Shown: piece after piece, positions 1 through 64,000 of the stretch
How positions within the stretch are numbered: position 1 is the stretch's first letter
Layout: every line of letters begins with the position of its first letter
Source of the DNA: Myxococcales bacterium
Lineage (GTDB): Bacteria; Myxococcota; Myxococcia; Myxococcales; JAJYLH01
Assembly: GCA_021787845.1 (NCBI GenBank)
Contig: JAJYLH010000005.1
Coordinates: forward strand, 62,001-126,000
Direction: 5' to 3'
Length of the DNA: 64,000 nucleotides
Made by a program: the position numbers and the translations under genes
Notes under the pieces: model-generated
Database searches by the model: none
What the model was told of the DNA's origin: nothing
What the model saw: the letters and a program-made list of their open reading frames with translations, nothing else

Positions 1-1
1 G

Positions 2-1471
2 CTGGCGCGGGGCTCGCCGGACACGCCCATCGCGCGGGTGACCTACGACTCCCGGCGGGTCGGGCCAGGCGACCTCTTCTGCGCGCTGCCGGGGCTGAGG
101 GAGGACGGCGCGCGGTTCGTGCCCGACGCGGTGGCCAGAGGCGCTGCCGCAGTGCTCGCCGAGCGGGAGCTGCCGGGCGACTTCCCGCTGGTGGTCGCCT
201 CCGACGCGCGGCGGGCGATGGCCCTGACGGCCGCGCAGATTTTCCGGCTGCCGGCCTCGAAGCTCGTGATGCTGGGGGTGACCGGGACCAACGGGAAGAC
301 CACCACCGCCTACCTCGCCGAGGCGATGGCGCGCGCGGCCGGACGGCGGACGGGGCTCATCGGGACCGTGGAGACGCAGGTGAACGGGGTCTCGCGGCCG
401 GCGGCGTACACGACGCCCGAGTCGGTCGACCTCCAGGCGCTCCTCGCCGAGATGGTGGAGAGCGGCTGCGAAATCGTCCCCATGGAGGCCTCCAGCCATG
501 CGCTAGCGCAGTCGAGGGTCGTGGGCATCCGCTACCGGGCGGCGGCGTTCACCCAGCTCACCCGCGACCACCTCGATTTCCATGGGACGATGGAGGCCTA
601 TTTCGACGCGAAGGCGCGGCTCTTCCACGAGCACCTGGCGGACGAAGGCACCGCGATCATCGGCCGCGACGACGAGTGGAGCGACCGGCTGGCGCAAAGC
701 CTTCGCGAGACCAACCGGACCGTCTGGCGCTTCGCCATCGACGCGCCGTCGGACTTGCGGGCGACGAACGTCCAGCTCTCGCTTTCCGGTTTTTCGGCGA
801 CCTTCGAGACGCCGGCGGGCACCCGCGAGGTGACGAGCCCGCTCGTCGGCGCGCACAACGTGAAGAACGCGCTGGCGGCGACCGGGCTCGCGCTCGCGGC
901 GGGCCTCCCCCTCGGGGCGGTGGTCGAAGCGCTCTCGCGAAGCCGCGGCGCTCCCGGTCGGCTGGAGCCGGTGGACGATCCGCACGGCCGGCACGTCTTC
1001 GTCGACTACGCGCACACCGACGACGCGCTGGCGCGGGTGCTGGACGCCCTGGAAGCGCTCAAGCCGGCGAGCTCGAGGATCGTCTGCGTCTTCGGCTGCG
1101 GCGGCGACCGCGACCAAGGCAAGCGGCCGTTGATGGGCCAGGCGGTGGCCGAGCGGGCGCACGCGGCGGTGGTGACGAACGACAACCCGCGCACCGAGGA
1201 CCCGGCAGCGATCGTGTCGCAAATCGTGCCGGGAATCGAGGGGCAGGGCGTCGTCGGGCGGTCGGTCGAGGACCTCGCGAGCGGCGAGCGGGGCTACGTG
1301 GTGATTCCCGACCGGGCGGCGGCGATAGCGGCAGCGGTCCGGATCGCCAGGAGCGCAGACGTGGTGCTCATTGCCGGGAAGGGGCACGAGGACTACCAGA
1401 TCGTCGGCAGCGAGAAACGCCACTTCGACGACCGGGAAGCGGCACGGCAAGCGCTTGGGACGAGCGCATGA
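2..1471 (+). CDS. murE: UDP-N-acetylmuramyl-tripeptide synthetase MurE (5' end outside window)
   Basis: MurE is the cytoplasmic ligase that adds the third amino acid to UDP-MurNAc-L-Ala-D-Glu. The frame is open from the first base and the family's usual N-terminus lies before the conserved TYDSRRVGPGDLF segment, so the true start is upstream of the window; 489 residues are visible. The Mur-ligase ATP loop GVTGTNGKTTT is present, followed by TTPESVDLQ, DHLDFHG and NVKNALAA. The motif DNPRTEDP carries the DNPR signature of enzymes that add meso-diaminopimelate rather than lysine, and KGHEDYQ is near the end. The stop overlaps the murF start (ATGA), indicating translational coupling in the division/cell-wall (dcw) cluster. 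Identification is secure. Confidence 0.97.
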   Translation: MARGSPDTPIARVTYDSRRVGPGDLFCALPGLREDGARFVPDAVARGAAAVLAERELPGDFPLVVASDARRAMALTAAQIFRLPASKLVMLGVTGTNGKTTTAYLAEAMARAAGRRTGLIGTVETQVNGVSRPAAYTTPESVDLQALLAEMVESGCEIVPMEASSHALAQSRVVGIRYRAAAFTQLTRDHLDFHGTMEAYFDAKARLFHEHLADEGTAIIGRDDEWSDRLAQSLRETNRTVWRFAIDAPSDLRATNVQLSLSGFSATFETPAGTREVTSPLVGAHNVKNALAATGLALAAGLPLGAVVEALSRSRGAPGRLEPVDDPHGRHVFVDYAHTDDALARVLDALEALKPASSRIVCVFGCGGDRDQGKRPLMGQAVAERAHAAVVTNDNPRTEDPAAIVSQIVPGIEGQGVVGRSVEDLASGERGYVVIPDRAAAIAAAVRIARSADVVLIAGKGHEDYQIVGSEKRHFDDREAARQALGTSA

Positions 1472-2883
1472 CGAGTGCGTGGGATCTCCGGGTGACGTTG
1501 GACGAGGTGATCCGGGCGACCGGCGCCGAGGTGCTGCGCCCGGGGCCGGCGACGTCGGTCCTCTCCGGAATCACCACCGACTCGCGCCGCATTCCTCCGC
1601 AGGGGCTCTTCGTCGGCGTCCCGGGCGAGCGGTTCGACGGTTCGGACTTCGGGTCCGCCGCGCTTGCCGGCGGCGCTGCCGCTGTGCTCGTCAGCCGGGA
1701 GAAGGCCCGGTCCGCGCTCGATTACCCGGCGGGAGCGGTGCTGGCCTCCGACTCGCCGCTCAGGGCGCTGGCACGGCTTGCGCGCTGGCACCGGCGGCGG
1801 ATGCCCGCCCGCGTCGCCGCCATCACCGGGTCCAACGGGAAGACCACCTCGAAGGAGATGCTGGCGGCCTGCCTGCGCGAAGAAGGCCCGACCCTGGCGA
1901 CCGAAGGGAACCTGAACAACGAGGTCGGCGCGCCGCTGACGGTCCTGGCGCTGCGCGAGGAGCACCGGTTCGCGGTCGTCGAGCTGGGGATGAGCCACGA
2001 GGGCGAAATCGGCCGGCTGACCGCGATGGTCGAGCCGGAGGTGGGCCTCGTCACCGGGGCCGCCCAAGTGCACACCGAGGGGCTGGGCGGCCTCGAGGGC
2101 GTGGCGCGGGCGAAAGCGGAGCTGTACCACGGGCTCGGGCTCGATGCGGTGGCGGTGGCGAACGCGGACGACCCGCTGATGCGCGAGCGCGCGAAGTGGG
2201 CCGGCCGGCGCGCGCTCTGGTTCGGAAGAGATGAGCGCGCCGACGTCCGGTGGACCGACACCCTCTCTCATGACGCGCGGGGCCTACGGATTCGGGTGCG
2301 CGCCTCCGGCGCCGACCGGGAGCTCACCCTGCCGGTGGTCGGCTTGCACAACGCGATGAACGCCTGCGCCGCCTACGCCTGCGCGCGCTCTCTCGGCGTC
2401 CCGGACGAGGCGATCGTCCAGGGGCTGTCGCAGGCGCGTCCGCCCGGCCGCCGGCTGCGGCTGTCGCCGATCCCCGGCAGCGGTGCCACTCTCCTCGACG
2501 ACTGCTACAACGCGAACCCGGCCTCGATGCTGGCGGCGCTGGCGACGCTGGCGGATCTGGCGCCCGAGGGGCACCGGATCGCGGTCCTGGGCGACATGCG
2601 CGAGTTGGGAACGCAGGAGGCGGAATCGCACCGGGCAGTCGGACGCGCGGCAGCCAAGGCACGTGTCAAGCTGCTCGTCGCCTTCGGGCCGGCGTCGAAG
2701 GGCCTCGCCCAGGCCGCGAAAGAAGAGGGGCTGAGCGCGGATCGCATCCTGCATACCGAAGACCCGGAGGAGGCGGCCGCGCGGGTGCGGGCGTCGCTTT
2801 CGCCCGAGGACCTGGTGCTGGTCAAGGCGAGCCGCGGCACCCGGCTCGAGCGCGTGAGCGACCGGCTCGTGCCGCCCGCTTGA
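1468..2883 (+). CDS. murF: UDP-N-acetylmuramoyl-tripeptide--D-alanyl-D-alanine ligase MurF
   Basis: MurF joins D-Ala-D-Ala to UDP-MurNAc-tripeptide, the last cytoplasmic step of UDP-MurNAc-pentapeptide synthesis. The protein is 471 residues, normal for the family. The start is the ATG inside the ATGA overlap with murE; the open frame continues upstream but that part is only the shifted murE sequence. Visible motifs are TDSRRIPPQGLF at the N-terminal domain, the ATP loop ITGSNGKTTSKEM, LGMSHEGEIG, NAMNACAAYA and DDCYNANPASM. Its stop lies just before the Shine-Dalgarno sequence of mraY. Confidence 0.97.
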   Translation: MTSAWDLRVTLDEVIRATGAEVLRPGPATSVLSGITTDSRRIPPQGLFVGVPGERFDGSDFGSAALAGGAAAVLVSREKARSALDYPAGAVLASDSPLRALARLARWHRRRMPARVAAITGSNGKTTSKEMLAACLREEGPTLATEGNLNNEVGAPLTVLALREEHRFAVVELGMSHEGEIGRLTAMVEPEVGLVTGAAQVHTEGLGGLEGVARAKAELYHGLGLDAVAVANADDPLMRERAKWAGRRALWFGRDERADVRWTDTLSHDARGLRIRVRASGADRELTLPVVGLHNAMNACAAYACARSLGVPDEAIVQGLSQARPPGRRLRLSPIPGSGATLLDDCYNANPASMLAALATLADLAPEGHRIAVLGDMRELGTQEAESHRAVGRAAAKARVKLLVAFGPASKGLAQAAKEEGLSADRILHTEDPEEAAARVRASLSPEDLVLVKASRGTRLERVSDRLVPPA

Positions 2884-2900
2884 GGAGAAGCGCTGACGAG

Positions 2901-4064
2901 ATGCTGTACCTGCTTCTATATCCTTTGCACGAGACTTTCCGGCACCTGCGCTTCCTGCGGGTGCTCCAGTACCCGTCGTTTCGCATCACCATGGCCTTTG
3001 CGACAGCGCTCCTGCTCGGCTTGGTGATGGGACCCAGGCTGATCCGGCACCTGCGCCTCGCGCAGAAGGGCGTCGCCAACACCCGCGCCTACTCGCCGGA
3101 CGAGGAGAACGAACGGAAGAAGGCGACCCCGACCGCCGGCGGGATGCTGGTCGTCTTCGCCCTCGCCCTCTCGACCCTGCTCTTCGCCGACATGCGGGTG
3201 AAGTACGTGTGGGCGGCGCTGGTCGTCACCGTCGGGTTCGGCTTCACCGGCTGGCTCGACGACAAGCTGAAGATCTCCAAGCGCAACTCGCAGGGGCTCA
3301 AGGGCCGCCACAAGCTCTTCTTGCAGACCTTGTTCTTCCTGGTCGCGCTCTACGCCTTCTTCTTCGACCCCACCCGCGCCTCGCACGCCTGGCTGTCGCT
3401 CGACACGAACCTCACCCTGCCCTTCGTTCCGACGCGCGTGTTCCAGGTCGACGTCGCCTGGCTCTACCTGCCCTTCGCCTACGTCATCGTCGTCGGCACC
3501 TCGAACGCGGTGAACCTGACCGACGGCTTGGACGGGCTCGCGGCGGGTCCGGCGGCCGTCAGCGCCGGGCTCTTCACCTTCCTCGCCTACGTCGCCGGCG
3601 TCACCATCAACGGCTTCAACATCGCCCGGTACCTGAACATCCCGCCGGTGCCGGGGGCGGAAGAGCTCGCCGTCTTCGGGGCCGCGGTCGCCGGCGCGGT
3701 GGTCGCCTTCCTCTGGTTCAACGCCTACCCCGCCGACGTTTTCATGGGCGACGTCGGCGCGCTGGCCCTCGGCGGCGCTCTCGGAATCCTCGCGGTCTTC
3801 ACCAAGAACGAGGTGGTCAGCGCCATCGTCAACGGGGTCTTCCTCGCGGAAATCGCGAGCGTGATGCTCCAGGTGCCGTTCTTCAAGGTGACGAAGGCGA
3901 TGAGCGGCAACGGCCAGGGGAAGCGTTTGTTCTTGATGACGCCGATTCACCACCATTTCCAGAAGCTGCCCCGACCGTGGCCCGAATCCAAGATCGTCGT
4001 GCGCTTCTGGATCCTCGCGGTGATGCTCGCGATCGTGGGCGTCGCGTCGCTCAAGCTGAGGTAG
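2901..4064 (+). CDS. mraY: Phospho-N-acetylmuramoyl-pentapeptide-transferase MraY
   Basis: MraY transfers phospho-MurNAc-pentapeptide to undecaprenyl phosphate, forming lipid I in the inner membrane. The ATG at this position starts MLYLLLYPLHE, which matches the usual MraY N-terminus and is preceded by the Shine-Dalgarno GAGGAGAAG about 10 bases upstream; a TTG start 21 bases earlier is possible but unlikely. The 387-residue protein is a chain of about ten hydrophobic segments with the catalytic motifs TPTAGG, DDKLK, NLTDGLDGLAAG, VFMGDVG and HHHFQKL in the expected order. It sits between murF and murD, three bases before the latter. Confidence 0.96.
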   Translation: MLYLLLYPLHETFRHLRFLRVLQYPSFRITMAFATALLLGLVMGPRLIRHLRLAQKGVANTRAYSPDEENERKKATPTAGGMLVVFALALSTLLFADMRVKYVWAALVVTVGFGFTGWLDDKLKISKRNSQGLKGRHKLFLQTLFFLVALYAFFFDPTRASHAWLSLDTNLTLPFVPTRVFQVDVAWLYLPFAYVIVVGTSNAVNLTDGLDGLAAGPAAVSAGLFTFLAYVAGVTINGFNIARYLNIPPVPGAEELAVFGAAVAGAVVAFLWFNAYPADVFMGDVGALALGGALGILAVFTKNEVVSAIVNGVFLAEIASVMLQVPFFKVTKAMSGNGQGKRLFLMTPIHHHFQKLPRPWPESKIVVRFWILAVMLAIVGVASLKLR

Positions 4065-4067
4065 CCG

Positions 4068-5423
4068 ATGACCGGGCTGCGCGGGAAGAAGGTGCTGGTC
4101 GTGGGGCTGGGCAAGAGCGGTGTCGCCGCCGCGAAGCTCTGCGTCCGAGAGGGAGCGCTGGTGACTGGCACCGAGCGGCGGCCCGAGGCCGAGCTGGGTG
4201 GGAGCGCTGCCGAGCTACGTTCGCTCGGCGTCCGGCTCGAGCTCGGCGGCCACCGGACCGAGAGCTTCACCGCCGCCGACCTCATCGTGAAGAGCCCCGG
4301 CGTGCCGCCGAGCCTCAAGGAGCTGGTCGCGGCGCGGATGGAAGGGGTCCAGACCGTCGGCGAGGTCGAGCTGTGCGTGCCGTGGCTCGTCCGGCCGGTC
4401 GTCGGGATCACCGGCACCAACGGCAAGAGCACCACCACCGCCCTCTGCGGACACCTCCTGAAGGCCGCCGGCGTCCGCGCGTTCGTCGGCGGGAACCTCG
4501 GCACCCCTGTCGCCGAGCAGGTGCTCACCGGCGGAGCGGTAGCGGCGACGGTCCTCGAGCTGAGCTCCTACCAGGTCGACGACCTCGACACCTTCCGCTG
4601 CGAGGTCGCGGCGGTGCTGAACGTGACTCCAGACCACCTTTCCCGCTACGGGTCGATGGAGAACTACGCCGCCTCCAAGGCGCGGCTCCTCGAGCTGGTG
4701 ACCGACGGCGGGGTCGGGATCGTCAACGGGCTCGACCCGTTCACCCGCCCGATGCGCGTTCGCGGTGGCCGCACCGCCCGCTTCGGGCACGGACCGCGGG
4801 AGGACCTCCAGCTCTTCGACGAGGACGGAGTCATCGTCCGGCGCCGGCCGGACGCGAGCGAGGAGCGGTACACGGTGGGCTCGAAAGCGCTCCGGGGGAG
4901 CCACAACCTGGAGAACGCGATGGCGGCCATCGAAGCCGCGCGCTCACTCGGAGCGCCGCCGCAGGCCGTCCAGGCGGGGCTCGAGAGCTTTCCCGGCCTG
5001 CCGCACCGGCTGGAGCTGGTGCGCCTCCTCGACGGGGTGGAGTGGGTGAACGACTCGAAGGGCACCAACGTCGACGCGGTGGAGAAGTCGCTCGCCGCCT
5101 TTCCGGGAACCATCCACTTGATCATGGGCGGACGCGGGAAGGGGTCGCCCTACGCGCCCTTGCGTCCGCTCATCTCCCGGGTCGCCCGCCTCTACTTGAT
5201 TGGCGAGGACGCGCCGCAGATCGAGCGCGAGCTGGGCGACCTGGCCCCGGTCGAGCGCGCCGGCGACCTGGCGACGGCGGTGCTCCTCGCCCGCGGCTTC
5301 TCCCGGCCAGGAGAAACGGTCCTGCTCTCCCCGGCCTGCGCGAGCTTCGACCAGTTCGCCGATTTCGAAGCGCGGGGCGAAGCCTTCCGGCGCCTGGTGA
5401 GCGACCTGGCGGAGGGCGCATGA
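4068..5423 (+). CDS. murD: UDP-N-acetylmuramoyl-L-alanine--D-glutamate ligase MurD
   Basis: MurD adds D-glutamate to UDP-MurNAc-L-alanine in the cytoplasm. The 451-residue protein shows the N-terminal Rossmann loop VVGLGKSGVAA, the ATP loop GITGTNGKSTTTA, ELSSYQVDDL, DHLSRYGSMENY, SHNLENAMAA and the catalytic NDSKGTNVDAV, all in family order. The start is three bases after the mraY stop. Its end overlaps the start of a 26-codon open stretch (5420-5500) that bridges to ftsW; that stretch is probably only spacer. Confidence 0.96.
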   Translation: MTGLRGKKVLVVGLGKSGVAAAKLCVREGALVTGTERRPEAELGGSAAELRSLGVRLELGGHRTESFTAADLIVKSPGVPPSLKELVAARMEGVQTVGEVELCVPWLVRPVVGITGTNGKSTTTALCGHLLKAAGVRAFVGGNLGTPVAEQVLTGGAVAATVLELSSYQVDDLDTFRCEVAAVLNVTPDHLSRYGSMENYAASKARLLELVTDGGVGIVNGLDPFTRPMRVRGGRTARFGHGPREDLQLFDEDGVIVRRRPDASEERYTVGSKALRGSHNLENAMAAIEAARSLGAPPQAVQAGLESFPGLPHRLELVRLLDGVEWVNDSKGTNVDAVEKSLAAFPGTIHLIMGGRGKGSPYAPLRPLISRVARLYLIGEDAPQIERELGDLAPVERAGDLATAVLLARGFSRPGETVLLSPACASFDQFADFEARGEAFRRLVSDLAEGA

Positions 5424-5496
5424 CCGCCGCTTCCCCGTCAGACGCCCACCGGCAGCGCTCCCTCGAAACGGCTGCGCTGGAGGTCTCGAGAGGACG

Positions 5497-6669
5497 ATGA
5501 GCGCCGCCCGGCCAGCTTCCTCGACCGCCGCCCCGGCCTGGGACCGGCCGAAGTACGACGTGGTGCTGCTCGGCGCGATTCTCGCCCTGGTCGCGGTGGG
5601 AATCGTCATCGTCTACAGCGCCTCGGCGGTCTACGCGGGCGCCCGCTTCCACGACGGCGCGTTCTTCTTGAAGCGGCAGCTCGCCTTCGCCGCCGTCGGG
5701 GTGCTCCTGCTCGCGGCGATGATGCGCCTCGACTACCACCTGCTGCGCAAGCTCGCCTACCCGCTGCTCGTCGCCTCGTTCGTGCTGGTCGCGCTGACCT
5801 TCGTCCCGGGCCTCGGCGCCCGGGTCAACGGCGCCCAGCGCTGGCTGAGGCTCCCGGGGATGCGCTTCCAGCCGAGCGAGCTCGCCAAGATCGCGCTCTG
5901 CGTCTACCTCGCGAGGAGCGTCGGAGACAAAGGGGAAGCGCTCAAGGACTTCAAGATCGGTCTTCTCCCCCATTTCATCGTGGTCGGGGTCTTCGCGGCG
6001 ATGCTCCTCGCGCAGCCCGACTTCGGGACGATGATCGTGTTCGTCGTCCTGACCCTGCTCGTGCTCTTCGTCGCCGGCGCGCGGCTGACGTACGTCTTCG
6101 TCTCGCTCGGCGCGCTGGTCCCGGTGGCGTGGCTGCTCATCACCCACAGCGCCTACCGGATGAGGAGAATAGAAGCGTTCCTGCACCCCTTCCAGGACCG
6201 GTTCGGCAAGGGTTGGCAGGTGGCGGAAGCGCTGATGAGCATCGGCTCGGGCGGCATCGTCGGCGTCGGCCTCGGCGCCGGGCGGGAGAAGCTGGGCTTC
6301 CTGCCCGAAGGGCACACCGACTACATCCTCGCGAGCTTGGGGGAAGAGCTGGGGCTCATCGGCATCGCTCTCGTCCTGGGTCTCTTCGCGGTGGTGGTCT
6401 GGCGCGGCCTCAAGGCGGCCCGGGAGGCGCCCGACCCCTTCGGCGCGTTCCTCGCCTTCGGGCTGACCGCGCTCTTCGTCATCGAGACCTCGATCAACGC
6501 CGGGATGTGCATGGGGCTCTTGCCGTCGAAGGGCATCGCGCTGCCGTTTCTCTCCTACGGCGGGACGAGCCTCGTGAAGTCGATGCTCGCGGGCGGCATC
6601 CTGCTCTCGATCTCCGGCGGCGGTGGCGGGTACCTGAAACCCGCGGCGGGAGCGGTCCGATGCACCTGA
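5497..6669 (+). CDS. ftsW: Peptidoglycan glycosyltransferase FtsW (SEDS family)
   Basis: FtsW is the septal SEDS-family glycan polymerase that works with a class B penicillin-binding protein in the divisome. The 390-residue protein has about ten membrane segments after a short cytoplasmic tail rich in Ala and Pro. Diagnostic stretches are IVYSASAV, the FQPSELAKIAL motif, the HTDYILASLGEELG loop and LPSKGIALPFLSYGGTSL near the C-terminus. The start overlaps the preceding 26-codon stretch by ATGA. The stop overlaps murG by 10 bases. Its position between murD and murG favours FtsW over RodA. Confidence 0.95.
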   Translation: MSAARPASSTAAPAWDRPKYDVVLLGAILALVAVGIVIVYSASAVYAGARFHDGAFFLKRQLAFAAVGVLLLAAMMRLDYHLLRKLAYPLLVASFVLVALTFVPGLGARVNGAQRWLRLPGMRFQPSELAKIALCVYLARSVGDKGEALKDFKIGLLPHFIVVGVFAAMLLAQPDFGTMIVFVVLTLLVLFVAGARLTYVFVSLGALVPVAWLLITHSAYRMRRIEAFLHPFQDRFGKGWQVAEALMSIGSGGIVGVGLGAGREKLGFLPEGHTDYILASLGEELGLIGIALVLGLFAVVVWRGLKAAREAPDPFGAFLAFGLTALFVIETSINAGMCMGLLPSKGIALPFLSYGGTSLVKSMLAGGILLSISGGGGGYLKPAAGAVRCT

Positions 6670-7772
6670 AGTGGATCATCGCCGGCGGTGGTACGGGAGG
6701 GCATCTGTTCCCCGGCATCGCTCTCGCCGAGGAGGTGCTCACCCGCCACCCGGACAACGAGGTGCTCTTCGTCGGCACCGCCCGCGGGCTCGAAACGACC
6801 CTGATTCCCCGCGAAGGCTACCGGCTCGAGCTGATCGAGGTGCGCGCGCTCAAGGGCAAGGGGCTCCTCGGCCTCCTGCGCGGCCTCTGGCTCCTGCCGT
6901 CGGCGCTCCTCCAGGCCGTTCGCATCCTCCGGCGGGAGAAGCCGCACATCGTCATCGGGGTCGGGGGGTACGCCAGCGGTCCCGTCGTCCTCGCGGCGGC
7001 GCTCTTGGGCAAACGGACCGCAGTGCAGGAGCAGAACGCCCTCCCCGGCTTCACCAACAAGATCCTCGGCCATTTCGTCGACGCGGTGTTCGTCGCCTTC
7101 CCGGAAGCGCGCAGGTTCTTTTCCAAGAAGAAGATCTACCTGCTCGGGAACCCCATCCGCCGTGCGCTCCTGGACAACTTCTTGAAGCCCAGGATCGCTT
7201 CCACGAAGTTCACCATCCTCGTCACCGGCGGCTCGCAGGGCGCCCATCGACTGAACCTGAACGTGGTCGACGCGATGCGCGCGCTCGGCGACCTCGCCCG
7301 CAGCTTCGGCCTCATCCACCAGACCGGGACCAAGGATCGCGACGAGGTGGAGCGCGCCTACCGGGAGCTGGGCCTGGACGCGGAGGTGGTCGACTTCGTC
7401 CAGACGATGCCGCGGGCCTACGCCCGGGCGGACCTGATCGTCTGCCGGGCGGGAGCGGAGACGCTCGCCGAAATCACGGTCGCGCGAAAGCCCGCCATCC
7501 TCGTGCCCTACCCCTTCGCGGCGGACGACCACCAGACGGTCAACGCGAAAAGCCTGGTCGACGCGGGCGCGGCGCTGATGTTCCAGGAGCGCGACCTGAA
7601 CGGCGAGGTCCTGGCGCGCGCCATCCGCGAGCTGCATGGCGACGAGGCGAAGCGACGGCGGATGGAGAAGGCCGCGGGGCTGCTCGGGCGGCCGGAAGCG
7701 GCCCGCGAGATCGCCGACGTCTGCGTGGAGATGGTGGTGCCCGCCGCGAAGCGGGGGCGGTACGCGAGCTGA
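6660..7772 (+). CDS. murG: UDP-N-acetylglucosamine--lipid I GlcNAc transferase MurG
   Basis: MurG is a GT-B-fold enzyme that adds GlcNAc to lipid I at the cytoplasmic membrane face, giving lipid II. The start chosen is the ATG overlapping the ftsW stop, giving MHLKWIIAGGGTGGHLFPG, the canonical N-terminal glycine-rich loop; a longer open frame upstream is only shifted ftsW. At 370 residues it is normal length. GGYASGPVV, EQNALPG, GGSQGAHRLN and the UDP-GlcNAc-binding CRAGAETLAEI are all present. A 200-base non-coding gap separates it from murC. Confidence 0.96.
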   Translation: MHLKWIIAGGGTGGHLFPGIALAEEVLTRHPDNEVLFVGTARGLETTLIPREGYRLELIEVRALKGKGLLGLLRGLWLLPSALLQAVRILRREKPHIVIGVGGYASGPVVLAAALLGKRTAVQEQNALPGFTNKILGHFVDAVFVAFPEARRFFSKKKIYLLGNPIRRALLDNFLKPRIASTKFTILVTGGSQGAHRLNLNVVDAMRALGDLARSFGLIHQTGTKDRDEVERAYRELGLDAEVVDFVQTMPRAYARADLIVCRAGAETLAEITVARKPAILVPYPFAADDHQTVNAKSLVDAGAALMFQERDLNGEVLARAIRELHGDEAKRRRMEKAAGLLGRPEAAREIADVCVEMVVPAAKRGRYAS

Positions 7773-7973
7773 AGGACGGGAGCGGTCGAGAATGGCAGGA
7801 GCGGTGGAGGTGGGCACGCCAAGCCGGAACCGGCGAAGAGCCACGGTCCCGCGTCATTCACGGGCCTCTGGACCGCTCACCCCGAGCGCAGTCGACGGGC
7901 GACCGATCGAAGGAGCTCCGTCCCTCCCTCACCGCGCTCGTCGAGCGCCCTGGTTTCGATTTTCGAGGTCCTC

Positions 7974-9344
7974 GTGCTGAGCAACCGCGCGCGCCACCTG
8001 CACTTCGTCGGCATCGGGGGCATCGGCATGTCCGGCATCGCCGAGCTGCTCTTGAACCTGGGGCATCGGGTGAGCGGCAGCGACCTGAAGGAGAGCGACA
8101 CCACCCGGCGCCTCGCGGCCTTGGGCGCCACCATCGCCCTCGGCCACGCCGCCGCGAACCTGCCGGCCGAGGTGGACGCGGTGGTCGTCTCCAGCGCGGT
8201 GAAGAGGAGCAACGCCGAGTGGCAGGAGGCCCGCCGCCGAGGGGTACCGGTCATCCCCCGCGCGGAGATGCTGGCGGAGCTGATGCGCCTGAAGGAGGGC
8301 ATCGCCATCGCCGGCTCCCACGGGAAGACCACCACCACCTCGATGATCGCGACGGTCCTCTCCCACGCCCAGCTCGACCCGACGGTGGTCGTCGGCGGCA
8401 AGCTCAACGCGCTCGGCTCCAATGCCTTTCTCGGGAAGGGCGAGGACATCGTGGTCGAGGCCGACGAGAGCGACGGCTCCTTCCTCCGGCTGACCCCGAC
8501 CCTCGCGGTGGTGACCAACATCGATCCCGAGCACCTCGACCACTACGGGTCCTTCGAAGCGCTCCAGCAGGCCTTCACCGATTTCGTGAACCGGGTGCCC
8601 TTCTACGGGCTGGCGGTGCTCTGCCTCGACCACCCGGCGGTGCAGGCGCTCTTGCCGCAGGTGGAGAAGCGGCACGTCACCTACGGCTTCGCCGCCCAGG
8701 CCGAGTACCGTGGGGGCGACCTGGAATGCGCGGGCCTGTCGACCTCCTTCGACGCCTGGCGGCGCGGCGAGAAGCTGGGCCGGGTGACGCTGGAGATGGT
8801 CGGCGCCCACAACGCGCAGAACGCGCTCGCCGCCCTGGCGGTCGCCGACGAGATGGACATACCCTTCGAGACCGCTCGCGAAGCCCTGGAGGGCTTTCGA
8901 GGGGTACAGCGGCGCTTCTCCGTCCGCGGCGAGGCGCGCCGGGTGATGGTGGTCGACGACTACGGGCACCATCCGGCCGAGGTGAAGGCGACGCTCAAGG
9001 GCGCGCGCGACGCGTTCGGCCGGCGCCTGGTGGTGGCGTTCCAGCCCCACCGCTTCACCCGCACCCGCGACCTCTTGCCGGAGTTCGCGCGCGCCTTCAA
9101 CGACGCCGACGTGGTGGTGCTGACGGACATCTACCCGGCCGGCGAGGACCCGATTCCCGGGGTCGACGCGCAGGCGCTCTTCGAGGCGATTCGGGCGTGC
9201 GGGCACCGCGACGTGCGCTACGCGCCACGCCGCGAGCTGGCGCAGAAGACAGTAGAAGCGCTCCAGGAGGGCGACATCGTGATCACCCTCGGCGCGGGCG
9301 ACGTGACGAACGCGAGCCAGGAAATACTAGCGCTCTTACAGTAG
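7974..9344 (+). CDS. murC: UDP-N-acetylmuramate--L-alanine ligase MurC
   Basis: MurC attaches the first L-alanine to UDP-MurNAc. The GTG start gives 456 residues beginning with the Rossmann-type loop [15 protein letters not shown]. The ATP loop [49 protein letters not shown] and the C-terminal [10 protein letters not shown] are intact. It follows murG after a 200-base gap and precedes murB by 13 bases. The gap contains a copy-like segment of an interspersed repeat (CCCGAGCGCAGTCGA near 7880) and no recognisable gene. Confidence 0.96.
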
Positions 9345-9357
9345 GGCAGGGCTGAAG

Positions 9358-10299
9358 GTGGGCTGGAAGGACGACATCGCGACCCGAATCCGCGGGGAGG
9401 TCCGGTGGGGCGTGCCGCTCGCGCCGAAGACCAGCGTCCGGGTGGGCGGCGCCGCCGAGCTCTTCGTGCGGCCAGCGGACCTGGATGATCTGCTCGGGCT
9501 GCTCCGGACCGCGCGCGAGCTCGAGGTTCCAGTCCACGTTCTGGGCGGCGGCGCGAACACCATCGTCGGCGACGGCGGACTTCCCGGCGTCACCCTCAAG
9601 CTGCCCGAGGAGCGGGAGCGCGCGACGGACCTCGGCAACCGGATGCTCCTCGAGCTGTCGGCGGGAGCGCCGAGCGCGCGCCTGACCCAGCTCGCGCGAG
9701 AGCACGGCCTGGTCGGCGTCGAGTGGGCGGCCGGCATTCCCGGCACCGTCGGCGGGCTCACCGCGATGAACGCCGGCACTTGGGCCGGCGAGATGAAGGA
9801 CCGGCTGACGGAAGCGCTTCTGGTTGGCGCCGACGGTGCCGCCTGGCGTCCCGCGCGCGACCTCGCCTTCGCCTACCGCCACGCCGAGCTGGGCGGGCGC
9901 ATCGTCTCGCGCGTGAGGGTGGAGCTCGAGAAGGGCGATCCGGAAGCGCTCCAGCGAAGCGCGAGCGCTCAAGAGAAGGACCTGGCCCGCCGGCGAGCGA
10001 CCCAGCCGCTCCACCTCCCCAACTCGGGCTCGGTTTTCCGCAATCCCCCCGGCGACCACGCGGGACGGTTGATCGAGGCTTGCGGGCTCAAGGGGACGGC
10101 GGAAGGCGGCGCCCAGGTCTCGCCGGCACACGCGAACTTCATCGTCAACCGCGGCGGCGCGAGCGCGCGCGACGTGACGACGCTGATGGCGCGGGCCCAA
10201 CACGCCGTGCAGGAGCGCTTTCGTATCCTTTTGGCGCCGGAAGTCCGGCTGGTCGGTCTTTTCACTCCACCCACAGAAGCTCTGGGGCTGAAGGTCTGA
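9358..10299 (+). CDS. murB: UDP-N-acetylenolpyruvoylglucosamine reductase MurB
   Basis: MurB is the flavoprotein that reduces UDP-GlcNAc-enolpyruvate to UDP-MurNAc. The 313-residue length and the order of motifs suit the shorter type II enzymes: KTSVRVGGAAELF, the FAD-binding LGGGANTIVGDGG, WAAGIPGTVGG, NSGSVFRNPPGDHAG and SPAHANFIVN. The start is a GTG. The gene lies between murC and ddl in tight spacing, which suggests co-transcription in the dcw operon. Confidence 0.95.
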   Translation: MGWKDDIATRIRGEVRWGVPLAPKTSVRVGGAAELFVRPADLDDLLGLLRTARELEVPVHVLGGGANTIVGDGGLPGVTLKLPEERERATDLGNRMLLELSAGAPSARLTQLAREHGLVGVEWAAGIPGTVGGLTAMNAGTWAGEMKDRLTEALLVGADGAAWRPARDLAFAYRHAELGGRIVSRVRVELEKGDPEALQRSASAQEKDLARRRATQPLHLPNSGSVFRNPPGDHAGRLIEACGLKGTAEGGAQVSPAHANFIVNRGGASARDVTTLMARAQHAVQERFRILLAPEVRLVGLFTPPTEALGLKV

Positions 10300-10308
10300 A
10301 CGAGGAGC

Positions 10309-11244
10309 ATGACGATGGGTTTCACGCTGGACGAGCTCGGGACGAAGCGCATCGGCGTCCTCCTCGGCGGGCTGTCGAGCGAGCGCGAGGTGTCGCTGCG
10401 CACCGGGAACGCCGTGGTGACGGCGCTCGCTGGCAAGGGCTACGACGTGCGCGCCATCGACGTGGGCAAGGACGTCGCGACCGTGCTCTCGCAGGAGCCC
10501 ATCGACGTCGCCTTCATCGCCCTCCACGGCCAGTACGGCGAGGACGGCTGCATCCAAGGGCTCTTGGAGAGCATGTTCATCCCCTACACCGGCTCGGGCG
10601 TGCTCGCGAGCGCCGCCGCGATGGACAAGGTCTTCACCAAGCGCGTCTTCCATTACGAAAATATTCCGATCGCCGACCACGTGGTCTTCAAGAAGGGCGA
10701 AAGCGTTGCCGTGGATCGGGTGCCCTTCGGCCTACCGTGCGTCGTCAAGCCCTCCCGTGAAGGGTCGAGCGTGGGCGTCAGCATCGTCAAGGACGAGGGC
10801 GAGCTCGACGCCGCGGTCGCCCTCGCGCGACGGCATGCCGGCGACGTGCTGGTCGAGCAGTACGTCCGGGGCCGGGAAATCAACGTCGCGGTGCTCTTCG
10901 GCGAGCCGCTCGGGGCCATCGAAATCCGTCCATCGCGGGAGTTCTACGACTACGTGGCGAAGTACACGCCGGGAATGACCCAGTACCTCTACCCGGCACC
11001 GCTGCCGCCCGACGTCTACCACCAGGTGCTGGCGATGGGCGCGCGCGCGCACGCCGCGCTCGGCTGCGACGGGGCGAGCCGCGTCGACCTGATCGTCACC
11101 GAGGCGGGGATGATCGTCCTGGAGGTGAACACCCTGCCGGGCATGACCGCGACGAGCCTGCTCCCGAAGATCGCCGCAGGGCAGGGCCTCGACTTCCCTT
11201 CGCTCTGCGAGCGCCTCCTCCTGGGCGCCTCGCTCAAGGCGTGA
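10309..11244 (+). CDS. ddl: D-alanine--D-alanine ligase
   Basis: Ddl makes the D-Ala-D-Ala dipeptide that MurF uses. The ATP-grasp protein is 311 residues. LLGGLSSEREVSLRTG at the N-terminus, HGQYGEDGCIQG, VKPSREGSSVGV and the metal-binding EVNTLPGMTATSLLPK are conserved. The start is an ATG preceded by GAGGAG-like bases; an in-frame ATG six bases later could be used instead. It is separated from ftsQ by only seven bases. Confidence 0.96.
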   Translation: MTMGFTLDELGTKRIGVLLGGLSSEREVSLRTGNAVVTALAGKGYDVRAIDVGKDVATVLSQEPIDVAFIALHGQYGEDGCIQGLLESMFIPYTGSGVLASAAAMDKVFTKRVFHYENIPIADHVVFKKGESVAVDRVPFGLPCVVKPSREGSSVGVSIVKDEGELDAAVALARRHAGDVLVEQYVRGREINVAVLFGEPLGAIEIRPSREFYDYVAKYTPGMTQYLYPAPLPPDVYHQVLAMGARAHAALGCDGASRVDLIVTEAGMIVLEVNTLPGMTATSLLPKIAAGQGLDFPSLCERLLLGASLKA

Positions 11245-11251
11245 GACAGAG

Positions 11252-12082
11252 ATGAACCGGCGGCGCCGCGACCGGAGCGAACAGGCCCACAGGACCGGTG
11301 CCGTGGTGCGCTCGGCCCTGGGAACCCTGGCGCGGCTCGTGGGCGCCCTCCTGGTCGCCGCCTTGATCTCCGGGCTCGCGTATTACGGGTGGACGTTCGC
11401 TCGCGCCTCGCCGCGCTTCGGCGTCAGGCACCTCAGCTTTCGCGGCGTCGTCCACGCGAACGAGGAGGAGCTGACCCGCCGCGCGGGGCTGGTCGCGGGC
11501 ACCAACATCTTCCGCATCGACCTCGCGCGGGCGGCGCGGGAGATGGAGCAGGACCCCTGGGTGCGGCAGGCGAGCATCGAGCGGGAGCTGCCGGACACCC
11601 TGCGCGTTTCGGTGACCGAGCACCGGCCGGTGGCGATTCTCGCGCTCGGGCCCCTCTACGTCCTGGACGACCACAATCGGATCTTCAAGCGCGTCACGCC
11701 GACCGACCACCTCGATCTCCCGGTGATCACCGGGCTCACCCGGGAGATGGTCGAACAGGGCCGGGACGCCGACGCGCTCGTCACCGCGCGGTCGATCGTC
11801 GCCGCCTGGGCGCGCCTGCCCCTCGCCGCGTACGCTCCGCTGGGAGAGCTGCACGCCGACTTCGACGCCGGCGAGCGGACCTGGACCGCTTGGGCCGGTG
11901 ACCGCGCCCCGGTCCGGGTCGAGCTGGGCTCGTTCGACTTCGAGGGGCCAGCAGCGGTGCCGGCGGTCCTCGGACGCCTGGAGCGGGTCTGGACCGAGCT
12001 CGAACGGCGCCACGCGCGACCCAAGAGCATCGACGTCGGCAATCGGCTGCGCCCCGACTGGGTCGCCGTAGAGCTGGAGTGA
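11252..12082 (+). CDS. ftsQ: Cell division protein FtsQ
   Basis: FtsQ is the bitopic scaffold that links early and late divisome proteins. The 276-residue protein begins with a very basic tail (MNRRRRDRSEQAH), then one membrane span near residues 25-50. A POTRA-type domain follows (FGVRHLSFRGVVHANEEEL, DPWVRQASIERELPDTL, VTEHRPVAI), and then the FtsQ beta domain. This is the usual architecture. It follows ddl, the standard dcw order, and is followed by a 285-base gap before ftsA. Confidence 0.93.
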   Translation: MNRRRRDRSEQAHRTGAVVRSALGTLARLVGALLVAALISGLAYYGWTFARASPRFGVRHLSFRGVVHANEEELTRRAGLVAGTNIFRIDLARAAREMEQDPWVRQASIERELPDTLRVSVTEHRPVAILALGPLYVLDDHNRIFKRVTPTDHLDLPVITGLTREMVEQGRDADALVTARSIVAAWARLPLAAYAPLGELHADFDAGERTWTAWAGDRAPVRVELGSFDFEGPAAVPAVLGRLERVWTELERRHARPKSIDVGNRLRPDWVAVELE

Positions 12083-12367
12083 ACCTGGATGGCGGGAGCG
12101 CGTTTGCTCTTCGATTGCGCTAGAGTAGGACCGGGTGGCAACCGCTCGGCGTCAAGCCTTGTTGCTCGCCAGGAGCGCAGCCGGGGACAGGCCACCCTCG
12201 AATCGAGGCGGTTGGCAGGAGCGCTTTCCGTCCGCGCGGGCGGGCGCGCGACGGAGAGCCGCAGGGAATCTGGAATCTCGTAGCGCTCTCGGTAAGCGTT
12301 GGGCGTCGATCGCACACACGGCGGGGACCGGGACCTTGGCGGCGGACCGAGACGAAGGGCGGCGAAG

Positions 12368-13582
12368 ATGGCGAAGAAGGGTGAGCTGATCGTCGGGCTC
12401 GACATCGGGACGACCAAGGTGGTGGTGGCGGTCGGCGAGCAGTCCCCCAGCGGCGAGCTGACGATTCTCGGGGTCGGGCAGGCGCCGAACCGGGGCTTGC
12501 GCAAGGGGATGGTCGTCGACATCGAGCAGACCGTCGGCTCGGTGCGCCAAGCGGTAGCGGAAGCGGAGAGCGTCGCCGACTGCCACATCCAGAGCGTCTT
12601 CGCGGGCATCGCCGGCGCCCACATCAAGGCCTTCCGCTCCCACGGGATGGCGCAGATCAAGAGCGGCGAAGTGCGGATGGAGGACGTGGCGGAGGTGCTC
12701 AAGCTCGCGCGGGCGGCGGCCATTCCCGAGGACCGCGAGGTGCTCCACGTCATTCCCCAGGAGTTCGTGGTCGACCGGCAGGGCGGGATCAAGGTTCCCC
12801 ACGGCATCAGCGGCCGGCGGCTGGAAGCGGTGGTGCAAATCGTCACCGCGTCGGGCACCGCGGTGCAGAACATCAACAAGTGCGCCGAGCGCGCGGACCT
12901 CAAGGTGAGCGGCACCCTTCTCGAGGCCCTCGCCTCGGCGCAGAGCGTGCTGACCGAGGAGGAGCGGGGCTTGGGGGTCTGCCTGGTCGACATCGGCGGC
13001 GGCACCACCGACCTCGCGGTGTTCGCCGACGGCGCGCTCGTCCACACCGCGGTGATTCCGCTCGGCGGCGACCACCTGACGAACGACATCGTCATCGGGC
13101 TGCGGACGCCGGCCCAGGACGCGGAGCGGCTCAAGCGCGACCACGGCTGCGCTCTCGCGGAGATGTGCGGCCCGGACGAGACGATCGACGTGCCGAGCGT
13201 CGGCGACCGGCCTCCCCGGAAGATGGCCCGGCGCATCCTGGGCGGCATCATCGAGGCGCGGGTGACCGAGATTCTCCAGCTCGTGCTCCGCGAAATCCGG
13301 GCCTGCGGCGCCGAGGAGCAGCTCACCAGCGGGCTCGTCATCACCGGCGGCTCGTCGCTCCTGACGGGCGTCGAGGAGCTCGCCGAGCAGATGCTGGGCC
13401 TCATCGTCCGCCGGGGGGAGCCGCGCCTGGACGAGGCGGCCCTGCGCGACCCGCGCCTGGCGACCGCGGTCGGGCTGGTGCAGCTCGGCACCCAAGCCGA
13501 GGAGCGGGCGTTCTACCTCGGGCGGCCCGGCCGCGGGGTCTTCAGCCGCTTCGGGCGCTGGCTGCGGGAGTCGTTCACCTAG
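12368..13582 (+). CDS. ftsA: Cell division protein FtsA
   Basis: FtsA is the actin-like ATPase that tethers FtsZ to the membrane. The start is set at the ATG giving MAKKGELIVGLDIGTTKVV; the frame is open 69 bases further up but the added residues look non-coding. At 404 residues the length is normal. The actin-type phosphate loops GLDIGTTK and VDIGGGTTDLAVF and the adenosine loop ITGGSSLLTG are present. The C-terminus FSRFGRWLRESF is the expected amphipathic membrane-targeting helix. The 285 bases upstream of the gene show no other coding region. Confidence 0.96.
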   Translation: MAKKGELIVGLDIGTTKVVVAVGEQSPSGELTILGVGQAPNRGLRKGMVVDIEQTVGSVRQAVAEAESVADCHIQSVFAGIAGAHIKAFRSHGMAQIKSGEVRMEDVAEVLKLARAAAIPEDREVLHVIPQEFVVDRQGGIKVPHGISGRRLEAVVQIVTASGTAVQNINKCAERADLKVSGTLLEALASAQSVLTEEERGLGVCLVDIGGGTTDLAVFADGALVHTAVIPLGGDHLTNDIVIGLRTPAQDAERLKRDHGCALAEMCGPDETIDVPSVGDRPPRKMARRILGGIIEARVTEILQLVLREIRACGAEEQLTSGLVITGGSSLLTGVEELAEQMLGLIVRRGEPRLDEAALRDPRLATAVGLVQLGTQAEERAFYLGRPGRGVFSRFGRWLRESFT

Positions 13583-13597
13583 TGCTCTCTCGAGGTC

Positions 13598-13627
13598 TTG
13601 CTATCCCATCGAGATGGGTTCTAAGAT
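13598..13627 (+). promoter_or_regulatory. Candidate ftsZ promoter with an inverted repeat in the spacer
   Basis: In the 123-base ftsA-ftsZ gap, TTGCTA and TAAGAT are 18 bases apart, a fair sigma-70-type -35/-10 pair. The spacer contains CCCATC-GA-GATGGG, a perfect inverted repeat that could be bound by a regulator. The region is more AT-rich than its surroundings. This is inference from pattern only. Confidence 0.35.
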
Positions 13628-13705
13628 GCGTGCTTTAGGAAGATAACATCCAGCCGCAGACCATCGCGGACAGGCTCCAGGCGGTCGAGGCCAAAGGGAC
13701 ATTCG

Positions 13706-14983
13706 ATGCAGGACGAGGTGAACGCGATGGCGGTCGAGCTCGGCGCGCGAATCAAGGTGGTCGGGGTGGGCGGCGGCGGCGGCAACGCCCTCAACACGAT
13801 GATCGACGGGAAGCTGGCGGGCGTCGATTTCATCGCGGCGAACACCGACTGCCAGGCGCTGGAGAAGAACCTCGCCCCGACCAAGGTTCAGATGGGCGAG
13901 CTTCTCACCAAGGGCCTGGGCGCGGGCGCGGACCCGGAGAAGGGGCGTAAGGCCGCGAGCGAGAGCCTCGGGCGCATCGTCGAGGCGCTCAAGGGCGCCG
14001 ACATGGTGTTCGTCACCGCCGGCATGGGGGGCGGCACCGGTACCGGCGGGGCGCCGGTGATCGCCCAGGCGGCGCGGGAGGCGGGAGCGCTGACGGTGGG
14101 CGTCGTGACCCGGCCGTTCCCCTTCGAGGGCAAGCGGCGGGCGCGGCAGGCCGAGGAGGGCATCGAGGCGCTCAAGGCCGCGGTCGACGCGCTGATCGTG
14201 ATTCCGAACGCGAAGCTGTTGGAGGTGGCGCCGGACGACATGCCCATCGGCGACAGCTTCAAGCTCGCGGACGAGGTCTGCCTCCACGCGGTGCAAGGCA
14301 TCTCCGACCTGATCACGGTCGAGGGGCTCATCAACGTCGACTTCGCGGACGTGCGCACCATCATGTCGGACCAGGGGCTCTCCCTGATGGGGACCGGCGT
14401 CGCCCGCGGCCCGAACCGGGCGCTGGAAGCGGCCGAGGCGGCCGTCTCTTCGCCGCTCCTCGACGACGTCAAGATCGACGGGGCGATGGGCATCCTCCTC
14501 AACATCACCGGCGGAAAGACGATGACCCTCAAGGAGGTCTCCGCCGCGTCGAGCTACGTCCAGGCGCTCGCGCACGAGGACGCGAACATCATCTTCGGCT
14601 CGGTCATCGACGAGTCGATGGGCGACGACCTCAAGATCACGGTCATCGCCACCGGGTTCGAGCCGAGGAACAAGCGGGCCCGGGTCGGGTCCGACGCGAT
14701 CACCGCGCCGCCCGCGCAGACGGGCTTCAAGGAGAGGCTCTTCCGCACCCGCCCACCGACACCGCCGCCGGTCACCCGAGACGGGTTCGAGCTGTCGAGC
14801 GACGTGACGCCGCCCCTGGGCTTGCGCCCGACGCGGAAGGTGAGCCTCGAGGAAGCCGCCGCGGCCGCCGCTCGCCCGAGCGAGCCGCTGGTCCGCCTCG
14901 CGCCGCCGGCGGCGGAAGGCGAAGAGCTGGAGGACTACGACATCCCCGCCTTCCAGCGCCACGGCGACTGGTCGCGGGAGTAG
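13706..14983 (+). CDS. ftsZ: Cell division protein FtsZ
   Basis: FtsZ is the tubulin-like GTPase that forms the division ring. The 425-residue protein carries [14 protein letters not shown] at the nucleotide pocket, AANTDCQAL, the tubulin signature [26 protein letters not shown] and the T7-loop region [12 protein letters not shown] variable linker follows, and the C-terminal end [11 protein letters not shown] corresponds to the conserved peptide that binds FtsA and other partners. The ATG is preceded by AAAGGGACATTCG. It closes the dcw cluster. Confidence 0.97.
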
Positions 14984-15027
14984 GCCACACCCCCGCTCCT
15001 GGGTGCCGTCGCTCGCGCTCGCGCGGA

Positions 15028-15065
15028 ATCGGACCGATCGGACGGATCCGACCGATCGGTCTGAT
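15028..15065. repeat. 38-bp GATCGG palindrome, copy A
   Basis: An almost perfect palindrome downstream of ftsZ, centred on GGACGGATCCGACC with arms ATCGGACCGATCGG. It differs at one position from the 38-bp palindrome at 35559. It may serve as a bidirectional terminator between the convergent ftsZ and deaminase genes or may be a REP-like interspersed element. Confidence 0.75.
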
Positions 15066-15178
15066 CGTCGGTCGTCGAACGCGCACTCCGCGGCGGGCAC
15101 GTAGGACCGGCCAGCACCCAGGCAGCGCCGAAGGAGCAGGCCACAAGACCCGCCCCGCCCCAGCGCCGGCCTTGCGCC

Positions 15179-16522
15179 CTAGCCGAGCCCCGCCCGTTCC
15201 CGGACGGCGCGCGCGTCGCGCTGGGCGTCGGCCACGAGAGCGCTCTCGTCCAGCATGACGAGCTCGCCGTCACGCAGGAGCTGCCGGCCAGCGACGAAGA
15301 CGTGCCGCACGTCGGACGCCTGGCTCGCGTAGACCAGCGCGGTCACCACGTCCTCGGACGCCGGCCCCAGCGGCTGCACGTGCGGCATCTGCAGATCGAC
15401 CACCGCGAGGTCCGCCTGCTTCCCGGGCTCGAGGCTGCCGATTTCGTGCTCCAACCCCAGGGCGCGGGCGCCGCCTAGCGTCGCCATCTCCAGCACCTTC
15501 GCCGCCGCGAGCGCCGCCGGTCCGTGCTCGAGCTTCGGCAAGAGGGCGGCGAGCTTCATCTCCCGCCAGAGGTCCAGGTTGTTGTTGCAGGGCGCACCGT
15601 CGGCGCCGAGCCCCACGTTCACGCCGCGCGCCACGAGCGCCACCGTGTCGGCGACGCCGCTCGCGAGCTTCAGGTTCGCGCTCGGGCAGTGAGCGACCGA
15701 GGTGCCGCTCTGCGCGAGCAGCCCGACCTCGTCAGCCTCGAGGTGCACGCCATGCGCGAGCGTCGTGCGCGGCGAGAGGAGCCCGAGCCGCGCCAGATAG
15801 GCGACGTTCGACAGCCCGGTCGCGCGGCGGATCAGCGCGATTTCCTCGCCGCTCTCCGAGGCGTGGGTGTGCAGCCGCTTGCCCGCGGCGACCCGCTCGG
15901 CGACCCCGCCCAGGAGCTCCGGGGAACACGACGGGACGAACCGGGGGGCGTAAGCGTAGCTGAGTAGCCCTTCCGCCGCGCCCTGCCAGGAGCGCTCCAG
16001 CCTATCGCTCTCCGACAACGCCTCGGCGGCGGTCTCCCGGAGCGGCTCGGGCACCCCGTCGCCGCCGTCCATCATCGCCTTCCCGCTCTGGAGCCGGAAT
16101 CCGACCTCCCGCGCGACCTCGAAGACCTGGTCGTGATGGCGGACGGTGCCCATGTCGAGCGCTGCCGTCGAGCCGGAACGGATGAGCTCCGCGAGGCCGA
16201 GGCGGGTGCTCGTCCGGAGCGTCGTCTCGTCGTGCGCGGCCTCGAGCGGCCAGATGCGCTCCTTCAGCCAGTCGAGGAGCGCGCGGTCCTCAGCGAAGTT
16301 CCGGAACAGCACCTGACACAGATGCACGTGCGAGTGGATGAGGCCCGGCAGCACCGCGCACCCGCGCGCGTCGATGATCCGCGCGGCGCCGCGCGTCGAA
16401 AGGTGCTCGCCCACTTGGGCGATGCGCCGCCCGACGACCCGCACGTCGAGGGCGCCGACGCGCCGCTGGGCGTCCATCGTGACCGCGACCCCGCCTCGAA
16501 TGATCAGCTCGACTTCGGCCAC
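15179..16522 (-). CDS. Amidohydrolase, adenosine/5'-deoxyadenosine/SAH deaminase type
   Basis: This is a metal-dependent TIM-barrel amidohydrolase of the TrzA/MtaD/DadD group, which usually deaminates 5'-deoxyadenosine, methylthioadenosine or S-adenosylhomocysteine. Metal ligands are visible: HSHVH at residues about 63-67, HTHASES, HGVHLEADE and the aspartate in GADGAPCNNNLDLW. ATLGGARALGLEHEIGSLE and GKQADLAV near the end are typical. The GTG start (447 residues) is chosen because AAGG lies six bases upstream and the protein then begins at the first family beta strand; an ATG 33 bases earlier is possible. Substrate cannot be decided. It lies downstream of cdd on the same strand, so a role in nucleoside salvage is plausible. 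Confidence 0.85.
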   Translation of the reverse strand: MAEVELIIRGGVAVTMDAQRRVGALDVRVVGRRIAQVGEHLSTRGAARIIDARGCAVLPGLIHSHVHLCQVLFRNFAEDRALLDWLKERIWPLEAAHDETTLRTSTRLGLAELIRSGSTAALDMGTVRHHDQVFEVAREVGFRLQSGKAMMDGGDGVPEPLRETAAEALSESDRLERSWQGAAEGLLSYAYAPRFVPSCSPELLGGVAERVAAGKRLHTHASESGEEIALIRRATGLSNVAYLARLGLLSPRTTLAHGVHLEADEVGLLAQSGTSVAHCPSANLKLASGVADTVALVARGVNVGLGADGAPCNNNLDLWREMKLAALLPKLEHGPAALAAAKVLEMATLGGARALGLEHEIGSLEPGKQADLAVVDLQMPHVQPLGPASEDVVTALVYASQASDVRHVFVAGRQLLRDGELVMLDESALVADAQRDARAVRERAGLG

Positions 16523-16586
16523 GACCTTCCTTCGCTCATCGACGCCGACGAGCATACGGCACGCGGGCGACCGCCGGCTTCGAAGC

Positions 16587-17027
16587 TCACAGGTACTCGC
16601 GGGTGAACGACCGCGGGAACAGCTCGGCGAGCGTGGTGTCGACGCGCGCGCCCCGGTCGTTGACGAGGACGATGGGAAGGTCGGCGGCGAACTCGGCGAG
16701 GGTCTGCCGGCACATGCCGCAGGGGGGGCTCGGCGGGTCCGACGGGGTGGCGATGACGAGCCCCTGGAACTTCGTCTCGCCCTGGCCGACCGCGGCGGCG
16801 ACCGCGGCGCGCTCGGCGCAGAGGGCGAGCCCGTAGGCGGAGTTCTCGACGTTGCAACCGAGATAGACTCGGCCGCTCTCGCCGACCAGCGCCGCTCCCA
16901 CCTGGAACCGGGAATACGGCGCGTAGGCGCGCTCGCGGATTCTCAGGGCTTCGTCGATGAACGGGTCGAGCGACTTGTGCGACTTGCGGCGGCGACGGTT
17001 GCTCTCGGTTGCGGCGGGCTTCGCCAT
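16587..17027 (-). CDS. cdd: Cytidine deaminase
   Basis: Cytidine deaminase converts cytidine and deoxycytidine to the uridine forms. The ATG at this position follows AGAGGAGAG, a strong ribosome-binding site, and gives 146 residues, the size of the tetrameric zinc enzymes. The catalytic CAE (C70, E72) and PCGMCRQ (C103, C106) motifs and CNVENSAYG are intact. The first 20 residues are unusually basic (RRRRKSHK). It is divergent from the lipoprotein gene at 17112 and probably co-transcribed with the amidohydrolase downstream. Confidence 0.95.
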   Translation of the reverse strand: MAKPAATESNRRRRKSHKSLDPFIDEALRIRERAYAPYSRFQVGAALVGESGRVYLGCNVENSAYGLALCAERAAVAAAVGQGETKFQGLVIATPSDPPSPPCGMCRQTLAEFAADLPIVLVNDRGARVDTTLAELFPRSFTREYL

Positions 17028-17111
17028 CGACTCTCCTCTTTCACGCGGTCGACCGACTGGCGCGAGAAGCCAAGGACACGCCACCGGGCGCGAATGGTAG
17101 GGACCCACCGC

Positions 17112-18158
17112 ATGGGAATCCAGTTTTGGCCTCGAGAACCGGCCCGCGCTCCGACCGTCGTGGCGTTCGCCGTCTGGCTCGCGGCGCTCCAGACCGGCTG
17201 CGCCTCCGCCGGCGTCGTCGACCTGCGGCCGGCGGCGCCGATTCATCCCTGGGCGCTCGCGGTGTATCCGGTGGTCTTCCGGTTTCCGGTAAGCCCCTAC
17301 GAAGCGTTCGTGCGTGGCCGGAGCGCTGCTGAACAGCTCAGCGACCGGACGGGGCTCAACGTCTTCGGTCCCGGAGAGTTCGAGGTCTCGGACGCCGACC
17401 AGGACGACCTCGTGCGGGGGACGGACCTCATCGACGCGCTCGACTGCACCTCGCGGCAGAAGATGGAAGGCGTCTTTGCGGTCCGGCTGACGGTGTCGCG
17501 GGCGGTCGCCGCGCAGACCGCGCTGGCGTTCGACCAGGCCGGCCGGATGCGCGCGGCGCGACAGGAGCAGCGGACCGACGTGACCGTCGACGTGGCGCTC
17601 CTCTCTCTCGGCCAGCGCCGGGTCGTCGCCGAGGTGGAGGGGCACTCTCGGGTGGACCCCTTCAGCACGGCGCTGGACCAGGATCCGTATCCCAGCGTGA
17701 CGCGCCTGTCGGCCAAGCTCATCGAGCGGTTGATCGACATCGCCGGCCTGGAGCGCTCCCGGTCAGCGCCGGAAACCGGGCTGACGACGCTCGACACGCC
17801 GGGGCCGGCGATGGCCTTCTCCTTTGGCCCGCGCCAGAGCTTGAGCGCCGAGCTCCAGAGCCTCGACCCGCTCGACCGCGAGGGGCAGCTCCTGAGCCTG
17901 TTCCACGGGGTGGACCCCGACGCCTCGGACGCCCGGCTGCGGCTCTTCGAGCGCGCGCCCTACGGCCTCGTCGTCACCGGCGCCAAGGGGACAGCAGCGC
18001 GAGCGGGCCTCGCGGTCGACGACCTCCTCCTCACCGCGGACGGCGAACGGCTCACCGGGCGCTACGCCCTCGACCGGCACCTGCGCCAAGGACAGAGCCG
18101 GCTCACCGTCCAGCGTGGCAGCGAGAAGAGGGAGGTCGAGCTGCGCGTTGGCGGGTAG
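17112..18158 (+). CDS. Lipoprotein with C-terminal PDZ-like domain
   Basis: A 348-residue exported protein of unknown role. An N-terminal hydrophobic segment ends in the lipobox LQTGC, so it is probably anchored to a membrane. The central part (about residues 30-240) is not recognised. The last 80 residues (GVDPDASDARLRLFERAPYG, then TAARAGLAVDDLLLTADGE) read like a PDZ domain with the usual GL-x-x-x-D-x-L pattern. PDZ domains commonly bind peptide C-termini, but no protease domain is visible. It is divergent from cdd. Confidence 0.75.
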   Translation: MGIQFWPREPARAPTVVAFAVWLAALQTGCASAGVVDLRPAAPIHPWALAVYPVVFRFPVSPYEAFVRGRSAAEQLSDRTGLNVFGPGEFEVSDADQDDLVRGTDLIDALDCTSRQKMEGVFAVRLTVSRAVAAQTALAFDQAGRMRAARQEQRTDVTVDVALLSLGQRRVVAEVEGHSRVDPFSTALDQDPYPSVTRLSAKLIERLIDIAGLERSRSAPETGLTTLDTPGPAMAFSFGPRQSLSAELQSLDPLDREGQLLSLFHGVDPDASDARLRLFERAPYGLVVTGAKGTAARAGLAVDDLLLTADGERLTGRYALDRHLRQGQSRLTVQRGSEKREVELRVGG

Positions 18159-18180
18159 GCATCGCAAACCATCGAGCGCG

Positions 18181-18290
18181 TCGAATCGAGCTTTCGGATG
18201 GGTGGAGCGCAGCGCAGCCCATCGACTGAGGCCGTCGCTGATGGCCCCCCTCGGCTTCGCCCATCCGCCCATTGACTCGAAGCGTTTATT
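18181..18290. repeat. Imperfect inverted repeat of the GATGGGT-AGCG type
   Basis: Between two convergent genes, CGGATGGGTGGAGCGCAGCG is answered about 40 bases later by GGCTTCGCCCATCCGCC on the other strand, and TCGAATCGAG pairs loosely with TTGACTCGA. The element resembles the one at 47547. Such GATGGGT/ACCCATC palindromes are common interspersed repeats in Proteobacteria. It may act as a terminator hairpin here. Confidence 0.55.
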
Positions 18291-18376
18291 CTTGCGCGAT
18301 GCCTTAAGGTCGCCCTCAAGCCGCGCCGACCGGAACGAACGCGATTCACCTCGCTGAGCCTCGCGCCCTCGGTTCG

Positions 18377-18883
18377 CTACTGGCAGCTCTTCAGGTCGAC
18401 CGCGGTGTTCGCGCAGAGGCTCGCGGTAAAGGTGCCGGTCAGGTGCCCGCTCTTGAAGACGAGGTCGAAGGACCCTTCGACGTCGCTGCCGCCGACCTTG
18501 GTCAAGGTGATGGTGCCGCCGGTGGCCGAGGCATTGAGCACGTCGCCGCAGGCGCTGTCGAACTTCGAGGCGGTCGCGCCGACCATGGTCGCGGCGCTGA
18601 TGTTGGTGCCGATTCCGTAGGACTGCGCCTGGACCGTCCCGGCGACGATGCTGAGCTGGAGCATCGTCGAGCCCTGGTGGAGGATGCCCTGCGAGAGATC
18701 CTGGCACAGGTCGCTCGTCGACCCGCCGATGACCACGTGGAGGGTGTCGACGAGGCTGCCCTGGTTCAGCTCGGCCACCGCGTCCGAGCTGTCCATCGAG
18801 TCGCCGTTGACGGTGCCGTCCACGGAGGCGGGACCGCACCCGCCGACCAGGAGCGCTACGAACAACCAGGCGAAACGGCGCAT
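18377..18883 (-). CDS. Small lipoprotein, unknown function
   Basis: A 168-residue lipoprotein with the signal MRRFAWLFVALLVGGC. The mature part is rich in Thr, Ser and Gly with four cysteines that could form disulfides (CQDL, SACGD, LCAN and KSCQ at the C-terminus). No family is recognised. The start chosen overlaps the stop of the upstream propeller gene (TGATG), which implies coupling; an ATG 12 bases earlier is an alternative. The two lipoproteins probably act together. Confidence 0.75.
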   Translation of the reverse strand: MRRFAWLFVALLVGGCGPASVDGTVNGDSMDSSDAVAELNQGSLVDTLHVVIGGSTSDLCQDLSQGILHQGSTMLQLSIVAGTVQAQSYGIGTNISAATMVGATASKFDSACGDVLNASATGGTITLTKVGGSDVEGSFDLVFKSGHLTGTFTASLCANTAVDLKSCQ

Positions 18884-19752
18884 CAGGGTCCCCATGAAAC
18901 TTCCTGGCCCGACTGCAAGAGCATCGTCCCGGCGCTGCCGTCGGCCTTGACGTCGTAGATCTGCGGGCTCGAGGCGTTCTGGCCCTTGGTGTCGAACGCG
19001 ACGAGGGTCCCGTCGGGCGCGAAGGCGGGGTTCAAGTCGTCGGAGTCGGTCTGCGCGAGCGGCGTCTCCGTGCCGCTGTTCAAGTCGCGCAGGACGATGT
19101 GGAGGGTGGTGCCGGACTTCGCGTAGGCGATCTTGCTGCCGTCCGGGGAGACCGCCGCCCGCGAAGGCGAGCTGACCCCGAGGTCGGTGAGAACGCCGCT
19201 CGTCAGGTTCAGCGTCTCCAGCTCGAGCGAGGTCCCGACCGAGACGAGCAGCGTCTGCTGGTCGATGTAGGTCGGGAACGCCAGGTTCTCGCTCGTCTGC
19301 GGGGCGGGCGAGAGCGCTGCCGGAGTGCCTCCCGCGGAGGGCACCGTCATCAGCGTCGTCGTCGCGCCTTCCGTGTCGAGGAAGACGAGGGTCGAGCCGT
19401 CCGGGCTCCACGCCGGCTGGGAGAAGCTCTGGCCGGCTGCCGGCGACGCGACCGGCGTGCGGGTGCTGCCCGAGAACGGAACCGTCTCGATGGTGGTCGT
19501 CCCGAGGTCGCCTCCTTCGGCGTACGCGAAGGCGACGGTCTGCCCGTTGCGGGAGAGGGCGGGATCGGTGCTGGTGTTCTGGTCGGTCAGGTCCCGCTCC
19601 TGGTCGCCGGAGTCGAGGCTGACGACCAGCATCCCGCTACGGATGAACGCGAGCTTCCCGCCCACGCCACCGCCGCCTCCTCCCGAGTCGGCCGGCTCGC
19701 AGGCGACGAGGGCGAGAACGGCGGCGACCAACGCCAGTCGCGCGATTCGCAT
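18883..19752 (-). CDS. TolB-like beta-propeller lipoprotein
   Basis: A 289-residue lipoprotein (signal MRIARLALVAAVLALVAC) whose mature part contains repeated WD40-like/TolB-type blades: DPALSRNGQTVAFAYA, QPAWSPDGSTLVFLD, AAVSPDGSKIAYAK and NPAFAPDGTLVAFD. The P-x-W/F-S-P-D-G-x-x-I/L-A-F pattern is that of PD40 repeats. A Gly-rich linker follows the lipid anchor. It is probably a periplasmic or outer-membrane scaffold; there are no Tol-Pal genes nearby, so it is unlikely to be TolB itself. It is translationally coupled to the small lipoprotein downstream. Confidence 0.8.
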   Translation of the reverse strand: MRIARLALVAAVLALVACEPADSGGGGGGVGGKLAFIRSGMLVVSLDSGDQERDLTDQNTSTDPALSRNGQTVAFAYAEGGDLGTTTIETVPFSGSTRTPVASPAAGQSFSQPAWSPDGSTLVFLDTEGATTTLMTVPSAGGTPAALSPAPQTSENLAFPTYIDQQTLLVSVGTSLELETLNLTSGVLTDLGVSSPSRAAVSPDGSKIAYAKSGTTLHIVLRDLNSGTETPLAQTDSDDLNPAFAPDGTLVAFDTKGQNASSPQIYDVKADGSAGTMLLQSGQEVSWGP

Positions 19753-20027
19753 CGAGCGCTCCTCTTTCGCTCCGGCCTTGCGCCGGGGCGCGCGATTCTA
19801 CGCGACCTTGGCCGCCGGCGAGAAAGCGTGGCGAAACGTCGAACGGCGGTGGTCTCGACGCACCGTTCCGGCGCGAGGGATGTCTCGGCCTGAACCCCAA
19901 GCCAGCCTGCCCAGGCCGACCTACGCCTCGTGACCTGCCCGAACGACCGTGCCGCTCGCGTACCTCCGCCACGACTTGCCGGAGCGCTCCCGCCGTCCAT
20001 AGCTTCCGTTTTCAGGGAGGGCGCGAG

Positions 20028-20696
20028 GTGCGCGCGACAATCGGCATCTTCGGGGTCGGATTGCTCCTCGGGAGCGCTGCCGCCCTCGCCGCGCCCGACC
20101 CGGCGACGGAGATCGAGGGCGTCTACGCCTGGATGTCCCCCGGCGGCGCTCTCGTGAACCTCGTGATGGACGTCTACTCCGGCGCGCCGGCGAGCGCGCG
20201 CTTCTCGGACTCGGTCGAGTACGTCTTTCACACCCGCTCGATGGCGTCGTCCAGCTCGACCAGCTCGGTCGAGGAGGACGTCATCTGCACCTTCGACGCT
20301 CAGCAGAAGGTCTCCTGCTGGGCCGGCGACTCCTTCGTCGCGGGCGACGCGTCGGGCACGGCGGGCATCGAGAGCCCGGACGGCCTCCTGCGGGTGTTCG
20401 CCGGACGGCGCGACGATCCGGAGTTCTGGAACCGGACCGGGTTCGACCGGATGACCTCGGACATCGCGCAGACCAAGCTGACGTTCGCGACCGACTCCGC
20501 CGGCTGCCCCCGCTTCGACGCCGTCACCCAGGCCGAGCTCGTCCGGGAGGTGGGCAGCGGAGCCAATGGCGGGCCGGCGCGCGACGACTTCGCGGCGAAG
20601 AACGTGCTCGCCCTCGTGGTCCAGGTCGACAAGGGCATTCTCACCCGCGGCGGGTCGTTCGTCGCGATCTACGGCGCGATCCACGAGAAGCCATGA
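20028..20696 (+). CDS. DUF4331-type exported protein, N-terminal half
   Basis: A 222-residue protein with a signal peptide (MRATIGIFGVGLLLGSAAALA), started at a GTG. Mature-sequence features match the N-terminal half of DUF4331 proteins as I know them: EIEGVYAWMSPGGALVNLVM, FSDSVEYVFH, VICTF, RVFAGRRDDPEFW near the middle and AAKNVLALVVQVD near the end. It stops where DUF4331 proteins continue with a QVDRMGRP segment; that segment occurs in the next gene, whose start overlaps this stop by ATGA. The function of DUF4331 is unknown. Confidence 0.7.
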   Translation: MRATIGIFGVGLLLGSAAALAAPDPATEIEGVYAWMSPGGALVNLVMDVYSGAPASARFSDSVEYVFHTRSMASSSSTSSVEEDVICTFDAQQKVSCWAGDSFVAGDASGTAGIESPDGLLRVFAGRRDDPEFWNRTGFDRMTSDIAQTKLTFATDSAGCPRFDAVTQAELVREVGSGANGGPARDDFAAKNVLALVVQVDKGILTRGGSFVAIYGAIHEKP

Positions 20697-21358
20697 GGCG
20701 CCCGATGCGCGCGCGCCACCTGCTCGCGATCGTGCTCGCGTGCGCCGCGTGCAGCGCGTCGTCGAGGTCGCCGGCCGACGCGGGTTCGTCGGACGGGGGA
20801 CCTCCGTCGCCGGACGGCGGCAGTCCGTCGCCGAATGCAAAGCCCAAGCTCGGGGCGCAAATCGATCGGATGGGGCGGCCGCTCGTCGCGCTCGCGCTCG
20901 CCGACCCGTTCGACCCCGACCCGACGCAGCAGGCGCAGCTCCTCGCCCGGTATGGCACCGACTCGACGCCAACCCAGTGGGCTGCCGATTGGCAGGAGCG
21001 GTTCTCCTCGAACCTAGCGGTCTGGGACGGCTTGGACGGCGCCTGCGGGAACCAGCTCGACGCCGGGCCGACCGCGGTGCCCGGCCGCTACGACGCGCTC
21101 GCGGCGACGCTCGCCGACGACGAGCTCTCCCTCGACACCGACCAGGCGACCTGCACGCACTATCTCGCGGTCGAGCTCGGCCTCGACGGGCCGCCGGACA
21201 ACGACTGCGGCGGGCGCACGCCGCTCGAGGACGTGGTCGACATCACCTATTCGCTCTTCGCCGCCGGCGTCACGAGCGGTCTCTCCGACGGCGTCGCGCA
21301 GGACGGCGATCATCCGCCGAACACGACCACGTTTCCGTTCCTCGGCGAGCCGAACTGA
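20693..21358 (+). CDS. DUF4331-type exported protein, C-terminal half
   Basis: A 221-residue protein translationally coupled to the preceding gene. It has its own export signal (HLLAIVLACAAC, a plausible lipobox) followed by a low-complexity Ser/Asp/Gly/Pro linker of about 30 residues. The rest reads as the C-terminal half of a DUF4331 protein: GAQIDRMGRPLVALAL, the Asn/Asp-rich middle, and RTPLEDVVDITYSLF with TTTFPFLGEPN at the very end, where the family ends in a similar FPYL motif. The two genes therefore look like one family protein split into two separately exported chains. Confidence 0.7.
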   Translation: MRRPMRARHLLAIVLACAACSASSRSPADAGSSDGGPPSPDGGSPSPNAKPKLGAQIDRMGRPLVALALADPFDPDPTQQAQLLARYGTDSTPTQWAADWQERFSSNLAVWDGLDGACGNQLDAGPTAVPGRYDALAATLADDELSLDTDQATCTHYLAVELGLDGPPDNDCGGRTPLEDVVDITYSLFAAGVTSGLSDGVAQDGDHPPNTTTFPFLGEPN

Positions 21359-21379
21359 CGAGAGCGCCTTGCGCCCGCC

Positions 21380-21931
21380 CTATCGCTCCGCTTCGGCGAC
21401 CGGCGCGTGCGCCCGGATCGCCTGCGCGATTTCCCGGGCGTCCTGCGGGAAGGGCCCCCGGGCGAGCTCGCGCCCGTCCGCGTCGAGCGCCTGGGCATAC
21501 GGTTGCCGGAAGTGCTCCTGGAGACCGAGCGCCCGCCGCGAGGCGCCGTGTGCGTCGGCGACCATGTAGAGCGACCGCGCGAGCTGGGGCGGGGGCGTCT
21601 TGCCGTGCGCGTGGAAGACGCGAGCCATCTCGGCGAGGCTCTCCCGCTCCGCCCGGCGGATCTCGCGGATGGCGAGGCCGCGCAAGAGCGAGGGCACGTC
21701 CGAGAGGTCGACGTGGACGACGACGAGCGGCATCGCCCGGCGCAAGCGATAGGTGAAGCCGAAAGCGCTGTCGTGGAGCGCGGCCTGGTTGTCGCGGTTC
21801 GTGTAGAAGACGAGCGCCGGCCGGCCGTGTCCGATGGGCACCTCGCGCCCGAGCACGTCGCGGGTCGCAGCGCGCGCACCCCCGCTCCCTGCGGCGAGCA
21901 CCGTCGCGGCCACCACGGCGAAGAGCTTCAT
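21380..21931 (-). CDS. Exported protein, possible thioredoxin-like fold
   Basis: A 183-residue protein with a cleavable signal peptide (MKLFAVVAATVLAAGSGGARA) and a strong ribosome-binding site (GGAGGGG) eight bases before the ATG. The pattern LVFYTNRDNQAALHDSAF, PLVVVHVDLSDVPSL, and SLYMVADAHG with a final DADGRELARGPFP resembles periplasmic redoxin-like proteins that have lost their cysteines. There is no CxxC, so disulfide chemistry is unlikely. The assignment to a fold is tentative. It converges on the DUF4331 pair. Confidence 0.6.
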   Translation of the reverse strand: MKLFAVVAATVLAAGSGGARAATRDVLGREVPIGHGRPALVFYTNRDNQAALHDSAFGFTYRLRRAMPLVVVHVDLSDVPSLLRGLAIREIRRAERESLAEMARVFHAHGKTPPPQLARSLYMVADAHGASRRALGLQEHFRQPYAQALDADGRELARGPFPQDAREIAQAIRAHAPVAEAER

Positions 21932-22255
21932 CGCGTCCCCTCCAGGAAACAGGTCCGCGTCTTCCAACAACTTGCGTCGCGCCTGCTTCCCGCGAAATCG
22001 AGGGGACGAACGAGCGCGAGGCTTTCCAACTCGCGCTCGAGAGCACCGACCAGACGCACGGCTCCAGGCGCGGGCATTCGGTTGGCCGGCTTCGCGTCGT
22101 CAGAAACCGGAGGTCGAACGCGGCGTGGCTGAAGACCTACCGCTTGGGCGAAGCGCGCAGTAAGCTCCGACGTTTTTCGCGCGCGGGAACGATGGGCGTG
22201 CGAGGCGAGGCGGCAAACGGGCTCGCAAGGGACGAAACGGTCGCCGTGGTCGCGG
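21932..22255. other. Divergent intergenic region, nothing recognised
   Basis: This 324-base stretch separates two divergent genes. No convincing small gene, RNA or clear -35/-10 pair was seen. A short T-run (GACGTTTTTCGCGCG near 22170) is the only AT-rich patch and may mark the promoter of the PBP gene. Confidence 0.4.
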
Positions 22256-24889
22256 GTGCGCGGGATGTCCCGGTGGCAGCGCTGGGCCGCCTCGGCTCTC
22301 GCGCTGGTGCTGGTCGGCATCGGCTGCGCGATCATCGGGTACACGGTCATCAGTTACGTCTACGGAAAGGACCTGCCGAACATCGAGTGGGCGGTGGACT
22401 ACCGGCCGCCGATCATCTCGAACCTCGAGAGCGGTGACGACCAGCTCCTGGCGGAGTTCTCCGTCGAGCGGCGGCACGTCATCCCCTACCGGAAGATTCC
22501 GAAGCGGCTGGTGCAAGCGTTCATCGCGGCGGAAGACGCGGATTTCTTCGAGCACCCCGGATTCGACTGGAAGGGCATCATCCGCTCGGCGTTCATCGAC
22601 CTGGTGCACGGCAAGAAGCTCAGCGGCGCTTCCACCATCACCCAGCAGACCGCGAAGGCGATTCTGATCACCAACTGGGGCTACCAGCGCGCGACGCAGA
22701 AGACCTTCAAGCGGAAGATCTACGAGCTGCTCCTCGCGCGGCGGTTGGAAGAGCGGTTCACCAAGGAGCAGATCCTCTACCTCTATTTGAATCAGGTCTA
22801 TCTCGGGCATAACGCGTACGGGGTGCAGGCCGCGGCGGAAAACTACTTTCGAAAGAATGTGGGCGACCTGACCCTGGGCGAGATGGCGCTCCTCGCGGGC
22901 CTGCCGCAGTCGCCGTCGGGCTTCTCGCCGTTCATGCATCCGGAGCGGGCGAAGAAGCGGCGCCGCTACGTCCTCGAGCAGATGCTCAAGCACGGGATGA
23001 TCACGAAGGCCGAGCGCGACCAGGCGGCGCAGGAGAAGGTCCACGCCTATCCCATCGAGGACGTGTTCCACGAGACGGCGCCCTACGTCGCCGAGCACGT
23101 CCGGCGGGACGTCGTCGACCGCTACGGCAACGACCGGCTCTTGACCGACGGCCTGCGCATCTACACCACGGTCGACCTCGACCTCGAGCGGGCGGCGCAG
23201 GCGGCGACGCTCAAGGGGCTCAGCGAAGCCGACCAGCGGCAGGGCTTCCGGGGACCGCTATTGCACCTGACCGCGACCAAGGGAACGACGCTCGCCCAGC
23301 GCATCGCCGAGGTCCGGCGCCTCGAGCGGAAGAAAGGGGCGGCGCCCGGCGACGCGAGGAAGCTCGAGCCCGACGAGCAGTACGTCGCGGCGGTGCTCAA
23401 GGTGGACAGGAGCGGTGCCGAGGTCGGGGTCGGCGACGCCATCGACGGCACGATTCCGGTCGGGCTGATGAGCTGGGCGCGCAAGCCGGACAGCCAGGTG
23501 AGCGTCGCCTACATCGAGCCGGTCAGCGACGCGCGCAAGGTGCTTTCGGTCGGCGATCTGGTCCTCGTGCGGACCGCGACCGAGGCGGAGAGAAAGGCCC
23601 TGAGGAAGCCGAAGGGCAACGTCTTCGCTCTGGAGCAGGAGCCGCAGCTCGAAGGCGCGCTCGTCTCGATGGACCCGAAAGACGGGTACATCATCGCGAT
23701 GATCGGCGGCTACGACTTCGACAAGAGCCAGTACAACCGCGCCTTCCAGTCCTGTTTCCAGCCGGGGAGCTCGTTCAAGCCGCTCTACTATTCGGCCGCG
23801 CTCGGCGGACAGATTCGGGTCGACGGCGACCCGCGCTGTCACGTCAAAGGCATGGCCGAGGCGGACCGGCTGAAGTGCTGGGCCGACACCTGTCAAGACC
23901 GCTACGGCTCCTGGAAAGGGGGCTACTGGGACGCCGGCCGGCGGGAGTGCTTCCTCACGCCGTCGACAGTGCTCTTTTCGTCGAATATCGTGAGCTACGA
24001 TCAGACCAACGGAATCATCTGGAAACCCGAGAACTACGATCCGAGCGAGTTTGGCGACTTCCCCTTGCGCCAGGCGCTCGTCCAGTCGATGAACCTGCCG
24101 TCGATCAAGATCATGCAGGGGCTCGGCCCCCAGCACGCGGCCGACTGGATTCACAAGCTCGGCATCACGACGCCGATCGCGAACGACGACTCGATTGCGC
24201 TCGGCTCGAGCTGCGTCAGGCTGTGGGACATGGTGCAGGCGTACGCGCTCTTCAACCAGATGGGCAAACGCGTGCATGCGACCTTCATCCGCCGCGTCGA
24301 GGACCGCGACGGGCGGACGCTGGAAGATCACAGCTCGTTCTATGATCCGTGGACCCGGCTGTCGACCCGCATCGCCGCGGGATACGCCAAGCTCTTCGAG
24401 AATCGCGAGCAGGTGATCGACCCGGCGACCGCTTACCTCACGACGAACCTGATGCGCGAAGTTTGCCTGTACGGCACCGCGGCGCGGGCGGCGGAGCTGG
24501 GGCGCCCACTGGCGGGGAAGACCGGCACCACCAACGACTCGTTCGACGCCTGGTTCATGGGCTTTTCGCCGGAAATCGTGGCGGGCGTGTGGGTCGGCTA
24601 CGACGATCACAAGACCGAAGGCCCGATGGACAAGTACGAAACAGGTGGTCACACCGCGCTGCCGATTTGGATGGACTACATGCGTACCGCCCTCAACGGG
24701 CGCCCGATTCACAACTTCGCCGCGCCCGCTGGGGTTACCTGGGCGCCGATCGATCCGAAGACCGGACTGCTCGACCCGGGCGGACACTTCATGGAAGCCT
24801 ACCGCAGCGGTACCGAGCCGACACCTCAAGCCGCCGCCACCAAGACCTCGCCCCCGCCGTCGAGCTTCTTCCGCGGCGCGAGCTTCTGA
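22256..24889 (+). CDS. mrcA: Penicillin-binding protein 1A (bifunctional class A PBP)
   Basis: A bifunctional transglycosylase/transpeptidase anchored in the inner membrane that polymerises and crosslinks peptidoglycan. The 877-residue protein has a membrane span at about residues 10-35. Its GT51 domain carries [28 protein letters not shown] and [18 protein letters not shown]; an OB-like insertion follows at about residues 330-450, and then the transpeptidase domain. The catalytic SSFK lies in [11 protein letters not shown] (about residue 505), and [13 protein letters not shown] is at about 755. The OB insertion points to PBP1A rather than PBP1B or PbpC. The GTG start may be replaced by the ATG nine bases later. 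Confidence 0.95.
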
Positions 24890-24976
24890 TGGGCGCCAAG
24901 GCGCTTCCGATATCGCCTCCTGCGGGCGGCTGTGCCTGGATGGTTTCCGGCCGTTGCCGTGCGCCGATCCCGCGCC

Positions 24977-25100
24977 TTGGAGCCGGACACATGAGTGTCC
25001 GGGTGCAGGCAGCGCATTCGTTCTGGCACCGGATCACGGGAATCCGCAGCCGATGTTCTCAGACCCTGTTCGACCCGGACACTCACGTGTCCGGCTCCAA
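24977..25100. repeat. 124-bp element with 28-bp inverted ends (MITE-like)
   Basis: Bases 24977-25004 and 25073-25100 are inverted copies of each other with a single mismatch over 28 positions; they begin TTGGAGCCGGACAC. Each end is itself a hairpin: CCGGACAC-ATGA-GTGTCCGG and CCGGACAC-TCAC-GTGTCCGG. There is no coding sequence inside. It occupies most of the gap between the PBP gene and glyQ and ends 21 bases before the glyQ start, so it will form strong structures in any read-through transcript. No clear target duplication was found. Confidence 0.75.
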
Positions 25101-25121
25101 TTCGCAAGTCTTGGAGTTCCC

Positions 25122-26024
25122 ATGACCGACCGCGCGCGCGCGCCTGAAACCTTCACCGAGCTGATCCTGCGACTCCAGAACTATTGGGGCGCGCGGGGCT
25201 GCGCGATCCTGCAAGGCTACGACCTGGAGGTCGGGGCGGGCACCATGAACCCGCAGACGTTCCTCCGCGTCTTGGGGCCGGAGCCGTGGAACGTCGGTTA
25301 CGTCGAACCCTCGCGGCGGCCGGCGGACGGCCGCTTTGGCGAGAACCCGAACCGGCTCTACCAACATCATCAGTTCCAGGTCATCTTGAAGCCGAGCCCG
25401 GCCAACGTCCAGGACCTCTATCTCGAGAGCCTTGCGGCCATCGGCGTCCACCCGGATGAGCACGACCTGCGGTTCGTCGAGGACGACTGGGAGTCGCCGA
25501 CCTTGGGCGCCTGGGGCCTCGGCTGGGAAGTCTGGTGCGACGGGATGGAGATCACTCAGTTCACCTACTTCCAGCAGGCCGGCGGGTTCGAGTGCCGCCC
25601 GGTCGCCGCCGAGCTCACCTACGGCTTGGAACGCATCGCGATGTACCTGCAGGACAAGGACAACGTCTTCGACATCGCCTTCGCGCCCGGCCTGACCTAC
25701 CGCGACATGTTTCATCAGAACGAAGTGGAGATGTCGAAGTACAGCCTCAAAGAGTCCGACCCGAGGCAGCTCTTCGACCTCTTCGCGAGCTACGAGGCCG
25801 AGTGCAAGCGGCTCCTGTCGATCAAGCTCCCGCTGCCGGCGTACGATTTCTGTTTGAAGTGCTCGCACGCCTTCAACTGCCTCGACGCCCGAGGGGCGAT
25901 CAGCGTCACCGAACGGGCTGGCTACATCGGCCGCGTCCGAGCCCTCGCCCGCGGATGCGCCGAAGAGTTCTTGGGAAGCCGCGAAGCGCTCGGGTTCCCG
26001 CTGCTCGAGAAGGCCGCGGCGTAG
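25122..26024 (+). CDS. glyQ: Glycyl-tRNA synthetase alpha subunit
   Basis: GlyQ is the catalytic alpha subunit of the bacterial alpha2-beta2 glycyl-tRNA synthetase. The ATG is set at [19 protein letters not shown]; upstream open frame is non-coding. The 300-residue length and motifs [60 protein letters not shown] and [13 protein letters not shown] are those of the family. No beta subunit gene (glyS) follows: the next genes are on the other strand. The beta subunit must be encoded elsewhere for the enzyme to function. Confidence 0.97.
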
Positions 26025-26095
26025 CCCAAGCTCGGGCCGGAGTCCGGACGAGCGGCTCAGGCCTGCGCTTGGCGTTCGGACTTTGGCTACGCCTC

Positions 26096-26326
26096 TTAAG
26101 GAATCGGCAGCGACAGCGAGAAGTAGAAGCTGTCCATGTAGATTTGCAAGGCGTTGAAGGAGTCGGGGAAGAAGTACATCATCGCGCCGCCCCAGAAGAT
26201 GACGAAGAGGAGCAACACCACGGTCTCTGCCATCGCCTGGCCGCGGGGCGTGCGACGCCATGCCTTGGGAACGACCCGCAGAAAAGGCTTTGCCAGCACG
26301 TGGCGGATGCGCGGCAGCAAGCTCAT
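26096..26326 (-). CDS. Small TadE/Flp-like membrane protein
   Basis: A 76-residue protein with a basic N-terminus followed by RGQAMAETVVLLLFVIFWGG, a G-Q-A-x-x-E motif before a single hydrophobic helix as in type IVb pilins and TadE-like pseudopilins. The short C-terminus is not recognised. Its start overlaps the stop of the upstream gene by ATGA, and it is the last gene of the minus-strand pseudopilin set. It could be the major Flp-like subunit or a TadE homologue; the sequence does not decide. Confidence 0.7.
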   Translation of the reverse strand: MSLLPRIRHVLAKPFLRVVPKAWRRTPRGQAMAETVVLLLFVIFWGGAMMYFFPDSFNALQIYMDSFYFSLSLPIP

Positions 26327-27084
26327 TGCCCGCCCTCCGCGATCTGCCGCACGTGGTCCACCATCACGAACGCGGTGTTCCCGCCCTCCTTCTGGGTCGG
26401 CAACGCGACGACGTTGACCTTCTCCGGGCCCCGGACAAACGAGGCCATCGACAGCTTCGGCGTGTTCCTCACCCCGGACGGCTCCGGCTGGTAGTGGAGC
26501 TTCGCCAGGTTCTGTCGATAGAAGTCGACCGCCCGCGCCGGCGAGAGCGGCACCGCGAACGTCGCGTGATAGGAGATGGAATGCGCGTCATCGGCGACCT
26601 GCGCGAGGTATCCGTGAGCGTCGCTGGGGATCGGCACCGGTGCCGTTCGGGCGGAGAGGTCCGGGAAGGCGCGGACGTCCATCACGCTCGGCATCACCAC
26701 CCGCTGGTCGCCCAAGTCGGTGACGGTCACCGTCCGCATCAAGCCCGAAGCCTGGTCGACCTCGCTGATGGAGCTGACCTTGTCCACCCGATGGATCACT
26801 GGAGGATTCGCCGCGCCCTTCCAAGCGTCGGCGTAGTACTGAATCACCTGGTCGGCCGGGTCGGCGGTCCAGAACATCGACAGTCGCGCCGGCCGGCCAT
26901 AGAGCTGCATCGACTCGGCCAGGCCCACCTCGTTGGTCGCCTCGCCGCGCGCCTGCGGCGGAGCGATGCGCACCGGGTTCGCCGGCCCGCCCGCCGACAC
27001 CGGCGGGGCGCCGACGACGAGCCCCACCCCCAGCGTCGCCACCGCCACGCCCGCTCCGAGAAGATTCGCCGCCCAGGCCCTCAT
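26323..27084 (-). CDS. Exported protein of the pseudopilin cluster, unknown
   Basis: A 253-residue protein with a signal or anchor segment (LLGAGVAVATLGVGLVVGAP). Two segments look like copies of the same motif: SMFWTADPADQVIQYYADAW near residue 70 and TFAVPLSPARAVDFYRQNL near residue 185. This suggests an internal duplication, each unit built on an A/P-x-x-V-x-x-[FY]Y helix. No family is recognised. It lies between a TadE-like gene and a small TadE-like gene, so it probably works with them in the envelope. Confidence 0.65.
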   Translation of the reverse strand: MRAWAANLLGAGVAVATLGVGLVVGAPPVSAGGPANPVRIAPPQARGEATNEVGLAESMQLYGRPARLSMFWTADPADQVIQYYADAWKGAANPPVIHRVDKVSSISEVDQASGLMRTVTVTDLGDQRVVMPSVMDVRAFPDLSARTAPVPIPSDAHGYLAQVADDAHSISYHATFAVPLSPARAVDFYRQNLAKLHYQPEPSGVRNTPKLSMASFVRGPEKVNVVALPTQKEGGNTAFVMVDHVRQIAEGGQ

Positions 27085-27094
27085 CGCGCTCTCC

Positions 27095-28366
27095 TCAGGG
27101 ACACCGCGGCGTCATCGACCGCGCCCAACTGCTTTCGCTCACTCCCCACCGCTTGACCTGCCCGCTCGCCGCCCCGAGATACCAGGCGTCCCGGCACCTG
27201 TAGGCACGCACGTAGGGATTGCTGAAGCTGTTCCAGCCCCAGTTCGTGCTCGACCGTTTGAAGCCCCCATCGGTCGTCGAACCGAAGAATCCGCCCCACG
27301 AGTTGCCGGAATTCCACCAGTCGGTATGGATGGCCGAAGGCGTGGTCGACCGCGACCGGTCCACCCCCGGGTCGGGCGAGTCGAAGTTCGCAAACTTGTT
27401 CTCGTCGTACCGGTCGTAGGTTTCGCCGCCTCGCTGCAGCGGCATGCCGGAGCCCGGAGCCCAGGTGTGATTCGCCCGCGCGCCTGGGAACAACGCCACC
27501 GGCCCCGAGCTGTCCGTCCAAAGGCAGTTCCGCCCCTGGAGACACGGGAACGGGTTCGCCATCCCGACCGCGTTGAAGAACCAGCCCACGGCGCCGATGA
27601 TCGTGCCGATGATGGGAACGTTGCCGACCCCGAAGAAGGCGACGTTCTTCATCCGCGCGGCGATCTCCTGTTCGGGCGCGCTCGGCCGACCGTACGTGTC
27701 GTAGGGATTGGTGTCGACGTTTCCCTGGTTCGTGAGGGACGCCTTCCCCGGCCAGGCTTTCCAGGTGTCCCACAAGAGCGGCGAGGACACCGTGGTCATC
27801 TGGACGCGGGGCGGCGATTGATCCCGCATGTTGAACGCGAGCCACCGGATGTCGGTCGGGGGAAACAGCGTGTCTCGTGCCTGGAAGGTGACCGCCGTCG
27901 CCTGGGCTTCTCCGTGGGTGTCGAACCGCTCGAAGCGTATGACCGCGTTGACCGCCTGGTTGAGGAGGTTCATGACGAAGCCGACCACCGCTCCGATAAT
28001 CCCCCCCCCGGCGGGCATCGGGTTCGGGACCGAGCCACCGAAGCTCGCGGGCAGCGAGTCGTTCAGGCTGACGTTGACGTTGACGCTGGGGAACGCCTGG
28101 ACGTCGTACGGGCGGCTCGGCGTCTGGTAGTCCGGCGAGTAGAGCTTGGCGAATTTCTGTTGCACCTCGGTCTCGACCTGGCGCGTCGGCCGCTGGGCGA
28201 CCATCTCCCAGACCGCGTAGCGCGCAGCCTCGTCCGCCTTGAGCTTGAAGGCGCCGAGATCGGTGAAGAACTCCGACCAGATCACGAGCAGAATGAACAG
28301 CGGCGCGATGATCGCGAGCTCGGTCAGGGCGCTGCCGGATTCCTCTTTGAGCGAAGGCGGCCGCAT
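27095..28366 (-). CDS. TadE-like pseudopilin protein with large periplasmic domain
   Basis: The start is the ATG in the TGATG overlap with the upstream gene, giving MRPPSLKEESGSALTELAII; a longer open frame upstream is shifted coding sequence of the neighbour. The G-S-A-x-x-E motif followed by the hydrophobic LAIIAPLFILLVIW is the TadE/TadF processing signature. The rest of the 423 residues is a large extracytoplasmic domain rich in Asn, Trp and Gly, ending with Cys residues (CRDAW, PRCP). No known domain is recognised there. Confidence 0.75.
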   Translation of the reverse strand: MRPPSLKEESGSALTELAIIAPLFILLVIWSEFFTDLGAFKLKADEAARYAVWEMVAQRPTRQVETEVQQKFAKLYSPDYQTPSRPYDVQAFPSVNVNVSLNDSLPASFGGSVPNPMPAGGGIIGAVVGFVMNLLNQAVNAVIRFERFDTHGEAQATAVTFQARDTLFPPTDIRWLAFNMRDQSPPRVQMTTVSSPLLWDTWKAWPGKASLTNQGNVDTNPYDTYGRPSAPEQEIAARMKNVAFFGVGNVPIIGTIIGAVGWFFNAVGMANPFPCLQGRNCLWTDSSGPVALFPGARANHTWAPGSGMPLQRGGETYDRYDENKFANFDSPDPGVDRSRSTTPSAIHTDWWNSGNSWGGFFGSTTDGGFKRSSTNWGWNSFSNPYVRAYRCRDAWYLGAASGQVKRWGVSESSWARSMTPRCP

Positions 28367-30105
28367 CAGTGCACCACCAGGTTCTGGGCGGGTAGCCCGA
28401 AGATGCCCCACAGGTTCGCGATCAGCGGATAGTCGGCGACCGGCATCAGCTTCGCGCCCCAGAAGGGGTTGAAGACGTTCGGCGGCTCGCGCCAGTCGCC
28501 CGGTCGATGGTAGTAGGCCTGTGCCGCCGCCATCGCATGGAAGCCGTCGGGAATGAACCCGAGCCCGAGCCCGGTCGGCTTGAAGTCGGTGCCGCTGTGC
28601 CAACCCCGTTTGGGCGGATTGAAGTAGTTGCCGCTCTCCGCCATCAGCTTGGAGTTCGCGCTGTCCAACCCTCCCAGGGAGACGTTGAAGCTGCGCATGA
28701 ACAGGGACGCGCCCTGGGCTCCGGTGATGTTGCGGGTCGGCTGCGTCAAGAGGTAGAGGACCGGCGGCTGATTGAACAGCTCCTTCGCGCTCGGCCGGTT
28801 CCAGGTCTGCCGGCCGGGCCGGAAACGCGCGTACGGTGCCATGCCGAAGTGGAAGAGCGGCATCTTGCCGACCACCGGGTTGATTGCCGCTTTCTCCTGC
28901 GTCTCGGCCGCCAGGATCGCAGTACGCAACACCTGAATCACGGGAGCGAGCGCCGCGTCACAGGCGGCGTGCCAAATAACGTTCTGGATCGGCCAGCATC
29001 CAAACCACCCACAGTGATAGGGGTGCCCAGGACACGCCGTTGGACCGTCTATCCCCATCCCGGCGGACGGCATCCTCCAAATCTCTTCGCGGTCGGCTCG
29101 GGCCCAGGAATACACCCCGAACGTGAGAATCGTGCCGAGCAGGGGCACGCTCATGGTGAACGTGAACTTATCCTGAGAGTAGAACTGCTCGGGCATCGAG
29201 ACCGCCCCGAGGATGCCGTTGAGGAAGGAGAGGAAGCCGGAAAAGGCCCCCCCTTGGGGCTTGAAGGATCCCCATTCCGTCCGCGCCGTCTTGTGGAAGT
29301 CGAAGTCGATGAGAACCAGGTTGACGTTCCAGTTGAAGTGGCGCGCCCAGAATTCTGGGAATGGGGCCGGCTTGTCCCCGAACGCGGTCCACTTGTTTCT
29401 CTCTCCGTTCGCGATCTCGGTCATCATCGCCCGGTTGAACGAGTTCTCCTGGTCGGACGGGGGCGAAAGAATGGGAATCGCGCTGGTGCTCACGGTCTTG
29501 TACCAATTCATGGCCGCGTCGAGGCCCAGGAGCGTAGACGAGATCGGGTCGAGGACGTAGCGCACGTGCGAGGTCTGGTTGATGCGGTTGAGCTCGGCCT
29601 GCGGCCCGACCGCCACCCGCCCCAGCATGTCGACCCCCACCGCGAACTGGACGAGTGAAGTAAAATTGTTGACAATATCTATCAGAGGGATCATGATGGC
29701 GAAGAGCCCATAGACTACTTGAAAGGCCACGTCCGCGATCTTCAGTACGATCTGAAAGAACGTCCCCAAGTACGGGATCCACGAGGTCAGATCGGACAGA
29801 GCGGTCAGCCAGAAGATCGCGTACATCAGATAGGTGATGTCGGCCATCATGTTCATCTGACTGCAGTACTGTACGACCATCGCCCGGTTGGTGTAGGCGA
29901 AGTAGTTGAGCGCGCGCGCCTCGTACCCGGCGGCGGTGTAGGCGATGGAGTCGGCCGCGTTCTGGAGCTGGATCCGGCTGTGCACGGCGTAGGTCAGGTT
30001 GACCGTCGCCAGGACGCAGAGCGTGAGGATGAGCATGCTGATCGCCGCGAGGACGAGCGCCTGCCCTTCCTCGTGCTTACGCAGCTCGTGAAATCGACGC
30101 ATCAT
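28366..30105 (-). CDS. TadG-like protein
   Basis: A 579-residue protein whose N-terminus HEEGQALVLAAISMLILTLC, followed by HSRIQLQNAADSIAYTAA, is the signature of putative Flp-pilus-assembly TadG-like proteins (single membrane helix then an alpha-helical segment). Several additional hydrophobic stretches follow (LMYAIFWLTAL, VVYGLFAIMIPLIDIV). Most of the C-terminal part is unrecognised. It is flanked by TadE-like genes, with a 15-base gap to the upstream one and an overlap with the downstream one. Confidence 0.75.
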   Translation of the reverse strand: MMRRFHELRKHEEGQALVLAAISMLILTLCVLATVNLTYAVHSRIQLQNAADSIAYTAAGYEARALNYFAYTNRAMVVQYCSQMNMMADITYLMYAIFWLTALSDLTSWIPYLGTFFQIVLKIADVAFQVVYGLFAIMIPLIDIVNNFTSLVQFAVGVDMLGRVAVGPQAELNRINQTSHVRYVLDPISSTLLGLDAAMNWYKTVSTSAIPILSPPSDQENSFNRAMMTEIANGERNKWTAFGDKPAPFPEFWARHFNWNVNLVLIDFDFHKTARTEWGSFKPQGGAFSGFLSFLNGILGAVSMPEQFYSQDKFTFTMSVPLLGTILTFGVYSWARADREEIWRMPSAGMGIDGPTACPGHPYHCGWFGCWPIQNVIWHAACDAALAPVIQVLRTAILAAETQEKAAINPVVGKMPLFHFGMAPYARFRPGRQTWNRPSAKELFNQPPVLYLLTQPTRNITGAQGASLFMRSFNVSLGGLDSANSKLMAESGNYFNPPKRGWHSGTDFKPTGLGLGFIPDGFHAMAAAQAYYHRPGDWREPPNVFNPFWGAKLMPVADYPLIANLWGIFGLPAQNLVVH

Positions 30106-30120
30106 CGTCAGCCGCTCCCG

Positions 30121-30906
30121 TCACTGGCCCGCGTTGTTCAAGAAGGCGTTGGACTGCATCCGCATCGTGTAGGTGTCTTGAAGCGGGAAGTAGTACCCGC
30201 CGCCACGCCCCGGACCGGCGAGGGCGGCCGCGACGATGCCCGGCGCGTCGGGGTCGCCGCTCCCGAGGTACGACGTCTGCGCGATGGGAAGGGCGTTGAC
30301 CCCCCCGATTTCCCGCGCCTGCGTCAGGTCCCACCCGTTCCAGGTGTCGAGCAGGTACGTCCCCGGCCGGCTCGCGAAGAAAATCGCCTGGAGCATCCAG
30401 TTCGCGAAGGGAATCCGCATCCGGTAGAGATACGTCACCTTGATCTGGAGGCGGTTCGCCTTGTCGGCGGCGGTGCGGATGTCGTCGAAGTCGATCTCCT
30501 GGCCGCCCAGGTGCCGGGTGAGCTGCGGAGTGAAGTCGGCCGCCCGGGGCGAAAGCACCGTCACCCGGACGATGGGCAGGCGGAACGGCAGCCGGCGCGC
30601 CTTCTCGCGCGTGAGGTCGACGGCGTAGGTCGTCGCCCACGTCCGCAAGGTGTCGGTCCGCCCGATGGTAGGCAGGAGCGCTACCGTAGTCGCCTGGACC
30701 ATCGCGTCGTTGTCGGCGTTGTAGACGATGCCCGCCCGCGCCGCGCAGAAGGCGGCGTACTCGGTCATGATGCGGGCGTGCTGCACCATCGTGAGCTGGA
30801 GGATGGCGAGGACGAGGAACGTCATCGCCGGCAAGACGATGGCCGCCTCGACCACCGCCTGGCCCGATTCGCCGTTCGCCCGGGGGTTTTGGCCTGGAGC
30901 ACGCAT
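30121..30906 (-). CDS. TadE-like pseudopilin protein
   Basis: A 261-residue protein. The N-terminus NGESGQAVVEAAIVLPAMTF has the G-Q-A-x-x-E pattern before a hydrophobic helix typical of TadE-like proteins. The rest is an extracytoplasmic domain (TLRTWATTYAVDLTREKARR, a central beta-rich part with YLYRMRIPFANWM) that is not recognised. It is the first gene of the five-gene minus-strand set. A GTG three bases upstream of the ATG is an alternative start. Confidence 0.75.
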   Translation of the reverse strand: MRAPGQNPRANGESGQAVVEAAIVLPAMTFLVLAILQLTMVQHARIMTEYAAFCAARAGIVYNADNDAMVQATTVALLPTIGRTDTLRTWATTYAVDLTREKARRLPFRLPIVRVTVLSPRAADFTPQLTRHLGGQEIDFDDIRTAADKANRLQIKVTYLYRMRIPFANWMLQAIFFASRPGTYLLDTWNGWDLTQAREIGGVNALPIAQTSYLGSGDPDAPGIVAAALAGPGRGGGYYFPLQDTYTMRMQSNAFLNNAGQ

Positions 30907-30995
30907 CACGCGGGCGAGCGTACACCGGGCGATCGGGGGCCAGCATCGGTCAACCGGACGCGCCCCCTGACCTCCAGCGCGGGGACGCGAAATCC

Positions 30996-31282
30996 CCTCA
31001 CCCCCCGCTGCCACGCGCGCCCTCATTCGCTGCGCAAACGCGAGGGGGCTCAGAGAGTTGGAAGTGCTGCCGAGCTTCAGTGCCCTAAGTAGGCAGCCCC
31101 GGAAGTTCGCTAACGGATTCGACGGCTCCGTTTTCGCGACGCGCGACGGCTTGAGCCATGCCAACCTCCGCGACACGGCCACCCCAACCGTTGGCTGACT
31201 TCCGGGGCCGCCTACTAAGCCCCCTCGCGTCCGCGCGGCCCTTCGCGCGGATGAGAGGCGGCACGCGGCAGCGGGGGTGAGG
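30996..31282. repeat. Long palindromic repeat, copy 1, interrupted by a second element
   Basis: The outer arms (CCTCACCCCCCGCTGCC on the left, GGCAGCGGGGGTGAGG on the right) and the internal stretch CTCAGAGAGTTGGA match the intact 161-bp copy at 40745. Removing the inner 125-bp element and one target duplication restores a sequence that differs from that copy at one base around the joint. It lies in the 440-base gap between the pseudopilin genes and glnA; apart from these two elements no gene is seen there. Confidence 0.8.
31090..31214. mobile_element. 125-bp inverted-repeat element (MITE) nested inside the long palindrome
   Basis: The ends are inverted copies over about 27 bases with four mismatches, starting TAGGCAGCCCCGGAAGT on the left and reading TAGGCGGCCCCGGAAGT from the right. 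It is flanked by CTAAG on both sides (31085-31089 and 31215-31219); the intact palindrome copy has a single CCAAG at the same place. This is the expected footprint of transposition. There is no coding capacity, so it would depend on a transposase supplied in trans. Confidence 0.75.
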
Positions 31283-31348
31283 CGAGCCGCCGCCCGACAC
31301 CGCCCTCGCTAACCGCGACCGATTCAGCTTACCGGCTCCGCTCCAGGA

Positions 31349-32764
31349 CTACACGTCGTAGTAGAGCTCGAACTCCTTCGGATGCGGGCGCAGGCGAATC
31401 ACGTCGATCTCGTGCTCCCGCTTGTACCCGATCCAGGCGTCGAGCACGTCCCGGGTGAAGACGCCGCCCTTGAGCAGGAACGCCTGGTCCTTCTCCAGCG
31501 CGACGAGCGCCTCGTCCAAGCTCCCCGGCATCTGCGGCACGTCCTTCGCCTCCTCCTTCGACATCGCGTAGATGTCCCGGTCGAGCGGCTTTCCCGGGTC
31601 GATCCGATTCTCGATGCCGTCCAGGCCCGCGAGGAGCATCGCGGAGAAGGCGAGGTACGGGTTGCAGGAGCCGTCCGGCGAGCGAAACTCGATCCGCTTC
31701 GCCTTCGGCGACGAGGAGTAGAGCGGGATCCGCACCGCCGCCGACCGGTTGCGGCTCGAGTAGGCGAGGTTCACCGGCGCCTCGAACCCCGGCACCAGCC
31801 GCTTGTAGCTGTTGGTCGTCGGGTTGCACAACGCCGCCAGCGCCGGCGCGTGCTTCAAGATCCCGCCGATGTAGTGGAGCGCGGTCTCCGAAAGCCCAGC
31901 ATAACCGCTCCCGCTGAACGTCGGCTTCTCGTTCTTCCAGATGCTCTGGTGCGTGTGCATCCCGCTGCCGTTGTCGCCGAAGAGCGGCTTCGGCATGAAG
32001 GTCGCCGTCTTCCCGTACTTGCGGGCGACGTTCTTCACCACGTACTTGAAGAGCATCAGCTTGTCCGCGCAAGCCGCGAGCGAGTCGAACCGGAAGTCGA
32101 TTTCCGCCTGCCCCGCCGTCGCCACCTCGTGGTGGTGCTTCTCCACCTTGAGCCCGCACTCCTCCATCACCCGCACCATGTCGCTACGCACGTCCTGCTG
32201 GTGGTCCTGCGGCGGAACCGGGAAGTAGCCCTGCTTGTGCGGAATCTTCCCGCCCAGGTTCTGCCCCTCGTCCCGGCCGGTGTTCCACACCGCCTCCTCG
32301 GAATCGATGGCGTAGAACGACTGCTTCGCGGAGCTCTCGTAGCGCACGTCGTCGAAGACGAAGAACTCCGCCTCCGGCCCGAAGTAGGCGACGTCGCCCA
32401 CCCCCGTGCTCCTCAGATAGCTCTCCGCCTTGCGCGCGATGTGCCGCGGATCCCGCTCGTAGGCCGCGCCGCTGACCGGATCGCGGATGTCGCCCACCAG
32501 CGACACCGTCGGGTGCTCGGTGAACGGATCCATCATCGCCGTCGCCGGGTCCGGCACCACCAGCATGTCCGACGCGTCGATCGGCAGCCACCCCCGAATC
32601 GACGAGCCGTCGAAGCCCAAACCCTCCTCGAAGATCTCCTCGCTCAGCTCCCCGATGGGAATCGTGAAGTGCTGCCACACCCCCAGGAAGTCGACGAACT
32701 TCACGTCGACCAGCCTCGCCCCCTTGTCCTTCGCGAAGATCACCACCTCCGATGGCTTCATCAT
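31349..32764 (-). CDS. glnA: Glutamine synthetase, type I
   Basis: GlnA makes glutamine from glutamate, ammonia and ATP. The 471-residue protein has [47 protein letters not shown], the ATP-site [34 protein letters not shown] and [11 protein letters not shown]. The tyrosine in [13 protein letters not shown] lies where the adenylylation site of GSI-beta enzymes is found, so covalent regulation by GlnE is plausible. The first of two adjacent ATGs is taken; GAGGAGAAGG precedes them. A sigma-54-type promoter candidate lies about 120 bases upstream. Confidence 0.97.
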
Positions 32765-32882
32765 CCTTCTCCTCTCGCGTTTGTCAGCGGCGCTCGCGCC
32801 GCCCTCGCGTCACCCGTGTTCGCTCCGGCGCCCAAGCCCCGCGTCCGCCGCGGCAAGCTAGGCTGCTCCCGGCCCTCCGACA

Positions 32883-32898
32883 AGCAGCCCCCGTGCCA
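32883..32898 (-). promoter_or_regulatory. Candidate sigma-54 promoter of glnA
   Basis: Read on the minus strand the site is TGGCACGGGGGCTGCT. It has the invariant GG and GC dinucleotides separated by ten bases and differs from the consensus TGGCACG-N4-TTGCW by one base in the -12 box. It is upstream of and oriented towards glnA, a classic target of sigma-54 and NtrC-type activators. The transcript would have a leader of about 110 bases. Confidence 0.6.
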
Positions 32899-33025
32899 CC
32901 GGCGCTCGCGCACGCGCGCACGCACGCGCGCACAGCTCTCGCGACGCCCCGAGCCGCCCCGCCTCAGGGCAACCAGCGCCCCAGGCCAGGGCACCTTCCC
33001 TTTTTCGAGCCCCGAGACGCCTGCT

Positions 33026-33077
33026 GCACTTTACTGCATGATATACCAGGTCGTGGCCGGCTCATGCAGTAAACTGC
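33026..33077. promoter_or_regulatory. 16-bp inverted repeat, possible activator site upstream of glnA
   Basis: GCACTTTACTGCATGA and TCATGCAGTAAACTGC form arms with one mismatch, 20 bases apart, in an AT-rich patch of otherwise very GC-rich DNA. It lies about 130-190 bases upstream of the sigma-54 candidate, a typical distance for an enhancer-type activator site. It could instead be a remnant of a small transposable element or a hairpin downstream of another transcript. Confidence 0.45.
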
Positions 33078-33141
33078 GACCGGAGAAACCGTGTCCGAAA
33101 AAGAGCCCCCGGGCCGCCCGCGCGTTCTCCAGCGCTGTGCC

Positions 33142-34062
33142 TCACGGCGGCGCTGCCGGGGGGTGGCGGACGACGCGGGTCCCGACCAGCCGGTCGTGGA
33201 GGGCGGCGTGCTGGCGGTCGAAGAGGGCGAAAGCGAAGCCGAGGCCCGCCGGCGCACCCGTCAAGCAGGCCACCAGCGTGCGGGCAAAGGATTGGCTCAG
33301 GGCGACCGGCGCGCCGCCTGGCCCGACGACCCTGAGGCCGAACAGCCGCTTGCCGAAGGTCGCTCCGCCGAGCGCGTGGGCGACGGTGGCGTAGGCGCCG
33401 CCGATGGCGACCGCGAGCGCGAGGAGGATGAGGCCGAGCTGGCGTTCGAGGACGAGGCCGTCCAAGACGTAGTCGAAACCGTGGCGGGCATAGGGCACGA
33501 GGCGCGCGGGACCGAACGCCGCGATCGACAGCCCAGCGGCCGCCAGGACCGCCGCGAGCACGACCAGCGCGTCGACGCCCGCGGCGCCGAGCCGGGCGCC
33601 CCAGGATGCGGCCTCCGAGGATCCCGCGGGCGCCTTCCCGGCCCGTCCCACCTCGGCGGTGGTCTCTCTCGGCGGGTGCTGCCAGGCGGGATCGGTGCTG
33701 GCCTCCGTGACGGCACTCGGCAGCGGTGCTGTCCTGCGTGCGGGCGCGACGCGGCCCTCGGGCGGCGGTCCGGCCGGTTTCGCCAGCGCGGCGCCCTGCC
33801 GGCGCCGGGCCGGATCGCCGTTGAGCGCCCAGACCGGAGGCGACGGCCGCACCCGCAGGGGCGGCGGGCTCCCGAGCGCCCTCACCCCTCGTCCCCGACG
33901 GTCGAGCGCCAGGCTGCGGGCGAGCGCAGGAGCGGGTCGCGGCGATCGGTCGGGGGGACGCGAGTCGAAGGCGAAGTCGGTCGGCCGCGGGGTCTGCTCG
34001 CCGCAGCGCGCACACACCAAGGTGTTTTTGGGCAACCGCATCGCGCAGCGCGGGCAGATCAT
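33142..34062 (-). CDS. Zinc-ribbon RDD-family membrane protein
   Basis: A 306-residue protein that begins MICPRCAMRLP, then VCARCGE, a CxxC-x(n)-CxxC zinc ribbon. A long basic, Pro-rich linker follows (residues about 30-150), and then a C-terminal RDD domain with membrane helices (GVDALVVLAAVLAAAGLSI, LGLILLALAVAIGGAYATV) and the family motif ATFGKRLFGLRVVG. RDD proteins have varied or unknown roles, some in transport. The start is fixed by the zinc ribbon; a longer open frame upstream has no support. It ends convergent with nothing and probably forms a unit with the gene upstream at 35446. Confidence 0.8.
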   Translation of the reverse strand: MICPRCAMRLPKNTLVCARCGEQTPRPTDFAFDSRPPDRSPRPAPALARSLALDRRGRGVRALGSPPPLRVRPSPPVWALNGDPARRRQGAALAKPAGPPPEGRVAPARRTAPLPSAVTEASTDPAWQHPPRETTAEVGRAGKAPAGSSEAASWGARLGAAGVDALVVLAAVLAAAGLSIAAFGPARLVPYARHGFDYVLDGLVLERQLGLILLALAVAIGGAYATVAHALGGATFGKRLFGLRVVGPGGAPVALSQSFARTLVACLTGAPAGLGFAFALFDRQHAALHDRLVGTRVVRHPPAAPP

Positions 34063-34168
34063 CGCCTCGAGGTTAGCGCTGCCGCTCGGCCGGTCAAGAA
34101 AGCCAAGCCGCCGCGAAAGCCTGGCGGGACGCCCTGCCGGCTCTCGACGACGCGGTCGCGGCCGGTTG

Positions 34169-35446
34169 CTAGCGAAAACGCGGATCGGCCGCCAGGTCGG
34201 GCAGCGTCTGGAACCGGTCGGGCGACAGGTGCTTGAGGACCGCTCGGGCTGCCAGGCGCCAGGGGGATGGCACGTCCGCCCGCGTCGCCAGGTCCAACAG
34301 CTCGTCCAGCATCGGCTCGTTGACGTCCTTCGATCCATGCCGGGCAGCGGCGGTCTCGAGCTCCGAGAGCGCGCGGTCGCGCCCGCAAAGCTGCGTGCGC
34401 ACGTCGAAAGCGGCGATGAGGCGCTCGAGGGCTCGGATGCCGCGATTCGCGACCAGCTCGATCTGCTCCCCGAACCGGAGGGCGGCGAGCGGCGCCTTCG
34501 TCGCGCCGGTCTTGGGGGCTGAAGCGCTATCGCCCAGCGTCGCCGGCGCGACCGGAGGCGCGACCGGCGCGGGCGCGACCTCCGTGACCACGCTGCGCAA
34601 CGCGGCCGGCGCCACTCGGGCGTCGTCGGACTTGAAGGTCTCCGGCTCTGGGACCGCGCGCCCGTGGGCGCGCAGCGCCGGCATCTGCTTGGGACCGGAA
34701 GGTGCGGGAGCGGAGCTACTGGCCGGCAGGGATGCCGCTGGTCGTTCGGCCAGGGCTTGCGCCTTCTCCAGCAGGTGGGCCATCGCGCCGGGCACCACCG
34801 GCGGCCATTCGGGAGCGCGGCCGAGGCGTTTGGCGGCGGGCGGCGCGTTCTTCGCGGCCCGGTACTGCTTGACGAGCAGCTCGAGCCAGCGCTGCTCCAA
34901 TTCGGCGGCGAGCGGCTCGCCCAGGGCCGCGTGCCGCGCGGTCGCGACCGGGGTGTGGCTCGCGGGGAAGGCGGCGAGGACTTGCTGAACGGCGGCCCTG
35001 CCGCCCGCCTGCACCGCCGTCGCTGCCGCCGCCGCGCCGCGAAGCACCTCCAGATTCAAGGTCGTCGGCGGGACCGACTCGACGAACGCCTTGAGCCCGC
35101 TGGCCACCAGATATTGGCGGTCGGCGTCGGCCAGCCGCGGGTCGGCGGAGAGGTCGAAGGCGCCGGCGAAGAGCTTCGCGAGCTGCCCTCCGGCGCCGGC
35201 GAGCAGCACCGCCTTGAGCGCGGCGAGCCGGGCGCCCTTCGCGACCCGCAGGTCCCCGACGATGCTCGCGCAGATCCCGTGGCCGTTGCCCTTGCCGAGC
35301 TCCGCCAGCTCTTCCGGCCGGGCCACCAGCGCCGCCGCGAGCGCGCCCAGCGCGGAGGTCGAGCGCCGCCCCAGCTCGCCGGTGAAGTCGTCGAGGCTGT
35401 CGTAGGCTCCGAATCCCTCCCGCTTGAGCCAGGCGATCAACGCCAC
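34169..35446 (-). CDS. Unknown Ala-rich protein
   Basis: A 425-residue protein that I do not recognise. It is predicted mostly helical and Ala/Leu-rich, with an Ala/Pro/Ser-rich linker at about residues 235-300 between two helical regions (first region MALIAWLKREGFGAYDSLDDF..., last region LPDLAADPRFR). No signal peptide, membrane span or catalytic motif is seen. The helical blocks (for example GGRAAVQQVLAAFPAS) could be HEAT-like, but this is weak. The gene is on the same strand as the RDD gene downstream. Confidence 0.6.
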   Translation of the reverse strand: MALIAWLKREGFGAYDSLDDFTGELGRRSTSALGALAAALVARPEELAELGKGNGHGICASIVGDLRVAKGARLAALKAVLLAGAGGQLAKLFAGAFDLSADPRLADADRQYLVASGLKAFVESVPPTTLNLEVLRGAAAAATAVQAGGRAAVQQVLAAFPASHTPVATARHAALGEPLAAELEQRWLELLVKQYRAAKNAPPAAKRLGRAPEWPPVVPGAMAHLLEKAQALAERPAASLPASSSAPAPSGPKQMPALRAHGRAVPEPETFKSDDARVAPAALRSVVTEVAPAPVAPPVAPATLGDSASAPKTGATKAPLAALRFGEQIELVANRGIRALERLIAAFDVRTQLCGRDRALSELETAAARHGSKDVNEPMLDELLDLATRADVPSPWRLAARAVLKHLSPDRFQTLPDLAADPRFR

Positions 35447-35558
35447 GGTGCCGATCCTCCACCTCGCGAGGCGCGGCGAACGTTAGCACGCGAGGGATCG
35501 GGGCCGGGCAGCGTCCGCGTCGCTGGGGCCCAAGCGCCGCCGCTCTCGCGACGACGCC

Positions 35559-35596
35559 ATCGGACCGATCGGACGGATCCGACCGATCGGTCCGAT
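35559..35596. repeat. 38-bp GATCGG palindrome, copy B
   Basis: A perfect palindrome with arms ATCGGACCGATCGG and centre ACGGATCCGA, in the gap between sdhB and the unknown gene upstream of the RDD protein. It differs by one base from copy A at 15028, which shows that the element is dispersed rather than a chance hairpin. Confidence 0.8.
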
Positions 35597-35705
35597 CGCT
35601 CCGGTTTTCGAGAGGCGGAGGCGACACTCAGTGGACGGGCATCGGCGATGGTCGGCGCAGCGGGCGACGGCCACGCGTCCGCCCCAGTGAGCCAAGGAGC
35701 GTTTC

Positions 35706-36496
35706 TCAGGTCCGCTTCCGGTCCTGTTTACCGATAGCCCTGCCGGTGAACGTGGAGCGCAGGTACTCCCGATACATCTCGGCGATGACCCGGATGGGGA
35801 TTTCCTTCGGGCAGACGGCCTCGCACTCGGCTTGGTTCCCGCAGGCGCCGAAGCCCTCGAGATCCGCCTGGGCCATCATGTTGGCGACGCGCTCGTGACG
35901 CTCGGTCAGGCCCTGCGGCAGGTGCTTGTACTTCGAGACCTGCGCGCCGAGGAAGAGCGCTGCCGACCCGTTCTTGCAGGAAGCGACGCAGGCGCCGCAG
36001 CCGATGCAGGCGGCGGCATCCATCGAGAGGTCGGCCTCGACCTTGGAGATGGGAGTCGCGTTGGCGTCGGGCGCGCCGCCGGTGCGGACGCTGACGAACC
36101 CGCCCGCCTGCACCATCCGGTCGAGGGCGCCGCGGTCGACGACCAGGTCCTTGACCACCGGGAAGGCGCTGGAGCGGAACGGCTCCACCCAGATTTCCTG
36201 CCCGTCGTGGAAGGTGCGCATGTGGAGCTGGCAGGTGGTGACGCCGCGCTTGGGCCCATGCGGCTGCCCGTTGATCACCATCGAGCACATGCCGCAGATG
36301 CCCTCGCGGCAGTCGTGGTCGAACGCGACCGGCTCCTCGCCCTTCTCGATCAGCCGCTCGTTGAGCACGTCGAACATCTCGAGAAAGGACATGTCGGAGC
36401 TGACGCCCGGCACGTCGTACTCGACGAAGCCGCCCCGGTCCGAAGCGTTCTTCTGCCGCCAGACGTGCAGCTTGAGGTGGAGATTCGCCTGGGTGC

Positions 36497-36500
<4 letters not shown>
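35706..36500 (-). CDS. sdhB: Succinate dehydrogenase/fumarate reductase iron-sulfur subunit
   Basis: SdhB carries electrons from SdhA to the membrane subunit through three iron-sulfur clusters. The GTG start overlaps the sdhA stop (GTGA), giving 264 residues. [15 protein letters not shown] with a further Cys (CQLHM) is the 2Fe-2S site. [14 protein letters not shown] and [19 protein letters not shown] supply the other clusters. The extra residues between the cluster motifs suit the Bacillus-like type-B complex with a single di-haem membrane subunit. It is the last gene of the sdhCAB operon. Confidence 0.95.
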
Positions 36501-38428
<1,928 letters not shown>

Positions 38429-38469
38429 GGCGTCCTTCCCAAGAGGTGGAGCGTTTGGGCTTTTTCGGC

Positions 38470-39198
38470 CTAGTGGGCGACGATGAAGTTGGCGAGCACG
38501 CCGACCGGCACCAGGACGAACCCGACGGCGAGCAGCACCCCTAACGCCAAGCCCAGCTTCTTCGCGAACGGCGTCCACTTGGGACCGTTCAGCCCCAGGG
38601 TCTGCAAGGCGCTCCACACCGCGTGCCAGAGGTGGAAGCCGATGAGCCCCATCGCGACGATGTAGCCGGCGGCGACCCAGCCGTTGGTGAAAGCCTGGTG
38701 GACCATCGCGTAGGCGTCCTTGCAGTCCGCCGGGGGCACGCAACCCGCGATCGCCGGCGCACCGCCGAACCAGCCCCAGGTGAAGTGCGCGAGGTGGAAG
38801 AAGACGAAGACCGCCACCGCGACGCCGGTCCAGATCATCGTGCGACTCGCCAGCGATGCCGCTCTCCAGCGGCGCACCCGGTATCCGACCGCCCGGGCCT
38901 GCCGGTTCAGCCACCACAGGCGGACCCCGCTCAGGATGTGGAGGCCGACCACGACGACGAGGTAGACCCGGCTGCCCCACAGGAGCGGTTTCGCTTCGTT
39001 CGAATGGAGGAAGTGGGCATAGCCGTTGAAGAAGTGGGCCCCGTGGAAGATCTCCAGGTTCCCGATCATGTGCAGGCAGAGCCAGGCGTAGAAGCCGAGG
39101 CCGGTCAGCGCCATCGTCACCTTGGCGCCGAGCGACGAGGTGAGAAACCGCCAGACGTGGCCGCCGGCCGAGGGGGTTGGGGTTGCTGCCGCCTGCAT
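38470..39198 (-). CDS. sdhC: Succinate dehydrogenase cytochrome b558 subunit
   Basis: The membrane anchor that passes electrons to quinone. The 242-residue protein has five hydrophobic segments with histidines suited to two haems b ([47 protein letters not shown]). This single-subunit di-haem form is typical of menaquinone-using type-B complexes. The start is the ATG giving [14 protein letters not shown]8 run about 145 bases upstream (near 39343) may belong to its promoter. It starts the sdhCAB operon. Confidence 0.92.
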
Positions 39199-39544
39199 GC
39201 TGGACCATCCTCGAAGGCGCCCGCTCTGGCGCGGCGCCGCCAAATCCGTGCGCGACCGTGAGGGAGCGGCCGATGCCCCCGAACCGCCGGCAGATGTTCA
39301 CTGCCCGGCCGTCCAAGCCGCGCGCTATACCCGACTCTCGCTTTTTTTTCGACCACTATCCGACAGCCCGAGCGCGCCCGGACTTTTCGGCCGCCGCGGG
39401 GGAGTCGCCGGGTCGCGGGGCATCATGGTTTTCCGTTTCGGCGGGCTCGCGGGTCGAACGCTCGTCGGACGCTCCGCCCGTCCGCAAGCGGCGGCGACGA
39501 GACGGAGAGATTAACCCCTGCCGCACACCAGAAGGGCTCACGAG
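39199..39544. other. Divergent intergenic region between sdhC and a lipoprotein gene
   Basis: No gene or repeat was recognised. The one unusual patch is an eight-T run next to TATAC (39330-39350), which stands out in this GC-rich DNA and probably marks the sdh promoter region. A sequence TCGAAA-N17-TATAGC can be read towards sdhC but is a weak match. Confidence 0.35.
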
Positions 39545-40663
39545 ATGCGATACCTCACCCGCTTCCTTCCCGCGCTGGCCGCCCTCGCCGCGGTCCAGCT
39601 TTCCGGCTGCGGTGGCGCTCCCTCCTCGGCCGCCGACGCCACGCCCAACTACCAGACCGTCGCGATGGACATGGACTCCTCCGACGCCCAGAGCCAGCCG
39701 CTCGACCTGCAGAGCTGCCACCCGCACCTGTTCCAGCGCACCCGCGACGTGGTCCGGATGATCAACCACCACCTGTTCAAGGTGATGGGCCGAGTCGACG
39801 CGATCATCGACAGCCACCCGCTCGCGAGCGGCAACGTCCACACCTGGGAGCGGGTCTACGCGGGCCTCGACATCCAGGCGACGCTGACCAAGAACGCCGA
39901 CGGCTCGTACACGTTCGTCGTCGAGGCGAAGCCGCAGGGCGCGGCGGACAGCGCGTTCGTGCAGATTGCGAACGCGAGCTACGTCGCCGCTTCGGACGGG
40001 ACGCCGCACGCCGGCACCGGGTCGATCACCTTCGACCTCTCGGCGCTGGCGAGCGTGGTGCCCGGCGAGAAGTCGCGCGGGCAGGTCATCGTCCACTTCG
40101 CCGTCAGCGGCGCCACCAAGACCGTCCAGGTCCAGCTCCAGAACTTCACCCCGGACAACTCGAGCGACGTGATTCCGCCGAAGAACGCGAACTACGTCTT
40201 CCAGCGCACGAGCGGCGTCGGTGGGAGCCTCAAGTTCGAAGAGAACCTGGTCCTCTTCTGCCCGGCGAATCCGCAGCACCTGGCCGCGACGCTGGATACC
40301 GTCACCCGCTGGGCCAACGTGAACGGGCAGATCGTCGGGCGCTCCGACAGCCTCGCCACCGGTGGACAGATCGCCGCCGGCGACCAGTGGCTGGGCCTCA
40401 CCTGCTTCAGCTATGCGGCAGGGCACCCGGACCTCGGCACCGAGGGCTACTGGCAGATGAAGAGCGAGGACTCGAGCGGCACCGTCCTCCAGGGAGACGC
40501 CACCATGCGGGCGCGAGCGAACGCCAGCGCCTCGCCGAGCTGCAACGCCGTTTTCGGGGCGGTCCCCTCGTTCGACACCAACCAGAACGACTACGACTTC
40601 GCGAGCGTCAATTTCGAGGACGCCTCGGTGGTGCCCTACCCGGGCGAGCCGTCGGGTAGCTAG
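39545..40663 (+). CDS. Lipoprotein, unknown function
   Basis: A 372-residue lipoprotein with signal ALAALAAVQLSGC and a short Ala/Ser linker. The mature part is beta-rich with repeated Ser/Asp/Asn turns; HPHLFQRTRDVVRMINHHLF and RVYAGLDIQATLTKNADGSY stand out. Its style and the sentence-like spacing of small domains match many myxobacterial surface lipoproteins, but no family is recognised. It is divergent from sdhC. Confidence 0.7.
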   Translation: MRYLTRFLPALAALAAVQLSGCGGAPSSAADATPNYQTVAMDMDSSDAQSQPLDLQSCHPHLFQRTRDVVRMINHHLFKVMGRVDAIIDSHPLASGNVHTWERVYAGLDIQATLTKNADGSYTFVVEAKPQGAADSAFVQIANASYVAASDGTPHAGTGSITFDLSALASVVPGEKSRGQVIVHFAVSGATKTVQVQLQNFTPDNSSDVIPPKNANYVFQRTSGVGGSLKFEENLVLFCPANPQHLAATLDTVTRWANVNGQIVGRSDSLATGGQIAAGDQWLGLTCFSYAAGHPDLGTEGYWQMKSEDSSGTVLQGDATMRARANASASPSCNAVFGAVPSFDTNQNDYDFASVNFEDASVVPYPGEPSGS

Positions 40664-40723
40664 ACCGCAGCCGGTGTAGGCGAGGGGTGTCGGTGTCCCA
40701 GAGCCCCAAAGGATTCCTGATTC

Positions 40724-40741
40724 CCTTCAGGTAGCCTGAAG
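40724..40741. terminator. Short hairpin downstream of the lipoprotein gene
   Basis: CCTTCAGG-TAG-CCTGAAG forms a seven-base-pair stem 60 bases after the stop, without a T-run. It may help end the lipoprotein transcript; evidence is weak. Confidence 0.35.
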
Positions 40742-40744
40742 CGC

Positions 40745-40905
40745 CCTCACCCCCCACTGCCGCGCGTCCCTTCTCATTTGCTGCGCAAGCGCGAGGGGGC
40801 TCAGAGAGTTGGAGTTCCTACCGAGTTTCAGTGCCCCAAGCCCCCTCGCGTCTGCGCAGCTCTATCACGCAGATGAGAGGGGGCGCGCGGCAGTGGGGGG
40901 TGAGG
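40745..40905. repeat. Long palindromic repeat, copy 2 (intact, 161 bp)
   Basis: The first 22 bases (starting CCTCACCCCCCACTGCCG) are repeated perfectly in inverted orientation at the right end. The next stretch pairs imperfectly down to GCGAGGGGGCT / AGCCCCCTCGC, leaving a loop of about 40 bases with CAGAGAGTTGGAGTTCC. There is no coding capacity. It lies between the convergent lipoprotein gene and guaA and has a second, interrupted copy at 30996. Confidence 0.85.
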
Positions 40906-40947
40906 CGGTAAAGCACAGCATTACCGCTTCCGCCTCCCCTTCGCCGC

Positions 40948-42504
40948 TCACTCCCATTCGATGGTGCCGGGCGGTTTCGAGGTGACGTCGTAGACGACCC
41001 GGTTGATGCCGGAAATCTCGTTGACGATGCGGCTGGAAATCGTCGCCAGCAGCTCGTAGGGCAGCCGCACCCAGTCGGCGGTCATCCCGTCGGTCGAGTG
41101 GACGGCCCGGATGGCGCAGACGTTGTCGTAGGTCCGCTCGTCGCCCATCACCCCCACCGACTTGACGGGGAGCAGCACCGCAAACGCTTGCCAGATCGAC
41201 TCCATCAGCCCCGCCCGGTCCACCTCCTCGCGCACGATGGCGTCGGCGCCGCGCAGCACTTCTAGCCGCTCCGGCGTCACCGCGCCGAGGATGCGCACCG
41301 CGAGCCCCGGTCCCGGGAACGGCTGCCGCGAGACGATGCTCTCCGGCAGCCCCAATTCGCGCCCGACCGCCCGGACCTCGTCCTTGAACAGCTCGCGCAA
41401 GGGCTCGATGAGCTCGAGCCGCATCCGCTCCGGCAGCCCGCCCACGTTGTGATGGCTCTTGATGGTCGCGCTCGGCCCCTTGAACGACACGCTCTCGATC
41501 ACGTCGGGATAGAGCGTGCCCTGCGCGAGGAACTTCGCCTCCCCGTGCTCGGCCTGGTCGCCCTGGACCGCCTCCTCGAACGCGTCGATGAAGGTCTTGC
41601 CGATGATCTTGCGCTTCTGCTCCGGATCCTCGACGCCGCTGAGCGCCTCTTGAAACCGCGCCGAGGCGTCGACTGTGGTCAACGGCAGGTGGAAGCGATG
41701 CCCGAAAGTCTGCTCGACTTCGGCCCGCTCGCCGCGACGCAGCAGGCCGTTGTCCACGAAGACGCAGCGCAGCTTCTCGCCGAGCGCCCGGTGGAGGAGC
41801 ATCGCCGCCACCGCGCTGTCGACGCCGCCGGAGAGGCCGCAGATGGCCCGCTCGCCGCCGACCTGGGCGCGGATCGTCGCGACCGCGCTCTCGACGAACG
41901 AGCCCATCGTCCAGTCGCGCGCGAAGCCGCACTCGTCGAGGAACGACGCGAGCATCTGCGTGCCCTGCGGCGTGTGCACGACCTCCGGATGGAACTGGAC
42001 CCCGTAGAGACGACGCTTCAAGTCGCCCATCGCCGCGAAGGGGCCGGCAGCGGTCTTGGCGAGCGGCACGAAACCCGGCGGCAGCTCGTCGACCCGGTCG
42101 CCGTGGCTCATCCAGACCTCGAGCCGTTGGCCCTCGACGAACGAGGCGAACGGCCCGACGCTCGCCAGGACCTCGATCCGCGCCGGCCCGTATTCGCGCG
42201 CCGTGGCCTTCGCGACCCGGCCACCGAGCAGCTTGGCGATGAGCTGCTGCCCGTAGCAGACCCCCAGGACCGGAATCCCCAAGCTGAAGAGCTCCGGCTC
42301 GACGATAGGGGCGCCGGGGGCCTCGACGCTCGCTGGCCCGCCGGAGAGGACGATGCCCCTGGCGCCGAAGGATCGAATTCGCTCGAAGGGCACCGTGCAC
42401 GGGAGGATTTCGCAGTAGACCCGCAGCGCTCTTACCCGGCGCGCGATGAGCTGCGTGTACTGCGAGCCGAAGTCGAGGATCAGCAGGTGCTCGTGGTGCG
42501 ACAT
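40948..42504 (-). CDS. guaA: GMP synthase (glutamine-hydrolysing)
   Basis: GuaA converts XMP to GMP. The 518-residue protein has the class I glutamine amidotransferase half, with [16 protein letters not shown], the nucleophile in [15 protein letters not shown] and the histidine in [11 protein letters not shown]. The ATP-pyrophosphatase half follows ([36 protein letters not shown]) and ends in the highly conserved KPPGTIEWE. It follows guaB on the same strand after a 232-base gap. Confidence 0.97.
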
Positions 42505-42736
42505 CGAAGCGGGTCTCGTCGGATAAGTGGAGTGTCAGCGGCGCTCATCCTTCGACTGCGCTGCCGTGAAAGAGGTGGTATCGGGCCGCTGGCCCGACGC
42601 CAGGCCGGCGGCCTGGAACGACGTCCTTTTTGATCGCACATGCTGAGCCATCGGCTCATGACGTCTCGGGATGAACGGATCTTTTCAGCGTGCGTTCTGG
42701 ATCGTGGTCTGGGCCGTGCGCAATCCTGCGTCTCGC

Positions 42737-44440
<1,704 letters not shown>

Positions 44441-44468
44441 CTAACGTTCGAGCGGGGGGGAGCAAGAG

Positions 44469-44672
44469 ATGGCCTACGACCCGATCTGCGGCAAGAAGGT
44501 GACGCCGGTGCGCGAAACGCCGTCGGCCGAGCACAAGAAGCGGACCTACTACTTCTGCTCGGCCACCTGCCAGCACGAGTTCCAGCGGGCGAGCGAGCGC
44601 ATCAAGCTCCAGGACGCCGCCCGGGCGGGAGCGCTGCTGACCAGCGGGAAGGTCCGCTGGGGCCTGGCCTAG
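44469..44672 (+). CDS. YHS-domain protein
   Basis: A 67-residue protein that is almost entirely a YHS domain: AYDPICGKKVTP at the start, YYFCSATCQHEFQ in the middle. Three cysteines (C8, and the pair in FCSATC) could bind a metal; YHS domains occur in heavy-metal proteins and oxygenases. A good ribosome-binding site (GGGGGGAGC) precedes it. A sigma-54-type promoter lies directly upstream. It is convergent with the kinase gene, four bases away, and its target is unknown. Confidence 0.85.
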   Translation: MAYDPICGKKVTPVRETPSAEHKKRTYYFCSATCQHEFQRASERIKLQDAARAGALLTSGKVRWGLA

Positions 44673-44675
44673 GCA

Positions 44676-46328
44676 TCAGCGCTCCAGCTCGGCGAGCTCC
44701 TGGCGAATCATCGGCGCGTCGGGCGCCTTCGGCGCGACCCGCAGGTACATCTCGCCGCCGGCGCGAGCCGCGTCCCAGTCGCGCGTCGAAAGGCCGACCC
44801 GGAAGACGCCTCGGTACGCGGCGCCGAGCTTCGAATCCGCCCGCGCCGCCTGCCGATAGTAATCGAGAGCCTGAGCGTACCGACGTTGGGCGTAGAGCTT
44901 GTCCGCGCGGGCGAGAAGCCGCCACGCCCGCTCTTTCCCGGTCGCGACCTCGAGCCGCGGTTCGACGGCGGCCGGCTTCGGCTCCAGCTTCACGGCGGGG
45001 AGCACCTTCGGCGGAGCCGGTGGGAGGATGCGCTTCAGGGTAACGGGAGCCTTGCCGGCCTTCGGAACCGTTAGCGCCACCTTCGATGGCCGGCTCGGGG
45101 ACGTGGCGGCGAGCCGATGTCGCCAGGTCAGGAACCCGACTGCGCTGCCGGTGATCGCCACCGCTGCCGCAAAGCCGGCGACGAGACCCGTCAACGGCCT
45201 CCGGATTCCCCGCCGGATGGCCGAACCGGTTCCACCAAGCGACTGCGCTCCCGCCTGGCTTCGAGCCGCCGCTCCCTCCGGGACCTCCCCCGCCCGCGGC
45301 GCGCCGCTCGCCGCCCGCTCGCGCTGCCGATCGATCTCCTCGATCCGGAGGAGCTCGGCCCGAAACGCTTCCGCCGAGGACGGCCGGTGCGCCGGATCCT
45401 TTGCCAGCGCCCGCAGGATGAGACCCTCCATCGCCTCCGAAACCGGCACCTCCGGCCGGCGCTCGCGCGGCGGAACCGGGAGCTGCGTCACGTGCTTGGT
45501 CAGGATCTCCATCGAGTTCGCGCCCTCGAAGGGCAGCGTGCCCGTGGTGAGCTGGTAGAGGATCACCCCGACCGCGTAGAGGTCCGCCCGGGCGTCGAAA
45601 GCAGAGCCGGTCGCCTGCTCCGGGCTCATGTAGAGGGGCGTGCCGCAGACCACGTCCGGCCGCGTCAGCCCCGGCACCCCGGGGTCCTGGATCTTCGCGA
45701 TCCCGAAGTCCAGCACCTTGACGAAGTCGGGCTCGTCGCGGCGCGGCTCGAGCATGATGTTCTCGGGCTTCAGGTCGCGGTGGATGACGCCCTGCGCGTG
45801 CGCTTCCGCCAAGGCGGAGAGGACCTGCCCCACGATGTGGCAGACCCGCGACTCCGCCAGCGGAAACTCGTCGCGCAGCACCTTGCGCAGGTCCCGGCCG
45901 CGCACGAGCTCCATCACCAGGTAGAGCCCGCCCTGCCCGTCCTGCCCGAAATCCAGCACCTGAATCGAGTTCGGATGGTTCAGCCGGCTCGCCGCCTTCG
46001 CCTCGCGCTCGAAGCGGCCGACCAGCGTCGCGTCGTCGAGCAGGCTCGGCTTCAAGGTCTTGACGCACACCTGCCGGTCGAGGGTCAGGTGGCGCGCCCG
46101 ATAGACCTTGCCCATCCCGCCCTGGCCGATGAGCTCCAAGATTTCGAACTTCCCGCCGAGGACGCGGCCGACGTTCTGGTCGGGCGCGGTGGCGGTCGCC
46201 GGCGCCTGGACCTTCGCCGGCACCGAATCCCCCGCGCCTCCGGATGGGCCGGCGGGAGCGACCGCGCCGCACTTCGGGCAGGCGGCGCCGTCGACCGTAA
46301 GCGCGCAACCGCAGCTCGGACAGCTCAC
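44676..46328 (-). CDS. Hanks-type Ser/Thr protein kinase with zinc ribbon and TPR-like tail
   Basis: A membrane-anchored eukaryotic-like kinase of about 550 residues. The N-terminus CPSCGC...CPKCG is a zinc ribbon, followed by a short linker and the kinase domain: IGQGGMGKVY, the lysine in CVKTLKP, the catalytic HRDLKPENIM, LDFGIAKI and GTPLYMSPEQ. All catalytic residues are present. A membrane helix lies at about residues 365-390 and a TPR-like segment near the end (AWRLLARADKLYAQRRYAQA). The GTG start is preferred to the TTG three bases before. It is divergent from a zinc-ribbon FHA protein, a likely phospho-peptide reader for this kinase. Confidence 0.93.
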   Translation of the reverse strand: MSCPSCGCALTVDGAACPKCGAVAPAGPSGGAGDSVPAKVQAPATATAPDQNVGRVLGGKFEILELIGQGGMGKVYRARHLTLDRQVCVKTLKPSLLDDATLVGRFEREAKAASRLNHPNSIQVLDFGQDGQGGLYLVMELVRGRDLRKVLRDEFPLAESRVCHIVGQVLSALAEAHAQGVIHRDLKPENIMLEPRRDEPDFVKVLDFGIAKIQDPGVPGLTRPDVVCGTPLYMSPEQATGSAFDARADLYAVGVILYQLTTGTLPFEGANSMEILTKHVTQLPVPPRERRPEVPVSEAMEGLILRALAKDPAHRPSSAEAFRAELLRIEEIDRQRERAASGAPRAGEVPEGAAARSQAGAQSLGGTGSAIRRGIRRPLTGLVAGFAAAVAITGSAVGFLTWRHRLAATSPSRPSKVALTVPKAGKAPVTLKRILPPAPPKVLPAVKLEPKPAAVEPRLEVATGKERAWRLLARADKLYAQRRYAQALDYYRQAARADSKLGAAYRGVFRVGLSTRDWDAARAGGEMYLRVAPKAPDAPMIRQELAELER

Positions 46329-46537
46329 CAACGTCCGCTCCCCTGGGGAAACGAGGGCGGGCGGATGCTAGTGCGACGCCGTCGAAACCGCCAAGCCCGC
46401 GGGAAGTCGACCCCCGAGCGCGCGCCGGCGGCCGGCGCCTCGAAGGCGCGAAACCCGACCAGCCACCGGATTGACTTGTCGCCAGGGCGCCGATAGAAGC
46501 CCAGGGCGAGGCAGGCTTTCGCTCGAGGCTTCTTCGG

Positions 46538-47437
46538 ATGGCGCGCTGCGGCCGATGCGGAACCGAGAATCCCGCCGGCGCTCGCGCCTGCGTCGGGTGC
46601 GGCTCCTCGCTCGCGCGGACGATGCCCCCCGGCAGCGCTGTCGCTCCCCGTCCTTCCGCCGGCACGCTGGCCTGCCCGGCCTGCGGGCTCCCGAGCCCGG
46701 TCGGCTATCGGTTCTGCGGCGGGTGCGGCGCGGCCCTGGTCCCCGCGGTCCTGGTTCCCGCCACGCCGATACGCCCAGCGGTTGCGCCGCCGCCCCCCAT
46801 GGCCGCGCCCTATCGCCCGGCCCGCGCGCAGGTCACGGTGCTGACGGCGGAAGGCGCGGTGGTCTCCGCCAGCCAGCTCGCCGCCGACGAGACCACCGTC
46901 GGCACCGCGGGCGAGGTCCGGTTGAGCGACGAGTTCGCGGCGGCGGTGCAAGGCCGGTTCGTCTTTCGCGGCCGGCTCCTGTTCTTCGCGGCGGAACGGA
47001 CGCTCAACGGCACCTTCGTCCTCGTCAAGCGCGAGGTCGCGCTCAGCGAGGGCGCGGAAATCCGCGCCGGCCGCCAACTGCTCCGGCTGGAACCGTGGCC
47101 GGTGCCGCCCGCGCCGGTGGTGCCGATTCTCGGCAGCCCCCATCCGCCCTACCGCTATCAGATCGCGCAGCGGCTCGCCGGCGGGGTCGAGGGCGACCGC
47201 TTCCCCTTGCACGACGGAGAGAACCTCATCGGACGCACGGCCGGAGACCTTTCGTTCCCCGGCGACGGCTTCGTCTCCAGCCGGCACGCGATGCTCACCG
47301 TCAACGGCCGGGCGGTGACGCTCCAGGACCTCGGCTCCTCGAACGGGACGTTCGTTCGGATGGACGGCGAAACCCAGCTCGAACCCGGCGACCTCCTGCT
47401 GGTCGGCGAGCAACTCCTCAAGGTCGACCCGCCGTAG
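46538..47437 (+). CDS. Zinc-ribbon and FHA-domain protein
   Basis: A 299-residue protein with two N-terminal zinc ribbons (MARCGRCGTENPAGARACVG and ACPACGLPSPVGYRFCGGCG). A Pro-rich linker follows, then two FHA-type modules. The first (about 95-190) is degenerate. The second (about 215-295) has LIGRTAGDL, SSRHAMLTV and the Asn in LGSSNGTFV, the usual phosphothreonine-binding pattern. There is no signal peptide. It is divergent from the zinc-ribbon kinase, with which it shares the N-terminal domain style. Confidence 0.88.
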   Translation: MARCGRCGTENPAGARACVGCGSSLARTMPPGSAVAPRPSAGTLACPACGLPSPVGYRFCGGCGAALVPAVLVPATPIRPAVAPPPPMAAPYRPARAQVTVLTAEGAVVSASQLAADETTVGTAGEVRLSDEFAAAVQGRFVFRGRLLFFAAERTLNGTFVLVKREVALSEGAEIRAGRQLLRLEPWPVPPAPVVPILGSPHPPYRYQIAQRLAGGVEGDRFPLHDGENLIGRTAGDLSFPGDGFVSSRHAMLTVNGRAVTLQDLGSSNGTFVRMDGETQLEPGDLLLVGEQLLKVDPP

Positions 47438-47546
47438 GGGGCTGGAAAATCACCGGGTACAAGGCGTGCCCCCCGGCACCGCTCACCCTGGCCTACCAAG
47501 CCGCGACACGCTCCGCCGCGCGCGAGTTCGACGCCGCGCGCCAACT

Positions 47547-47626
47547 CGTAGGATGGGTCGAGCGAAAGCGAAACCGATCATCGCGGCGCTCGCCGACGGG
47601 TTGCGCTCCGCTTCACCCATCGTACG
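47547..47626. repeat. 80-bp inverted repeat of the GATGGGT-AGCG type
   Basis: CGTAGGATGGGTCGAGCG at the left is answered at the right by CGCTTCACCCATCGTACG, with further pairing to AGCGAAACC / GGGTTGCGCT. It lies in a 534-base gap between the FHA gene and a lipoprotein gene; the remainder of that gap shows no convincing gene. A related element is at 18181. Confidence 0.65.
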
Positions 47627-47971
47627 GTTTGGATTGCGGGCGCCAACCACGCGCAGTCGAAGGACGAGCGGGAACGAGAAGGGCTCATCCATGATCGAGA
47701 CACTTACGAGGCCAGCCGAGCGGCTGCTTCTACGCCCAGCGGCGCCGGTGTAGGTAGCCGTCGCCGGTGGCGGCGCGACCGCGGAGAGCGAGCTCGGCAT
47801 CGGCCCTCGCGCGTTGGAAAAGGGACCGGCGGCCGCTCGCTCCCGCCTTCGCGTCGCACGTCGGCCCAGGTGCGCGCCGCTTTCCCGAGTGCGCGAAGTC
47901 ACTCATTTTCAGGGGGATCCGCACGTATCCTGACCTCGCGCTCCACGGCGGAGCGACGGAGGAACGCGACG

Positions 47972-48745
47972 ATGCGCAAGACGTGGCTCATGTGGTTGGC
48001 GCTTGCGGCGCTGGGGTGCGGAAGCGCTCCCAATGGCCTTGACGAGGCTGTCTCGGCAGGAGGGGTGTCGCTCACCGGCAACGGGGCAGGAGCGCGCTTG
48101 GACCTCGCGAACGTGAGCGAGGTGAACGTGGTGGTGCTCGGGGTCGACCTCCTGGTGGCCTCGCCGGCCGGCCGCCATCTGGTGACGGTGCCGATGCGCC
48201 CCCGGGTCGCGAACCTGATGGCGTTCCGGCCCTTTGCAGAAGCGGTGCTGAGCGGCGCAGCGGCGGGCGGGAAGATCACCCAGATTCGGCTGGCGATGGA
48301 CGGAACGGTGGTCGTGGTCTTCCCCGACCGCTCCTACCGCGTCGCCCGGGTACCGAGCGGCACCACGAGCGGCATCAAGATCCTCACCAACGGCCTCGAC
48401 CCCACCGACCTCGGCCGCATCCAGCTCGCCTTCGATCCGAGGCGGCAGCTCCACGAGACCGGTGCCGGCGAGCTCATCATGCGGCCGGTGATCAAGCTCG
48501 GCTCTTGGAGCGGGCTGCCCGCCCTCGACCCCGCCGGCCATCCGCGCGGCCACGGCCCCGGTCCCGGCTCGACCAGCGCGCCGGACGGCGGGACCGTCGG
48601 CGGGTCGAACGGCGGCTCCGGCGGAGGGTCGGATGGCGGGACCAGCGGCGGCTCGAGCGGCGGCTCTGGCGGCACGAGCGGGTCCGGCACCGGCTCCGGC
48701 TCCGGCGACGGGGGCACCTGGGTCGTCACCCCGCCGCCGCGCTAG
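47972..48745 (+). CDS. Lipoprotein with DUF4382-like domain and Gly/Ser tail
   Basis: A 257-residue lipoprotein: signal MRKTWLMWLALAALGC, then a beta-sandwich-like stretch (VSEVNVVVLGVDLLVASP, GGKITQIRLAMDG, GLDPTDLGRIQLAFDPRR) that resembles DUF4382 domains. The last 70 residues are almost only Gly, Ser, Asp and Thr. The ATG at the signal peptide is chosen; the frame is open about 100 bases upstream but without coding character. A long inverted repeat follows the stop directly and may end transcription. Confidence 0.68.
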   Translation: MRKTWLMWLALAALGCGSAPNGLDEAVSAGGVSLTGNGAGARLDLANVSEVNVVVLGVDLLVASPAGRHLVTVPMRPRVANLMAFRPFAEAVLSGAAAGGKITQIRLAMDGTVVVVFPDRSYRVARVPSGTTSGIKILTNGLDPTDLGRIQLAFDPRRQLHETGAGELIMRPVIKLGSWSGLPALDPAGHPRGHGPGPGSTSAPDGGTVGGSNGGSGGGSDGGTSGGSSGGSGGTSGSGTGSGSGDGGTWVVTPPPR

Positions 48746-48751
48746 CCAGAC

Positions 48752-48867
48752 CCGCGCCGAAAAGCGTCTGGAGCCGCCAAGACGTCAAGAACGCCGATCT
48801 TGCGGACCGCGATTCTCGGCGCCCTTGGCGTCTTGGCGGTTCATCCGAGACGGCTTTTCGGCGCGGC
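48752..48867. repeat. 116-bp inverted repeat directly after the DUF4382 gene
   Basis: CCGCGCCGAAAAGC at the left and GCTTTTCGGCGCGG at the right are perfect inverted copies. Further inside, GCCGCCAAGACG pairs with CGTCTTGGCGGT, leaving a short variable middle. It contains the CTTGGCGTCTTGGCGGTTC type sequence that I know as a frequent dispersed repeat in various bacteria. Position six bases after a stop codon suggests use as a terminator. Confidence 0.7.
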
Positions 48868-49031
48868 TCTCGCCACGGCCGCCCCGGGCATCACGCGCGC
48901 ACCTGAGCCATCGGTCCTCCGTCGGGTCGACCTCCCGGCGCGGTCGAAAACGCGCTTTCGGTTGCGCCAGGCCGGCGCGAGGGCACACAATCGACCCGAA
49001 GTCCGGCTGACGCGGGCGAACGGACTAGCCG

Positions 49032-49571
49032 ATGACACAAGCGCCCTCCATTCCGGGTCAGGCCGATCCGCTCGACGTCGCGCGTCGGACGCTCGCCCGC
49101 TACATCGCCGACAAGGGCCTCAAATCCACCCGCCAGCGCGACCTCATCGCCGAGACCTTTCTTTCCCAGGGCGAGCACCTGCGGGTCGAACAGCTCCTGA
49201 AGCTGGTCCGCACGCTCGACTCGCGCGTCTCGGCCGCGACCGTCTACCGGACGATGAAGCTACTGAGCGAGTGCGGTCTCGCTTCCCAGCACCACTTCGG
49301 GGACGGACAGACCTGCTATGAGCCGGCGGTCGGCCGCCACCACCACGACCACCTGATCTGCACCCGCTGTCACGCGATCATCGAGTTCGAGAGCGACCGC
49401 ATCGAGGCGCTGCAGGGCACCATCGCGCGGCGCCACGGGTTTCTCGTCACCCACCACCGGCTCGAGCTGTACGGCCTGTGCGCGGCCTGCCTCGCGTCCG
49501 GCGCGGTGGCCGAGCCGGAGAAGGTGAAGGAGAAGAAACCGAAGCCCGCGGAGGTCCCGGCTCGCCGTTAG
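49032..49571 (+). CDS. Fur-family transcriptional regulator
   Basis: A 179-residue metal-responsive repressor of the Fur/Zur/PerR group. The winged helix has LKSTRQRDLIAETFLSQGEH and VSAATVYRTMKLLSECGLA. The metal-binding dimerisation part has the histidine cluster RHHHDHLICTRCHAIIEFE and a second CxxC (CAAC). The C-terminus carries an extra Lys/Glu/Pro-rich tail (KVKEKKPKPAEVPARR). The HHHDHLIC motif is closest to Fur proper, but the sequence does not settle the metal. Its stop overlaps that of the convergent unknown gene by four bases. Confidence 0.92.
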   Translation: MTQAPSIPGQADPLDVARRTLARYIADKGLKSTRQRDLIAETFLSQGEHLRVEQLLKLVRTLDSRVSAATVYRTMKLLSECGLASQHHFGDGQTCYEPAVGRHHHDHLICTRCHAIIEFESDRIEALQGTIARRHGFLVTHHRLELYGLCAACLASGAVAEPEKVKEKKPKPAEVPARR

Positions 49572-50446
49572 TCCAGCTCGAGAAAGCCCATCCGCCCCAG
49601 CTCCGCTGCCCCGCAGGGCTCCTCCAGGCGGGCACCGCTCTTGCCACACCGGGTGCAGCGGCCCTCCTCCAGCACATGTCGCTCGGCCGCCGGAGGCCGA
49701 GCGAGAGGCGTTCGAGTTGCCGGCGGCGGTCCCGCCTGGCGGATGGGCTGGCGCACCACGGGAGGGGTCCCCGAGGGAGGCGCGCGCGGGGGCCAGGCGA
49801 CTTCCGGCTCCGGAGCGTGGCCGGACCGGGCGGCCTCCCGGTCCTCCTCGGCGGATTGGTGCTCGCGCCGCACCTCGGCCAGGGTGACCATGGGGCCCGC
49901 CGGGAGCCCAAGGGCCTCCCGCAGGTCGCGCACCAGCTCTTCCATCGCGCGGGGCCGCCAGACGAGCGCGTCGCGGGCCGCCTGCATCAGCGAAAGCGCC
50001 GCCGTCTTCACGTTCAGCGGGAGCGGGCGGCCCTCTTCCGTCCGGCGGGCGACGACGGTCAGCGCCGAGCCTTGCACCCGGCCGCGCTCGATGAAGAGCA
50101 CCTCGAGAGCGCCGTCGCCGACCCGCTGCGCCAACGCTCGGCGTCGCTGGTCGAAAGTCGGCGCGAGCTCGAAGTCGCCGGTGACGTCGGCGGCGTCCAG
50201 GGCGCCAGCCACCTCCGTCGTCCAGAACGCCTCCGGCCAGCCGTCGGTGAGGACGATCCGCAGCTCGTCGTCCACTGTGCCTTGCAGGACCGCCGCCAGG
50301 GTGGCGAAGGGCTCCAGCCTCTCGGGCTCGACGCGGCCGGCGCAGAGCACGAGCAGGTACCGCCGCCGAACGCCATCCTCGCCGCTCATCTCCTCGACCA
50401 ACATCTCGTCGAGGCGTCGCCGGCCGTCGGGTCGAATGACGCCCAT
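49568..50446 (-). CDS. Unknown protein with C-terminal zinc-finger-like motif
   Basis: A 292-residue protein that I do not recognise. The start is the ATG giving MGVIRPDGRRRLDEMLVEEM. The N-terminal 190 residues look like a mixed alpha/beta domain (RRRYLLVLCAGRVEPERLEP, DDELRIVLTDGWPEAFW, ALEVLFIERGRVQGSALTVV). A Pro-rich linker follows, and the C-terminus has CTRCGKSGARLEEPC, a possible zinc knuckle. No signal peptide or membrane span. Convergent with the Fur gene. Confidence 0.65.
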   Translation of the reverse strand: MGVIRPDGRRRLDEMLVEEMSGEDGVRRRYLLVLCAGRVEPERLEPFATLAAVLQGTVDDELRIVLTDGWPEAFWTTEVAGALDAADVTGDFELAPTFDQRRRALAQRVGDGALEVLFIERGRVQGSALTVVARRTEEGRPLPLNVKTAALSLMQAARDALVWRPRAMEELVRDLREALGLPAGPMVTLAEVRREHQSAEEDREAARSGHAPEPEVAWPPRAPPSGTPPVVRQPIRQAGPPPATRTPLARPPAAERHVLEEGRCTRCGKSGARLEEPCGAAELGRMGFLELD

Positions 50447-50539
50447 CGGGCGGAAGCTTAACGCGAAGCGCGCGCGTCTCGTCCGGCTCGCCGCGCTTCG
50501 GCGCTCTCGCCACCTTCCGACCCGCGGCATCGACGGCCG

Positions 50540-50566
50540 ATTGGACCGATCGGTCGGATCGGTCAG
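50540..50566. repeat. Partial GATCGG palindrome, copy C
   Basis: ATTGGACCGATCGGTCGG followed by ATCGGTCAG is a shorter and degenerate relative of the 38-bp palindromes at 15028 and 35559. It lies between two divergently transcribed genes. Confidence 0.5.
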
Positions 50567-50716
50567 CTCGGCCGGATTCCCCCGCGCTCCGCCTGCGCCG
50601 TGACGCGCTCCGGATCCCCTTCACGCCCCGAACCCGCACCGGGCTTGCCCCGACGACCGGCTGGCGAATCGCCCGGCCTCGCGCTCGCGCGTGGCGCGCG
50701 CTAAGTAAGGACCTCG

Positions 50717-51352
50717 GTGCGGGTGACCGAAATCTTCTTGAGCCTCCAGGGCGAGTCGACCCACGCCGGGCGGCCGTGCGTCTTCGTCCGCTTCACCGGC
50801 TGCGATCTGCGGTGCGCCTACTGCGACACGACCTACGCCTTCGAGGGCGGGCGGGCACGGTCGGTCGAGGAGGTCCTCGAAGAGGTGGCGCGCTTCGACG
50901 TCAAGTTCGTCTGCCTGACCGGCGGCGAGCCGCTCCTGCAGCGCAACCTGCCCGACCTGTGCCGCCGGCTCGTGCGCGCCGGGTTCGAGGTGTCGGTCGA
51001 GACCCACGGCCAACGGCCCTTGGGCGGCCTGCCCCCCGAGGTCCACCGCATCGTCGACTTGAAGACGCCGGGCTCAGGGGAAGCGCACCAGGACCTCTCG
51101 GTGTTCGACGCGCTCGGGCCGGAGGACGAGGTCAAGGTGGTGGTGACGAGCGAGGCGGATTTCCGGTGGGCGGCCGAGCGCGTGCGCGACAAGCGCCTCA
51201 CCGAGCGGGTTCGGGCGGTGCTGTTCTCCCCGGCGTTCGGCGCCGTCGAGCCGCGGGACCTGGCCCGGTGGTTGTTGGCGAGCGGGCTATCGGCCCGCCT
51301 CCAGCTTCAGCTCCACAAGGCCGTCTGGGGCGAGGGCACGCGCGGCGTCTAG
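50717..51352 (+). CDS. queE: 7-carboxy-7-deazaguanine synthase QueE
   Basis: QueE is the radical SAM enzyme that makes the 7-deazaguanine core of queuosine and archaeosine precursors. The 211-residue protein has EIFLSLQGES and the cluster motif CDLRCAYC (C29, C33, C36; Cx3CxxC), the SAM-binding TGGEPLLQ, ETHG and VDLKTPGSGE. The start is a GTG. No other queuosine genes are adjacent, but queG, the last step of the pathway, is at the end of the window. Confidence 0.93.
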   Translation: MRVTEIFLSLQGESTHAGRPCVFVRFTGCDLRCAYCDTTYAFEGGRARSVEEVLEEVARFDVKFVCLTGGEPLLQRNLPDLCRRLVRAGFEVSVETHGQRPLGGLPPEVHRIVDLKTPGSGEAHQDLSVFDALGPEDEVKVVVTSEADFRWAAERVRDKRLTERVRAVLFSPAFGAVEPRDLARWLLASGLSARLQLQLHKAVWGEGTRGV

Positions 51353-51433
51353 CGCGAAGGACCGCCGGCTCAGAACTTGACCGCGAGCCCGAAACGAACG
51401 TGAATTTGGGCGGAGGACAGACCGTCTGGAAGA

Positions 51434-51451
51434 CCCGGGAGCGGTCCCGGG
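51434..51451. promoter_or_regulatory. Hairpin in the leader of the exported protein gene
   Basis: CCCGGGA-GCGG-TCCCGGG is a seven-base-pair perfect hairpin ending 19 bases before the ATG of the next gene. It could end queE transcripts or affect translation of the gene behind it. There is no T-run. Confidence 0.35.
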
Positions 51452-51470
51452 TGGGAAGCGGAGGCTTCGG

Positions 51471-52193
51471 ATGAACGGCTGGCTGACGAGGAGGGCTCCG
51501 GCTCGGCTGTTGCCCATCACCCTGACGGCGGCGGTGCTGCTCATCGGGGCACCGGGGGCCGACGCCGGGCAGGTGGTGATCAACGGCGTGTCCATCGGCA
51601 CCATCGACATGACGGTCGACGGCCTCAAGGGCATCAAGCTCACCGGCTGCTCCAACGTGAAGATCGACGCGCAGGGCAACGTCGACATCGTCTGTCCCGG
51701 CTACGACCTGCAGGCCGCGGGGGCGGCGCCGACCCCGCCCGCGAGCACCACGCCGGCGCCAGCTCCAGCGGCGAGCGACACCGCGCCCGTTGAGCCCAGC
51801 CTGCCGCCCCCCTCCGCCCAGGCCGCGCCCACCACGATCACCAAGCACTACTGGCTCGTCACCGAGCAGCCCCAGCCCGGCGCCGCCCAGTACGACATCG
51901 ACCTCTTCGTCAACTCGAAGTGGATTCGGACCCTGCACAGCAGCGACCCGCAGGTGGTGTTCGAGCTGACCCCCAACCTCCAGCCCGGCGACAACAAGAT
52001 CGTCCTGACCGCGACCAAGCACCTGGGCGGCGGCCGCATCTCCGCGAGCCCGAGCGTGTTCTATCGGGTGGTCATCGGCGAGGGCGACGTCGGCGGCGGC
52101 AACGTCATGATCTCGAACCCCCTCATCGACTGGCGGGTCACCGCCGCCCAGACCCAGAACGTCACCGCCGAACGCGACCTCTACGCGAAGTGA
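51471..52193 (+). CDS. Exported protein, unknown function
   Basis: A 240-residue protein with a signal peptide (LLPITLTAAVLLIGAPGADA), followed by a short beta-type segment (QVVINGVSIGTIDMTVDG, with Cys pairs TGCSN and IVCPG), a Pro/Ala/Thr linker, and a C-terminal beta sandwich-like domain (HYWLVTEQPQPGAAQYDID, IVLTATKHLGGGR). It is the first gene of a same-strand run leading to the PilF/Tgl-like lipoprotein and the RodZ-like protein; 12 bases separate it from the next gene. Confidence 0.7.
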   Translation: MNGWLTRRAPARLLPITLTAAVLLIGAPGADAGQVVINGVSIGTIDMTVDGLKGIKLTGCSNVKIDAQGNVDIVCPGYDLQAAGAAPTPPASTTPAPAPAASDTAPVEPSLPPPSAQAAPTTITKHYWLVTEQPQPGAAQYDIDLFVNSKWIRTLHSSDPQVVFELTPNLQPGDNKIVLTATKHLGGGRISASPSVFYRVVIGEGDVGGGNVMISNPLIDWRVTAAQTQNVTAERDLYAK

Positions 52194-52205
52194 GCGAATA
52201 AGCCC

Positions 52206-52661
52206 TTGTTCCTCCTCGACGACGAGCGCCACCACGTGGAGGTCACCCTCGAGGCCATCGTCGCGCTCTACCGTTCGGTCAATTCCGCCCTGGTGGCGCT
52301 GCCGGGCATCCCCAGCTCCAAGGCCGAGGCGGTGGTGGTCGGCACCCGGCAGCCGGAGGGCTTCAGTGTCCTGGTAGCGCTCCACCTCTCCAGCGAGGAG
52401 CGGCACCTCGTCTTCGCCCACGACCCGGCGACGATGGACGGAGCCCAGGCCCGCGCGGCCGCCAAGGAAGCCCTGGGGTTCGTCGAGGCGATGGGCTTCG
52501 TGATGGAGAACGTGAGCTGGCGCGATCTCGACTCCAGCGCTCGGCGCCAGCGGCTGGCCGACCTGAAAGTGTTCGACCCGCCGGCCGAGAAAGCGGGACC
52601 GGTGGATAACAAGGTGTCCGACCCGCGCACGCGGCTCGCCCGACTGCTGGCGCAGATCTAG
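52206..52661 (+). CDS. Unknown cytosolic protein in the PilF/RodZ-like run
   Basis: A 151-residue protein without signal peptide, from a TTG start. The pattern FLLDDERHHVEVTLEAIVAL, KAEAVVVGTRQPEGFSVLVALHL and AHDPATMDGAQARAAAKEAL suggests an alpha/beta domain; no family is recognised. The last 25 residues are basic and likely flexible. It lies between an exported protein and the TPR lipoprotein, so it may be part of the same envelope process. Confidence 0.65.
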   Translation: MFLLDDERHHVEVTLEAIVALYRSVNSALVALPGIPSSKAEAVVVGTRQPEGFSVLVALHLSSEERHLVFAHDPATMDGAQARAAAKEALGFVEAMGFVMENVSWRDLDSSARRQRLADLKVFDPPAEKAGPVDNKVSDPRTRLARLLAQI

Positions 52662-52703
52662 TCCGACGGCATCGGTCCTTCGGGGCCGCTTGGGAGGTGG
52701 GCG

Positions 52704-53561
52704 ATGAGGGTGCCCCCGGCACGTTTCTCCGCCCTGGTCTTCGCGCTCGCCGCGCTCCTGGGCGCATCCTGCGCGCACCTGCCGACGCCCAAGGAGCAGG
52801 AGCTCGCCGAGAACTACTATGACCAGGGCGTTCTCGCGATGAAGGGGGACCGCCCGCAGGAAGCTCTCCAGCATTTCCAGGACGCGGTCGGAGAAGACCC
52901 GGCGCTCCCACAGCCCCACAACGCTCTCGGCCTCTTGTACTGGTGGAGCTATGCCGAAGCGCCGAAGGCCAAGGCCCAGTTCGAGCTGGCCCTCAAGCTC
53001 GATCCGCACTACGCGGAGGCGGCGAACAACCTCGGAACCTTCCTCACCGAGCTCAAGGACTACGCCGGAGCGCAGAAGGCATACAACCAGGCGCTTGCGC
53101 AGCCGCTCTACAAGACCCCTTTCGTGGCCCAGGTGAACCTGGGATGGCTCTTCCACCTCGAAGGGCACGACGCGCAGGCCGAGCGGACCATTCGCTCGGC
53201 GCTCACCGCCGAGCCCGGCTATTGCGTCGGCCACCGGCAGCTCGCGCGGCTCTTGGAGGCGACCGGGCGCACGAAGGAGGCGACCGAGCAGTGGAATCGG
53301 TTCGTCGCGCTGTGCCCGAACTCGCCGGAAGCGCTCCTGCATGGCGCGAAGATCGAGGCGGCCAAGGGCGACGCCGTCGGCGCCGCGCGCGACCTGGAGA
53401 AGTGTCTGGCGAAGGCGGGCGGACAGCCGGTGGCGAGGGAATGCCGGCAAGCGCTGTCCCGGCTGCCGCCGCTGCCGCCCGGTTCGCTGACGCCCCCGCC
53501 GTCCCCGCCCGCGAACGGCGAGCTGGGGAAGGCGCAGGATCTGGGTGCCGTTACTCCCTAG
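52704..53561 (+). CDS. TPR lipoprotein, PilF/Tgl-like
   Basis: A 285-residue outer-membrane-type lipoprotein with lipobox LLGASC and at least five TPR units (AENYYDQGVLAMKGDRPQEA, PHNALGLLYWWSY, YAEAANNLGTFLTELKDYAG, LGWLFHLEGHDAQAERT, GHRQLARLLEATGRTKEA). The tail is Pro-rich. PilF/PilW and myxobacterial Tgl are TPR lipoproteins that help the type IV pilus secretin assemble. The RodZ-like gene directly downstream copies the pilF-rodZ order known from Pseudomonas, which supports this identity. No pilus genes are otherwise present. Confidence 0.75.
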   Translation: MRVPPARFSALVFALAALLGASCAHLPTPKEQELAENYYDQGVLAMKGDRPQEALQHFQDAVGEDPALPQPHNALGLLYWWSYAEAPKAKAQFELALKLDPHYAEAANNLGTFLTELKDYAGAQKAYNQALAQPLYKTPFVAQVNLGWLFHLEGHDAQAERTIRSALTAEPGYCVGHRQLARLLEATGRTKEATEQWNRFVALCPNSPEALLHGAKIEAAKGDAVGAARDLEKCLAKAGGQPVARECRQALSRLPPLPPGSLTPPPSPPANGELGKAQDLGAVTP

Positions 53562-53594
53562 CGCCGCTCGACCGAGCCGGGGCGCATCGATGTT

Positions 53595-54044
53595 ATGGGG
53601 AAGGCCGTGGCCGGGCCTCAAAGCGCCTTTGGTCAGGAGCCGGAGCGAAACGTGCCGACCGACGACGTGACCGTGGACCAGCCGCCCGAGCCTGATTCGT
53701 TCGGGCACTACCTGTTGGCCGCCCGCCAAGCGAAAGGGCTTTCGCTCGACGAGCTCGCCTTCCAGACGAAGGTCCGCCGCACGATTCTGGAGGCGCTCGA
53801 GTCCGGCGCCCGCCGCGAGCTGCCGGAAAAGGTCTTCGTCCTCGGCTACGTGCGCTCCTACGCCGGCGCCCTCGGGCTGCCGGTCGAAGATGCCGCCCGC
53901 CGCTTTCTCGCCTCCTGGCAGGAAGACGAGCCCGGTGCGCCGGCCGAAGAGGAAGGCCGCGGCATCTCGCTCGCCTGGGTGCCGCCCGCGCTCGCCGCGC
54001 TGTTCGCGGCGGGCGTCTTCTGGTTCATCACCCACATGCACTAG
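53595..54044 (+). CDS. RodZ-like helix-turn-helix membrane protein, short form
   Basis: A 149-residue protein with an N-terminal HTH of the RodZ type: GHYLLAARQAKGLSLDELAF, TKVRRTILEALESG, and LPEKVFVLGYVRSYAGALGL. A membrane helix follows (WVPPALAALFAAGVFWFI) and then only four residues. Full-length RodZ has a periplasmic domain after the helix; it is missing here. The HTH of RodZ binds MreB and connects it to the elongation machinery. Start is an ATG; a second ATG-free region precedes it. It follows the PilF/Tgl-like gene. Confidence 0.78.
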   Translation: MGKAVAGPQSAFGQEPERNVPTDDVTVDQPPEPDSFGHYLLAARQAKGLSLDELAFQTKVRRTILEALESGARRELPEKVFVLGYVRSYAGALGLPVEDAARRFLASWQEDEPGAPAEEEGRGISLAWVPPALAALFAAGVFWFITHMH

Positions 54045-54092
54045 AAAGCTGAGCCAATCGGAAGCGCCGCGTCCGACCGGAAGCGCTGCCGC

Positions 54093-56156
54093 TCAGGGAC
54101 ACTCGGTCGCCGTCGCCGACCACCCCTCGTTGAACGTGTTGCGGTCGTCGCGGCCGGCTTTGGGCCACCCGTCGCGGGCGAGCCCCGTCGTCGAGTCGGT
54201 CTGGAGGGCGACGAGGCTGCCGTTCTCGCCGTCGGTCACCGGCAGGAAGAGCGTGCCGTCGCAGCCGAGCGCGGGCGTGCCCAGGTCGACCTGCGAGCTC
54301 GCGGGCAGGTTGAAATCGGTGTGCCACTCGACGCTGCCGTCCGCGGCGAGCACTTCGAGAACGCTGCCGCTCGCCAGGTAGGTCCGCCCGTCGGCGGCGA
54401 TCACCGGCGAGGCGGTCGCGCCGTTGGACTCGACCGGCAGCCCGCTGGCGCTCTGCGTCGAGCTCGCCCCGCTCGACAGCTTGAACGCCTGCGCGTTGCC
54501 GTGGTCGCCCAGCACCCAGCCGAGGCCGTCGGTCACCGCCGGCGAGGCCAGGATGGGGTCCGACAGCGGCGTCGAGCTCCAGGTCTTGCTCTCGTCGGTC
54601 TTCATCGCCAGGACGCCGCCGTTGCCGAGCCCGAAAAGGAGAGTGGGAGCGCCGCTGATCCTCCCTACCGCTGCCGGCGAATCGATGGGCTCGCTGTTAG
54701 CAGAAGCGGTCTTGTCCGCCAAGCTGTAATCGCCGATGGCGTCCTTCTTCACGTCCACTTTGTGCACCACGCCCTTCGAGTCAGCAACCCACGCGTACAG
54801 GTCGCCCTGGCGAATCATCACCGGAACCATGGTCTTGCTTCCCTGTCCCAGGGAGGTTTCGACGGTGCAGCTGCCGAGGACCGTGAGCTGGCCGCCAGGC
54901 TGGTACATCCGCAGGTAGCCGTCGGCGGTGAAGGCGAAGACCACCTCGTCGGTCGAGCCTTGGTCGATGTGCGCGATGGCGACGCCGCTCGTCAGCGGCC
55001 TGAGGAGTAGATCGGTCTGGTCGCCCGGCATCGGGCAGGTCGTGTTGTCGGCGAACGAGCCGTCGCTCTCTTGAATCTTCACCACCCGCCCTTCGGCGGT
55101 CGCGGCGTAGACGTCAGCGGCGCCGGCGGCGACGTGCCCGACCGGCGGGGAGGAGAGCGTCGCCTTCCAGAGCTGAGCGCCGGTCGCCGGGTCGAGGGCG
55201 TAGACGAACCCGCCCGCCGAGGCCGCGTCGTTGCTCGCGACGAACACCTTCCCCCCAGCGAGCGCCGGCGCGGCTTCGATGGGCCCGCCGGCGGTGAACG
55301 TCCACGCGAGCCGGCTCAGGTTCACCGAGGCATTCGCGGTGGCGATGTTGCCCACGGTGTCCGTCGCCGACACCTCGGCCACGACGGTGCGGGTCACGCC
55401 GGCGAGCGGCACGTCGGTCGCGGGAAACTGGAATCGCCAGACGTCGTTGCCCTGCGATTGCCCGGGAACGGTCGTGACCGTCGGCACGTTGTCGACGTCC
55501 AGCCGCGGTGAGTCCGGTGCCACGCCCGCCGGCGAATCCTTGATCGTCGCGTCGACGGTCACGGTGTCGGTCCGCAGGAACACCTGGGTCGATGCCTGGC
55601 GCGACGGGTAGATCACCTCGAGCTGGATGACGGGACCGGTCTTGTCCACCGTGATCTGGACCGGCGCGCTGTCGAGGGACTTCGCGCCGCCGTCGTAGGC
55701 CATGTGCGCCACGAGCGGATAGCTTCCCGAGACCACCGCCGCCGGGGACAGGTCGAGCGTCGCGCGCCAGATCGCGTCGTTCGGCTCGTAGCTCGCGCTC
55801 TGGTGCGCCACCTGGCCGAGGCTCAACGCCAGCGACTTCACCCCGCCCGGCGCGCTCGCTCGCACCTCGCAGATCATCTCGCCACCGCCGACCACGACGC
55901 CTGGCGCCGGCAGCGTGATGGCGACCTGGGCCGCCTGGTCCGGCACGCAGGCGTCGTTGGCGCAGTGATAGCCGTTGGCGCAGCCGCTCTGGCAGTCGCC
56001 GACGCCGCCGTCAGGAACCGGCGGCGCGATGCACAGTCCATCCGTGCAGACGGCGTTCGACGGGCAGTCCTTGGTCGACTTGCACTCGCCACGCAGAGCG
56101 GGAGCGCACCCGCAGCAGAGGAGCGCAACCGCAGGAATCAAGAGGAGCCGCCGCAT
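54093..56156 (-). CDS. Lipoprotein with PQQ-like beta-propeller
   Basis: A 687-residue lipoprotein (signal LLLIPAVALLCCGC). A Cys-rich segment follows the anchor (ECKSTKDCPSNAVCTDGLC and CQSGCANGYHCANDACV), of the type seen near the N-termini of many myxobacterial surface proteins. Ig-like regions (TLPAPGVVVGGGEMICEVRA) come next, and then a C-terminal half of PQQ-like propeller blades (GGKVFVASND, FVYALDPATGAQLWKATL, ADGSVEWHTDFNLPASSQVD). No enzyme active site is apparent. The start overlaps the stop of the upstream gene by TGATG. Likely a surface scaffold. Confidence 0.8.
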   Translation of the reverse strand: MRRLLLIPAVALLCCGCAPALRGECKSTKDCPSNAVCTDGLCIAPPVPDGGVGDCQSGCANGYHCANDACVPDQAAQVAITLPAPGVVVGGGEMICEVRASAPGGVKSLALSLGQVAHQSASYEPNDAIWRATLDLSPAAVVSGSYPLVAHMAYDGGAKSLDSAPVQITVDKTGPVIQLEVIYPSRQASTQVFLRTDTVTVDATIKDSPAGVAPDSPRLDVDNVPTVTTVPGQSQGNDVWRFQFPATDVPLAGVTRTVVAEVSATDTVGNIATANASVNLSRLAWTFTAGGPIEAAPALAGGKVFVASNDAASAGGFVYALDPATGAQLWKATLSSPPVGHVAAGAADVYAATAEGRVVKIQESDGSFADNTTCPMPGDQTDLLLRPLTSGVAIAHIDQGSTDEVVFAFTADGYLRMYQPGGQLTVLGSCTVETSLGQGSKTMVPVMIRQGDLYAWVADSKGVVHKVDVKKDAIGDYSLADKTASANSEPIDSPAAVGRISGAPTLLFGLGNGGVLAMKTDESKTWSSTPLSDPILASPAVTDGLGWVLGDHGNAQAFKLSSGASSTQSASGLPVESNGATASPVIAADGRTYLASGSVLEVLAADGSVEWHTDFNLPASSQVDLGTPALGCDGTLFLPVTDGENGSLVALQTDSTTGLARDGWPKAGRDDRNTFNEGWSATATECP

Positions 56157-57502
56157 CAGAAGCTCCCTCCGGCCGCCACCCCGCCGGGACCCACGGCCAG
56201 AGAAAGCGCGGGCGCGCCGTCCCCACCGCCGCCGAAGAGCTTCGGCTGCCAGAAATAGAGCACCGCCGCTCCCGCCAGCCCGACGCCGCCCAGCCCGTAC
56301 GCGACGTTCGCCACCGTCGCCTCCGTCCGCACCTGCCCGTAGAGCGGCTTGTCCGCGGTCGTCAGCTTATTCGATGAATAGAGCTGGTTGACGTGCCCGG
56401 CGGTGGAGGACGCGAGCGCGCCCACGACCACCCCGGTCACGACCAGCACGGCGCCCGCGATGCCGCTCGCGTAGAACGCCCTCGCCCTCCACCCCGACGC
56501 GAGCGCCGGCTCCCCCGGCGGGGCGACCGCCACGAACGACGAAGCGATCGGCGAGGCAGCAGCAGCGCTCTCGGGGGGGCCCGAAGGGACGGGCTTGACG
56601 TTCGCCGATGGCGCCTCGACCGTCGTCGCCTCGGCCGGGACGGCCTTCGCGGACGCCTTCGCCAGCAGCGACGGACTCATCGTCGCCGCCGGTTTCGCGG
56701 GGACTGGCGCCTTCGGCGGCGCGGGGGGTTCGGCCCTGGCGAGCGGCTTCGCCGCCGGGGGCGCGCCCGACGCCTTCGGCGCGGGAGGCGGCAGCGGCGG
56801 CAGCGGGGGCAGCGGCGGCGGCGGGAGGTCCTCGGCGAAGAGCAGCCGTCCGCCGTCCTTCGCCACCCGGACGCTCGTCACCCGCGCGAGGCCGACGTCG
56901 ACCGCCTTCTCCGGCGTGGACAGGCCGTCCTGGGCGACCCGCACCCGGTAGTGGCCGATCGCGAGCCGCGCCGAGTAGGGCGTCTTTCCCACCGCCTGGT
57001 CGCCGAGGAGCACTTGCGCTCCCGCAGTGCCCGACACGGCCAGAGTCCCTTCGCACTTTTTGACCCCGAGCAGCTCGCAGCCCGCGAGCGCCATCGCCCC
57101 GACCAGGTCCGAGGCCCCGCCGGAGAGAAAGGTCTTCACTTCCCGCTGGGTCTCGCGGGCGACGTCGATGAGCTTGAGGCGCACCGCGACCCCATTGGGA
57201 AAGCGCTCGACCGACCCGGTGACGACCCAATCCGCCGCCGCCAGCCGGCCGACGTTGACCAGGCAGGCGAGGTCGCTCAGCCGGCACCGGTCGGGCGCGG
57301 CGAGGTCGAAGACCTCGACGCTCGGAAAGAGGGCGAGGCTCTTCTTCAGGTCCGCCTGCACCTGCCGGAACGCGTGCCGCGCCGAGCCGCTGCGCTCCAG
57401 GGGATAGACACCGATGCGGTGGACCGGCTGCGCTGCCGGGCTCGACCAGACCGGACCGGCGAACCCGAGCGCGAGCAGCAGCACCGCCATGACCGCACGC
57501 AT
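56156..57502 (-). CDS. Exported protein with PEGA domain and Pro/Ala linker
   Basis: A 448-residue protein with a signal peptide (AVMAVLLLALGFAGPVWSS). The first domain (HRIGVYPLERSGSARHAFRQ, VTGSVERFPNGVAVRLKLID) resembles periplasmic sensing or lipid-binding modules. A PEGA-like segment (LLGDQAVGKTPYSARLAIGH, VRVAQDGL) follows, then a 120-residue Pro/Ala-rich linker and two hydrophobic segments near the C-terminus (YASGIAGAVLVVTGVVVGAL, GLGGVGLAGAAVLYFW). Such proteins occur in many Myxococcota, often with kinases. It is translationally coupled to the propeller lipoprotein downstream. Confidence 0.75.
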   Translation of the reverse strand: MRAVMAVLLLALGFAGPVWSSPAAQPVHRIGVYPLERSGSARHAFRQVQADLKKSLALFPSVEVFDLAAPDRCRLSDLACLVNVGRLAAADWVVTGSVERFPNGVAVRLKLIDVARETQREVKTFLSGGASDLVGAMALAGCELLGVKKCEGTLAVSGTAGAQVLLGDQAVGKTPYSARLAIGHYRVRVAQDGLSTPEKAVDVGLARVTSVRVAKDGGRLLFAEDLPPPPLPPLPPLPPPAPKASGAPPAAKPLARAEPPAPPKAPVPAKPAATMSPSLLAKASAKAVPAEATTVEAPSANVKPVPSGPPESAAAASPIASSFVAVAPPGEPALASGWRARAFYASGIAGAVLVVTGVVVGALASSTAGHVNQLYSSNKLTTADKPLYGQVRTEATVANVAYGLGGVGLAGAAVLYFWQPKLFGGGGDGAPALSLAVGPGGVAAGGSF

Positions 57503-57788
57503 GCCTTCTCTTACGAGCCAATCGCGGGCGCGGTCAACGGCGCCGGTGCGCCAGCGCCCCCGCCGGCCGAAACCGCCCGCGCCGCCTCGGTCCCAGCGTG
57601 CCCTCGGTCGACGCGCTCGCCCGACGTCGGAGCCGGACACGTCCGGGCCCGAGGTTGCCCAGGGCGCCCGTGCCCGCCCCAGGACCCTGCGGGTCCGGCG
57701 CCAACGAGCTCCGCGGGCGTGCGCGAACCCGACAGGCATGGTTCCCGAAAATCCGCGGCAGAGGCGTATCGGGTCGACCACACCGAGC

Positions 57789-57813
57789 CAAGTGAGGGCA
57801 CTGGCCTAGTTTG
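57789..57813. repeat. Left end of the transposon: target duplication plus terminal inverted repeat
   Basis: CAAGTGAG is followed by GGCACTGGCCTAGTTTG. The first eight bases recur directly after the right end and the 17 bases recur there inverted, both without mismatch. Because the end bases are G and C, the exact cut can be read with a 6- to 9-base duplication; eight fits a symmetrical inverted repeat. Confidence 0.9.
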
Positions 57814-57861
57814 AAATTCTGAGCAGTTGCGCGCTCGCTGGCGACGTGGCATGCACTTCGC

Positions 57862-58095
57862 ATGGCCTCGCGCAGCCGCCGACCCCGCCAGCCGTCCGAT
57901 CCCAACGCCTTCGCGCACGAGGTCGTGGAGCGCGTCGCGGGTCGAGCCGCAGAGCCGTCGCTGCCGCGCCACGTCGCCATCGAGGGCCGCACCGCGACGT
58001 GCGCCCGATGCGGGGCTGAATTCCGGCTCGCCGCACGCGAGCCCGCGCGATCCGCAGAATTGCGGGCCTTTTACGCGACACACGCGCACCCCTAG
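57862..58095 (+). CDS. Small basic protein with CxxC motif (transposon gene 1)
   Basis: A 77-residue protein 65 bases inside the left end of the transposon. It has one CARCGAEF motif that could be half of a zinc ribbon and a C-terminal AELRAFYATHAHP with two histidines that might complete the site. The N-terminus is basic (MASRSRRPRQP). No family is recognised. There is no clear ribosome-binding site. It may be a small DNA-binding accessory protein. Confidence 0.5.
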   Translation: MASRSRRPRQPSDPNAFAHEVVERVAGRAAEPSLPRHVAIEGRTATCARCGAEFRLAAREPARSAELRAFYATHAHP

Positions 58096-58273
58096 CCCGC
58101 GCAGAAACAATTAGCGGCACTTCCCGGGTATTAGCGGCACTTCGAGACAAGACGAGTGCGCTGCACGCAGCGTGCAGCGCAATATGCGCTTAGCGACCGG
58201 ATCGGGTTTTGATTGCGGTAGCGATTTCCGCTAAAGTTCGCGATGCTCAGACAGGGCGCGAAAGGGGTGGACG

Positions 58274-58753
58274 ATGAAATTCAAGACAAGGGCGCCAAAC
58301 GGCTCAGTCGTTGAGGTGGAGGACGTTCCAGAAAGCCTCTTCCGGGAACTGTTTGGCATGAAGAAGGCGGAAGCGCTGCCGCTTACCTCCGGAAGGCAGG
58401 AAAAACAGAACAACGGCGATCGCCCAAAAGGAGCCGTAGCGCTACTGTTCAGGCCGAAGGAGCTTGACGACCTGGGGCTCCTGCGGGGCTTCTCGGGCGA
58501 CGGCGTAAGGTCCGACGTCCTGATCAGGAGCCTGGGGCACGGGAAGACGATCGGGGGAAGACGCCTCGGATCGGTAGTTCTGGACTGGCTCAAAAGCGTC
58601 GGGCTCGTCGACGTGGCAGAGCATGACTACGGGCGCTTTTTTGAGGCCCGCGGCGCGCGGGTTGACGGGCAGCGCGGTTGGAAGATGACGGCCGAGATGC
58701 GCCAGCGTACCGCCGCCAAAGCGCAGGAGATGGAGAAGGAGATGAGGAGCTAA
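58274..58753 (+). CDS. Unknown protein (transposon gene 2)
   Basis: A 159-residue protein that I do not recognise. A good ribosome-binding site (AAGGGGTGG) precedes the ATG. The first 60 residues are polar (FKTRAPNGSVVEVEDVPESL); the last 90 look like a winged-helix-type arrangement (RSDVLIRSLGHGKTIGG, SVVLDWLKSVGLVDVAEHD, KMTAEMRQRTAAKAQEMEKE). The base composition is less GC-rich than host genes. A strong hairpin follows five bases after the stop. A regulatory or DNA-binding role is possible. Confidence 0.7.
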   Translation: MKFKTRAPNGSVVEVEDVPESLFRELFGMKKAEALPLTSGRQEKQNNGDRPKGAVALLFRPKELDDLGLLRGFSGDGVRSDVLIRSLGHGKTIGGRRLGSVVLDWLKSVGLVDVAEHDYGRFFEARGARVDGQRGWKMTAEMRQRTAAKAQEMEKEMRS

Positions 58754-58758
58754 AAGAA

Positions 58759-58792
58759 CCGGGGCCGACCCGTTGCAGCGGGTCGGCCCCGG
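58759..58792. terminator. Strong GC-rich hairpin after transposon gene 2
   Basis: A 14-base-pair perfect stem (CCGGGGCCGACCCG) with loop TTGCAG begins a few bases after the stop of the 159-residue gene. There is no T-run after it, so if it terminates transcription it may need other factors; it would also block read-through towards the transposase. Confidence 0.65.
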
Positions 58793-58927
58793 CGGCAACA
58801 ACCCGAGCGCCGCCGTGGAGGCGGGCTAAGGGCGCCACAGAGCCCCTTCAGTCTAAGCCCACGGTGGCGTTGCCGTCCACTTCCCGCCGGGACGCTCGGT
58901 CAACCCGACGGAGAAAGGAGGCTTGCC

Positions 58928-59017
58928 GTGGGCAACTCCCATGACGAGCGGGCGATCGTCCGTCCGCTGACGCTCCGGCTCCGACGCTGGAGGGCGAAGC
59001 GACTGGCGAAAGCCTAG
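58928..59017 (+). CDS. Possible 29-residue Arg-rich peptide (transposon)
   Basis: A GTG start lies six bases after the near-perfect Shine-Dalgarno AGAAAGGAGG. The peptide reads MGNSHDERAIVRPL and then a strongly basic helix (RLRRWRAKRLAKA). Upstream bases 58803-58871 can fold into a further imperfect hairpin (CGCCGCCGTGG with CCACGGTGGCG). The ribosome-binding site is the main support; translation is not proven. Confidence 0.4.
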   Translation: MGNSHDERAIVRPLTLRLRRWRAKRLAKA

Positions 59018-59044
59018 CAAACCGCGTGCCACCCGGGCGGGCGT

Positions 59045-59248
59045 CTATCGCCCGCGCCGGGTGGCCGCCGCCTCTCGGACACCGAGCGAGCGCAGCCACG
59101 AGGACAGGTCAAGGCCAGCCGCATCGGCGGCCTCCTGCATCGCCTCGCGCTGGTCGGCGGTCACTCGCACACGAACCAGGTCGTCCTTCCGGTCTGCGGC
59201 TGCCTTCCGTCGCACGGGCCGTCCCTTCGGGTGGGTGGGCTTCTTCAT
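59045..59248 (-). CDS. Ribbon-helix-helix protein (transposon regulator)
   Basis: A 67-residue protein with a basic N-terminal arm (MKKPTHPKGRPVRRKAAADR) and then DLVRVRVTADQREAMQEAAD, AAGLDLSSWLRSLGVREAA: one beta strand and two helices, the RHH fold of plasmid and transposon repressors and MobC-like proteins. The ATG is chosen because the arm then begins naturally and the divergent promoter lies just upstream. Its promoter mirrors that of the transposase gene and both share an inverted repeat over the -10 boxes, so it is probably an autorepressor that also limits transposase expression. Confidence 0.78.
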   Translation of the reverse strand: MKKPTHPKGRPVRRKAAADRKDDLVRVRVTADQREAMQEAADAAGLDLSSWLRSLGVREAAATRRGR

Positions 59249-59255
59249 GGGGCAC

Positions 59256-59284
59256 AGTGTAGCCACAAGGTAGCGCCGAGTCAA
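59256..59284 (-). promoter_or_regulatory. Promoter of the RHH gene
   Basis: On the minus strand TTGACT and TACACT are separated by 17 bases. The -10 box overlaps the inverted repeat arm TTGTGGCTACA. It fires away from the transposase promoter, with the -35 boxes 16 bases apart. Confidence 0.7.
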
Positions 59285-59327
59285 GCCGCAGAAACGGCGC
59301 TTGACACGTGGACACGTTGTGGCTACA
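59258..59327. promoter_or_regulatory. Paired operator arms of the divergent transposon promoters
   Basis: TGTAGCCACAA (left arm) and TTGTGGCTACA (right arm) are perfect inverted copies 48 bases apart. Each covers the downstream end of the spacer and the -10 box of one promoter, an arrangement suited to simultaneous repression of both genes by one protein, most simply the RHH product. Confidence 0.65.
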
Positions 59328-59329
59328 TT
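59301..59329 (+). promoter_or_regulatory. Promoter of the transposase gene
   Basis: TTGACA, a 17-base spacer and TACATT form a near-consensus sigma-70 promoter. The start of transcription would be near 59336, giving a short leader with GGACGGAGGG before the ATG. Confidence 0.75.
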
Positions 59330-59358
59330 AGGTCGCTAGGCAAGGGACGGAGGGCGCG

Positions 59359-60210
59359 ATGAACAAGCTCAGCACGGCGAAGCGGGCGGCGGTGGTTCGG
59401 TGCCTAGTCGAAGGCGTCTCGATGCGCGCGACAGCGCGGATGACCGGCGTGGCGCGGCAGACGATCAACGATCTGCTCGTGGACCTCGGCCGCGCTTGCG
59501 ACACCTACCAGGACCGCGTGCTCCGCAACTTGAAGTGCCGCCGCATCGAGTGCGATGAGATTTGGTCTTTCATTAGGATGAAGGAGAAGAACGTTCCGGC
59601 GCCGATGCGCGGCACGCTCGGCTTCGGGGACGTGTGGTGCTGGACGGCGATCGACGCGGACACGAAACTGGTTCCGACGTGGAGCGTGGCCGACAGGAGC
59701 GCTCCTGCTGCCCATGCCTTCATGCGCGACCTCGCCTCGCGCTTGTCGGGACGGGTGCAGCTCACCACGGACGGGCTGAAACACTACTTGGTCGCGGTCG
59801 ATCTGGCGTTCGGGACGGACGTGGATTTCGCGCAGCTCGTCAAGCAGTACGGGCCGGACGCGAACGCAGAGCAGGTGCGCTACAGTCCTGCTAGGTGCCT
59901 TGGGGCCGCGAAGCACGTCGTCTGCGGCGACCCCCACCTGGCGCTCATCAGCACGAGCTACGTCGAGCGCGCGAACCTCACGATGCGGATGGGGATGCGT
60001 CGGTTCACACGGCTGACGAACGCGCACTCGAAAAAGCTGGAGAACCACCAAGCTGCGATCGCGCTGCACTTCATGCACTACAACTTCGCGCGCATCAACC
60101 AGGCGTTGCGGGTGACGCCCGCGATGGCGGCCGGCGTGACGGACCATCTGTGGGAGGTCGAAGAAATCGTGGGGCTGCTCGACGAAGAGAGCGAGTCGAA
60201 GGCGGCCTAG
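59359..60210 (+). CDS. IS1-like DDE transposase, single reading frame
   Basis: A 283-residue protein. The N-terminal helix-turn-helix (AVVRCLVEGVSMRATARMTG, VARQTINDLLVDLG) corresponds to InsA-like DNA-binding sequence. The catalytic part follows with the acidic residues in CDEIWSF (about D66), AIDADTKLV (D99 or D101), TTDGLKHY (D138) and STSYVERANL (E203), and the RRFTRLTNAHSKK and FARINQALRVTPAMAAGV segments. It belongs to a widespread group usually annotated as IS1-family transposases with HTH and DDE parts in one frame, without the programmed frameshift of IS1. It is divergent from the RHH gene, and its stop overlaps that of the HicA-like gene. Confidence 0.88.
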   Translation: MNKLSTAKRAAVVRCLVEGVSMRATARMTGVARQTINDLLVDLGRACDTYQDRVLRNLKCRRIECDEIWSFIRMKEKNVPAPMRGTLGFGDVWCWTAIDADTKLVPTWSVADRSAPAAHAFMRDLASRLSGRVQLTTDGLKHYLVAVDLAFGTDVDFAQLVKQYGPDANAEQVRYSPARCLGAAKHVVCGDPHLALISTSYVERANLTMRMGMRRFTRLTNAHSKKLENHQAAIALHFMHYNFARINQALRVTPAMAAGVTDHLWEVEEIVGLLDEESESKAA

Positions 60211-60452
60211 ATGTGGAGGAAGGCTCTCGCGCAGTCCAAGATTCCAAGGTGCCGACACATCTTCTTCAGGTGGCCCACCTGAATGTCGGGGTCCTCGCGT
60301 CGTCCGTGCGGACCCAGCGGCAGGGCGGGAAACGTCCTGCCTCCGAAGGAAATGCACCAGTTGTGAGGCTTTTTCGACCGGGTGTGCCCCGGAGCACAAC
60401 GGTCAAGCATCTCCCAGATGGCCTTCAGGCTGACTGTTCCGGTTGAGCCCAA
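60207..60452 (-). CDS. HicA-like putative toxin (transposon cargo)
   Basis: An 81-residue protein from a TTG start with GGGACGG upstream. The pattern fits the HicA double-stranded-RNA-binding fold: an N-terminal helix (SLKAIWEMLDRCAPG), a histidine in KKPHNWCISFGG where HicA has its catalytic histidine, a strand ending in P-x-H (RTFPALPLGPHG) and a C-terminal IQVGHLKKMCRHLGI like the I-x-x-G-x-LK-x-x-x-x-x-x-GI end of HicA. It follows the HicB-like gene by 21 bases. Toxin activity is inferred only from this similarity and gene order. Confidence 0.6.
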   Translation of the reverse strand: MGSTGTVSLKAIWEMLDRCAPGHTRSKKPHNWCISFGGRTFPALPLGPHGRREDPDIQVGHLKKMCRHLGILDCARAFLHI

Positions 60453-60473
60453 GAGATTGCCGTCCCGCGCGCG

Positions 60474-60941
60474 TTACGCGGCGATCTGCAAGCCATCGTC
60501 GATCACGTTCTCGGTCGGCCGCAGTTTGAGCGCTCGCACGCGGACGGTCGGGATCGGCACGTCGGCCACTTTCGCGACGTTGTTCAACGTAACGCTGCCG
60601 GCCCGGACAGCGGCCCGAGCGGCATCCCACTCCGCGACGGTCACTGGGTCCGTTTCGTGGAAGAATCCGTCAACGGCGGCCCTGAATGCGTCGAGATCCG
60701 GCGCTTCCGATGCGTAGTCGGCCAGAACGCCCTTGATGCGTCCGCGAAAATCGATCACCGCCGAGTCCAGGCTAACGCCTGTTCCCGCAACAGCGCCTGG
60801 GTTGACGCCGTACAGCCACCACGAGCCGTCTTCGGACTCGGCCATCGCGCGCCCGTCGATGCTCACGACGCTTGCGAATCCCTTGCCGACGATGATCTCG
60901 TGGAAGCCGCAGAGCAGCGGGTATCGGCACACGTCGCCCAT
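60474..60941 (-). CDS. HicB-like putative antitoxin (transposon cargo)
   Basis: A 155-residue protein whose ATG follows AGGAG by seven bases. The N-terminal half can be read as a HicB-type partial RNase H fold: two strands (HEIIVGKGFASVVSIDGRAM), SWWLYGVNPGAVAGTGVSL, then a helix (LDSAVIDFRGRIKGVLADYA). The C-terminal half has DAFRAAVDGFFHETDPVTVA and may bind DNA or the partner. The antitoxin-like gene precedes the toxin-like gene. I recall a family of unannotated proteins with this W-x-Y-G-V-N-P-G motif; assignment is by pattern. Confidence 0.6.
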   Translation of the reverse strand: MGDVCRYPLLCGFHEIIVGKGFASVVSIDGRAMAESEDGSWWLYGVNPGAVAGTGVSLDSAVIDFRGRIKGVLADYASEAPDLDAFRAAVDGFFHETDPVTVAEWDAARAAVRAGSVTLNNVAKVADVPIPTVRVRALKLRPTENVIDDGLQIAA

Positions 60942-61134
60942 GTGTCGTCTCCTGCGTGCGCTCCCGCGCACAACGTTCTAAGGGCGCCCAAGAAAACGAC
61001 GTCCTTGAAAAGCCTAGGTAGTTTAAACTGCCACCGGAAGTCCACTCGAATTTTCGTGGGGCGCAAAAACAGCCGAGCGCTTGTTTTCGCGCGGTGAAGC
61101 AAGACACGTGCCGTTTGGCGAACGTCCGCCACCC

Positions 61135-61159
61135 CAAACTAGGCCAGTGCCCAAGTGAG
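61135..61159. repeat. Right end of the transposon: terminal inverted repeat plus target duplication
   Basis: CAAACTAGGCCAGTGCC is the exact inverse of the left terminal repeat and is followed by CAAGTGAG, the same eight bases that precede the left end. The preceding stretch 60942-61134 has no gene and probably holds the promoter of the HicB-like gene. Confidence 0.9.
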
Positions 61160-61165
61160 CCATCC

Positions 61166-61262
61166 GCTGATCCCGAGCGCAGTCGAGGGACGAGCGCGGT
61201 GCCGCACGGGCCGCCCGTCCTTCGTCCTTCGACTGCCGCTCCGGATGACCGCTCAGGACGAG
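61166..61262. repeat. Segments of a dispersed CCGAGCGCAGTCGA / CTTCGACTGC repeat
   Basis: GATCCCGAGCGCAGTCGAGGG on the left and CCTTCGACTGCCGCTCCGG on the right are loosely inverted. The sequence type recurs at 7880 and 42547 in this window and I know similar CCTTCGACTGCGCTCAGGA sequences as frequent intergenic repeats in other bacteria. It lies immediately beyond the transposon. Confidence 0.5.
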
Positions 61263-61311
61263 GGGCCGGAGACTGAGCGAGGTGCGGGCATCCCGAAAAG
61301 CACTTCCGCGG

Positions 61312-61333
61312 CATATTATTTATAGATAATATG
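61312..61333. promoter_or_regulatory. AT-rich palindrome upstream of the sigma factor gene
   Basis: CATATTAT-TTATAG-ATAATATG is a perfect 8-base inverted repeat made of A and T only except at the ends, in DNA of about 70% GC. It lies 235 bases before the sigma factor start and 150 bases after the transposon. It is a good operator or promoter-region candidate. Confidence 0.5.
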
Positions 61334-61567
61334 GCCGCCCACCCCTCGGCACATCGCCGCCACGCGGTGCCAGACCGTCATCGTGCTGACGCGCCGTCGG
61401 CGCGTTGACTCGCGGGCGCGAGAAGGCCGGTCGTCCGCATCGACACCCCGCCGCCCACGCGCGGCATTCTTGCGACCTCGAACGGAGAACGGCGGCGAGC
61501 GCTGCCTCCCGAGCGAGCCGGCATGCACCTTGCGTTGGCATCGAGCGCCAGCCTCGAGGAGCCGCCG

Positions 61568-62329
61568 ATGCCCGCCGCCGCCCGCAAGCTCGCCTTCGAC
61601 CGCCGCCCCGCTCCCGACCCGGTGAAGGCCCGCCCGGTGCTGCGCCGGATCGACCTCGAGGCGGAGGCGGCGCTGGTCCTCGAGTACCGGCCCCTGGTCG
61701 AGCGCATCGTCCAGCAGACGCTCGCCCGGGTCGGGCACCGCTGCGAGGCCGACGAGCTGCGCAGCGCCGGCGACCTCGGCCTCGTCGAGGCGATCCGCCG
61801 CTTCGACCCCTCGCGCGGCATCCCCTTCGGCGGCTTCGCCCGCCACCGCATCGTCGGCGCCATCCTCGACGAGCTGCGCGCGAAGGACCCGCTCGGCCGC
61901 CCGACCCGCCAGCGCGCTCGCGGCGTCGAGCGCGCCCGCCAGCGCCTCGTCCGAAAGCTCAAGCGCGACCCGACCGAGGAGGAGCTCGCGCGCGCGTCCG
62001 GCGAGGACCTGGAGACCTTCCGCCGCAAAACCGCCCGCGAGCGCTCCCAGGGCACCGTCCTCTTGGAGGACCTCCCCGCCGGCTCCTGGGAAGACCTGTT
62101 CCCCTCCCGGGAACCGGATGCGCTGGAGAACCTCTGCGAGGCCGAGCGCCGCCGCCGCCTCGCCGCCGCCGTCACCGCCCTCCCCGGCCGCCTCCAGAAG
62201 ATGCTCGCGATGTACTATGACGAGGAACTCTCGCTCAAGGATATCGGCGCGGCCTTCGGCGTCTGCGAGAGTCGCATCTGCCAGCTCCTCAAGGGCGCCC
62301 AGCGAGAGCTGCGGACCGCGCTCGCCTAG
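61568..62329 (+). CDS. Sigma-70 family sigma factor, FliA/WhiG type
   Basis: A 253-residue sigma factor. Region 2 reads LVLEYRPLVERIVQQTL, DELRSAGDLGLVEAIRRFDP, GIPFGGFARHRIVGAILDEL, the hallmark of the FliA/WhiG/sigma-B class. Region 3 follows (KLKRDPTEEELARASGEDLE) and region 4 has LSLKDIGAAFGVCESRICQL as the -35-binding helix-turn-helix. The ATG is preceded by GAGGAG with correct spacing; a longer frame upstream exists. No flagellar or anti-sigma genes are adjacent, so its regulon is unknown. Confidence 0.9.
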   Translation: MPAAARKLAFDRRPAPDPVKARPVLRRIDLEAEAALVLEYRPLVERIVQQTLARVGHRCEADELRSAGDLGLVEAIRRFDPSRGIPFGGFARHRIVGAILDELRAKDPLGRPTRQRARGVERARQRLVRKLKRDPTEEELARASGEDLETFRRKTARERSQGTVLLEDLPAGSWEDLFPSREPDALENLCEAERRRRLAAAVTALPGRLQKMLAMYYDEELSLKDIGAAFGVCESRICQLLKGAQRELRTALA

Positions 62330-62347
62330 GGCGGGAGCGCTCTCGGT

Positions 62348-62953
62348 CTACCGCGCCGCCGCCAGGGCCCGGTCGAGCCGCTTGACGTCGAACCCGACGA
62401 TGATCGTGCCGTGCACGTCGATCACCGGGACGGCCTGGGAGCGCAGCCCCAGCCGCCGCCGGATGCGCGCGACCTGCCGTGCCGCCTCGGCGTCGTGCTC
62501 GACGTCGCGCTCGACGAAGGCGACGCCCCGCGCGGCCAGGTACTCGCGCGCCTTCCGGCACCAGCCGCACCAGCTCGTGCCGTAGATGATGACCGGGTCG
62601 TCGCTCGCGCGGGCGGCCGCAGTCCTCGCGAGGGCCTGGTCCGTCTTCGCGAAGTAGAGGGCGCTCGCCGCGTCGACGGGCCGCGCCCGAAGAGCGAGCT
62701 TCCGACGGGCGGCTTCCCACCTGAGCTCCTTCCTGCGCGTCTTCTTGTCCCTGCGGACCGAGGCGACCTGCGCGCGGAGAAAGGTCCACTCGATGTTTTC
62801 GGACCGAAAGACGACCGCGCGCCTGGTCTCGGAAACGAGCACGCCTTCGAACTTCGAGCCGTTCTTGAGCCTGAGGACGTCGCCCCGGGCGAGCGAGCCC
62901 GCGAGCGTACAGGCGGCCACCACGAGCGCGACCCGAACGGCGCCGGTCGGCAT
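62348..62953 (-). CDS. Exported glutaredoxin-like protein
   Basis: A 201-residue protein with a signal peptide (VALVVAACTLAGSLARG). A small beta domain follows (DVLRLKNGSKFEGVLVSETR, an SH3/Sm-like segment), then a helical linker and a C-terminal glutaredoxin domain: VIIYGTSWCGWCRKAREYLA with the CGWC redox motif, FVERDVEHD and VPVIDVHGTIIVGFD. Export plus two different domains is unusual for a glutaredoxin; the cell envelope is its likely place of action. It converges on the sigma factor gene. Confidence 0.85.
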   Translation of the reverse strand: MPTGAVRVALVVAACTLAGSLARGDVLRLKNGSKFEGVLVSETRRAVVFRSENIEWTFLRAQVASVRRDKKTRRKELRWEAARRKLALRARPVDAASALYFAKTDQALARTAAARASDDPVIIYGTSWCGWCRKAREYLAARGVAFVERDVEHDAEAARQVARIRRRLGLRSQAVPVIDVHGTIIVGFDVKRLDRALAAAR

Positions 62954-63034
62954 AGATGAATGATGCGCCTTCGCTCGCCGTACGACAAAGGGTCTTTCGG
63001 CTCGAGGTCACGCCGGGCGACAAAGAAGGCGCGC

Positions 63035-64000
63035 TCATCCTCCGGGCGAAGGGCGCGCCGACGGGGGCTCGTCTTCGCGATCCTTCTCCGCCAGCGCTCG
63101 AGCGGTAAGCAAGAGCCCTTCCGCCCCCCTCCGGGCGAGCGGCGTCCCGTGGATGCGGGACCCGATCTCCTCCGGCGACGATCGCAGGAGGCGTTCGAGC
63201 TGCACGAACGTCTGTTCCGCTCTGGGCGCGAGCGCCTGCCCGAGGACGCCGGGCGGCGGCGGTTCCGACCGGTTCCAGGGACACGCCTCCTGGCAGAGGT
63301 CGCAGCCGAACAGGCGCCCCGACAGCCGGCGCGCGACGGCCTCGGGGAGCGGCGCGTGGCTTTCGATGGTGTGGAAGGCGAGGCAAAGGCGCGCATCGAC
63401 GAACCGCGGCGCGGGGAAGGCGCCGGTCGGACAGGCGCCCAGGCAGGCGGCGCACGATCCGCAACGGTCCGGATGCGGCGCGTCGGGCGTGAGTCGGGCC
63501 GTGGTGATGACGCAGGCGAGGAGCACGTAGGAGCCGAACGCCGGGGTGACGACGCAGCCGTTCTTGCCGATCCACCCGAGGCCAGCTTCCTGCGCCCAGA
63601 CCTTCTCCAGGACCGGTCTCGTGTCACAGGAGGGGTAGCCCACGCTTCCCGGGACGATCCGCTCCATCGCCTCGCAGAGCCGCCGGAGCGGCCGGCGAAC
63701 GACGTTGTGGTAATCGCGCCCGCGGGCGTATCGGGCGACCACCCCGTGCGGCTCGCTTGGCGGCAGCGGTTCAGGGTGGCGGTAGCCGACCGCCAGAGCG
63801 ACGACGCTCTCGGCCCCCGGTAAGACCCGCGAGACGTCGACTCTCGCCTCGCGGCTCTGGCGCATGTACGGCAAGCCAGCGTCCCAGCCTTCCGCGAGCC
63901 ATCGATCGAGCGGGCGCGGGTCGAGGGGACGCGCCCGCGCGATGCCGACGAGGTCGAAGCCGAGACCGCGCGCCGCCTCCTTCACCCGGGCGGCCGCCGA
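63035..64000 (-). CDS. queG: Epoxyqueuosine reductase QueG (5' end outside window)
   Basis: QueG reduces epoxyqueuosine to queuosine in tRNA, using cobalamin and two 4Fe-4S clusters. The reading frame is open to the end of the window, and the visible start region SAAARVKEAARGLGFDLVGIAR suggests that only about 5-20 residues are missing; 321 residues are seen. GWIGKNGCVV, the ferredoxin-like CGSCAACLGACPTGAF and CDLCQEACPWN are typical. The C-terminal region is shorter than in many homologues and ends in a polar tail. With queE it shows that the host makes queuosine. Confidence 0.94.
   Translation of the reverse strand, partial: SAAARVKEAARGLGFDLVGIARARPLDPRPLDRWLAEGWDAGLPYMRQSREARVDVSRVLPGAESVVALAVGYRHPEPLPPSEPHGVVARYARGRDYHNVVRRPLRRLCEAMERIVPGSVGYPSCDTRPVLEKVWAQEAGLGWIGKNGCVVTPAFGSYVLLACVITTARLTPDAPHPDRCGSCAACLGACPTGAFPAPRFVDARLCLAFHTIESHAPLPEAVARRLSGRLFGCDLCQEACPWNRSEPPPPGVLGQALAPRAEQTFVQLERLLRSSPEEIGSRIHGTPLARRGAEGLLLTARALAEKDREDEPPSARPSPGG

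Follow-up and report, generated by a model that had tools for sequence, protein, structure and literature searches.

An intact IS1-like transposon with an RHH gene divergent to its transposase

The window, by which we mean the whole 64-kb stretch of DNA analyzed here, contains an intact IS1-like transposon of 3355 bp (57797 to 61151), recognized by perfect terminal inverted repeats and an 8-bp target duplication. The left repeat, GGCACTGGCCTAGTTTG (57797 to 57813, plus strand), and the right repeat (61135 to 61151, minus strand) are both 17 bp long, and the duplicated target, CAAGTGAG, lies outside them at 57789 to 57796 and 61152 to 61159. Ends of this kind, beginning with GG and flanked by a target duplication of 8 to 9 bp, are those of the IS1 family; among 247 relatives, 105 likewise combined repeats beginning with GG and an exact duplication of 8 bp, and the ends were mostly GGTAGTGGGTCAGTTTGAA-like with duplications of this length. 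The element departs from a classical simple IS1 in carrying an RHH gene and at least three cargo ORFs, and its relatives range from 1.3 to 6.7 kb (median 2.9 kb). One full copy was present in the genome of the window, together with one distant cousin whose transposase is 46% identical.

The transposase gene (59359 to 60210, plus strand) encodes 283 aa and has hundreds of relatives. The best NCBIfam model was transpos_IS1 (53.9 bits, E 2e-14, against a curated cut-off of 100), a score of 22.1 bits was obtained for Pfam DDE_Tnp_IS1 (cut-off 24.1), and Pfam matches to an N-terminal HTH were below threshold. Relatives of this transposase in plasmid records are annotated as IS1 family transposase, and no close DNA relative of the segment from 59045 to 59360 was found in plasmids. 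No RNA structure signal was detected in the transposase leader (z 0.66), no credible Rfam match was returned for the whole element, and the three main cargo ORFs gave no PADLOC or Pfam match.

On the minus strand, a 67-aa predicted RHH repressor (59045 to 59248) scored 33 bits against the Pfam NikA-like family (cut-off 27). Helices were modeled at residues 31 to 43 and 48 to 66, with the strand unassigned in the monomer model; the strand-helix-helix architecture is given by the Pfam match above cut-off together with the best fold matches, which were RHH proteins (probabilities of 0.90 to 0.99, with E-values that are weak at this protein size) and included the RHH repressors AtaR, KacA, FitA, AmrZ, CopG and PutA, solved with DNA. 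The ATG, at 59248, lies 7 nt past the −10 box of its promoter, with neither a leader nor a ribosome site, which suggests that the RHH mRNA is probably leaderless. Comparably close spacing was seen in six of the related loci collected here, which we label by L-numbers (6 to 8 nt in L057, L301, L225, L227, L232, and L114), and L307 had 10 nt. Within the phylum, several further RHH genes (L391 to L405) also start a few bases past a likely −10 box that is itself embedded in a palindrome of other sequence (GTAC- or ATAC-rich). Leaderless, self-controlled RHH genes may be common in that phylum.

Downstream of the RHH gene, a hairpin scan found a terminator-like hairpin (58758 to 58793, minus strand). 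It belongs to a region of strong tandem hairpins (58758 to 58880; −91.9 kcal/mol, z −4.7) that separates the RHH gene from a 159-aa cargo ORF; after it comes a short ORF of about 29 codons (near 58930 to 59019) that starts with GTG and has a good ribosome site. GC hairpins were also noted between promoter and transposase in L301, L307, L231, and L232, with no credible Rfam match.

Two near-palindromic sites cover the −10 boxes of twin promoters

The transposase and RHH genes have divergent, sigma-70-type promoters located mid-element. On the plus strand, the transposase promoter (59301 to 59329) consists of TTGACA (59301 to 59306), 17 nt and TACATT (59324 to 59329), and on the minus strand the RHH promoter (59256 to 59284) consists of TTGACT (59284 to 59279), 17 nt and TACACT (59261 to 59256); both were found by pattern match and by a sigma-70 scan. 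A first-pass annotation of this DNA had described them as mirror-image twins, and its coordinates and sequences proved exact to the base. The pair also exceeds chance. TTGWCW-N17-TACANT matched twice in the window, at the twin promoters (0 expected), and when the element was scanned end to end for generic sigma-70 promoters, exactly two were returned, again the twin pair (0.2 expected). A promoter pair with this orientation was unmatched in 200 shuffles.

As the same annotation had stated, 11-bp arms overlap both −10 boxes: TGTAGCCACAA (59258 to 59268) and TTGTGGCTACA (59317 to 59327) are perfect inverted copies of each other. They sit inside an imperfect inverted repeat of 29 nt (79% complementary), which is in part explained by the −35 and −10 sequences that both promoters share. 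Each arm by itself is near-palindromic (TGTRGCYACA), and we therefore read them as two operators and not as two halves of one; TGTRGCYACA occurred twice in the 64-kb window, both times on the twin promoters (0.05 expected). The single shared operator proposed earlier is thus replaced by two separate ones, one per −10 box, predicted from the site scan: operator 1, TGTAGCCACA (59258 to 59267), on the −10 box of the RHH promoter, and operator 2, TGTGGCTACA (59318 to 59327), on that of the transposase promoter, with centers 60 bp apart.

The sites track the RHH protein and not the transposase

Our survey drew on named genomes, viral contigs, plasmids, and whole-genome scans and comprised 247 non-redundant loci with a related transposase. 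An RHH gene was divergent to the transposase in 12 of them, and 235 were RHH-less. Allowing at most one mismatch, an automatic scan found the site pair in 3 of the 12 loci with RHH and in 0 of the 235 without, a count that omits L301, where the transposase start was misplaced; L301 and L307 were read by hand. Between the divergent genes, at the two promoters, TGTNGCNACA occurred twice as an exact match in the window, L301 (TGTTGCCACA/TGTAGCTACA), L307 (TGTAGCGACA/TGTGGCTACA), and L057, which has three sites including CGTAGCTACA (one mismatch), compared with a shuffled expectation of about 0.002 sites per locus; these four loci are few and fall short of full independence, since three of their RHH proteins are related. 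The sites are 49 bp apart, center to center, in L301 and L307.

From the sites and their distribution, we consider it likely that the 67-aa RHH protein is a transposon-encoded repressor that binds the two TGTRGCYACA operators on the −10 boxes and thereby shuts both divergent promoters. It could instead mainly control cargo such as defense or restriction-modification genes, or be an antitoxin, with any effect on the transposase incidental. Indeed, the RHH gene is followed by a GmrSD_N gene in L290 and L079, by a DNA methylase in L114 and by Vsr in L005, and because it heads defense cargo in several relatives, cargo control may be an equal or older role of the protein. In the window, however, no same-strand ORF of at least 50 aa was found in the 400 bp that follow the RHH gene, where the terminator-like hairpin lies, and the adjacent same-strand toxin gene of a type II antitoxin is thus missing; moreover, the operator on the transposase −10 box is kept as well as that on the RHH −10 box. 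We regard this explanation as unlikely.

The repressor might also be the transposase itself, binding the arms through its N-terminal HTH (the sub-threshold Pfam matches) and silencing its own promoter like InsA of IS1, given that IS1-type regulation involves the element's own HTH protein. The distribution of the sites led us to reject this candidate, which we judge very improbable. L014, whose transposase is 66% identical to that of the window (the highest among named relatives), has neither RHH nor sites, and the pair is absent from all 235 RHH-less loci, whereas sites are present in L301 and L307, where the transposases are only 45 to 50% identical and the RHH proteins 58 to 67% identical over 48 residues. 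In L114 (transposase 61%, RHH 47% identical), the DNA-reading strand of the RHH protein has changed from VRVRV to VPVKV and the sites are absent. By this comparison, the sites track the RHH protein and not the transposase. Conservation of the arms in homologues with both genes, named at the outset as a check on RHH binding, accordingly held in L301, L307, and L057 and failed in L114 with its altered strand. RHH-less relatives (e.g., L018, L034, and L088) often show an unrelated dyad instead, TGCTTGA-N4-TCAAGCA, which overlaps the transposase promoter and was found with at most one mismatch in 30 of the 235. Finally, that the symmetry comes simply from two ordinary promoters whose −10 boxes are similar, and that the arms are read by no protein, is barely credible, since the 29-nt repeat is partly promoter consensus but the conserved TGTNGC letters fall outside the −10 hexamers and the exact pairs in four divergent elements far exceed the shuffled expectation, with none where RHH is lacking.

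The presence of the site also matched the strand residues of the RHH protein. With an Arg-x-Arg strand, the site was found for 5 of 6 RHH proteins, and with other strands for 0 of about 22; these are hand counts, on which a Fisher test is naive because it ignores relatedness. The sixth Arg-x-Arg protein (L225) has TGTGCCACA/TGTGGCACA, one base shorter. L248, an RHH gene that stands alone and has no neighboring transposase (62% identical over 39 aa), carries a single site, TGTCGCTACA, at its start, and this lone gene was the only close RHH relative in viral contigs. Observed directly are the anatomy of the locus, sites that are not random, the way these accompany RHH in different lineages, and the correspondence of site and strand.

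In other viral contigs (L174 to L199), from apparently unrelated phages, TTGTAGCTACAA-type sites were seen in two to several copies, often three spaced 32 to 33 bp, just upstream of short RHH-looking genes. The same operator may be used widely by RHH proteins.

Other layouts and a possible exchange between lineages

Mirror-image promoters with other arms were found next to some RHH genes whose proteins have other strands. L290 has TTGACA-N17-TACACT and TTGACT-N17-TACATT with arms TGTAATGCATTTTGCA/TGCAAAGTGCATTACA; in L079, both promoters read TTGACA-N17-TATATT and the arms are AT-rich. No promoter pair was found in L114 and L208 by the same promoter scan, and the mirror layout is thus not universal. 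It is common to some RHH pairs despite a changed operator, as would be expected under co-evolution of protein and site.

The RHH gene adjoins the transposase gene in only about 5% of loci and is therefore optional. In the transposase tree, it was the usual partner in one deep set (L005, L006, L208, L225, L227, L273 to L275, L290, L301, and L307; 11 of 13 rows), whereas the large group to which the window belongs had it only sporadically (4 of 62 sampled rows). Although the window transposase falls in this large group, the RHH protein and operators of the window most resemble those of L301 and L307, which lie elsewhere in the tree. This suggests, in a single tree with bootstrap support not settled, that an RHH-operator cassette has been exchanged between lineages. 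In its broader form, this idea is tentative, and we put it at slightly under an even chance: an exchangeable cassette, made up of an RHH gene with mirror-image promoters and the two operators that match it, would move between transposase lineages of a widespread, defense-carrying IS1-like family, and two strand residues would set the operator, with Arg-x-Arg reading TGTNGCNACA and other residues other palindromes. If true, this would give NikA-like RHH proteins a recognition code that can be read.

A different gene order was seen in L005 (2322 to 2549), the second IS1-like copy in the window's own genome, and in L006 (2334 to 2522), from another genome of the phylum, where RHH directly follows the transposase in the same direction. 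In L005, the RHH start overlaps the transposase stop (ATGA), and Vsr and a cytosine methylase-like gene follow.

The IS1-like family (L010 to L388, e.g., L016 at 1634 to 2773) is a broad carrier of defense and toxin-antitoxin genes. Its divergent cargo gave PADLOC PD-Lambda-2_B matches in 21 of 72 scanned proteins, with further matches to SoFic, BstA, PD-Lambda-5, a type II methylase, and RmrT/RmrA. In the window, two minus-strand cargo genes at 60207 to 60941 make up a pair that is also conserved in L100. A HicA-like fold is predicted for the second of them, with a weak top PDB match to E. coli HicA, and the pair, which has no Pfam matches, is possibly an undescribed HicBA-like toxin-antitoxin system.

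Comparison with known regulators

The InsA protein of IS1 is part of the transposase reading unit, and its binding sites are the repeats at the ends. As there, an IS1-type element would limit expression of its own transposase, but here through a protein with a different fold, encoded separately and divergently and acting at an internal promoter. Our searches of the open-licence literature turned up neither an RHH repressor described for IS1-family elements nor anything relevant on IS1 with RHH or defense cargo. The NikA/TraJ/MobC type is similar in that NikA-like was the best Pfam family and NikA the best sequence match among solved structures; it differs in that the element showed neither an identifiable oriT nor a relaxase.

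TnpR of Tn3 binds at res and from there autoregulates both its own gene, tnpR, and tnpA, whose promoters are divergent (PMC7157771). Common to both is a small transposon-encoded DNA-binding protein divergent to the transposase, and the dual shut-off suggested here is supported by the distribution of the sites. The Tn3 protein, however, is a serine resolvase that also recombines res, whereas the element studied here is IS1-like and encodes a bare RHH domain. No recombinase family match above cut-off was obtained for its tested ORFs (Pfam, NCBIfam), so the serine recombinase and res site of the TnpR type were not found, and because no recombinase was identified we do not regard it as a member of the Tn3 type; it would rather apply the TnpR logic, one protein on two divergent promoters, with another protein in another transposon family.

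Palindromes of 12 bp that consist of [A/T]TGT[A/C]A hexads, TTGTAATTACAA among them, are recognized by the E. coli RHH protein RelB (PMC2812701). The window site TTGTGGCTACA and the TTGTAGCTACAA of relatives are close to this palindrome in outline. In relO, the half-sites abut at one promoter and the toxin acts as co-repressor, whereas here two sites 49 to 60 bp apart lie on two divergent promoters with no toxin after RHH. Searches of the open-licence literature for the exact TTGTAGCTACAA site gave unrelated papers only.

A candidate self-limiting circuit

The earlier proposal that the RHH protein binds both arms and silences itself and the transposase together is supported by the comparison across relatives, from which we infer binding, repression, cooperativity, a transposase burst, and a copy-limiting role. 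The protein would bind its operators, probably as cooperating dimers, and dimers on both −10 boxes would shut RNA polymerase off at the two promoters. When a fresh copy enters a naive cell, both promoters would be open and a burst of transposase would follow, until RHH, accumulating from its presumably leaderless message, closed them, which would keep transposition in check in that cell along with any later copies. Simple occupancy would explain the repression. Looping, also raised in the first-pass annotation, is possible but is not indicated by the site spacings (60, 49, 49, and 36+30 bp); 49 and 60 bp differ by about one turn, yet the set is too small and varied for us to claim looping from helical phasing.

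Transposons must limit themselves, and the compact circuit predicted here is testable with one small protein and an 80-bp DNA fragment. Its natural variants, with one fold and differing strand residues and operators, would allow RHH recognition to be probed through the exchange of two residues or two sites. As the divergent cargo of the family is rich in anti-phage and toxin-antitoxin genes, the repressor may also time the mobilization of this cargo.
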